From: a virus | Length of the DNA stretch: 27,321 bases | Reading direction: 5' to 3' (one strand) | IMG/VR virus record: IMGVR_UViG_3300045009_000450 | Location: 1 to 27,321 of that record | Shown here: positions 1 to 27,321 of the stretch, in pieces | Position numbering within the stretch: position 1 is the first letter of the stretch | Layout of the letters: each line of letters starts with the position of its first letter | Made by a program: the position numbers and the translations under genes | Notes under the pieces: generated by a model | What the model saw: only the letters and a program-made list of their open reading frames with translations | Database searches by the model: none | What the model was told of the DNA's origin: nothing

Positions 1-1
1 C

Positions 2-1144
2 ATTAAGAAAAAAATTCTTAAGGCACAAGAACTCATTCTTAATCTTCTCAAAGAACGTGCGGAAACAGGTCGCATCTATATTATGAATATAGATCATTGT
101 AACACTCATAGTTCTTTTAAGGATCAGATTACAATGTCAAATTTGTGCCAGGAAATAACTTTGCCGGTTGTTCCTCTTCAACATATTGATGACGACGGAC
201 CAGAAGAAATCGCAACTTGTATTTTGAGTGCATTGAATGTTGGTAAAATTAAGTCAGACGAAGAACTTGAGGAACTTTGTGATCTTGTTGTAAGAGGACT
301 CGAAGAATTGATTGATTATCAACATTATCCAGTCAAGGCAGCTGAAAACTTTACAAAACGTCGTAGAGCATTAGGTGTAGGGTTTATTGGTCTTGCACAT
401 TATCTTGCCAAACTGGGATTTAAATATGACTCACAGGAGGCATGGGATGCAGTTCACGGGCTTTCAGAATCCTTTCAATACTTTTTATTAAAGTCTTCAA
501 ATCAAATTGCAAAAGAAAAAGGATATTGTGAGTCTTTTGGACGTACCAAGTATTCTCAGGGACTACTTCCGATTGATACTTATAAAAAAGATGTAGATGA
601 GATTTCCAACATTCCTCTTCAGCACGATTGGAAGGCACTGCGAGCATCCATATCACAATATGGGTTAAGACACTCCACACTCTCGGCACAGATGCCCTCA
701 GAGAGCAGTTCTGTGGTCTCTAATGCAACTAACGGCATTGAACCTCCTCGTGGATATTTGTCGGTAAAGAAATCCAAAAAAGGCCCTTTGAAACAAATTG
801 TTCCACAATATAGTACTCTCAAAAATAATTATACCTTACTTTGGGATATGAAATCTAATCATGGATATATTAATGTTGTTGCAATAATGCAAAAGTTTTT
901 CGATCAGGCAATATCAGGAAATTGGTCTTATAACCCAGAGAATTATTCAGATAACGAAGTTCCTGTTTCTGTAATGGCAAATGACTTTCTAACTACATAT
1001 AAGTATGGGTGGAAGACATCATATTATCAAAATACTTATGATATTAAAACTGATGAAGTTGAGGTGTCGAAACCCACTTTGGATGAATTGGTTGAAGAAT
1101 TAAGTAAAGTAGAGGAGGGAGAGTGTGAATCTTGTGCAGTTTAA
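2..1144 (+). CDS. nrdA: Ribonucleoside-diphosphate reductase large subunit, 3' part (5' end outside window)
   Basis: Class Ia ribonucleotide reductase large subunit, which reduces NDPs to dNDPs for phage DNA synthesis together with NrdB. The frame is open from the window edge, so the first in-window ATG at 83 is internal; the sequence before it (ERAETGRIYI) matches conserved NrdA. Visible motifs: the N-L-C-Q-E active-site motif (E. coli N437/C439/E441) encoded near 140, the partner Cys in ATCILSALN, the conserved stretch ending NATNGIEPPRG, the radical-transfer tyrosine pair in SYYQNT, and a C-terminal redox tail C-E-S-C-A-V. The tail cysteines are CxxC, closer together than the CxxxxC I recall for E. 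coli. The 3' end overlaps the nrdB GTG start by 20 nt. Identity is secure; the missing N-terminal part cannot be judged. Confidence 0.97.
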   Translation: MKKKILKAQELILNLLKERAETGRIYIMNIDHCNTHSSFKDQITMSNLCQEITLPVVPLQHIDDDGPEEIATCILSALNVGKIKSDEELEELCDLVVRGLEELIDYQHYPVKAAENFTKRRRALGVGFIGLAHYLAKLGFKYDSQEAWDAVHGLSESFQYFLLKSSNQIAKEKGYCESFGRTKYSQGLLPIDTYKKDVDEISNIPLQHDWKALRASISQYGLRHSTLSAQMPSESSSVVSNATNGIEPPRGYLSVKKSKKGPLKQIVPQYSTLKNNYTLLWDMKSNHGYINVVAIMQKFFDQAISGNWSYNPENYSDNEVPVSVMANDFLTTYKYGWKTSYYQNTYDIKTDEVEVSKPTLDELVEELSKVEEGECESCAV

Positions 1145-2315
1145 AATTCTTAATCAAAAAGAACAACAAACGCAAGTAAGAGGCATGACTGTTTTTAATA
1201 CGGATCAGGTCAATACAAAAAAGCAACCAATGTTCTTTGGAAAACCTTTGGGAGTTCAAAGGTATGATTCATATAAGTATCCCGTTTTTGAGAAACTTAC
1301 CACACAGCAACTTGGATATTTCTGGAGACCTGAAGAGATATCACTTCAGAAAGATCGTGGAGATTATCAAACTCTCCGCCCAGAACAAAAACACATTTAT
1401 ACTTCAAATCTGAAGTATCAGATTATGTTAGATAGTGTTCAAGGAAGAGGGCCTGGTATGGCATTTTTACCATACTGCTCACTTCCAGAACTTGAGGCAT
1501 GTATGACTGTGTGGGAATTTATGGAGATGATTCATAGTCGATCCTATACTTATATTATCAAAAATGTTTATTCAGATCCTTCTGAAGTGTTTGATACTAT
1601 TGTTGTTGATGAACGTATTTTGGAACGCGCCAAAAGCGTTACAGAATCTTATGATGACTTTATTCATACAGCACAGAGTTATGGAACATCCAATCAATGG
1701 ATGTATCAACTTGAAGATGTACCATTAGCAAAAGAAACAAGAAATGATGTCAAAAGAAAGTTGTACAGAGCAGTTGCAAATGTTAACATTCTTGAGGGTA
1801 TTCGGTTTTACGTTAGTTTTGCTTGCAGTTTCGCCTTTGGCGAACTTAAGCTTATGGAAGGATCCGCTAAAATCATTAGTCTCATCGCAAGAGACGAAAA
1901 CCAACATTTAGCAATCACTCAAAATATCTTAAATAAGTGGAAAGAGAATGATGATTTAGAAATGAAACAGATTATGAAAGAAGAAGAAGAGTGGACTTAT
2001 AAAATGTTTAATCGTGCGGTAAATGAAGAAAAGAGATGGGCAGATTATCTGTTCAAGGATGGTAGTATGATTGGACTTAATGATAAACTTCTTCAACAAT
2101 ATGTTGAATGGATAGCAAATCGTAGGTTGAAAGCAATTGGATTAAAGACACAGTATGATATTTCGGCAAGCAATAATCCACTTCCTTGGACTTCTCATTG
2201 GATTAATTCTAGAGGAGTTCAAGTTGCACCCCAGGAAACGGAAATTACCAGTTATTTGATTGGTGGAATTAATCAAGATATGAAACCTAATGCATTTAGT
2301 GGATTTAAATTGTAA
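1125..2315 (+). CDS. nrdB: Ribonucleoside-diphosphate reductase small (radical) subunit
   Basis: Di-iron/tyrosyl-radical subunit of class Ia ribonucleotide reductase. All ligands expected from E. coli NrdB are present: Asp in LLD-like MLDSVQG, Glu and His in FMEMIHS, the radical Tyr in HSRSYTYI, Glu in NILEGIRF, and Glu/His in ARDENQHL. The C-terminus (AFSGFKL) resembles the peptide that docks on NrdA. Start choice is open. A GTG at 1125 has a perfect AGGAGG (1113-1118) six bases upstream and gives 396 aa. An ATG at 1185 gives 376 aa, the E. coli length, and the homology begins there (MTVFNTDQ), but its AAGAGG sits only one base away. I kept the GTG because of its ribosome binding site; homology favours 1185. 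Confidence 0.96.
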   Translation: MNLVQFKILNQKEQQTQVRGMTVFNTDQVNTKKQPMFFGKPLGVQRYDSYKYPVFEKLTTQQLGYFWRPEEISLQKDRGDYQTLRPEQKHIYTSNLKYQIMLDSVQGRGPGMAFLPYCSLPELEACMTVWEFMEMIHSRSYTYIIKNVYSDPSEVFDTIVVDERILERAKSVTESYDDFIHTAQSYGTSNQWMYQLEDVPLAKETRNDVKRKLYRAVANVNILEGIRFYVSFACSFAFGELKLMEGSAKIISLIARDENQHLAITQNILNKWKENDDLEMKQIMKEEEEWTYKMFNRAVNEEKRWADYLFKDGSMIGLNDKLLQQYVEWIANRRLKAIGLKTQYDISASNNPLPWTSHWINSRGVQVAPQETEITSYLIGGINQDMKPNAFSGFKL

Positions 2316-2338
2316 TAATACAATTAAAACTTATAGGT

Positions 2339-2367
2339 AGAGGAGGTAACCCCTCCTCTTTTTTTTT
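2339..2367 (+). terminator. Intrinsic terminator after nrdB
   Basis: An 8-bp perfect stem, AGAGGAGG (2339-2346) with CCTCCTCT (2352-2359), 5-nt loop TAACC, followed by a run of T to 2367. It lies just after the nrdB stop and should end the nrdA-nrdB transcript. Confidence 0.92.
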
Positions 2368-2391
2368 ATGATTCACATTACAGATGTTTTT

Positions 2392-2400
2392 TCATAAATA
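2392..2400 (+). promoter_or_regulatory. T4-like late promoter (CATAAATA)
   Basis: TCATAAATA matches the T4/cyanophage late -10 octamer (NATAAATA). It lies after the nrdB terminator and about 26 nt before the next start codon, the same arrangement as at 3848, 5737 and 7200. Confidence 0.6.
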
Positions 2401-2426
2401 TCTAAATCATGTTTTAGATTATATTG

Positions 2427-2864
2427 ATGAATTGCGATTACGATAATCCATGGTATTGCAATGGGGAACCTTTTGAATCTAAAGATATTGAAGACTATTT
2501 TGGGTTTGTTTATTTGATAGAAAATAAATTAAACGGTCGGAAATATATTGGGAGAAAATATCTGTGGCAGTTTAGAACTCCAAAAGGAAAAAAAAGAAAA
2601 GTAAAATTAGAATCAGATTGGAAAAACTATTATGGATCCTGCCCAGAACTTAAAGAAGATATTGTTAAATTTGGCAAACAGAATTTCACAAGAACCATCT
2701 TATCCTTACACAAAACAAAAGGAAGAACAAACTACGAAGAGACCAGGCAACTTTTTATCAACAATGTCCTCACAGAATCTCTTGACACCGGAGAACCAAA
2801 GTGGTACAATTCAAATGTTCTCTCGAGATACTTTAGAAAAGACTACTATGAAAGTAAAGACTGA
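2427..2864 (+). CDS. GIY-YIG family endonuclease
   Basis: A 145-aa protein with a GIY-YIG nuclease fold signature. The GIY-like element is GFVYLI (residues 26-31), the YIG element is KYIGRK (39-44) with the usual Arg just after it (R43), then a basic stretch (KGKKRKVK) and a region with Glu (about 105) and Asn (128/130) that could be the metal-binding Glu and final Asn. This is a stand-alone catalytic domain, with no DNA-binding module recognisable to me. In T4 the gene next to nrdB is denA, endonuclease II, also a GIY-YIG enzyme that degrades host DNA. The position is suggestive but direct sequence similarity to DenA is weak. A TTG at 2424 directly precedes the ATG and could be the start. 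Could be host-DNA degradation or a homing enzyme. Confidence 0.8.
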   Translation: MNCDYDNPWYCNGEPFESKDIEDYFGFVYLIENKLNGRKYIGRKYLWQFRTPKGKKRKVKLESDWKNYYGSCPELKEDIVKFGKQNFTRTILSLHKTKGRTNYEETRQLFINNVLTESLDTGEPKWYNSNVLSRYFRKDYYESKD

Positions 2865-3021
2865 AGATATTGTTTGTTATGTAAGAGAATGGTCACTTAA
2901 AAGAGTGGCAGACAAAACTATCTCAGAAGAGGATTCTCTTGCTCTTATTTCTGAGTTTTATGAATGGATTGAACCAGAGGGTGATCATTTGGAGATTTCC
3001 TATTTTGAAGAGGAATCTTGA
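2848..3021 (+). CDS. Small acidic protein of unknown function (57 aa)
   Basis: Starts inside the last codons of the GIY-YIG gene (17-nt overlap) and encodes an acidic, probably helical 57-aa protein beginning MKVKTEDIVCYVREWSL and ending in Glu-rich EEES. The frame is open upstream to 2632, but that extension is only the other frame of the nuclease and reads like a shadow, so I chose the ATG at 2848. No strong Shine-Dalgarno is visible (AGAAAAG upstream). The stop codon TGA (3019-3021) lies inside the -35 hexamer of the next promoter. I do not recognise a family. Confidence 0.55.
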   Translation: MKVKTEDIVCYVREWSLKRVADKTISEEDSLALISEFYEWIEPEGDHLEISYFEEES

Positions 3022-3046
3022 CAAACTCTAAATAATAAAATATAAT
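3018..3046 (+). promoter_or_regulatory. Consensus sigma-70 early promoter (TTGACA-17-TATAAT)
   Basis: TTGACA at 3018-3023 and TATAAT at 3041-3046 with a 17-nt spacer, a perfect consensus. Predicted transcription start about 3053. The -35 contains the stop codon of the upstream small gene. The first thing transcribed would be the hairpin at 3054. Confidence 0.8.
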
Positions 3047-3053
3047 GTTTAAG

Positions 3054-3078
3054 CAATCTTTAAAAAGATTGTTTTTTT
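3054..3078 (+). terminator. Hairpin with U tract immediately downstream of the promoter start
   Basis: CAATCTT (3054-3060), loop TAAA, AAGATTG (3065-3071), then seven T (3072-3078). It has the shape of an intrinsic terminator for readthrough from 2392-3021. Because the consensus promoter would start at about 3053, it could also act as a 5' stabilising stem or stop transcription after about 25 nt. Confidence 0.7.
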
Positions 3079-3093
3079 ATTATGAGATTTTGA

Positions 3094-3174
3094 GTGACAA
3101 CTCTTAGAGCCGTGGAAGATGCCCTTCGGGAGTTGGGTGTACCCCTCTTCTATACGGATGCCGAATTCTATTAA
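3094..3174 (+). CDS. Possible 26-aa GC-rich mini-ORF
   Basis: A GTG-started frame of 26 codons, beginning MTTLRAVEDALREL and ending PLFYTDAEFY, stop TAA. It directly follows an in-frame TGA, so it cannot extend upstream. The core 3109-3168 is about 57% GC, far above the surrounding AT-rich phage DNA. It also holds two small GC hairpins (CCC-UUCG-type and GGG-UGUA-CCC), so it could be an RNA element rather than a gene. No Shine-Dalgarno is visible. I do not recognise the peptide. It lies between the 3018 promoter/hairpin and the endolysin gene, whose start is 6 nt after its stop. Confidence 0.3.
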   Translation: MTTLRAVEDALRELGVPLFYTDAEFY

Positions 3175-3179
3175 TTTTA

Positions 3180-3812
3180 ATGCTACTATTAACAATTACT
3201 GCCCTAACAGTCTCAACTGCGTTTCAGTCACCACTACTTATACCAGTGAGTGTTCCACCAGTTCCTGAGAAAGAAAGTTTAGAACTTACAATTCAAGACT
3301 TTTCAAATCAGAAAGACACCAAAGAATCAAAGGTCGAAAAACTAGAGAAGATTTGGAAATGTAAAGGGTGTAATCATACCGAAACTTATACTTTGAGTTA
3401 CTTACAAAAACAAGGAATCAAAGATAAGAATGCTCTTGCCACCATTATGGGCAATATCAAACAGGAATCAGATTTTGTTCCTAATATCTGTGAGGGTGGG
3501 GCAAGAGTTTCCTACCAATCCTGTGGAAGCGGTGGATACGGATTGATTCAGTGGACGGATTCCACTCGATTTAATGGTTTAGGAAGACATGCTGCTCGTG
3601 TAGGTTCCAGTGCTTCTTCACTTGATACTCAACTTAACTATATGTTAAATGAAAGTGATTGGAAAATGATTGAACCAAGAATGAAAAATCCTGGTAAATC
3701 TATCGATCAATATATGTACTATGCAAGTAAGTGGATACGTTGGGGTCATCACGGAGCAAGAACTAATTTTGCATATAACTATGCAAAGAAATTGGTTCTT
3801 TCTGATGTCTAA
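3180..3812 (+). CDS. Endolysin, phage tail lysozyme type (Phage_lysozyme2-like) with N-terminal signal/anchor
   Basis: A 210-aa muramidase-like protein. Residues 1-22 are hydrophobic (LLLTITALTVSTAF), consistent with a signal peptide or signal anchor. A Pro/Lys/Glu-rich linker follows, then a C-K-G-C pair (C61, C64). The catalytic domain spans about 70-200, with GNIKQESDFVPN around the candidate catalytic Glu96 and the family hallmark GGYGLIQWTD (118-127), followed by a conserved TQLNYMLNE stretch. This pattern is that of the phage tail lysozyme/Phage_lysozyme2 family. It should cleave peptidoglycan, for lysis or for entry if carried on the virion. The signal-like N-terminus favours lysis via host export (inference). 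A terminator follows directly. Confidence 0.82.
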   Translation: MLLLTITALTVSTAFQSPLLIPVSVPPVPEKESLELTIQDFSNQKDTKESKVEKLEKIWKCKGCNHTETYTLSYLQKQGIKDKNALATIMGNIKQESDFVPNICEGGARVSYQSCGSGGYGLIQWTDSTRFNGLGRHAARVGSSASSLDTQLNYMLNESDWKMIEPRMKNPGKSIDQYMYYASKWIRWGHHGARTNFAYNYAKKLVLSDV

Positions 3813-3822
3813 CTGAATATAC

Positions 3823-3848
3823 AAAGGAGGTTTTATACCTCCTTTTTT
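3823..3848 (+). terminator. Intrinsic terminator after the endolysin gene
   Basis: Stem AAAGGAGG (3823-3830) with CCTCCTTT (3838-3845), 7-nt loop TTTTATA, T tract to 3848. The last T of the tract begins the following late promoter TATAAATA. Confidence 0.9.
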
Positions 3849-3855
3849 ATAAATA
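3848..3855 (+). promoter_or_regulatory. T4-like late promoter (TATAAATA)
   Basis: Exact T4 late promoter octamer TATAAATA, 20 nt before the ATG at 3876. It shares its first base with the T tract of the preceding terminator, a compact stop-and-restart junction. Confidence 0.78.
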
Positions 3856-3875
3856 ACTAAAAAGTATTTGTAAAA

Positions 3876-4436
3876 ATGAACACACAAGACTATCGCAATC
3901 TTCAAGAAGCATATATGGAAGTTTATGAACAGGAAAAAGGTAGAGGTCCTAGAATATCAGATTTTTATGATTTGCAGGATAATAATCCAGCTGAGTCTGG
4001 TGGACCTAAAGGTGGTGGAACAATAAAGGGGCCAAAAAGAAAAAATGTTATAAGAAAAGAAGAAGTAGACATTTATGACATCATCCTCTCACACCTTCTT
4101 GATGAAGGATATGCAGAAACACCAGAAGCAGCAGAAGTCATTATGGTGAATATGAGTGAAGAGTGGAAGCAAAGTATTATTACAGAAGTAAGCAAGGCTG
4201 AGTTTGATGCTGGTATGAAAGCGGCAGCAATACAAATGTCCCGTGAGCGCCCTACATATACACCAACACCAGACCAGCTAGATCATTTTGGTCAACTTAA
4301 TAAAAACAAAAAACCATTACCACCAGACAAACGAAAACCAGGGGGGATTTATGCGGATCCGCCAATAAATACTCGAAAAGGATCTGATCCTTATCAAAAT
4401 TTATCCGTAGGAGTTCCTATCGCAGGACTTAACTAA
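3876..4436 (+). CDS. Putative virion-associated protein of unknown function
   Basis: A 186-aa soluble, low-complexity protein. The N-terminus has LQEAYMEVYEQ, followed by a Gly/Pro/Lys-rich stretch (SGGPKGGGTIKGPKRKN) and a helical motif VDIYDIILSHLLDEGYAETPEAAEVIM (about 63-90, quoted in parts: DIYDIILSHLL, EGYAETPEAAEVIM). The C-terminal third is Pro/Lys-rich and looks disordered. From memory, this YDIILSHLLDEGYA-type helix recurs in structural and head-associated proteins of T4-like cyanophages. The late promoter directly upstream fits a structural role. No enzymatic motif is seen. Function is inferred from motif and promoter only. Confidence 0.7.
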   Translation: MNTQDYRNLQEAYMEVYEQEKGRGPRISDFYDLQDNNPAESGGPKGGGTIKGPKRKNVIRKEEVDIYDIILSHLLDEGYAETPEAAEVIMVNMSEEWKQSIITEVSKAEFDAGMKAAAIQMSRERPTYTPTPDQLDHFGQLNKNKKPLPPDKRKPGGIYADPPINTRKGSDPYQNLSVGVPIAGLN

Positions 4437-4443
4437 AAAAAGA

Positions 4444-4860
4444 GTGTTTAATTTCAATTTTGGCAAAAAGAAACCAGATATAAAACAATATGCAATAATT
4501 GCAATAACACTATCAGTTATAACTGCAACACTTTCTCAATGTACTGGTATATCTCAAAATAATCTTTGGGATATACTGGATGAAATTCAAAGAAAATATT
4601 TTCCACAAACTATATTGAATGAGTTTATTATACAAGATGATGAGAAATTGAAAAGAAGAATTGATAGAGATGTGAATAGAGCAATCGATGATATAACACC
4701 AGAGTATAATCGAATTATTTCTGATGATGATAAAAAATTTCAACCCAGATACTCCGAAAAACCAGTAGATACTTCTGTGTGCTATACTGATGAATGTAAA
4801 GCACTTGGAGGTGAAATGAGAATCTGTGCTCCTTGGGTCGACTCGTGCCCTAAAGAATGA
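4444..4860 (+). CDS. Membrane-anchored protein of unknown function
   Basis: A 138-aa protein from a GTG start. A basic N-terminus (GKKKPDIKQ) precedes one hydrophobic segment (about 16-31, YAIIAITLSVITATLS) ending at Cys33 (LSQC). That gives N-in/C-out topology, with a charged, Asp/Arg-rich helical stretch after it and a Cys-containing C-terminus (VCYTDECKALGG...CAPWVDSCPKE). The LSQC site is not a canonical lipobox because Gln precedes the Cys. A single-pass periplasm-facing protein close to an endolysin could be spanin-like, but I see no direct spanin evidence. Its 3' end contains the putative promoter of the tRNA cluster. Family not recognised. Confidence 0.65.
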   Translation: MFNFNFGKKKPDIKQYAIIAITLSVITATLSQCTGISQNNLWDILDEIQRKYFPQTILNEFIIQDDEKLKRRIDRDVNRAIDDITPEYNRIISDDDKKFQPRYSEKPVDTSVCYTDECKALGGEMRICAPWVDSCPKE

Positions 4861-4866
4861 TATACT
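4838..4866 (+). promoter_or_regulatory. Probable sigma-70 promoter for the tRNA cluster (TCGACT-17-TATACT)
   Basis: TCGACT (4838-4843), 17-nt spacer, TATACT (4861-4866), ending 8 nt before the tRNA-Arg 5' end. The -10 and spacing match the TTGACT-17-TATACT promoter at 6688; the -35 has one further mismatch. It lies within the end of the upstream coding region. Confidence 0.5.
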
Positions 4867-4874
4867 GAGTTTAT

Positions 4875-4947
4875 GGGCACGTAGCATAATGGATAATGCA
4901 TCAACCTTCTAAGTTGTCGATTGCTGGTTCGACCCCAGCCGTGCCTG
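4875..4947 (+). tRNA. tRNA-Arg (anticodon TCT)
   Basis: Cloverleaf: acceptor GGGCACG/CGTGCCT (first pair G-U), D stem GCAT/ATGC, anticodon loop CTTCTAA (anticodon 4908-4910), T arm GCTGG-TTCGACC-CCAGC, discriminator G. CCA is not encoded. The anticodon stem has one mismatch at its outer pair. It reads AGA, a codon common in these AT-rich genes. Confidence 0.92.
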
Positions 4948-5052
4948 CTTAAGGAAGGATCTTGGAATAAGATACGTCTTTGGAGTTGGGAAAAAATCAA
5001 GGCAGAACTGGACAAATGCGATATGCTTTGTGCTAACTGTCACCGCGAACTC
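4948..5052 (+). pseudogene. Remnant of an HNH homing endonuclease between tRNA genes
   Basis: In frame from 4948 the sequence reads LKEGSWNKIRLWSWEKIKAE and then LDKCDMLCANCHREL. The W-x-K-I-x-x-E-L-x-K-C-x-x-L-C-x-x-C-H-R-E pattern is the C-terminal half of HNH endonucleases, with the zinc CxxC and the HNH histidine. There is no start codon of its own: it begins right at the 3' end of tRNA-Arg and runs into a tRNA-like 3' half. The N-terminal part of the enzyme is missing, so it is a fossil of a homing endonuclease that invaded the tRNA cluster. GC content is higher than in neighbouring protein genes. Confidence 0.65.
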
Positions 5053-5096
5053 CTTACAAGTGGTAAGTCTCTGGTTCGAATCCAGCCTGAGTCGTT
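5053..5096 (+). pseudogene. Candidate orphan tRNA 3' half (Val-TAC-like anticodon loop)
   Basis: After the HNH remnant comes CTTACAA (possible anticodon loop, TAC), GTGGT as a 3' anticodon strand, a T arm CTGG-TTCGAAT-CCAG, and an acceptor-like CTGAGTC. No matching 5' acceptor strand (GACTCAG) is found upstream. The anticodon stem with the preceding bases pairs poorly. Probably a tRNA whose 5' half was lost together with most of the HNH gene. Confidence 0.4.
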
Positions 5097-5170
5097 CGGG
5101 CATTAGCGCAGTTTGGTAGCGCGTCCCGTTTGGGGCGGGAAGGTCAAAGGTTCAAATCCTTTATGCCCGA
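5097..5170 (+). tRNA. tRNA-Pro (anticodon TGG)
   Basis: Acceptor CGGGCAT/ATGCCCG, D arm GCGC/GCGC, anticodon stem TCCCG/CGGGA with loop TTTGGGG (anticodon TGG), T arm AAAGG-TTCAAAT-CCTTT, discriminator A. C1-G72 is typical of bacterial tRNA-Pro. Confidence 0.95.
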
Positions 5171-5185
5171 CTTAGAGACATATGA

Positions 5186-5267
5186 GGAGAATAGCACCGA
5201 TGGTCGGTAAATCGTCTTGAAAACGATGCCAGATGAAAGTCTGATAGTTCGATTCTATTATTCTCCG
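5186..5267 (+). tRNA. tRNA-Ser (anticodon TGA)
   Basis: Acceptor GGAGAAT/ATTCTCC, short D arm CCG/CGG, anticodon stem ATCGT/ACGAT with loop CTTGAAA (anticodon TGA), long variable arm (AGA...TCT) as expected for serine, T arm GATAG-TTCGATT-CTATT, discriminator G. Confidence 0.93.
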
Positions 5268-5268
5268 T

Positions 5269-5297
5269 TTGACATCATAAAAAATATTTGCTACTAT
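5269..5297 (+). promoter_or_regulatory. Sigma-70 promoter of the tmRNA gene (TTGACA-17-TACTAT)
   Basis: TTGACA (5269-5274), 17-nt spacer, TACTAT (5292-5297). It begins two bases after the tRNA-Ser discriminator; the predicted start at about 5304 is the 5' end of the tmRNA acceptor piece. Confidence 0.75.
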
Positions 5298-5303
5298 ATA
5301 AAG

Positions 5304-5554
5304 AGTTGAAGAGATTGGAAAGTCTGATGAGTTGCACGAGAGTTCGAATCTCTCCAGATCCATTACTTGGGTCTGCTCTGGAATCGACAGTTCATCAAGG
5401 TTCTAATTGTTGACGCAACAAACAAACAAACGCAAACAACATTGTTGCATTCACTCGTCAACCAGTATTGGTTTGACTCTAAAAGAGTGAAAGGGGTTAT
5501 AAGTTTCCTTTTTACCCAAAACTTACAAGAAGGTGTAATGCCTTCTATTTTTTT
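5304..5554 (+). ncRNA. ssrA: Circularly permuted two-piece tmRNA
   Basis: Transfer-messenger RNA, which rescues stalled ribosomes by acting as tRNA-Ala and then as mRNA. The acceptor piece comes first: T arm GAGAG-TTCGAAT-CTCTC (5338-5354) and 3' acceptor strand CAGATCC plus A73 (5355-5362). A 6-nt spacer (TTACTT) follows. The coding piece starts GGGTCTG (5369-5375), pairing with CAGATCC including the G3-U70 pair that AlaRS requires, then CTCTGGAATCGACAG, the tmRNA D-loop-like signature. P2 links the pieces: 5391-5397 with 5325-5331, and 5401-5408 with 5313-5320. After hairpin TTGTTG-ACG-CAACAA (5407-5421) the tag frame 5432-5476 encodes ANNIVAFTRQPVLV and TGA. Then hairpin ACTCT-AAA-AGAGT, an H-type pseudoknot (5494-5497 with 5514-5517; 5500-5506 with 5519-5525) and a terminator. 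The permuted order is that of marine cyanobacteria. CCA is not encoded. Confidence 0.9.
5528..5554 (+). terminator. Intrinsic terminator of the tmRNA gene
   Basis: AGAAGG (5528-5533), loop TGTAATG, CCTTCT (5541-5546), then A and seven T. It directly precedes tRNA-Thr. Confidence 0.85.
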
Positions 5555-5625
5555 ACCCTATAAGCATTGTGGTGATGCAGCAGTTTTGTAAACTGCAGAG
5601 ATTGGTTCAATTCCGATATAGGGTT
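5555..5625 (+). tRNA. tRNA-Thr (anticodon TGT)
   Basis: Acceptor ACCCTAT/ATAGGGT, D stem GCAT/ATGC with a short loop containing GG, anticodon stem GCAGT/ACTGC with loop TTTGTAA (anticodon TGT), 4-nt variable loop, T arm ATTGG-TTCAATT-CCGAT, discriminator T. Odd points: position 8 is A instead of U, the first pair is A-U, and the gene starts one base after the terminator T tract. Confidence 0.85.
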
Positions 5626-5626
5626 C

Positions 5627-5655
5627 TTGACTTTCACAAACAAAAATCCTATAAT
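5627..5655 (+). promoter_or_regulatory. Sigma-70 promoter upstream of tRNA-Gly (TTGACT-17-TATAAT)
   Basis: TTGACT (5627-5632), 17-nt spacer, TATAAT (5650-5655), ending 7 nt before the tRNA-Gly 5' end. Transcription should start almost at the mature tRNA 5' end. Confidence 0.72.
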
Positions 5656-5662
5656 CATAAGT

Positions 5663-5734
5663 GCGGATGTAATTCAGTGGTAGAATGGCTGGTTTCCAAC
5701 CAGCTCGCCGCCCGTTCGAATCGGGTCATCCGCT
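5663..5734 (+). tRNA. tRNA-Gly (anticodon TCC)
   Basis: Acceptor GCGGATG/CATCCGC, D arm ATTC/GAAT, anticodon stem GCTGG/CCAGC with loop TTTCCAA (anticodon TCC), T arm GCCCG-TTCGAAT-CGGGT, discriminator T. All stems pair fully apart from one G-U. Confidence 0.96.
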
Positions 5735-5736
5735 TG

Positions 5737-5744
5737 TATAAATA
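5737..5744 (+). promoter_or_regulatory. T4-like late promoter (TATAAATA)
   Basis: Exact late octamer two bases after tRNA-Gly and 14 nt before the ATG of the Dps-like gene at 5759. Confidence 0.75.
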
Positions 5745-5758
5745 ATCAAAAAAGTATA

Positions 5759-6193
5759 ATGGAACGACTATATAAACTTTTAAGTGATGCTCAATCGTCA
5801 CTTTTTGTTTTATTTCATAAAACTTGGGCATATCATTGGAATGTAGTTGGAAGTGATTTTACTCAACTTCATCAATTATTTGGTGAAGAGTATAATACTA
5901 TGTTTGAAGAAATTGACAGAATTTCAGAACATATGAGATACTTAAATATTAAACCTTTAAGTTCTCTTTCAAGAATGCTTGAAGTTACTCAAATACAAGA
6001 GTCACCAAGTTCAACAGGAGCAACTGAAATGCTTCAAGAACTTCTTAATGATAATATTAAGTTTTGTGAATTGATGAAAGAAATTTCAGAAGAATCTGAA
6101 GAACAAAAGCAATATGCAACTGCTAATCTAGTTCAAGACTTAATGGAATCTCATGGAAAATTTGTCTGGCAATTAAAATCTCATTTACAATAA
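5759..6193 (+). CDS. Dps-type mini-ferritin (DNA-binding ferroxidase)
   Basis: A 144-aa ferritin-like protein of the Dps family, which forms 12-mers that oxidise and store iron and often bind DNA. The intersubunit ferroxidase ligands are present with the E. coli spacing: H26 (in YHWNV), H38, D53 and E57 match E. coli H51/H63/D78/E82 exactly (gaps 12, 15, 4). The rest is a helical bundle rich in Glu and Ser. It is shorter than E. coli Dps (167 aa) and lacks the Lys-rich N-terminal tail that mediates DNA binding there. A T4-type late promoter 14 nt upstream suggests late expression. A role in iron or peroxide protection late in infection is inference. Confidence 0.85.
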   Translation: MERLYKLLSDAQSSLFVLFHKTWAYHWNVVGSDFTQLHQLFGEEYNTMFEEIDRISEHMRYLNIKPLSSLSRMLEVTQIQESPSSTGATEMLQELLNDNIKFCELMKEISEESEEQKQYATANLVQDLMESHGKFVWQLKSHLQ

Positions 6194-6207
6194 ATGGAGT
6201 ATGAACA

Positions 6208-6459
6208 ATGATATCAATTAGATGTAAATCCTGTAACAAAGAACTTACAGGAAATTCGACAAGAACTGTAAGTTGTGGATGTCCAAATATGGCAACAATT
6301 ACAGGGGATAAAATTTCTGCGGTTGATTTGAAACAAGTGGTTATGCTCAACGTAATCAAACAAACACCAAAAACAAATGTTCTGAAACCAGAAGATCTTG
6401 TTTTTCAAGAGGAAAGACGAAATCGTAAAGTTCGTAAATTGGAATTTGAGGTTCGATGA
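6208..6459 (+). CDS. Small zinc-ribbon-like protein of unknown function
   Basis: An 83-aa protein with C6-x-x-C9 and C23-x-C25, a possible zinc-binding knuckle, followed by a basic C-terminus (EERRNRKVRKLEFEVR). It follows the Dps-like gene by 14 nt and could share its late transcript. No helix-turn-helix or enzyme motif is seen. A role in nucleic-acid binding is only suggested by the Cys pairs and the basic tail. Confidence 0.7.
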   Translation: MISIRCKSCNKELTGNSTRTVSCGCPNMATITGDKISAVDLKQVVMLNVIKQTPKTNVLKPEDLVFQEERRNRKVRKLEFEVR

Positions 6460-6532
6460 GATGTTATGAAATTCTCATAATCTTAAAAACAATAAAAATA
6501 TAATATATTATTAACCTTTTTTTCAAAAATCT

Positions 6533-6691
6533 ATGAATTCTCACGATTATGATAATTGGGTAAAGATAAAGAAAACTCTTGAATCTTTAAATAATACTAA
6601 CAATTTTTTTTATAAAAGAGCTTGTGAAATTGTGCAGACTAAAAAAGATCCCCTATCAAAATATCTTGGGGATGACAAAAAAAGCACTTGA
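6533..6691 (+). CDS. Small protein of unknown function (52 aa)
   Basis: ATG at 6533, stop TGA at 6689-6691. The protein begins MNSHDYDNWVKIKKTLE and contains FYKRACEIVQTKKDP. Similar short proteins with an NWVKIKxxLE and FYKRA pattern are, from memory, common in cyanophages. There is no strong Shine-Dalgarno. The stop codon lies inside the -35 of the next promoter (TTGACT). Function unknown. Confidence 0.6.
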   Translation: MNSHDYDNWVKIKKTLESLNNTNNFFYKRACEIVQTKKDPLSKYLGDDKKST

Positions 6692-6716
6692 CTTTCAAAT
6701 TTTTTTGTATTATACT
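6688..6716 (+). promoter_or_regulatory. Sigma-70 promoter (TTGACT-17-TATACT)
   Basis: TTGACT (6688-6693), 17-nt spacer, TATACT (6711-6716); predicted start about 6723, 16 nt before the ATG at 6739. The -35 overlaps the stop codon of the preceding small gene. Confidence 0.7.
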
Positions 6717-6738
6717 TATAGAGCAATCAATCAAGGTA

Positions 6739-6954
6739 ATGTCTTTAGTTTCAAAATTTAAAAAGGATATCGACACTCTTCGTTCTGCTGCAAAGGGTGA
6801 GTTTTATTTAGATGTAAAAAATCCAAAACTTTATAAAAAAGTAAATCGTTATTATCGAAATGAGGGAGTAGTATTTTCTGACGATCCTCTTGATAATTAT
6901 GATATTCTGATTGAGTGTATCTTACAAGATCTTGAGACTGTGGGGGTTGTATGA
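6739..6954 (+). CDS. Small protein of unknown function (71 aa)
   Basis: Begins MSLVSKFKKDIDTLRSAAKG; charged, probably alpha-helical, with KKVNRYYRN in the middle and an acidic end. An in-frame TTG at 6688 would lengthen it by 17 residues, but that stretch overlaps the promoter and reads as non-coding, so I chose 6739 (AAGG two bases upstream). It overlaps the next gene at ATGA. Family not recognised. Confidence 0.65.
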   Translation: MSLVSKFKKDIDTLRSAAKGEFYLDVKNPKLYKKVNRYYRNEGVVFSDDPLDNYDILIECILQDLETVGVV

Positions 6955-7193
6955 CAAAAGTTCTTCTTGAGCGTGAGGGATACCGATTTGTAGAAAAAGG
7001 TATCATTGAATTGAATGGTCTTCCAGATTATAGATTACAAAAACAAGATCATTACACGAAACGATGGAATGATATTTATTTGTTTGATAATGGAATGCAG
7101 TGTTGTACTGCAATGGAAGACATTGAATATGCTAAATGGTTAGATCCTGAAGGAGTTCCTTGTTATGTAAGAAAAGATGATTATGTTGAATAA
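6951..7193 (+). CDS. Small protein of unknown function (80 aa)
   Basis: Starts within the stop of the preceding gene (ATGA), implying translational coupling. The 80-aa protein has many aromatic and charged residues (YRLQKQDHYTKRWNDIYLFD) and a CC pair, without a recognisable catalytic motif. It belongs to the short early unit behind the 6688 promoter. Function unknown. Confidence 0.65.
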   Translation: MTKVLLEREGYRFVEKGIIELNGLPDYRLQKQDHYTKRWNDIYLFDNGMQCCTAMEDIEYAKWLDPEGVPCYVRKDDYVE

Positions 7194-7199
7194 AATACA

Positions 7200-7207
7200 G
7201 ATAAATA
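7200..7207 (+). promoter_or_regulatory. T4-like late promoter candidate for the glycan cluster (GATAAATA)
   Basis: GATAAATA, one substitution from TATAAATA, 22 nt before the ATG at 7230. No better promoter is seen at the head of the 20-kb cluster. Confidence 0.55.
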
Positions 7208-7229
7208 TTACAAACAAAAAATAATTTTT

Positions 7230-8303
7230 ATGAATGATTATAAAAAAACAGCACTTGTTTTGGGTGCTGGTGGATTTATTGGAAGCCATATGGTAAAAAG
7301 ACTACGATCCGAAGGTTATTGGGTTCGTGGTGTAGATCTAAAAGAACCGGAGTTTTCAAAAACAGAAGCAAATGAATTCATTCAGGGAGATCTTCGTGAT
7401 CTAAATTTTGTCGAAAGAGTGATTCGATTTAAGGGATATCTGGGAAACTTTTATCATTTTGTCCCTTCTCAATACTTACAACCATTTGATGAAATCTATC
7501 AGTTTGCTGCTGATATGGGTGGTGCAGGATTTGTATTTACTGGTGAGAATGACGCAGACATCATGCATAATTCTTGTACTATCAATTTAAATGTACTTGA
7601 ATCCGTACGTCAGTTTAATGACTTCAAAGATCTAAATATTACCAAGATTTTTTATTCTGGATCAGCATGTATGTATCCAGAACATAATCAACTTGATCCT
7701 GATAATCCAGATTGCCGTGAAGAATCCGCATATCCAGCTAATCCAGACTCTGAGTACGGTTGGGAAAAACTGTTCTCGGAACGTCTCTTCTTCGCTTATC
7801 ATCGCAACTATGATATTCCTGTACGTGTTGCTCGATATCATAATATATTCGGGCCAGAAGGAACCTGGGAAGGTGGTAGAGAAAAGGCACCAGCAGCAAT
7901 ATGCCGTAAGGTAGCAGAACTTCCAGTCCAGGGTGGATCCATCGAGGTGTGGGGAGATGGTGTACAGACTCGTTCCTTCCTGTTCGTTGATGAATGCATC
8001 GAAGCAACCCGCAGACTAATGGATTCCGATTTTCTTGGACCTGTAAATATTGGTTCAGAGGAAATGGTTACTATCAATCAATTGGTAGATACAGTTGCAA
8101 AAGTTTCTGGTAAGACTGTTGAAAAGAATCATATTGACGGCCCACTAGGAGTTCGTGGACGCAATTCTAATAATGATGTAATTCGTAGAGAACTTGGTTG
8201 GGACTATCAACAAACTCTTGAAGAAGGTATTCGTAAGACATATGATTGGATTTATAATCAAATTTATTTCGTGAAAGGAAATATTATTCAACATCCCGTA
8301 TGA
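7230..8303 (+). CDS. GDP-mannose 3,5-epimerase-like SDR
   Basis: A 357-aa extended SDR close in sequence to plant GDP-mannose 3',5'-epimerase (GME), which converts GDP-D-mannose to GDP-L-galactose or GDP-L-gulose. Features: Rossmann motif GAGGFIG (12-18), the GME signature AADMGG (93-98), catalytic Cys147 in SACMYPE, Tyr176 and Lys180 (YGWEK), the GME-specific GTWEGGREKAPAA with Lys219, and GVRGRNSNND near the C-terminus. These correspond to plant GME C145, Y174, K178 and K217. The last 20 residues extend past the conserved core. It heads the glycan cluster and overlaps the next gene by 4 nt. It could supply GDP-L-galactose to the GT10/GT11 enzymes downstream (inference). Confidence 0.88.
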   Translation: MNDYKKTALVLGAGGFIGSHMVKRLRSEGYWVRGVDLKEPEFSKTEANEFIQGDLRDLNFVERVIRFKGYLGNFYHFVPSQYLQPFDEIYQFAADMGGAGFVFTGENDADIMHNSCTINLNVLESVRQFNDFKDLNITKIFYSGSACMYPEHNQLDPDNPDCREESAYPANPDSEYGWEKLFSERLFFAYHRNYDIPVRVARYHNIFGPEGTWEGGREKAPAAICRKVAELPVQGGSIEVWGDGVQTRSFLFVDECIEATRRLMDSDFLGPVNIGSEEMVTINQLVDTVAKVSGKTVEKNHIDGPLGVRGRNSNNDVIRRELGWDYQQTLEEGIRKTYDWIYNQIYFVKGNIIQHPV

Positions 8304-9208
8304 AAAAAATTATTGTAACAACTACAATTAATCCCCCAACTGAGGCATTAATTAAATATTCTAAGAAAGAAGATTGGAGTTTTATTGTTATTGGGGATTT
8401 GAAAACCCCAAATGATGCTTATAAAGAAGTTGACTGCATTTACTTTTCACCTGAAGAACAAGAAAGGAAATATCCAGAACTAAGTGAAGTTATTGGATGG
8501 AAAACAATTCAACGAAGAAATATTGGATTTGTTGAAGCATATAACATGAGTGCTGATATTATTGCAACAGTTGATGACGATAACATTCCATATGAAGAGT
8601 GGGGACAAAATGTTCTGGTTGGACAAAAAGTAACTGTTGATCTATATGAACCAGAATATCATATTTTTGATCCTCTGAGTGTCACAAATGTAAATGAAGT
8701 TTGGCATCGTGGATATCCTATTGAAAATGTTCCTTATCGAAATAGAGTTCAATACAAAGGAAAAACCGAAAGAAAGGTTTTAGTTCAAGCTGATCTATGG
8801 GATGGTGACCCTGATATTGATGCTATTGCTAGGTTGTCTGTAAGACCTATCGTTAAGTTTGATGTCCAGGGTCCATATGCTGGAACTAAAATGGGAGCAT
8901 TTAATAGTCAAAATACTTTCATCTCTGGAAAGCACATTAAGGACTATCTTCTTTTCCCATTTATTGGTAGAATGGATGATATCTGGGCATCATATTATTT
9001 CCAACACCTTTATCCAGATTCTGTTGTTTATAACAAAGCATCAGTGTATCAAGAAAGGAATACTCAAGATCTTGTAAAAAATCTTGAGAACGAAGTTATT
9101 GGTTATCGCAATACTCTTAACTTTGTTAATGATTTGGATAACTTTGAAAAATATTTGCCAGATCAAACTAAAAAATTTATTGAAGTTTACAAAAAACAAT
9201 TTAACTAG
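8300..9208 (+). CDS. STELLO-like (DUF288) glycosyltransferase
   Basis: A 302-aa protein with the STELLO/DUF288 pattern: VTTTINPPTEAL at the N-terminus, VIGDLKTP (30-37), QRRNIGFVEAY (71-81), and an acidic DDDN (92-95) as a likely metal/nucleotide-sugar site. A further conserved-looking block has FNSQNTFISG and the MDDIWASYYFQ stretch. In plants STELLO proteins are Golgi-associated and affect cellulose synthesis; microbial relatives sit in glycan clusters. Here it is probably a glycosyltransferase of the surface-glycan pathway. Donor and acceptor cannot be told. It starts inside the stop of the epimerase gene. Confidence 0.75.
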   Translation: MKKIIVTTTINPPTEALIKYSKKEDWSFIVIGDLKTPNDAYKEVDCIYFSPEEQERKYPELSEVIGWKTIQRRNIGFVEAYNMSADIIATVDDDNIPYEEWGQNVLVGQKVTVDLYEPEYHIFDPLSVTNVNEVWHRGYPIENVPYRNRVQYKGKTERKVLVQADLWDGDPDIDAIARLSVRPIVKFDVQGPYAGTKMGAFNSQNTFISGKHIKDYLLFPFIGRMDDIWASYYFQHLYPDSVVYNKASVYQERNTQDLVKNLENEVIGYRNTLNFVNDLDNFEKYLPDQTKKFIEVYKKQFN

Positions 9209-9209
9209 T

Positions 9210-9557
9210 ATGGAAAAAAAATTTGGAAACTTTCTTGATGAATTCATTAAAGAAAGAGTGGCAGATGTTCTTGAAAATCGGGAAATTCCAGAAGAACCAA
9301 CTCAGTATATTGAAACTGATAATCTTGCGGAAATTGTTGAGAAACTAGTAATTCTTCATATTCGTATGTGGATGCTGGAAGACACTATGCGTGAAGCAGT
9401 GACTGACGAAGAAATAGCACTCATTAAAAAGAAATGTGATATTTGTTTTAAGGTAAAACGTCCTCGTTATGTTGAAGCAGTCAATCTTATGGTTGATAAC
9501 GCAATTGAATCTGGTCGTTCTCTAAAAGAAGATTCTGTAAAACTCTATAAAGGTTGA
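9210..9557 (+). CDS. DUF4254-like small glycan-cluster protein
   Basis: A 115-aa helical protein starting at ATG 9210, one base after the STELLO-like stop. The frame is open further upstream, but that part is a shadow of the preceding gene. The pattern RMWMLEDTMRE followed by Lys-rich KKKCDICFKVKRPR resembles the LWHxEDxxR and ID-x-N-x-x-R core of DUF4254 proteins, which occur in LPS clusters with unknown role. No catalytic assignment is possible. Confidence 0.6.
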   Translation: MEKKFGNFLDEFIKERVADVLENREIPEEPTQYIETDNLAEIVEKLVILHIRMWMLEDTMREAVTDEEIALIKKKCDICFKVKRPRYVEAVNLMVDNAIESGRSLKEDSVKLYKG

Positions 9558-9558
9558 T

Positions 9559-10431
9559 ATGAAAATATGTTTCTACACTGAAGGGCACATAGGGGATTTA
9601 TTGATAACTCTCCCCTTTATAGATTTGTTAATTAAAAAATATTCAGAAAATGATTATTATCAGTTCGTTCATGGTAATATGACATTATTTGATGATAGTT
9701 TGATTACATCTGTAAATAGATTATCACCTTCTGATTCTTTGTGTGGAGACATTAATATTCCTACTTGGATGTGTAATTCTGAATACTCTGGATGGACTGT
9801 ACCTCCAGAGTATATACTTGAAGATCATTTTTCAATAATGAAATTCTATTGGAAAAGAATTTACGAAAAGTATGGTTTTGACATTCAGATACCAGACAAT
9901 TTGGGAATTAATTTTGAATATAATATCAGTACTGATAGTAAAAAATCAGTTTCTCTTTTTTGCCAGCCAAACAAAACAAAGATATTAGTTTTCAATCAAA
10001 AAGTAAAATCTAGTCAAACAGATAATGAAGATTGGAAAAGTTATATTGTTAGGGTTTCTAATCTATTTCCAAACGTAGATTTTTTCTATACGAATGAGGA
10101 GGACATAGATCCTAAGTTAGTATTGAACAATAACTTGTATTACACTCCAGATATTTTTGGTCAATATAAGTGCGACATATTATACAATTCATATCTAAGC
10201 ACTTACTGCTCAATTATTGTTGGTAGATGCAACGGTCCATTTATGTTTGCATCTATGCATAATAATATTGTTTCTAGTAAAGATAAAACAATAATTTCTC
10301 AAATTAATAATAATTGTCATAAAGATGATTTAGAAATTTTTTATAACAGAAAAGTATACAAGGCAAAAAATATTCACTCACGAACTAGTAAGCAAACATT
10401 TGATGAATTGGAAAATCTATTATGTCAGTAA
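9559..10431 (+). CDS. GT-B glycosyltransferase, GT9 (heptosyltransferase)-like
   Basis: A 290-aa protein with the N-terminal GT9-type motif EGHIGDLLITLPFI (8-21), reminiscent of GDLLLTLP in ADP-heptose:LPS heptosyltransferases, and a C-terminal VGRCNGPFMFASMHN that resembles the nucleotide-binding GpmHlA region. The middle is Asn-rich and poorly conserved. Probably transfers a sugar to the growing glycan at the inner membrane. The split HldE genes downstream may supply ADP-heptose. It starts one base after the preceding stop and overlaps the next gene by 10 nt. Confidence 0.65.
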   Translation: MKICFYTEGHIGDLLITLPFIDLLIKKYSENDYYQFVHGNMTLFDDSLITSVNRLSPSDSLCGDINIPTWMCNSEYSGWTVPPEYILEDHFSIMKFYWKRIYEKYGFDIQIPDNLGINFEYNISTDSKKSVSLFCQPNKTKILVFNQKVKSSQTDNEDWKSYIVRVSNLFPNVDFFYTNEEDIDPKLVLNNNLYYTPDIFGQYKCDILYNSYLSTYCSIIVGRCNGPFMFASMHNNIVSSKDKTIISQINNNCHKDDLEIFYNRKVYKAKNIHSRTSKQTFDELENLLCQ

Positions 10432-11321
10432 ATTATAGTGAATTGCAAAGTTGTGATGACATAGATCAATCTCTTTTTGAAAAAGAGAATTGGTATTTAA
10501 TGGCATGGGGAATGGGAGATGCTCTTAATGCAGTTTTGTTCTTAGAGTCTCAATCACTAACACCTTATAAAATTCTTTGTCCGCCTAGAAATCTTTCTGC
10601 CATTAAATTTATTTTAGATAACTTTGCTGACAAAAATCCTAAGTGTCAGGAAGTGGTTGTCTATCCTCTTCAGTTTGGTTATCCAATCCCTGAGGATGAT
10701 GTAGTAATGTCAAAGCATGGATTTGCTCCACATACCATACATCTTGCTGAACAAATTCCAAGATTGAAAGTTGTACATGCTCCTCCAAGAGATTGGTTTT
10801 TTTATCAACGTTTGGAAACTTGTGGAATTTATCAAAGAATACTGCAATACGAAAAAGATAATAAGTCTATAGAAAATAAAACTTGTGTCTTGTTCCCCGA
10901 GAGAGGTGATAGTTATCAATTCCCAGATAATTTTTGGAATGAAATTATTAAGAAGATGAATCAAAAAGGATATGAAGTTTATGTGAATACTACTAAAAAG
11001 TCAGATGTTTATTTGAACGAAAAACTATTTGAAAATACAAAGAATCTTGACAAACCTGACATCAAAGATTTATTTGACTCTGTGGTTAAACATAAGAATC
11101 TTGTCACGATTGGTCAAAGATCAGGAATTTTTGACTTCTTAAAATATTTTGAATGTTTAAAAATTATTTTTTATTATGATATTGAAGACCCAAACATGGA
11201 AGACCCAAGTAGAGCACTTTATGAATGGTCTCATTTTGAAAATGATCTATATACAAAGAACAGTCTTGAGTTGAAATTATCTCAATACAATCCGATTGCA
11301 CTTGATTTGATTATTCCATGA
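10422..11321 (+). CDS. Probable GT-B glycosyltransferase (GT9-like)
   Basis: A 299-aa protein with WGMGDALNAVLFL near the N-terminus (GxGD motif of GT9-like enzymes), a strand-rich second domain beginning CVLFPERGDSYQFPDNFW, where GT-B enzymes place the C-terminal Rossmann fold, and VTIGQRSGIFDFLKYF, matching the position of the donor-binding Gly-rich region. Assignment to GT-B is by fold pattern only; the family is divergent. It overlaps the genes on both sides, consistent with coupled translation. Confidence 0.55.
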   Translation: MSVNYSELQSCDDIDQSLFEKENWYLMAWGMGDALNAVLFLESQSLTPYKILCPPRNLSAIKFILDNFADKNPKCQEVVVYPLQFGYPIPEDDVVMSKHGFAPHTIHLAEQIPRLKVVHAPPRDWFFYQRLETCGIYQRILQYEKDNKSIENKTCVLFPERGDSYQFPDNFWNEIIKKMNQKGYEVYVNTTKKSDVYLNEKLFENTKNLDKPDIKDLFDSVVKHKNLVTIGQRSGIFDFLKYFECLKIIFYYDIEDPNMEDPSRALYEWSHFENDLYTKNSLELKLSQYNPIALDLIIP

Positions 11322-12118
11322 AGAAAAAATTTAACTTAATAGGCAATACTTTTACGCATCTCACGAACGGAAATAAAGGATATTCTGTTCATGGAAAAGA
11401 ATCCAAGTATATTGAATGGGTTCAAGATGGTGGAGAAGGGACATTTTATATTGATGACACTATTAATGCTAGTATTAACGATAACTACACTGGACCAAAA
11501 TATCTTTGGCTTCTTGAATCTAAGTTTATCAAACCTGGACTTGTTGAGAGTATTATTCAAAATCGTGAATTGGTTGAAAACACCTATGATATTATTTTTA
11601 CTCACGATCAGAAACTTTTAGCTCTTGGTGATAAGTTTAAATGGGTTCCCGCTCAAGGATTTTGGATTAAAGAACCAAAAGTCTATGAGAAATCAAAAAT
11701 GATTTCTATGATTGCATCCAATAAAAGAATGTGCGAGGGACATATTAAAAGACTTGAATGGGTAGAAAGAATTGGAGATCAAGTAGATCTTTACGGTCGT
11801 GGTTTTAATGAGATTGCAAATAAAGAAGATGGACTTTGTGATTATATGTTTTCTGTTGCAATTGAAAACGGTCAATATGAAACTTATTTCACAGAAAAAC
11901 TTTTAGATTGTTTTGCTACAGGAACAATTCCCGTATATCTTGGCGCTCCTGATATTGAAAATCATTTCAATATGGATGGGATTATTGTTCTTAGTAATGA
12001 ATTTAATGTTTCTGAAGACATCTATTATAGTAAACTAGATGCAATCAAAGACAATTTAGAGAGGGCAAAGAAAATGGAAATTCTTGAAGACTTTATTTAC
12101 GTGAGGTATTTACAATGA
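11318..12118 (+). CDS. GT10 fucosyltransferase-like glycosyltransferase
   Basis: A 266-aa protein with the alpha-1,3-fucosyltransferase (GT10) core: ISMIASNKRMCEGH (129-142), VDLYGRGFN (156-164) and the signature YETYFTEKLLDCFATGTIPV (188-207; Glu and Lys in TEKL) ending in YLGAPDIENHF. GT10 enzymes use GDP-L-fucose. Related enzymes can accept GDP-L-galactose, which the epimerase at the head of the cluster could provide. I see no GDP-mannose 4,6-dehydratase in the window. The start codon overlaps the preceding stop. Confidence 0.82.
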   Translation: MKKKFNLIGNTFTHLTNGNKGYSVHGKESKYIEWVQDGGEGTFYIDDTINASINDNYTGPKYLWLLESKFIKPGLVESIIQNRELVENTYDIIFTHDQKLLALGDKFKWVPAQGFWIKEPKVYEKSKMISMIASNKRMCEGHIKRLEWVERIGDQVDLYGRGFNEIANKEDGLCDYMFSVAIENGQYETYFTEKLLDCFATGTIPVYLGAPDIENHFNMDGIIVLSNEFNVSEDIYYSKLDAIKDNLERAKKMEILEDFIYVRYLQ

Positions 12119-12870
12119 GTATGTTAGGTCCTTATGCCTCTTGGAATCAAAAGACTGGATACGCAGTTTGGGATCATTCAACTGCAGAGTATACTGGAAT
12201 TTTTGAAAGAATTGGTGTTGGAATTAAGGGAATCATTCACGTTGGAATGTGGGACTTTGTTGAGTATGGGTGTTATACAAAACTTGTTGGAAACAAAGTA
12301 GTTGGTGTTGAGGCGAATCCTCAAGTTTATCAAACCATGTCAAAACCAGTTGCAGATAAGTGGGGATTTAAATGTTATAATGAGTTTCTATCTGATAAAG
12401 ATGGTGAGGTAAAAAACTTTTATCTTGCTGGTGAGGGATCTAGTCTGTATCAAGGACCACCCGAATGGAATAAACATACTACTATTAAAGTACAAACAAA
12501 AACTTTATTAACAGTTATTGAAGAAAATAATATTGATATTACGGAATATGATTTTTTGAATATTGATGCTGAAGGTTCTGAACTGGATATTTTAAAAGGA
12601 TTTGAAAAATATTTTGAACATATTAACGTTATAGATTTAGAAACTTCATATGACGATAGAAATAATTCTGGAGCTTCTCATCAAGTAATATGTGATTGGT
12701 TGGGGGAACGTAATTTTGAAGTTAGAGAAATGTCCCCTTCATATGAAACTCAAGGATGGGGAGATTCTGTTTTTGTTAGAAACAATAGAGAACTTCCTCA
12801 GTTTGTAGACGAAAACGTTGGCACTGCAATTTACGGCAAAGATTATCTTGAACTTAATTGGGGAAAATGA
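12115..12870 (+). CDS. FkbM-family methyltransferase
   Basis: A 251-aa SAM-dependent methyltransferase. Motif I region GIIHVGMWDFVEYG (39-52), acidic motif II VGVEANP (63-69), and the FkbM hallmark DFLNIDAEGSELDILKGFE (146-164). FkbM enzymes O-methylate sugars or natural products. In this cluster it most likely caps or decorates a glycan residue. It starts inside the GT10 stop (ATGAGT). Confidence 0.88.
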   Translation: MSMLGPYASWNQKTGYAVWDHSTAEYTGIFERIGVGIKGIIHVGMWDFVEYGCYTKLVGNKVVGVEANPQVYQTMSKPVADKWGFKCYNEFLSDKDGEVKNFYLAGEGSSLYQGPPEWNKHTTIKVQTKTLLTVIEENNIDITEYDFLNIDAEGSELDILKGFEKYFEHINVIDLETSYDDRNNSGASHQVICDWLGERNFEVREMSPSYETQGWGDSVFVRNNRELPQFVDENVGTAIYGKDYLELNWGK

Positions 12871-13574
12871 AAATCTGTTTAATTAAACAACCTGCAGGTA
12901 TTGGAGATGTATTCTTCTGCCAAAAAATTGCAAAGGTGATGATGCAAAATAGATACCAAGTTATTTGGCCTTTGAGGTCTGATATTACTTGGATACGTGA
13001 CTATATCAGAGACATTTATTTTCCCTCAGTTGATGATGTCTTTCCAGGAAAAGAAGTTTTTGATACTGCTGCTGGATACATCATTGAGGAAAATGCAGCA
13101 TTTATTAGTATTGCCACTGCTGATCTAACTCATAATGATGGTAAAACAATGAGATCAAAATACTCTATGCTTGGTATGGAATATGAAGACTGGCGAGAAT
13201 ATTTTAAGTTTGAAAGAAATATTGATAAAGAGAATGATTTATATTATAATGTACTTAATCTAAAAGATGATTCTGAATTTATTTTTATAAACAATCTTTA
13301 CAATACTGATATAAAAAATAGTAATCTTTTTTCGGAAAATAATTTTGACCTTCCTGTTGTTGAATTAAAAATTTTAGATGGATTTACTCTTTTTGATTGG
13401 TGTAGAGTTCTTGAAAAGGCAAAGAAAATATACACTATAAACACTTCAATCAATTATATTATTGAAGTCATTAATACTTCTTATGATGAGTATGTGATCT
13501 ACGCACACAACGAAAAAAATAAAACTGAAATTGACTATCTTTTTAAAAAACCACATACAATGTTATGCAAGTAG
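12867..13574 (+). CDS. GT9-like GT-B protein (divergent)
   Basis: A 235-aa protein from ATG 12867, which overlaps the FkbM stop at ATGA. A TTG at 12858 is possible but less likely. The N-terminus KICLIKQPAGIGDVFFCQKI contains the GxGD element seen in the two GT9-like genes upstream, and TINTSINYIIEVI near the C-terminus could be the donor-binding region. It is shorter than typical GT-B enzymes, so it may be a reduced or non-catalytic relative. Confidence 0.55.
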   Translation: MKICLIKQPAGIGDVFFCQKIAKVMMQNRYQVIWPLRSDITWIRDYIRDIYFPSVDDVFPGKEVFDTAAGYIIEENAAFISIATADLTHNDGKTMRSKYSMLGMEYEDWREYFKFERNIDKENDLYYNVLNLKDDSEFIFINNLYNTDIKNSNLFSENNFDLPVVELKILDGFTLFDWCRVLEKAKKIYTINTSINYIIEVINTSYDEYVIYAHNEKNKTEIDYLFKKPHTMLCK

Positions 13575-14056
13575 TCGAGTATAAAGGAGATCAGTATCCT
13601 TATTTTCAAAGCATCGGAAATGCATCTCAATTTGCAATTCCTTTCGCGCAACATTTTTGTATTGGAAAGGGATATGATATTGGATGTATGAAAGTTGATT
13701 GGGCTTATCCTGGATCAATTCCAATTGATCTCTCTTTTAATGATCCTTGGGATGCTAATCATCTTCCAAAAGGTCAAGTTGATTATATTTTTTCCAGTCA
13801 CTGTTTAGAACACGTTCCAGATTGGGCGGGAACTCTTCTATACTGGACTGAAAAAATTTGTAGTGGTGGAACTTTGTTCCTTTATCTACCACATTACGAT
13901 CAAAAGTATTGGCGTCCCTGGAACAATAGAAAACATCTTCATACGTTCGTTCCTGGTATGATAGTTGATTTTATGCAAGATAACTGTTATACTAATATCT
14001 TTAGTAGTCAAAGAGACTTAAATCATTCCTTTATTGTAGTTGGAGAAAAAATTTAA
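13565..14056 (+). CDS. Class I SAM-dependent methyltransferase (Methyltransf_11-like)
   Basis: A 163-aa protein with KGYDIGCMKVDWAYPG (degenerate motif I), an acidic strand IPIDLS, DYIFSSHCLEHVPDW (73-87, motif IV region with the typical S-x-x-x-LEH) and SGGTLFLYLPH (post-motif). Compact relative to family members. Probably methylates a glycan intermediate. It overlaps the preceding gene by 10 nt and abuts the next by one base. Confidence 0.75.
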   Translation: MQVVEYKGDQYPYFQSIGNASQFAIPFAQHFCIGKGYDIGCMKVDWAYPGSIPIDLSFNDPWDANHLPKGQVDYIFSSHCLEHVPDWAGTLLYWTEKICSGGTLFLYLPHYDQKYWRPWNNRKHLHTFVPGMIVDFMQDNCYTNIFSSQRDLNHSFIVVGEKI

Positions 14057-14694
14057 TGGGCCAATTAAACGAAGCAATACAAGTCAAAAATGTTCTTGAC
14101 TTTTATGAGATTAAAAATTTTGTCGAAACAGGAACAGGTGCCGCTGAAGTTGTAAGATCTGTTTGTAATGTTAATAAAACTTTAAATGTTCATACAATTG
14201 AAATTATTGAAGAGATCTATGATAAGAATAAAGTTTCTTTTTCATATCTTGAGAATGTAAATTGGCACTTAGGTCAATCATCTGATGTTCTTCCAAAAAT
14301 TCTTCCTCAACTAAAAGGGAATACTTTGTTCTGGATGGACGCTCATTTTCCTGGCGTTGATTTTGGGATGGCAACTTATGGTGATGAACTTGATCTCAAA
14401 AAAAGACTTCCACTACAATCTGAACTAGAAATCATTGTAAACACTATAGATGTTAAGAATGATGTTTTTGTTATTGATGATCTTCGTATCTATGAAGATG
14501 GCCCATTTGAAAGTGGAAACTGGAGTGATCGTAAAAAGTTTGGTGGTGATGGCATAGATTTTATTGATGAACTTTTTGATGAAACTCACCACGTTGTAAA
14601 GTCTTATAATAAGCAAGGATTTATTCTCCTTTTCCCTGTTAATAAAAACATTGAAGATGAAGCAGAAAATCTTGTGGTGGGATCTGTTGCATAA
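14056..14694 (+). CDS. Class I SAM-dependent methyltransferase-like protein
   Basis: A 212-aa protein with KNFVETGTGAAEVVRSV (20-36; E-T-G-T motif I), VHTIEIIEEIYDK (motif II acidic strand), LGQSSDVLPKILPQL and NTLFWMDAHFPGVD (motif IV). This is the pattern of a family in glycan clusters with FVETGT...TIE...G-S-s-x-x-L...FWLDAH. The C-terminus IEDEAENLVVGSVA is not conserved as far as I can tell. Substrate unknown. Confidence 0.7.
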   Translation: MGQLNEAIQVKNVLDFYEIKNFVETGTGAAEVVRSVCNVNKTLNVHTIEIIEEIYDKNKVSFSYLENVNWHLGQSSDVLPKILPQLKGNTLFWMDAHFPGVDFGMATYGDELDLKKRLPLQSELEIIVNTIDVKNDVFVIDDLRIYEDGPFESGNWSDRKKFGGDGIDFIDELFDETHHVVKSYNKQGFILLFPVNKNIEDEAENLVVGSVA

Positions 14695-15554
14695 TGTCTA
14701 AAAAGATTCTTATTTCTACTTGGTGTACTGACGACTATGCTGAGTTACTTGGTGTAGAAAAACTTGCTAACTCAATTAAGTATTTTCATCCAGATGTCGA
14801 TCACGTTATTTTTAATAGTGAAATGACTCAGAAAGTTTATGAAACGTGTTCTTGGATGAAACCCATTTGGATGATGGCTCCTACTTGCCTGCCGTTTGTA
14901 GAAGCATATGATATGGTGATTCATTTAGATGCAGATGCTGTAGTAACTGGACCAATGAATGAACTCTTTGACAGCACAGCAGATGTGCTTGGAGTTCGCA
15001 ACAATAATAGTTTTAACAAAGCTGGATCTCATAATGGAATTACAATCAATCATATAGAACCTTTTGGAAATAATACACAAATACCAATTCAGGGATTTAT
15101 CAATGCAGGTCTAACTGCAGCAAATCGAAAAGAGTTTTGGTATGAATGGCATAATTTAAATCAAGAAGCAGCACGCATTAAAACAGAAGTTAATCCTTGC
15201 GCTCACGGTATTGGCGACGAAAATGATACTCTGAATCAACTTTTTCATTGGGATAAGTATAACTCCGAAGTTATCGACGCAATTGGTACAAATGTTTCTT
15301 ATGGAATTTCTAATTGTTGGGGTAATGATCCTAATAATCACTGGGAGAGCTGGTCGCAAATTTATGTAAAAGATGATAGATTGTACCTAGATGATCCAGT
15401 TACGGGTGAATCTATGTGTATTAAAGTTCTTCATCAGGCAGGTGGAAGCATCGCTGCTGAATTAAATAAATCCTCTGGAGGATTTAGAAATTGGTTATCA
15501 TCAGTTGTCTCTAGTGAGGTTAATGATTATTTGAATGAGGTTACAAATGGATAG
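14694..15554 (+). CDS. GT-A glycosyltransferase with DxD motif (GT8-like)
   Basis: A 286-aa protein of the nucleotide-diphospho-sugar transferase fold: ILISTWCTDDYAELL at the N-terminus, VIHLDADAVVTGPM with the metal-binding D79-A-D81, IQGFINAGLTAANRKEFW (acceptor-side element) and a late VLHQAGG that could hold the C-terminal metal-binding His. Retaining GT-A enzymes of the GT8 type share this layout. Donor sugar not predictable. It overlaps the next gene by 8 nt. Confidence 0.75.
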   Translation: MSKKILISTWCTDDYAELLGVEKLANSIKYFHPDVDHVIFNSEMTQKVYETCSWMKPIWMMAPTCLPFVEAYDMVIHLDADAVVTGPMNELFDSTADVLGVRNNNSFNKAGSHNGITINHIEPFGNNTQIPIQGFINAGLTAANRKEFWYEWHNLNQEAARIKTEVNPCAHGIGDENDTLNQLFHWDKYNSEVIDAIGTNVSYGISNCWGNDPNNHWESWSQIYVKDDRLYLDDPVTGESMCIKVLHQAGGSIAAELNKSSGGFRNWLSSVVSSEVNDYLNEVTNG

Positions 15555-16845
15555 TTTAATTAAAAATTTCCTAAAGCAAGTATCAGAAACAGAGTCAGAT
15601 CTGTTTCCATATCTTGCTAATAGTGGTAAGTTTGTCTCTGGAGAGTCTCCTGTATACTATTCTGGTCCATATTGGAATGATGATGAGATTGAAGTTATCT
15701 TAAAGTCATTTTTGAAAGGAAAGTGGCTTGCTTCAGGTGAAGAAGTTAATAAGTTTGAAAAAAAATTCTCTCAAAAATTTAACAAGAAACACTCTTTGAT
15801 GGTGAACTCTGGAAGTTCTGCTAACCTGATTATGTTTGCTGCTCTGAAACAAAGATTTGGTTGGCAAGATGGAGATGAAATCATTGTATCTTGTGTTGGA
15901 TTCCCCACTACAATTGCACCCATCGTTCAGTGTGGACTCAAACCAGTTTTTGTTGATATTGATTTCAAAGATTTGAACTGGGGTGTTTCTGAGATTGAGG
16001 ATAAAATTACTACACGCACTCGTGGAATTATCTCATCTCCTGTTCTTGGTAATCCATATGATTACGATGAAATTTTGGATATCTGTGAAAGAAATAAAAT
16101 TTATCTCATTGCGGACAATTGTGACTCTCTTGGTAGTAAGTGGAATGGAAACTATCTTACAGATAAAGCAATTACTGCATCTTGTTCTTTCTATCCAGCG
16201 CATCATATTTGCACCGGAGAAGGAGGAATGGTCTCCAGTAATGATGGCGAATTAATTAATATTGCTCATAGCCTTGCTTGGTGGGGACGTGACTGTTATT
16301 GTGTTGGAGCACAAAATCTTTTATCTTGCGGTGTCTGTGGTAAAAGATTTGATAAGTGGATCGAGAAGTATGATGGTATCATCGACCACAAATATGTTTA
16401 TAGTCAGATGGGTTATAACCTAAAACCAATGGACTTTCAGGGAGCTATTGGATCAGTTCAGATTGAAAAGTTTGATGAGATTCATTATCATCGAAGAATG
16501 AATAAGACTTTAATCCAGGAGCATTTTGAAAAAATTTCTGGTATTCGAAGTGTGAATGAACTTCCAAAAGCAGAGACAAGTTGGTTTGGTGTTCCTATTA
16601 TTTGTGATAGTAGAGAAACTAAGAATAAACTAACACATCATCTTGAAAGCAATAAGATTCAAACCAGAAATTATTTTGCTGGAAATATTTTGATGCACCC
16701 TGGATATAGTCATCTAGACTACTACAAAAATTATCCTAATGCTTGTAAAGTTTTAGATTTGGTTTTCTTTGTAGGTTGTTCTCCCACAATCACAGAGGAT
16801 ATGATTGAATATATTGGATCAGTAACTTCATCTTTCCAAAAATGA
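15547..16845 (+). CDS. E1-type [2Fe-2S] PMP-dependent sugar 3-dehydratase (CDP-4-dehydro-6-deoxyglucose 3-dehydratase-like)
   Basis: A 432-aa DegT/AHBA-fold protein related to RfbH/DdhC (E1), which removes the 3-OH of a 4-keto-6-deoxy nucleotide sugar. The aminotransferase Lys is replaced by His in SFYPAHHICTGEGG (214-227, H219/H220), as in E1 and ColD. The E1 iron-sulfur motif is kept: C192, C250 and C252 have the C-x57-C-x-C spacing, followed by C261/C264 before GKRF. The last gap differs from the seven residues I recall for E1. PLP-site elements include SGSSAN (88-93) and CDSLGS (192-197). I chose ATG 15547 because GAGG lies 5 nt upstream; ATG 15535 is in frame. No E3-type reductase gene is in the window. 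Neighbouring ThDP and SDR genes suggest a branched dideoxy sugar pathway. Confidence 0.88.
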   Translation: MDSLIKNFLKQVSETESDLFPYLANSGKFVSGESPVYYSGPYWNDDEIEVILKSFLKGKWLASGEEVNKFEKKFSQKFNKKHSLMVNSGSSANLIMFAALKQRFGWQDGDEIIVSCVGFPTTIAPIVQCGLKPVFVDIDFKDLNWGVSEIEDKITTRTRGIISSPVLGNPYDYDEILDICERNKIYLIADNCDSLGSKWNGNYLTDKAITASCSFYPAHHICTGEGGMVSSNDGELINIAHSLAWWGRDCYCVGAQNLLSCGVCGKRFDKWIEKYDGIIDHKYVYSQMGYNLKPMDFQGAIGSVQIEKFDEIHYHRRMNKTLIQEHFEKISGIRSVNELPKAETSWFGVPIICDSRETKNKLTHHLESNKIQTRNYFAGNILMHPGYSHLDYYKNYPNACKVLDLVFFVGCSPTITEDMIEYIGSVTSSFQK

Positions 16846-18527
16846 GAGTAGCAGATTACATTATCGATCAAGTCTATAAGTCTGGATGCGATCATATTTT
16901 CCTAGTGACTGGTGGTGGAGCAATGTATCTAAATGATGCTATTGCTGCTCATTCAAAGATCAAACCAATTTGCAATCATCACGAACAGGCTTGTGCTATG
17001 GGTGCTGTTGCATACGCAAAGTATACAAATAAAGTTTCTGCAGTTTGTTTAACGACTGGTTGTGGTGGAACAAATGCAATCACAGGCCTTCTTGATGCTT
17101 GGCAAGATAGTGTTCCCGTAATCTTTATTTCAGGTAATGTTAATCGACCACATATGGCTCCGGGTGGTGTAAGAAATCTTGGAGTTCAGGAGGCAAATAT
17201 TATTGATATTGTGAGACCAATTACAAAATATGCTGTAGTTGTAAACGATCCAGACAGTATTGGTGAAATTATGCAAGAGGCGATTCATCAAGCAATAACA
17301 TATCGTCCAGGACCAGTATGGATTGATGTTCCTATGGACGTTCAAGGTGCCTCTTGTTTCGATATCAAAGATGAGATTGAAAAGGCAGAAAGACCTTTAA
17401 TTCTTGCAGGAAATGGTATTAATTGTTCTGATGCAAAGTTAACTTTTAGAGAATTTATTCACAGAACTAATATTCCTGTGGTTACTTCATACAATGGTGT
17501 TGACCTGATCGAGTCTGATGACTCTAATTTTGTCGGTAGAGTCGGTATCAAGGGAACTCGCGCAGGTAATTTTGCAATGCAGAATTGTGATTTACTTCTT
17601 GTTCTTGGATGTCGCCTTCCTGTTCCTGTTACTGGATACAATTATTCTACCTTTGCAAGAGACGCAAAAGTTATTGTCGTTGATATTGATAAAGACGAAC
17701 ATTCCAAAGATACTGTAAAGATTGATCGGTTTATTCATTCTGATGCAAAAGACTTTCTGCAGAGGAATATTTTTAGAAGAGAAAGAACTCTGTGGAATGA
17801 AACTTGTTTGCGTTGGAGAAGTAAGTGGCCTATTTGTCCTGAAAAAAATGTAACTGAAAAAGTAGACTTATACTATTTTATGCATTGTCTGAATAAACTT
17901 AAAAGGTATGATGATGTTGTAATTTCTGATGCTGGTTCTGCATATTATGTTTGTTCTCAAGCGACAGGAATAAAAGCATCTCAAAGATACATCACGTCTA
18001 GCGCCCAAGCGGAAATGGGATTTACTATTCCTGCTTGTATTGGTGTTGCTTTTGCAAAGGGTTATGATGTGATTGGAGTTACTGGTGATGGTTCTTTTAT
18101 GATGAATCTTCAAGAGTTACAAACAATCGCACACTATAATCTCCCTGTTAAATTATTTGTTTGGAATAATGATGGATATCTTTCTATTCGAACAACTCAA
18201 AAGAAATTCTTTGAAGGTAGAGAGATTGGAACTGATGCAGAAAGTGGCGTGTCAATTCCAAATATTCGTAAGGTTGTTGAAAGTTTTGGAATTGAATATG
18301 CTTATGCTGATTCTGAAGGACTAGAAGAAGCAATCAAATACACTTTGCAATATGACGGGCCTGTGGTTTGTGAAGTCATTTGCGAAAAGTGGCAAGAAGT
18401 CGTTCCTACTCTTATGGGTAAGAAAAATGATGATGGAACCATTACGGCAAAACCTCTAGAAGATATGTATCCCTTTTTGTCTAGAGAAGAATTTTATGAT
18501 AATATGGTAATTAAGCCCCTAGATTGA
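16842..18527 (+). CDS. ThDP-dependent enzyme, acetolactate synthase/YerE-like
   Basis: A 561-aa three-domain thiamine diphosphate enzyme. The N-terminal PYR domain has the catalytic Glu48 in NHHEQACAMGA. A central Rossmann-like domain follows (PLILAGNGINCSD). The C-terminal PP domain has G415-D-G417 ... N422 (GDGSFMMN) for Mg-ThDP. It resembles acetolactate synthase large subunits, but the neighbour is an E1-type sugar 3-dehydratase. This pair recalls yersiniose synthesis, where YerE adds an acetyl unit from pyruvate to C4 of a CDP-3,6-dideoxy-4-keto sugar. The YerE-like role is inferred from context; sequence alone would also allow acetolactate synthase. It overlaps the previous gene by 4 nt. 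Confidence 0.85.
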   Translation: MRVADYIIDQVYKSGCDHIFLVTGGGAMYLNDAIAAHSKIKPICNHHEQACAMGAVAYAKYTNKVSAVCLTTGCGGTNAITGLLDAWQDSVPVIFISGNVNRPHMAPGGVRNLGVQEANIIDIVRPITKYAVVVNDPDSIGEIMQEAIHQAITYRPGPVWIDVPMDVQGASCFDIKDEIEKAERPLILAGNGINCSDAKLTFREFIHRTNIPVVTSYNGVDLIESDDSNFVGRVGIKGTRAGNFAMQNCDLLLVLGCRLPVPVTGYNYSTFARDAKVIVVDIDKDEHSKDTVKIDRFIHSDAKDFLQRNIFRRERTLWNETCLRWRSKWPICPEKNVTEKVDLYYFMHCLNKLKRYDDVVISDAGSAYYVCSQATGIKASQRYITSSAQAEMGFTIPACIGVAFAKGYDVIGVTGDGSFMMNLQELQTIAHYNLPVKLFVWNNDGYLSIRTTQKKFFEGREIGTDAESGVSIPNIRKVVESFGIEYAYADSEGLEEAIKYTLQYDGPVVCEVICEKWQEVVPTLMGKKNDDGTITAKPLEDMYPFLSREEFYDNMVIKPLD

Positions 18528-18528
18528 T

Positions 18529-19395
18529 ATGCCTGCTGATAATAAAGATAAAGTAACAATTTTAAAGTTACAAAAGCAAAAACAAAATAATGTAAAAACC
18601 GTAGGGGTCACAGCATACGATTATCCACAAGCACTGATGGCAGACAATGCAGGTGTTGATTGGGTGCTTGTTGGTGATTCTCTTGGTATGACTACTTTGG
18701 GATACAAGACAACCATTCCAGTGACAATGGATGATATGCTTCGTTCTGCCAGAGCTGTATCGCGTGGAGTTACCCGTGCGTTTATCGTTGGCGATCTTCC
18801 TTATATGTCATATCAGATCTCAAATGAAGACGCTGTTGCAAATGCTGGTGCATTTATTCAAGCAGGAATGGATGCAGTAAAAGTTGAGGGTTGTATGGTA
18901 GAGCGAATCAAAGCGATTTGTGATGCTGGTATTATGGTAATGAGTCACCTTGGATTGACTCCACACACCCGTGCTAAACTGGGTGGATATAAAGTTCAAG
19001 GTAAAACCGCAGATCAAGCAAAAGTTATCTTGGATCAAGCATTACGTCTTCAAGATGCTGGATGCTCTTTTCTTCTTCTAGAAGCTATGCCAAGAGAATC
19101 TGCTGCTATGATCGCAGAAAATTTAGATATTCCAGTTTATGGAATTGGTGCAGGTGATGAAGTAGATGGCCAACTAGTCATTATGCACGATTTGATCGGA
19201 TTGTTTTGGGAGTTTAAATCTAAGTTCGTAAAGCGTTATTGTGAAGCAGGACAAATGATTCAGTCTGCTCTTACTGATTATGTCAATGAAGTTCGTGATC
19301 TGCAGTTTCCGTCTCCAGAAAATTTCTATGAGATTAAAGATGACGAACTTGAAAAGTTACTGAGTGATTCAAGTTGGAAGTATGAAAAAAGGTAA
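18529..19395 (+). CDS. panB: 3-methyl-2-oxobutanoate hydroxymethyltransferase
   Basis: A 288-aa TIM-barrel enzyme matching PanB, which transfers a hydroxymethyl group from methylene-tetrahydrofolate to alpha-ketoisovalerate in pantothenate synthesis. Metal and catalytic residues are in place: D50 (LVGDSLGM), D89 (VGDLPYMSY), E120 (VKVEG) and E185 (LLLEAMP). Hallmarks MSHLGLTPHTRAKLGGYKVQ (138-157) and GIGAG...DGQLVIMHDL are also present. Length is slightly above typical. No panC or panE is seen nearby. The gene starts one base after the ThDP enzyme and overlaps the SDR by 14 nt, so it is part of the glycan operon. It may hydroxymethylate a keto intermediate of a branched sugar, or boost host CoA synthesis; neither is shown. 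Confidence 0.92.
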   Translation: MPADNKDKVTILKLQKQKQNNVKTVGVTAYDYPQALMADNAGVDWVLVGDSLGMTTLGYKTTIPVTMDDMLRSARAVSRGVTRAFIVGDLPYMSYQISNEDAVANAGAFIQAGMDAVKVEGCMVERIKAICDAGIMVMSHLGLTPHTRAKLGGYKVQGKTADQAKVILDQALRLQDAGCSFLLLEAMPRESAAMIAENLDIPVYGIGAGDEVDGQLVIMHDLIGLFWEFKSKFVKRYCEAGQMIQSALTDYVNEVRDLQFPSPENFYEIKDDELEKLLSDSSWKYEKR

Positions 19396-20230
19396 GATTC
19401 TGTTTACTGGCGGCAATGGTTTTATTGGACGCCAGATCATCCCTCTTTTGGAAGAGGAAGGTTGGGAAATCGTAAGGCCTAGGTCTCATCAAGTCAGACT
19501 AGAAATCACCAGCGAGGTTGATTCTCTTTTTAATGGTGAAAGTTATGATGCAATCATTCACGGTGCTATAATCGGAGGCCGTAGGGAGATTGATGATGGA
19601 CCTAAAGTATTCTATACAAATATGAATATGTTTGAAAACGTTTTCAGACATATCAAAGATACTAAAACATTCATCAATTTAGACAGTGGAGCTTCATATG
19701 GCCGCCCAGCTCCAGTTGAAGAACCATCTCCAGAACACTTTGGTATGGTTATTCCTGCAGACAATTATGGATTTTCCAAATACTGCATTGCAAAAAGAGT
19801 TTTAAGTCATCCAAAAGGAATCAATCTTCGCATCTTCGGATGTTTTGGTCCATACGAAGAGTCAAGTAGATTCTTTCATACAAATATCAATAACTACATT
19901 AAAAAGAAAAGCATAGAAATTTTTAAAGATAGGAAAATGGATTTTATCTATGCTAATGATATATATAAGATTATTAGTTATTGTTTGCATATGGGAGAAA
20001 GAACTTTTATTCGTGATGTTAATTGTGTTTATTCTGAAAAATATTACCTAAGTGATATTGCAAATATGATTAATAATCTTTCAGATCATAAAGTTGATAT
20101 TATAAAGCAAGGTAATTATAATGAATACCCATATTGTGGATACTCAAACAACATTAGTTGTATTCAGTATGATGGGATAGAAAAAGGAATCAAAGATTGT
20201 TATGAATATTTTTGTCAATGGAACCTTTGA
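19382..20230 (+). CDS. NAD(P)-dependent SDR, nucleotide-sugar reductase/epimerase type
   Basis: A 282-aa extended SDR: GGNGFIG (10-16) for NAD(P), a Ser-containing strand NLDSGASYG, and Y-x-x-x-K in NYGFSKYC. The short C-terminal half and the substitution pattern resemble GDP-fucose synthase, RmlD or YerF-type reductases more than 4,6-dehydratases. Position after the E1-like and ThDP genes would fit a reductase that finishes a branched deoxy sugar. I chose ATG 19382; a GTG at 19364 is in frame. The C-terminal third is Asn/Ile-rich and divergent. It overlaps the next gene by 29 nt. Confidence 0.75.
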   Translation: MKKGKILFTGGNGFIGRQIIPLLEEEGWEIVRPRSHQVRLEITSEVDSLFNGESYDAIIHGAIIGGRREIDDGPKVFYTNMNMFENVFRHIKDTKTFINLDSGASYGRPAPVEEPSPEHFGMVIPADNYGFSKYCIAKRVLSHPKGINLRIFGCFGPYEESSRFFHTNINNYIKKKSIEIFKDRKMDFIYANDIYKIISYCLHMGERTFIRDVNCVYSEKYYLSDIANMINNLSDHKVDIIKQGNYNEYPYCGYSNNISCIQYDGIEKGIKDCYEYFCQWNL

Positions 20231-20600
20231 TATTCTTCATAGAGGTCATCTAGAACTCTTAAACTATGCAAAAAGTTTAGGAGACTTTTTATTAGTTGGA
20301 ATTGATAGTGACGATAGAGTCAGAGAAAAGAAAGGCCTTACAAGACCAATACATAGTCAAGAAGAGAGAAAGTTCTTTTTAAAAAATTTAAAAGCAGTAG
20401 ATTCGGTAGATATTTTTTCAAGTGACACAGAATTAGAATCTATGATAAAATCATTCAAACCTGATATAATGGTAGTTGGGTCTGATTGGAAAGGGAAATC
20501 TGTAATAGGATCTTACTATTCTGCGAAACTTATATTCTTTGATCGAATAGGTGATTATGCCACAACAAAAACAATTCAAAGTATTATTGATAGGGGATAG
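20202..20600 (+). CDS. HldE nucleotidyltransferase-domain protein (ADP-heptose synthase type)
   Basis: A 132-aa cytidylyltransferase-fold protein equal to the C-terminal domain of HldE/RfaE. VNGTFDILHRGHLELL carries the HxGH motif (H13-R-G-H16), a conserved VGIDSDDRVREKKG follows, and the C-terminal ATTKTIQSI matches the second nucleotide-binding motif. It should join heptose-1-phosphate to ATP or another NTP. In E. coli this domain follows the kinase in one polypeptide; here it is a separate gene placed before the kinase. It overlaps the genes on both sides. Confidence 0.85.
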   Translation: MNIFVNGTFDILHRGHLELLNYAKSLGDFLLVGIDSDDRVREKKGLTRPIHSQEERKFFLKNLKAVDSVDIFSSDTELESMIKSFKPDIMVVGSDWKGKSVIGSYYSAKLIFFDRIGDYATTKTIQSIIDRG

Positions 20601-21309
20601 TTGCATAGATGAATACATCTATGGAACTTGTGAAAGATTAAATCCAGAAGCTCCTGTCCCCATTCTAAAATTTTCTAGAAAAGAAATTAAGAATGGAATG
20701 GCTTGGAATGTCAAACAAAATCTCCAAGCATTTGGAATCGACGTTTATATGCTTACTAACAAAGAAAAAATTACAAAGACTAGGTATATTGAAGAAAAAT
20801 ATAATCATCAAATTTTAAGAGTAGATGATGAGAACTTGATAAAACCATTTGATTATGAATTACCAACAGAGCATTATGATGCTCTTGTTATTTCTGATTA
20901 TGATAAAGGATTTATAACAAAACAAAAACTTTTTGAACTTGTTGATTGGTTTGATGGTCCAGTTTTTATTGACAGCAAAAAGGCAGTTCTTCCAGTTGAC
21001 GATGCTTTTATTAAAATTAACGAGGATGAATATAAGAGATTAAAATTTACTTCTCAAAATTTAATCATCACTAGAGGGCCAAAGGGAGCAGAATATCAAG
21101 GTAAAATATATCCAGGAGAAAAGGTAAGCGTTTTTGATGTTGTTGGGGCTGGTGACACTTTCCTTTCTGCACTAGTTTACTTTTTTCTAATTTGTGGTAA
21201 AATAGAAGAAGCAATTCCATATGCAAATAAAGCAGCGTCAATTGCTGTTTCTAATTTTGGAACATATGTATTAAAGGAGGAAGATGTCAATTTATTGTGT
21301 AGACATTGA
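20557..21309 (+). CDS. PfkB-family heptose kinase (HldE kinase-domain type)
   Basis: A 250-aa ribokinase-fold protein like the N-terminal domain of HldE (D-glycero-beta-D-manno-heptose-7-phosphate kinase). GDSCIDEYIYGTCERLNPEA (13-32) matches the RfaE opening, a degenerate NGMAWNV (46-52) replaces the usual GGAxNV, and the catalytic FDVVGAGDTF (193-202) with Asp200 is intact. It is shorter than the E. coli kinase domain, mainly in the middle. It starts inside the nucleotidyltransferase gene (44-nt overlap; a GTG at 20551 is also possible, but AGGTG favours ATG 20557). Confidence 0.83.
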   Translation: MPQQKQFKVLLIGDSCIDEYIYGTCERLNPEAPVPILKFSRKEIKNGMAWNVKQNLQAFGIDVYMLTNKEKITKTRYIEEKYNHQILRVDDENLIKPFDYELPTEHYDALVISDYDKGFITKQKLFELVDWFDGPVFIDSKKAVLPVDDAFIKINEDEYKRLKFTSQNLIITRGPKGAEYQGKIYPGEKVSVFDVVGAGDTFLSALVYFFLICGKIEEAIPYANKAASIAVSNFGTYVLKEEDVNLLCRH

Positions 21310-21610
21310 TGACACCATTTGCAAAAAACCAGATGATCTTATCGGTGACTATGATATATCAATTCCTATTCTGGAAAGAATAGAAAAAATTAATCAACTG
21401 TATGATGAAGGGCATACGATTAAATATTTTACAGCAAGAGGAATGGGTAGATATAACTCAACAACCTTAGCTCAAAAAATGTTTTATGAATTAACATACA
21501 ACCAACTTAAATCTTGGAAATGTAAATTTCATCAACTCATTATGGGTAAACCCTCTGCTGACTACTACATAGATGATAAAGCAATAAAAGATTATGACTT
21601 CTTCAATTAA
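21284..21610 (+). CDS. Small HAD-superfamily phosphatase
   Basis: A 108-aa minimal HAD domain. D7-x-D9-D10-T (motif I), FTARG (motif II Thr), Lys in the MGKPSAD region, and YYIDDKA (motif IV acidic pair). This is the BcbF/capsule-type HAD group with no cap. ADP-heptose synthesis needs a phosphatase (GmhB) between the kinase and the nucleotidyltransferase; this gene is right beside both, so it is a candidate, though it is much shorter than GmhB. Starts 26 nt before the kinase stop. Confidence 0.78.
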   Translation: MSIYCVDIDDTICKKPDDLIGDYDISIPILERIEKINQLYDEGHTIKYFTARGMGRYNSTTLAQKMFYELTYNQLKSWKCKFHQLIMGKPSADYYIDDKAIKDYDFFN

Positions 21611-21947
21611 GTTTGTTTCTAAGGGATGGGGATTTGAGAAGTGGATTGCAAATAATCAAGATTATTGTGGTAAACTTCTTTACATTGTAAAAGGAAAGAA
21701 GTGCTCCTGGCATTATCATATTCTTAAAGATGAAACATTTTATATTCAATCTGGTAAAATCAAACTTCTTTATAGTGACGAAGATGATTTAATAAATGCT
21801 TTAGAAGTTATTCTGTGTCCTGGAGATAAATTTCACATTTATAGAGGACTAAGACATCAAATGATTGCATTACAAGATACAGAACTCTTTGAGTTTTCAA
21901 CACAACATTTCGACGAAGACAGTATTAGAATTATTAAAGGAGATTAA
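21594..21947 (+). CDS. Cupin-domain protein
   Basis: A 117-aa single cupin. KGWGFEKWIAN opening, WHYHILKDETFYIQSGKI (metal ligands His, His and Glu), and PGDKFHIYRGLRHQM (second His). It resembles the C-terminal cupin of type II mannose-6-phosphate isomerases and small sugar-binding cupins. A role in nucleotide-sugar isomerisation or epimerisation is possible but not shown. It overlaps the HAD gene by 17 nt; an AAAGGAG at its 3' end serves the next gene. Confidence 0.75.
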   Translation: MTSSIKFVSKGWGFEKWIANNQDYCGKLLYIVKGKKCSWHYHILKDETFYIQSGKIKLLYSDEDDLINALEVILCPGDKFHIYRGLRHQMIALQDTELFEFSTQHFDEDSIRIIKGD

Positions 21948-21948
21948 A

Positions 21949-22692
21949 ATGAATCGAATTTTAGATTATGAAGAACTTTCCAATAGGATTGTTAGATGGC
22001 TTGGTGATTATATCGTTCAGAATAGAGGAATTAAGTCCTTTGTTGTAGGAGTTTCTGGTGGTATTGATTCTGCAGTGGTATCTACTCTTGCAGCATCTAC
22101 CGGACTTCCAACTTATATTTTGGGAATGCCTATTCACCAAAATCCAAAACAGGAAAATTTATCAGACACTCATCTTGAATGGTTGCAGACAAACTTTAAT
22201 AATGTTATCGCCCAGAAGTTTGATCTAACCAAAGTCTTCGACACATTTCAATTTACAATGAGAGAGTTTGGTTCAAACAGACACGTTCTTGCAAATAGCA
22301 GATCGAGACTTCGTATGGTAACCTTGTACCAAGTTGCTGGTACGGTTGGTGGTGTGGTAGTTGGAACCGGTAATAAAGTTGAAGATTATGGGGTAGGATT
22401 TTATACTAAATATGGTGATGGTGGAGTTGATATTGCTCCCATCGCAGATCTCTACAAAACTGAAGTATGGGAACTTGGGAAGTTTTTTGGTATCGATCAA
22501 AAAATTATCGAAGCAAATCCAACTGATGGTCTTTGGGATGATGGGCGAACTGATGAAGATCAATTAGGTGCTTCTTATGCTGATCTAGAATTAGCAATGG
22601 AGACTGGGGAAGGTCCTGGTCTTGAAGTTTTGAATAAATTCAACTCCATGAATAAACATAAAATGTTAGCTATTCCTACATTCAAACTATGA
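21949..22692 (+). CDS. nadE: NH3-dependent NAD+ synthetase
   Basis: A 247-aa N-type ATP pyrophosphatase converting deamido-NAD to NAD+ with ammonia. P-loop SGGIDS (36-41), the NadE-specific NSRSRLRM, VVGTGNKVEDYGVGFYTKYGD and GLWDDGRTDEDQLGA are all present, so it looks active. There is no glutaminase domain. ATG 21949 has a strong Shine-Dalgarno (AAAGGAGAT) and is chosen over an in-frame upstream extension at 21865. The gene sits between the cupin and the NAD-dependent dehydrogenase gene. It could restore NAD+ for the dehydrogenases or counter NAD+-depleting host defences (inference). Confidence 0.92.
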   Translation: MNRILDYEELSNRIVRWLGDYIVQNRGIKSFVVGVSGGIDSAVVSTLAASTGLPTYILGMPIHQNPKQENLSDTHLEWLQTNFNNVIAQKFDLTKVFDTFQFTMREFGSNRHVLANSRSRLRMVTLYQVAGTVGGVVVGTGNKVEDYGVGFYTKYGDGGVDIAPIADLYKTEVWELGKFFGIDQKIIEANPTDGLWDDGRTDEDQLGASYADLELAMETGEGPGLEVLNKFNSMNKHKMLAIPTFKL

Positions 22693-23846
22693 AAATTGGC
22701 GTAATCGGTGCTGGCAGACTTGGTATCTGTTTTTCTCTTCTTTGTGAAGAATCTGGATATGATGTTCTTGTTTCAGATATTAAAGAAGATTATGTAAGTC
22801 AACTGAATAAAAGAAAAATTGACACAAATGAACCCGAGGTAGGTATTCTTCTTCGTAAAGCAAATAACTTTAGAGCAACTGTAAGTAACAGAGAAGTTAT
22901 CGAACAGTGTGATCTAATCTATACCCTTGTTGCAACTCCATCTCTCCCTGATGGTTCTTATGATATTTCGTCTGTATGGGACGTTGTAAAAGAATTTGAT
23001 GGGATCACTAACAAAAAGTATTTTGTGGTTGGATGCACTGTTAATCCTGGAGATTGTGAGAAGTTTAAAAAAGAACTTCCCAAAAACATTAAAATTTTTT
23101 ATAATCCAGAGTTTATCGCACAAGGAACAATTATTAATGACTTACGCAATGCGGATATGGTGTTGCTTGGTTATGATGTTGAGGTTGGATCTGATAATCT
23201 AATTATTTCTGATATTCGTAAACTCTACGAAAGAATCCAGACTAGTAGAGCAATTGTTTGCACGATGTCAACAACCGCTGCAGAAATCACAAAAATTGCA
23301 GTTAATTGTTACCTAACCACCAAGATTAGTTATGCCAATATGCTTGGTGATGTATTAACTATGGTTGGATGTGGAGATGAAGTTACAAGCGTCCTGGGAG
23401 CGATTGGTTCTGACACTCGTGTTGGAAGACGTTATCTGAATTATGGATTGGGATATGGTGGTCCTTGTCTTCCTAGAGACAACAGGGCTTTTGCTGCATT
23501 TGCAAAAAGTCTTGGTATGACACATAATCTGGGTTTTGTTACAGACGGAATAAACAACGAACACGCAGAGTTTGTCTGTAAATTCTATGAGAATATGAAT
23601 GCAAGTAAACTACCTTTTTATTTTGATTATATCACATATAAAAAAGGAACTGACATTCTAATTGAAAGTCAACAGTATCGTCTATGCACTGATCTATTAG
23701 ATAGAGGACATACTGTTTATATTCATAATGATAAGAGAGTGATCGATCAAATTTATGACACTTTAGTTTCAAAATATAATGATAGGGTTAAATTTGTAGA
23801 CACAAAAGAAAATATTTCTGAACCAGTTTTTATTGTGAATGTATGA
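22689..23846 (+). CDS. UDP-glucose/GDP-mannose dehydrogenase family protein
   Basis: A 385-aa three-domain NAD-dependent 4-electron dehydrogenase oxidising C6 of a nucleotide sugar to a uronate. GVIGAGRLG (4-12) binds NAD, NPEFIAQGT (139-147, Glu) and Lys in EITKIAVNCYLTTKISYAN line the active site, and the catalytic Cys260 is in GYGGPCLPRD. It may make UDP-glucuronate or GDP-mannuronate. The C-terminal domain (from about 305) is divergent. It overlaps both neighbours by 4 nt. Confidence 0.9.
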   Translation: MKIGVIGAGRLGICFSLLCEESGYDVLVSDIKEDYVSQLNKRKIDTNEPEVGILLRKANNFRATVSNREVIEQCDLIYTLVATPSLPDGSYDISSVWDVVKEFDGITNKKYFVVGCTVNPGDCEKFKKELPKNIKIFYNPEFIAQGTIINDLRNADMVLLGYDVEVGSDNLIISDIRKLYERIQTSRAIVCTMSTTAAEITKIAVNCYLTTKISYANMLGDVLTMVGCGDEVTSVLGAIGSDTRVGRRYLNYGLGYGGPCLPRDNRAFAAFAKSLGMTHNLGFVTDGINNEHAEFVCKFYENMNASKLPFYFDYITYKKGTDILIESQQYRLCTDLLDRGHTVYIHNDKRVIDQIYDTLVSKYNDRVKFVDTKENISEPVFIVNV

Positions 23847-24712
23847 TAGGATATAATCGACTTGGAACAAATGGTCGTCTGGGAAATCAGATGTTCCAGT
23901 ATGCAGCACTTAAAGGAATTGCTGCAAACAATAATCTTGATTGGTGTATTCCCCCAGAAGACACTCCAAACTATGCCAACTATGGACTGTTTGATGCTTT
24001 TAAACTTAAGAACTTAAAGCACACCGGTCTTATTAATGGCTCAACTCACGATGAGCCTGGATTTGACTTTGATGTAGAACTGTTTAACAATTGTCCCGAT
24101 AACATTAATATTGATGGTTATCGTCAAACCGAAAAATACTTCAAAGGAATCGCATCATCAATCAGAGAGGATTTTGAATTTAAAGATGAAATTTATGAAC
24201 CTTGTAAAGAGTTTATAGATCAATTTAATGGTGACATTATTCTCCTTCATATTCGTAGAGGGGATAATGTTGGTCGTTCAGATTGGTATCCAATTCCAAC
24301 GATAGAGCATTATGAATATCTTTTAGATAAGCATTTCAATAATGACCGCCCAGTTCTAATATGTTCTGATGATTTAGATTGGGTAAAAGATCAGCAATTA
24401 TTCAAGAGTGATCGTTTCTATCTCTCAGAAACCAGAGTCTATTATTCGCACCAAACTCTAAATGGTGCAGGTCAAATGGAAACTTCTCTAGTTCCTTATT
24501 ATGACTTATGTTTAATGACACTGTGTAATGATGCAATCATCGCTAATAGTTCTTTATCCTGGTGGGGAGCTTGGTTACAATCAAATCCAGATAAAAAAGT
24601 TATCACACAAACACCTTGGTTTGGATCAAAACTTGCTTTTAATAACCTGAAAGATTTAATTCCAGAGAAATGGATCGTCGAAAAAATTCCTGAGGAAAGA
24701 ATTCAGAAATGA
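23843..24712 (+). CDS. GT11 alpha-1,2-fucosyltransferase-like protein (copy 1)
   Basis: A 289-aa GT11 enzyme. GRLGNQMFQYAALKG (11-25), HIRRGD (136-141, the GDP-binding HxRRxD motif), CSDDLDWVK and SSLSWWGAWL (conserved C-terminal block). It transfers L-fucose or a related L-sugar from its GDP donor. It is paired with a second GT11 at 25512, with another glycosyltransferase between them. Confidence 0.9.
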   Translation: MIGYNRLGTNGRLGNQMFQYAALKGIAANNNLDWCIPPEDTPNYANYGLFDAFKLKNLKHTGLINGSTHDEPGFDFDVELFNNCPDNINIDGYRQTEKYFKGIASSIREDFEFKDEIYEPCKEFIDQFNGDIILLHIRRGDNVGRSDWYPIPTIEHYEYLLDKHFNNDRPVLICSDDLDWVKDQQLFKSDRFYLSETRVYYSHQTLNGAGQMETSLVPYYDLCLMTLCNDAIIANSSLSWWGAWLQSNPDKKVITQTPWFGSKLAFNNLKDLIPEKWIVEKIPEERIQK

Positions 24713-25515
24713 TGGACTTAACGTTTCTCATTCCAACTAGAATTGAGACCGAGGACAGATTGAGAAACATCATTTCATCAGTCTCTTATTTGTTACGACA
24801 CACATCAGCAAAAGTAATTGTTAAAGAAGTTTCTGGCCGTTCAACTTTTCAGTTCATGGCTATACCAGAAATTAGTAAGTATGCTAATGTTGAGAACTTA
24901 ACATATTTGTATGAGGAGAATAATGATTTCCTGTTCTGTAAAAGTAAAGTTCTAAATGATTTGATTGTTGCAGCGGATACAAAAATTGTTGCTAACTATG
25001 ATGCAGATTGTATTCTGCCTATCTCTTCATATCATCAAGCATATGATGCAATCAACGATGGTCAAGCAGATGTAGTATATCCTTATGGGTGCGGCATCTA
25101 CCAGTGGAGGGCTGACTATGATATGCAAATTTATGAGGAGTTTGTAAATACACTAGATACTTCTGTTCTAGATAGAAATAAAACATTATCAAACTCTACA
25201 ATCGGTTGGACGCAATTTATTAATCGTCAGAAGTATATTGATTGTTATATGATGAATGAAAACTTTGTATCTTGGGGATGTGAGGATGATGAGTTTTATT
25301 ATCGTATGAGCATCCTTGGTAATCGTATTGCACGAATTGATAATTATGTCTATCATTTAGAACATAGTAGAACTCATAACTCTTGGTTTAGTAATCCTAA
25401 TTTTAATAACAATTGGAATTTATGGAATACAATCAAAACATTTGACAGAGAACGATTGGTAAGGTATTATGAAGGTCAGGACTATCTTAAAACACGACGA
25501 ACACAATTGAAATGA
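24709..25515 (+). CDS. GT-A glycosyltransferase, galactosyltransferase-type
   Basis: A 268-aa GT-A enzyme. FLIPTRIETEDRL (GT2-like nucleotide-binding start), VANYDADCILP with D-A-D, and NENFVSWGCEDDEFYYRM, which matches the Glyco_transf_7C (WGWEDDD) motif of beta-galactosyl- and GalNAc-transferases. ATG 24709 and 24712 are adjacent candidate starts. It overlaps both flanking GT11 genes by 4 nt. Confidence 0.8.
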   Translation: MMDLTFLIPTRIETEDRLRNIISSVSYLLRHTSAKVIVKEVSGRSTFQFMAIPEISKYANVENLTYLYEENNDFLFCKSKVLNDLIVAADTKIVANYDADCILPISSYHQAYDAINDGQADVVYPYGCGIYQWRADYDMQIYEEFVNTLDTSVLDRNKTLSNSTIGWTQFINRQKYIDCYMMNENFVSWGCEDDEFYYRMSILGNRIARIDNYVYHLEHSRTHNSWFSNPNFNNNWNLWNTIKTFDRERLVRYYEGQDYLKTRRTQLK

Positions 25516-26324
25516 TAGGATTTAATGCCCTTGGGCGAATGGGACGTTTGGCAAATCAAATGTTTCAGTATGCCTCTCTTAAAGGAATTGCTAGAAATAT
25601 TGAAGCGGATGTTATCATTCCCAATCACACGGAAGCAGTGAATGATGGGATTGGTAATATGCTCCGAACAGAACTCTTTGATAGTTTTGATCTAAGTGTA
25701 AATGTTGGTATTTTGAATAATGGACATTCTCCTGTAGTAAATGAAAGATTTTTTCATTTTGATGAAGAACTTTTTCGCCTCTGTCCCGATCACGTAAGTC
25801 TACAAGGTTATTTTCAATCAGAAAAATATTTTAAGCATATTGAAAGTGAAATTCGTGAGGATTTTACATTCAAAAAAGAAATTCTAAACCCCTGCAAAGA
25901 GATGATCTCCTCTGTAGATAATCCCATTGCATTGCACGTTCGTCGCACGGATTATGTTATCAATAGTGCAAATCATCCACCCTGTACTTTGGACTATTAT
26001 AAAGCAGCACTAGATCATTTTGATGGTGATCGAAATGTAATTGTTTTTTCTGATGATCCTGCTTGGTGTCAAGAACAAGAATTTTTCTCTGATGATCGGT
26101 TTATGATTTCTGAGAATACAGACAATAGAGTTGATCTCTGTTTAATGTCTCTTTGTAGTGATTTTATCATTGCAAATTCTACTTTCTCTTGGTGGGCTGC
26201 ATGGCTTTCCACCAATCAAAACAAAAAAGTCATTGCTCCTCTTCAGTGGTTTGGAACGGGATATACAAAAGAACACGATACAAAAGATTTGATTCTCGAT
26301 GGCTGGACAAGAATTAGTGCTTGA
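25512..26324 (+). CDS. GT11 alpha-1,2-fucosyltransferase-like protein (copy 2)
   Basis: A 270-aa GT11 enzyme similar to the one at 23843. GRLANQMFQYASLKG near the N-terminus, HVRRTD (142-147), FSDDPAWCQ and STFSWWAAWL. It probably adds a second L-sugar with a different acceptor. The similarity of the openings (MIGYN and MIGFN, then GRLxNQMFQYAxLKGIA) suggests a duplication. It overlaps the next gene by 26 nt. Confidence 0.9.
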   Translation: MIGFNALGRMGRLANQMFQYASLKGIARNIEADVIIPNHTEAVNDGIGNMLRTELFDSFDLSVNVGILNNGHSPVVNERFFHFDEELFRLCPDHVSLQGYFQSEKYFKHIESEIREDFTFKKEILNPCKEMISSVDNPIALHVRRTDYVINSANHPPCTLDYYKAALDHFDGDRNVIVFSDDPAWCQEQEFFSDDRFMISENTDNRVDLCLMSLCSDFIIANSTFSWWAAWLSTNQNKKVIAPLQWFGTGYTKEHDTKDLILDGWTRISA

Positions 26325-27123
26325 TAAAAATAAATCAGCATACAAACTCAAAGGTATTCCACGCATCTATTGGCTTAACTTAGATGCTGACGTTCAACGC
26401 CGTCAGTATATGGAGCAACAATTTGAATATTGGGAGATTGAAAATCATGTTCGTATTTCTGGATTTGATGGTAGAGAAGATGACGTGTCCTCACACCTCA
26501 AAGGAAGAATTCCAGATAACGTGACTCAAAATGAGTTGGGGTGTTGTATGTCTCACCTCAAGGCCATCAAAACTTTTTATGAAGAGACTGATGATGAGTA
26601 TTGTTTGATTCTTGAAGATGATGTAAATTTTGATATTGTAAAGTATTGGAATTTCACTTGGACTGATTTCTTCTCACTTGTTCCATATGATTGGGATTGT
26701 CTTCAACTTACAACAATTTGTACTGGTGATATTCACGTTAAACTACATTTGAAGTTTATTAATGATTTCTCTGCTGCAATTTATTTGATCAGTAGACATC
26801 ATGCAGCAAAGATAATGAGACATCATATTCGGGGTAATAAGTTCAAGTTAGATAACGGTGTTAAACCTAGAGCTGTTTCTGAAGATACTATCCTTGAAAC
26901 AGGGAAGACTTATACGATACCTTTATTCCTTTACAATTTGGATATGGGATCCACCATTCATCAAGAACATTTGAGCATCTTTCATAAAGGCCCACATGAT
27001 GCTCTGTTAAATTATTGGCAGCAGTCTGGTGCAGATGTTGATATTAAAGATTACATGAACTATGATCCTTATCTGGGTCGGATAACCGAAAATTCTGCCG
27101 CAAAATCCTCATCAGAGAGTTGA
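26299..27123 (+). CDS. GT25 LPS-type glycosyltransferase
   Basis: A 274-aa family 25 glycosyltransferase (LgtB/Lex2B-like, beta-galactosyltransferase type). PRIYWLNLDADVQRR (21-35), ELGCCMSHLKA (79-89, SH) and YCLILEDDVNF (101-111, E-D-D metal site) are hallmarks. The N-terminal 20 residues may be non-conserved; no internal Met makes a better start. The Ser-rich C-terminus (SAAKSSSES) ends in a TGA that lies within the -35 of the hli promoter. Last gene of the glycan cluster. Confidence 0.88.
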   Translation: MAGQELVLDKNKSAYKLKGIPRIYWLNLDADVQRRQYMEQQFEYWEIENHVRISGFDGREDDVSSHLKGRIPDNVTQNELGCCMSHLKAIKTFYEETDDEYCLILEDDVNFDIVKYWNFTWTDFFSLVPYDWDCLQLTTICTGDIHVKLHLKFINDFSAAIYLISRHHAAKIMRHHIRGNKFKLDNGVKPRAVSEDTILETGKTYTIPLFLYNLDMGSTIHQEHLSIFHKGPHDALLNYWQQSGADVDIKDYMNYDPYLGRITENSAAKSSSES

Positions 27124-27148
27124 CAGAAGTTATACCCCTTGTTATAAT
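27120..27148 (+). promoter_or_regulatory. Consensus sigma-70 early promoter for hli (TTGACA-17-TATAAT)
   Basis: TTGACA (27120-27125), 17-nt spacer, TATAAT (27143-27148), a perfect consensus. Start predicted at about 27155, 16 nt before the hli ATG. The -35 contains the GT25 stop codon. Confidence 0.88.
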
Positions 27149-27170
27149 GAATAAGTTCTAAACTAAATAA

Positions 27171-27321
27171 ATGACTGTAACAACAGAAGACGGCAATAGA
27201 CAAAATCTATTTGCTCTCGAACCTAAAATGTACATTACGGAGAAAGACATGACACAACACGAAACAGAAACTTATGCAGAACGTGCTGAGAAATTAAATG
27301 GAAGATTGGCAATGTTAGGCT
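27171..27321 (+). CDS. hli: High-light-inducible protein, 5' part (runs off window)
   Basis: Reads MTVTTEDGNRQNLFALEPK at the start and ERAEKLNGRLAMLG at the window edge. The latter is the core of the chlorophyll-binding HLIP/ELIP helix (AExxNGRxAMxG). Phage HLIPs are thought to protect photosystem II of the infected cyanobacterium so that energy supply continues. It is 50 codons long in the window; the transmembrane helix is cut. Met20 or Met27 could also be the start, but ATG 27171 fits the promoter spacing. The promoter indicates early expression. Confidence 0.93.
   Translation, partial: MTVTTEDGNRQNLFALEPKMYITEKDMTQHETETYAERAEKLNGRLAMLG

Follow-up and report, generated by a model that had tools for sequence, protein, structure and literature searches.

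Why phages carry genes for tmRNA is an unanswered question, for which a 2022 survey offers two proposals, namely that a hijacked translation machinery is maintained or that host proteins are marked so that they can be recycled (PMC9004378). This question is raised by a locus in the stretch of DNA analysed here (the window), which spans the whole of a 27,321-base IMG/VR virus record and whose closest annotated relatives are Synechococcus myophages. Its tRNA array includes a tmRNA gene whose tag ends in -VLV rather than -VAA, which is the most unusual feature of the locus and was absent from an earlier, sequence-only reading of the same DNA. Because such endings are almost never altered in hosts but repeatedly altered in phages, within narrow limits, they make the purpose of phage tmRNA testable by reporter assay.

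Our results confirm that positions 5288-5544 (+ strand, as for all features below) hold a circularly permuted, cyanobacterial-type tmRNA gene encoded by the phage, as covariance models, covariation and relatives agree. The Rfam model cyano_tmRNA (RF01851) matches this segment with 95.0 bits (E 1.1e-24; gathering cut-off 70), and tmRNA_permuted (RF04321) matches positions 5313-5476 with 58.8 bits (E 3.3e-9; cut-off 47). The sequence-only reading had proposed such a gene and suggested running both the cyano_tmRNA model and ARAGORN. While the model bore the proposal out, ARAGORN listed five tRNAs in the window and missed the tmRNA gene, which lies between tRNA-Ser (ending at 5267) and tRNA-Thr (starting at 5555); neither did it return a call for the closest relatives, found on contigs L337, L324 and L057. 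ARAGORN is thus unsuitable as a sole detector, and surveys based on it overlook some phage tmRNAs. A chance match is ruled out by the E value of the cyano_tmRNA hit and by the slid and shuffled pairing controls described below. The kind of gene is already published, with two-piece tmRNAs of marine phages, cyanophages among them, featuring in PMC9004378.

The gene has the permuted order of its class, in which, by sequence and Rfam alignment, the T-arm and the acceptor 3' strand lie upstream of the acceptor 5' strand and the tag. Directly 3' of tRNA-Ser, a sigma-70-like promoter is predicted at 5269-5297, with a TTGACA box (5269-5274) placed 17 nt before TACTAT (5292-5297); it shares 10/12 positions with the consensus and recurs in the near-identical contig L337, being a consensus match of a type that mildly exceeds chance (5 promoter-like matches found versus 1.6 expected). 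The 5' strand of P2 (5313-5334) forms 17 pairs with its 3' strand (5388-5408), 17/17 of them standard in the Rfam alignment; in the alignment of 27 genes described below, pairing in helices 1 and 2 reaches 96-98%, and two-sided changes are numerous. Between these strands lie the T-arm GAGAG TTCGAAT CTCTC (5338-5354) and the acceptor 3' strand CAGATCC with discriminator A73 (5355-5362), to which no CCA is added in the encoded sequence. An intervening segment, TTACTT (5363-5368), whose removal by tRNA-processing enzymes is presumed, separates it from the acceptor 5' strand GGGTCTG (5369-5375), the start of the coding piece. Across this spacer, 7/7 pairs form between 5355-5361 and 5369-5375, and the AlaRS identity signal is intact, with G3-U70 corresponding to G5371-T5359 and A73 to A5362. 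Upstream of the tag, a hairpin TTGTTG-ACG-CAACAA (5407-5421) overlaps the two outermost P2 pairs. The sequence-only reading was right about its existence but took its presence in place of a first pseudoknot to be unusual; the lack of this pseudoknot is the norm for the class, as two-piece tmRNAs of cyanobacterial hosts have one transient pseudoknot (PMC1242208), and is therefore no special feature of the gene. The tag reading frame, ANNIVAFTRQPVLV followed by TGA (5432-5476), starts with the resume codon GCA (5432-5434) and was delimited by alignment with host and phage tags. Its last codons and the stop codon are held in a post-tag hairpin, P5 (5457-5477), which most relatives keep with a different sequence. 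There follow a pseudoknot (5487-5525; stem 1, 5487-5495 with 5507-5515; stem 2, 5500-5506 with 5519-5525) and an intrinsic terminator, AGAAGGT-GTAAT-GCCTTCT with a T run (5528-5554). All coordinates of the sequence-only reading hold, as do its acceptor stem with G3-U70 and A73, its P2, and the promoter, tag frame, post-tag hairpin, pseudoknot and terminator that it had described.

Most of these stems are supported by compensatory changes among relatives. When 37 named pairs drawn from the window structure were followed through an alignment of 27 phage and host genes, 94.8% were paired, and two-sided changes occurred in 131 cells, compared with 36.0 +/- 5.1 in shuffled alignments, none of which reached 131 (0/500). 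Sliding the partners reduced pairing to 50-56%. The acceptor stem and the T-arm were 100% paired, the latter with two-sided changes in 5/5 pairs and the former with G3-U70 in all sequences; in the window, two acceptor pairs deviate in both strands from the common GGGGATG/CATCTCC form, with pairing kept. The columns of pseudoknot stem 1, a region shifted by MAFFT, were weak (82% paired), and the pseudoknot was examined sequence by sequence instead, in a qualitative search that also returned some alternative pairings. Stem 2, TAAGTTT with AAACTTA in the window, appeared in relatives as TAACA/TGTTA, AGTCA/TGACT, GATCA/TGATC, GGTTA/TAACC or CGACT/AGTCG. Among the relatives compared, structural conservation thus extends to P2, the pseudoknot and the post-tag hairpin. 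In a wider sample, G3-U70 together with A73 was kept in 93/94 distinct viral and 97/97 host genes, the lone exception (L116) being a mis-parse by our script, which took the T-arm of an adjacent tRNA.

This sample was assembled from pattern scans of viral contigs, the first of which was too strict and gave one match, combined with a script requiring a T-arm, acceptor pairing and TCGAC. It comprises 94 distinct cyanobacterial-type genes and 35 distinct permuted genes that belong to other types and have a tag. For hosts, we used 201 genomes of one picocyanobacterial family together with a genome scan, and 97 distinct genes and tags were read; RF01851 matches 171/201 of these genomes, mostly with 285-329 bits. 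Compared with these host genes (Prochlorococcus, marine Synechococcus), the window shares the permuted order, the acceptor stem with G3-U70 and A73, P2, a tag start of the ANNIV/ANKIV type, the post-tag hairpin, the pseudoknot and the terminator, but it scores about 95 bits, as do genes similar to it, is shorter and has a different pre-tag hairpin. The tags differ as well, with 14 residues and -VLV in the window as opposed to 16 residues and -VAA in hosts (for example ANNIVRFSRQAAPVAA). Host tags are all 16 residues long, and 96/97 end in AA and one in LA, whereas the 94 cyanophage-type tags end in AA (26), TA (24), LV (19), AV (11), TV (9), SV (2) or, once each, PA, VA and LA. Their last residue is Ala in 53 and Val in 41 cases and nothing else; Thr is frequent at the penultimate position and never last. 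A scan with a tag-free pattern found an AA end in 11/37 genes. Counted per distinct tag sequence, AA occurs in 8/49 viral versus 14/15 host tags (Fisher p 9e-8, uncorrected for relatedness), and among the other viral permuted tmRNAs it was called heuristically in 31/35.

In the group ending in -LV, Leu is encoded by TTG, TTA, CTA or CTT and Val by GTT or GTA, and while the window has these codons inside the post-tag hairpin, they lie past this hairpin in L094 and within a different one in L322. As the codons vary synonymously and -LV is kept in differing local RNA structures, the peptide end itself appears to be under selection. An assembly error or frameshift can be dismissed as the source of the odd end, because the same end recurs in L337 and L324 and similar ones in many contigs, and because a length of 14 residues is also found in S-CAM. 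An AA end is usual but not defining for cyano_tmRNA, and the -VLV of the window leaves its membership unaffected, given that an unusual tag end is on record elsewhere, for the tmRNA of Carsonella (PMC4131195). Counted from the second Ala, phage tags range from 14 to 25 residues. ARAGORN starts many of them 21 nt further upstream in frame, adding a 7-residue N-terminal extension for which the window has no corresponding insert; this extension accompanies the long tags, such as ANNIVAFSRILTREFARTDELVTA, of L098, L103, L138, L511 (S-SSM7) and their relatives. Another subclass, in L322 (1529-1755), L338 (8584-8831), L344 and L057 (3310-3557), carries the tag ANKIVAFSRTSVPSLV or ANKIVAFSRTSLPSLV; here the post-tag pseudoknot has apparently been lost, and a terminator hairpin comes soon after the tag. 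Within the searchable literature on cyanophage tmRNA tags, which largely excludes subscription journals, the divergence of tag ends in phages is not discussed, so that the altered ending seems to be a new point. The window thus holds a genuine gene of an established kind, whose unusual tag end forms part of a broader pattern that is apparently undescribed.

The descent of the gene was addressed with a maximum-likelihood tree built from the tRNA-like and pre-tag parts (175 columns; 86 phage and 23 host rows). All 86 phage rows form one clade apart from the 23 host rows (100/100), which marks the gene as an old phage lineage, probably acquired long ago from a picocyanobacterium and a phage gene since. 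The sequence-only reading had regarded the gene as probably taken from a host; this may be true of the deep past, but recent capture is excluded by the single phage clade and by the score of about 95 bits compared with 285-329 in hosts. The window groups with L337, L324 and L057 (98/100) on a long branch (0.52). At a minimum, the tree requires 26 changes of the terminal dipeptide and 8 of the Ala/Val difference, counts that are approximate given the short alignment, the rough bootstrap values and visible recombination within the gene. L337 carries the same gene and tag as the window, L324 (tag ANKIVAFTRQSVLV) and L057 close versions of the gene. L338 shares flanking DNA with the window, in pieces mostly 72-99% identical, but a different tmRNA allele occupies the corresponding site of its tRNA array; in L057, an acceptor half similar to that of the window is followed by a tag and 3' end resembling those of L322. 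Judging from this allele swap at a shared site and from the mosaic, the tmRNA gene is exchanged between phages.

On these grounds, we consider it probable that this gene of a T4-like cyanophage produces a working ribosome-rescue RNA, which would rely on AlaRS, SmpB and RNases of the host and write a retuned, probably weaker, proteolysis tag. Host tRNA-processing enzymes would probably cut the transcript at the 6-nt spacer, yielding an acceptor piece (about 5304-5362), to which CCA would be added afterwards, and a coding piece starting at 5369, the two being held together by the acceptor stem and P2. We infer this cleavage from the precedent of Prochlorococcus, whose tmRNA appears as two separate molecules on Northern blots (PMC1242208). 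Once host AlaRS has charged it with alanine and host SmpB has bound, the RNA would then enter ribosomes that have stalled on broken mRNA, a situation likely to arise often while the phage drives degradation of host messages, and add the 14-residue tag before normal termination; that it may act in trans-translation is suggested by the full conservation of all parts. Neither the window nor any of 20 tmRNA-bearing phage records (most of them fragments, several of about 200 kb or longer) yielded an SmpB, and those 20 records also lacked ClpP, which argues against phage-encoded partners and suggests that host factors are required. The tag retains the N-terminal part of the host tag, and selection may maintain a hydrophobic end still recognised by host proteases, though probably less efficiently or through another pathway. 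Why the altered ending would matter can be seen from E. coli, where the rate of degradation is set by the final three residues of the tag, AAV and ASV being weaker than LAA and LVA (PMC9097571). In this way, the phage would benefit from recycled ribosomes and at the same time retune what happens to tagged proteins. More tentatively, cyanophages may collectively have rewritten the tag of a two-piece tmRNA that has long been their own, with ends such as -LV, -AV, -TV and -TA and with N- and C-terminal extensions, so that its products are handled by proteases in a way unlike the host's. If true, a virus would uncouple ribosome recycling from host quality-control proteolysis or redirect the latter.

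With moderate confidence, we favour a retuned tag over one that has merely drifted or a decoy. The diversity of phage tag ends and lengths, set against the constancy of hosts, would also fit a functional tmRNA for which only ribosome release matters, so that selection on the tag ending is relaxed and the protease signal drifts. This seems unlikely, as the variation is tightly bounded: the last residue is Ala or Val in 94/94 distinct genes; Thr, which is as reachable from an Ala codon as Val and common at the penultimate position, never takes its place; and -LV persists despite synonymous change. For 4-8 independent changes, the chance of obtaining Val every time would be about 0.01 to 0.0002 (at kappa 4, the count being taken from a short RNA tree).

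Two further readings would deny the RNA a role in tagging. A decoy might compete for SmpB and AlaRS and inhibit host trans-translation, as reported for an RNA of mycobacteriophage DS6A that consists only of a tRNA-like domain (PMC4131195, PMC11915505); the reduced and divergent structure is in line with this idea, and so is the lack of SmpB in the phage records checked, which means that host SmpB must be shared. However, a decoy would have no need for the tag frame, resume codon, stop codon, P5 and pseudoknot, all conserved with compensatory changes, and we regard it as highly improbable. The prospect of a degenerate passenger, left unexpressed or non-functional in the tRNA array, is similarly slim. 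The long branch of the window clade resembles that of a decaying gene and, like the missing ARAGORN call, speaks against a working tmRNA, and tRNA arrays do gather fragments, the unannotated positions 4950-5096 of the window being an example; yet base pairing is intact with compensatory changes, a promoter and a terminator are present, and the same gene is found in L337 and L324 and kept in many independent phage contigs and isolates.

Like the OM43 phage Melnitz, the window represents an aquatic phage with a permuted tmRNA gene of its own. In the 2022 survey, 53/133 unique phage tmRNAs are two-piece, nearly all of them aquatic, and cyanophage genes appear in its tree (PMC9004378). The tmRNA of Melnitz differs in being of the alphaproteobacterial type and under a glutamine riboswitch, and the survey relied on ARAGORN, which is blind to the window gene; its accessible text does not mention tag endings (PMC9004378). 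A tmRNA database of 2025 lists 79 unique phage sequences (PMC11915505). The same cyanobacterial-type gene is carried by the isolates S-CAM1/S-CAM3, S-SSM7, Sf-FS3, S-CRM01 and S-CBWM1 and the single-cell virus AG-345-P14, whose records contain no close match to the window gene. Isolated cyanophages follow the trend towards altered endings too (S-CAM, -TVAA; S-SSM7, -ELVTA; Sf-FS3, -ELATA; S-CRM01, -LVAAL; S-CBWM1, -VSCA); the tag of AG-345-P14 ends in -QLATA, and -VLV occurs in none of these. Their tmRNA genes are mostly unannotated, and several go under the label 'hypothetical protein'; in S-CAM3 (KU686198, T040910_205) and S-SSM7 (GU071098, SSSM7_025), such an annotation covers part of the tmRNA.

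Some related phages have a complete tRNA gene inside the intervening segment, between the 3' and 5' acceptor strands: tRNA-Tyr in L029, L044, L046, L035, L189 and L088, where the contig end falls inside the gene, and tRNA-Asn in L138, L145 and L180. A single transcript would therefore give a tRNA and both tmRNA pieces. A tRNA-Ala inside a permuted tmRNA, nominally archaeal, has been called unique (PMC11915505). Other RNA elements above their Rfam cut-offs are a wcaG motif in S-CAM1 (L002, 5607-5703) and an abiF match in L057 (1658-1694). Between tRNA-Arg and tRNA-Pro of the window, the unannotated positions 4950-5096 contain a short frame with DKCDMLCANCHREL, which resembles an HNH nuclease terminus, and after it the T-arm-like GGTTCGAATCC; a Pfam search with this frame gave no match, and the segment is perhaps what is left of a nuclease and of half a tRNA. 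At 2424-2864, the window also encodes a SegE-like GIY-YIG endonuclease (Pfam, 180 bits), which adjoins ribonucleotide reductase genes.
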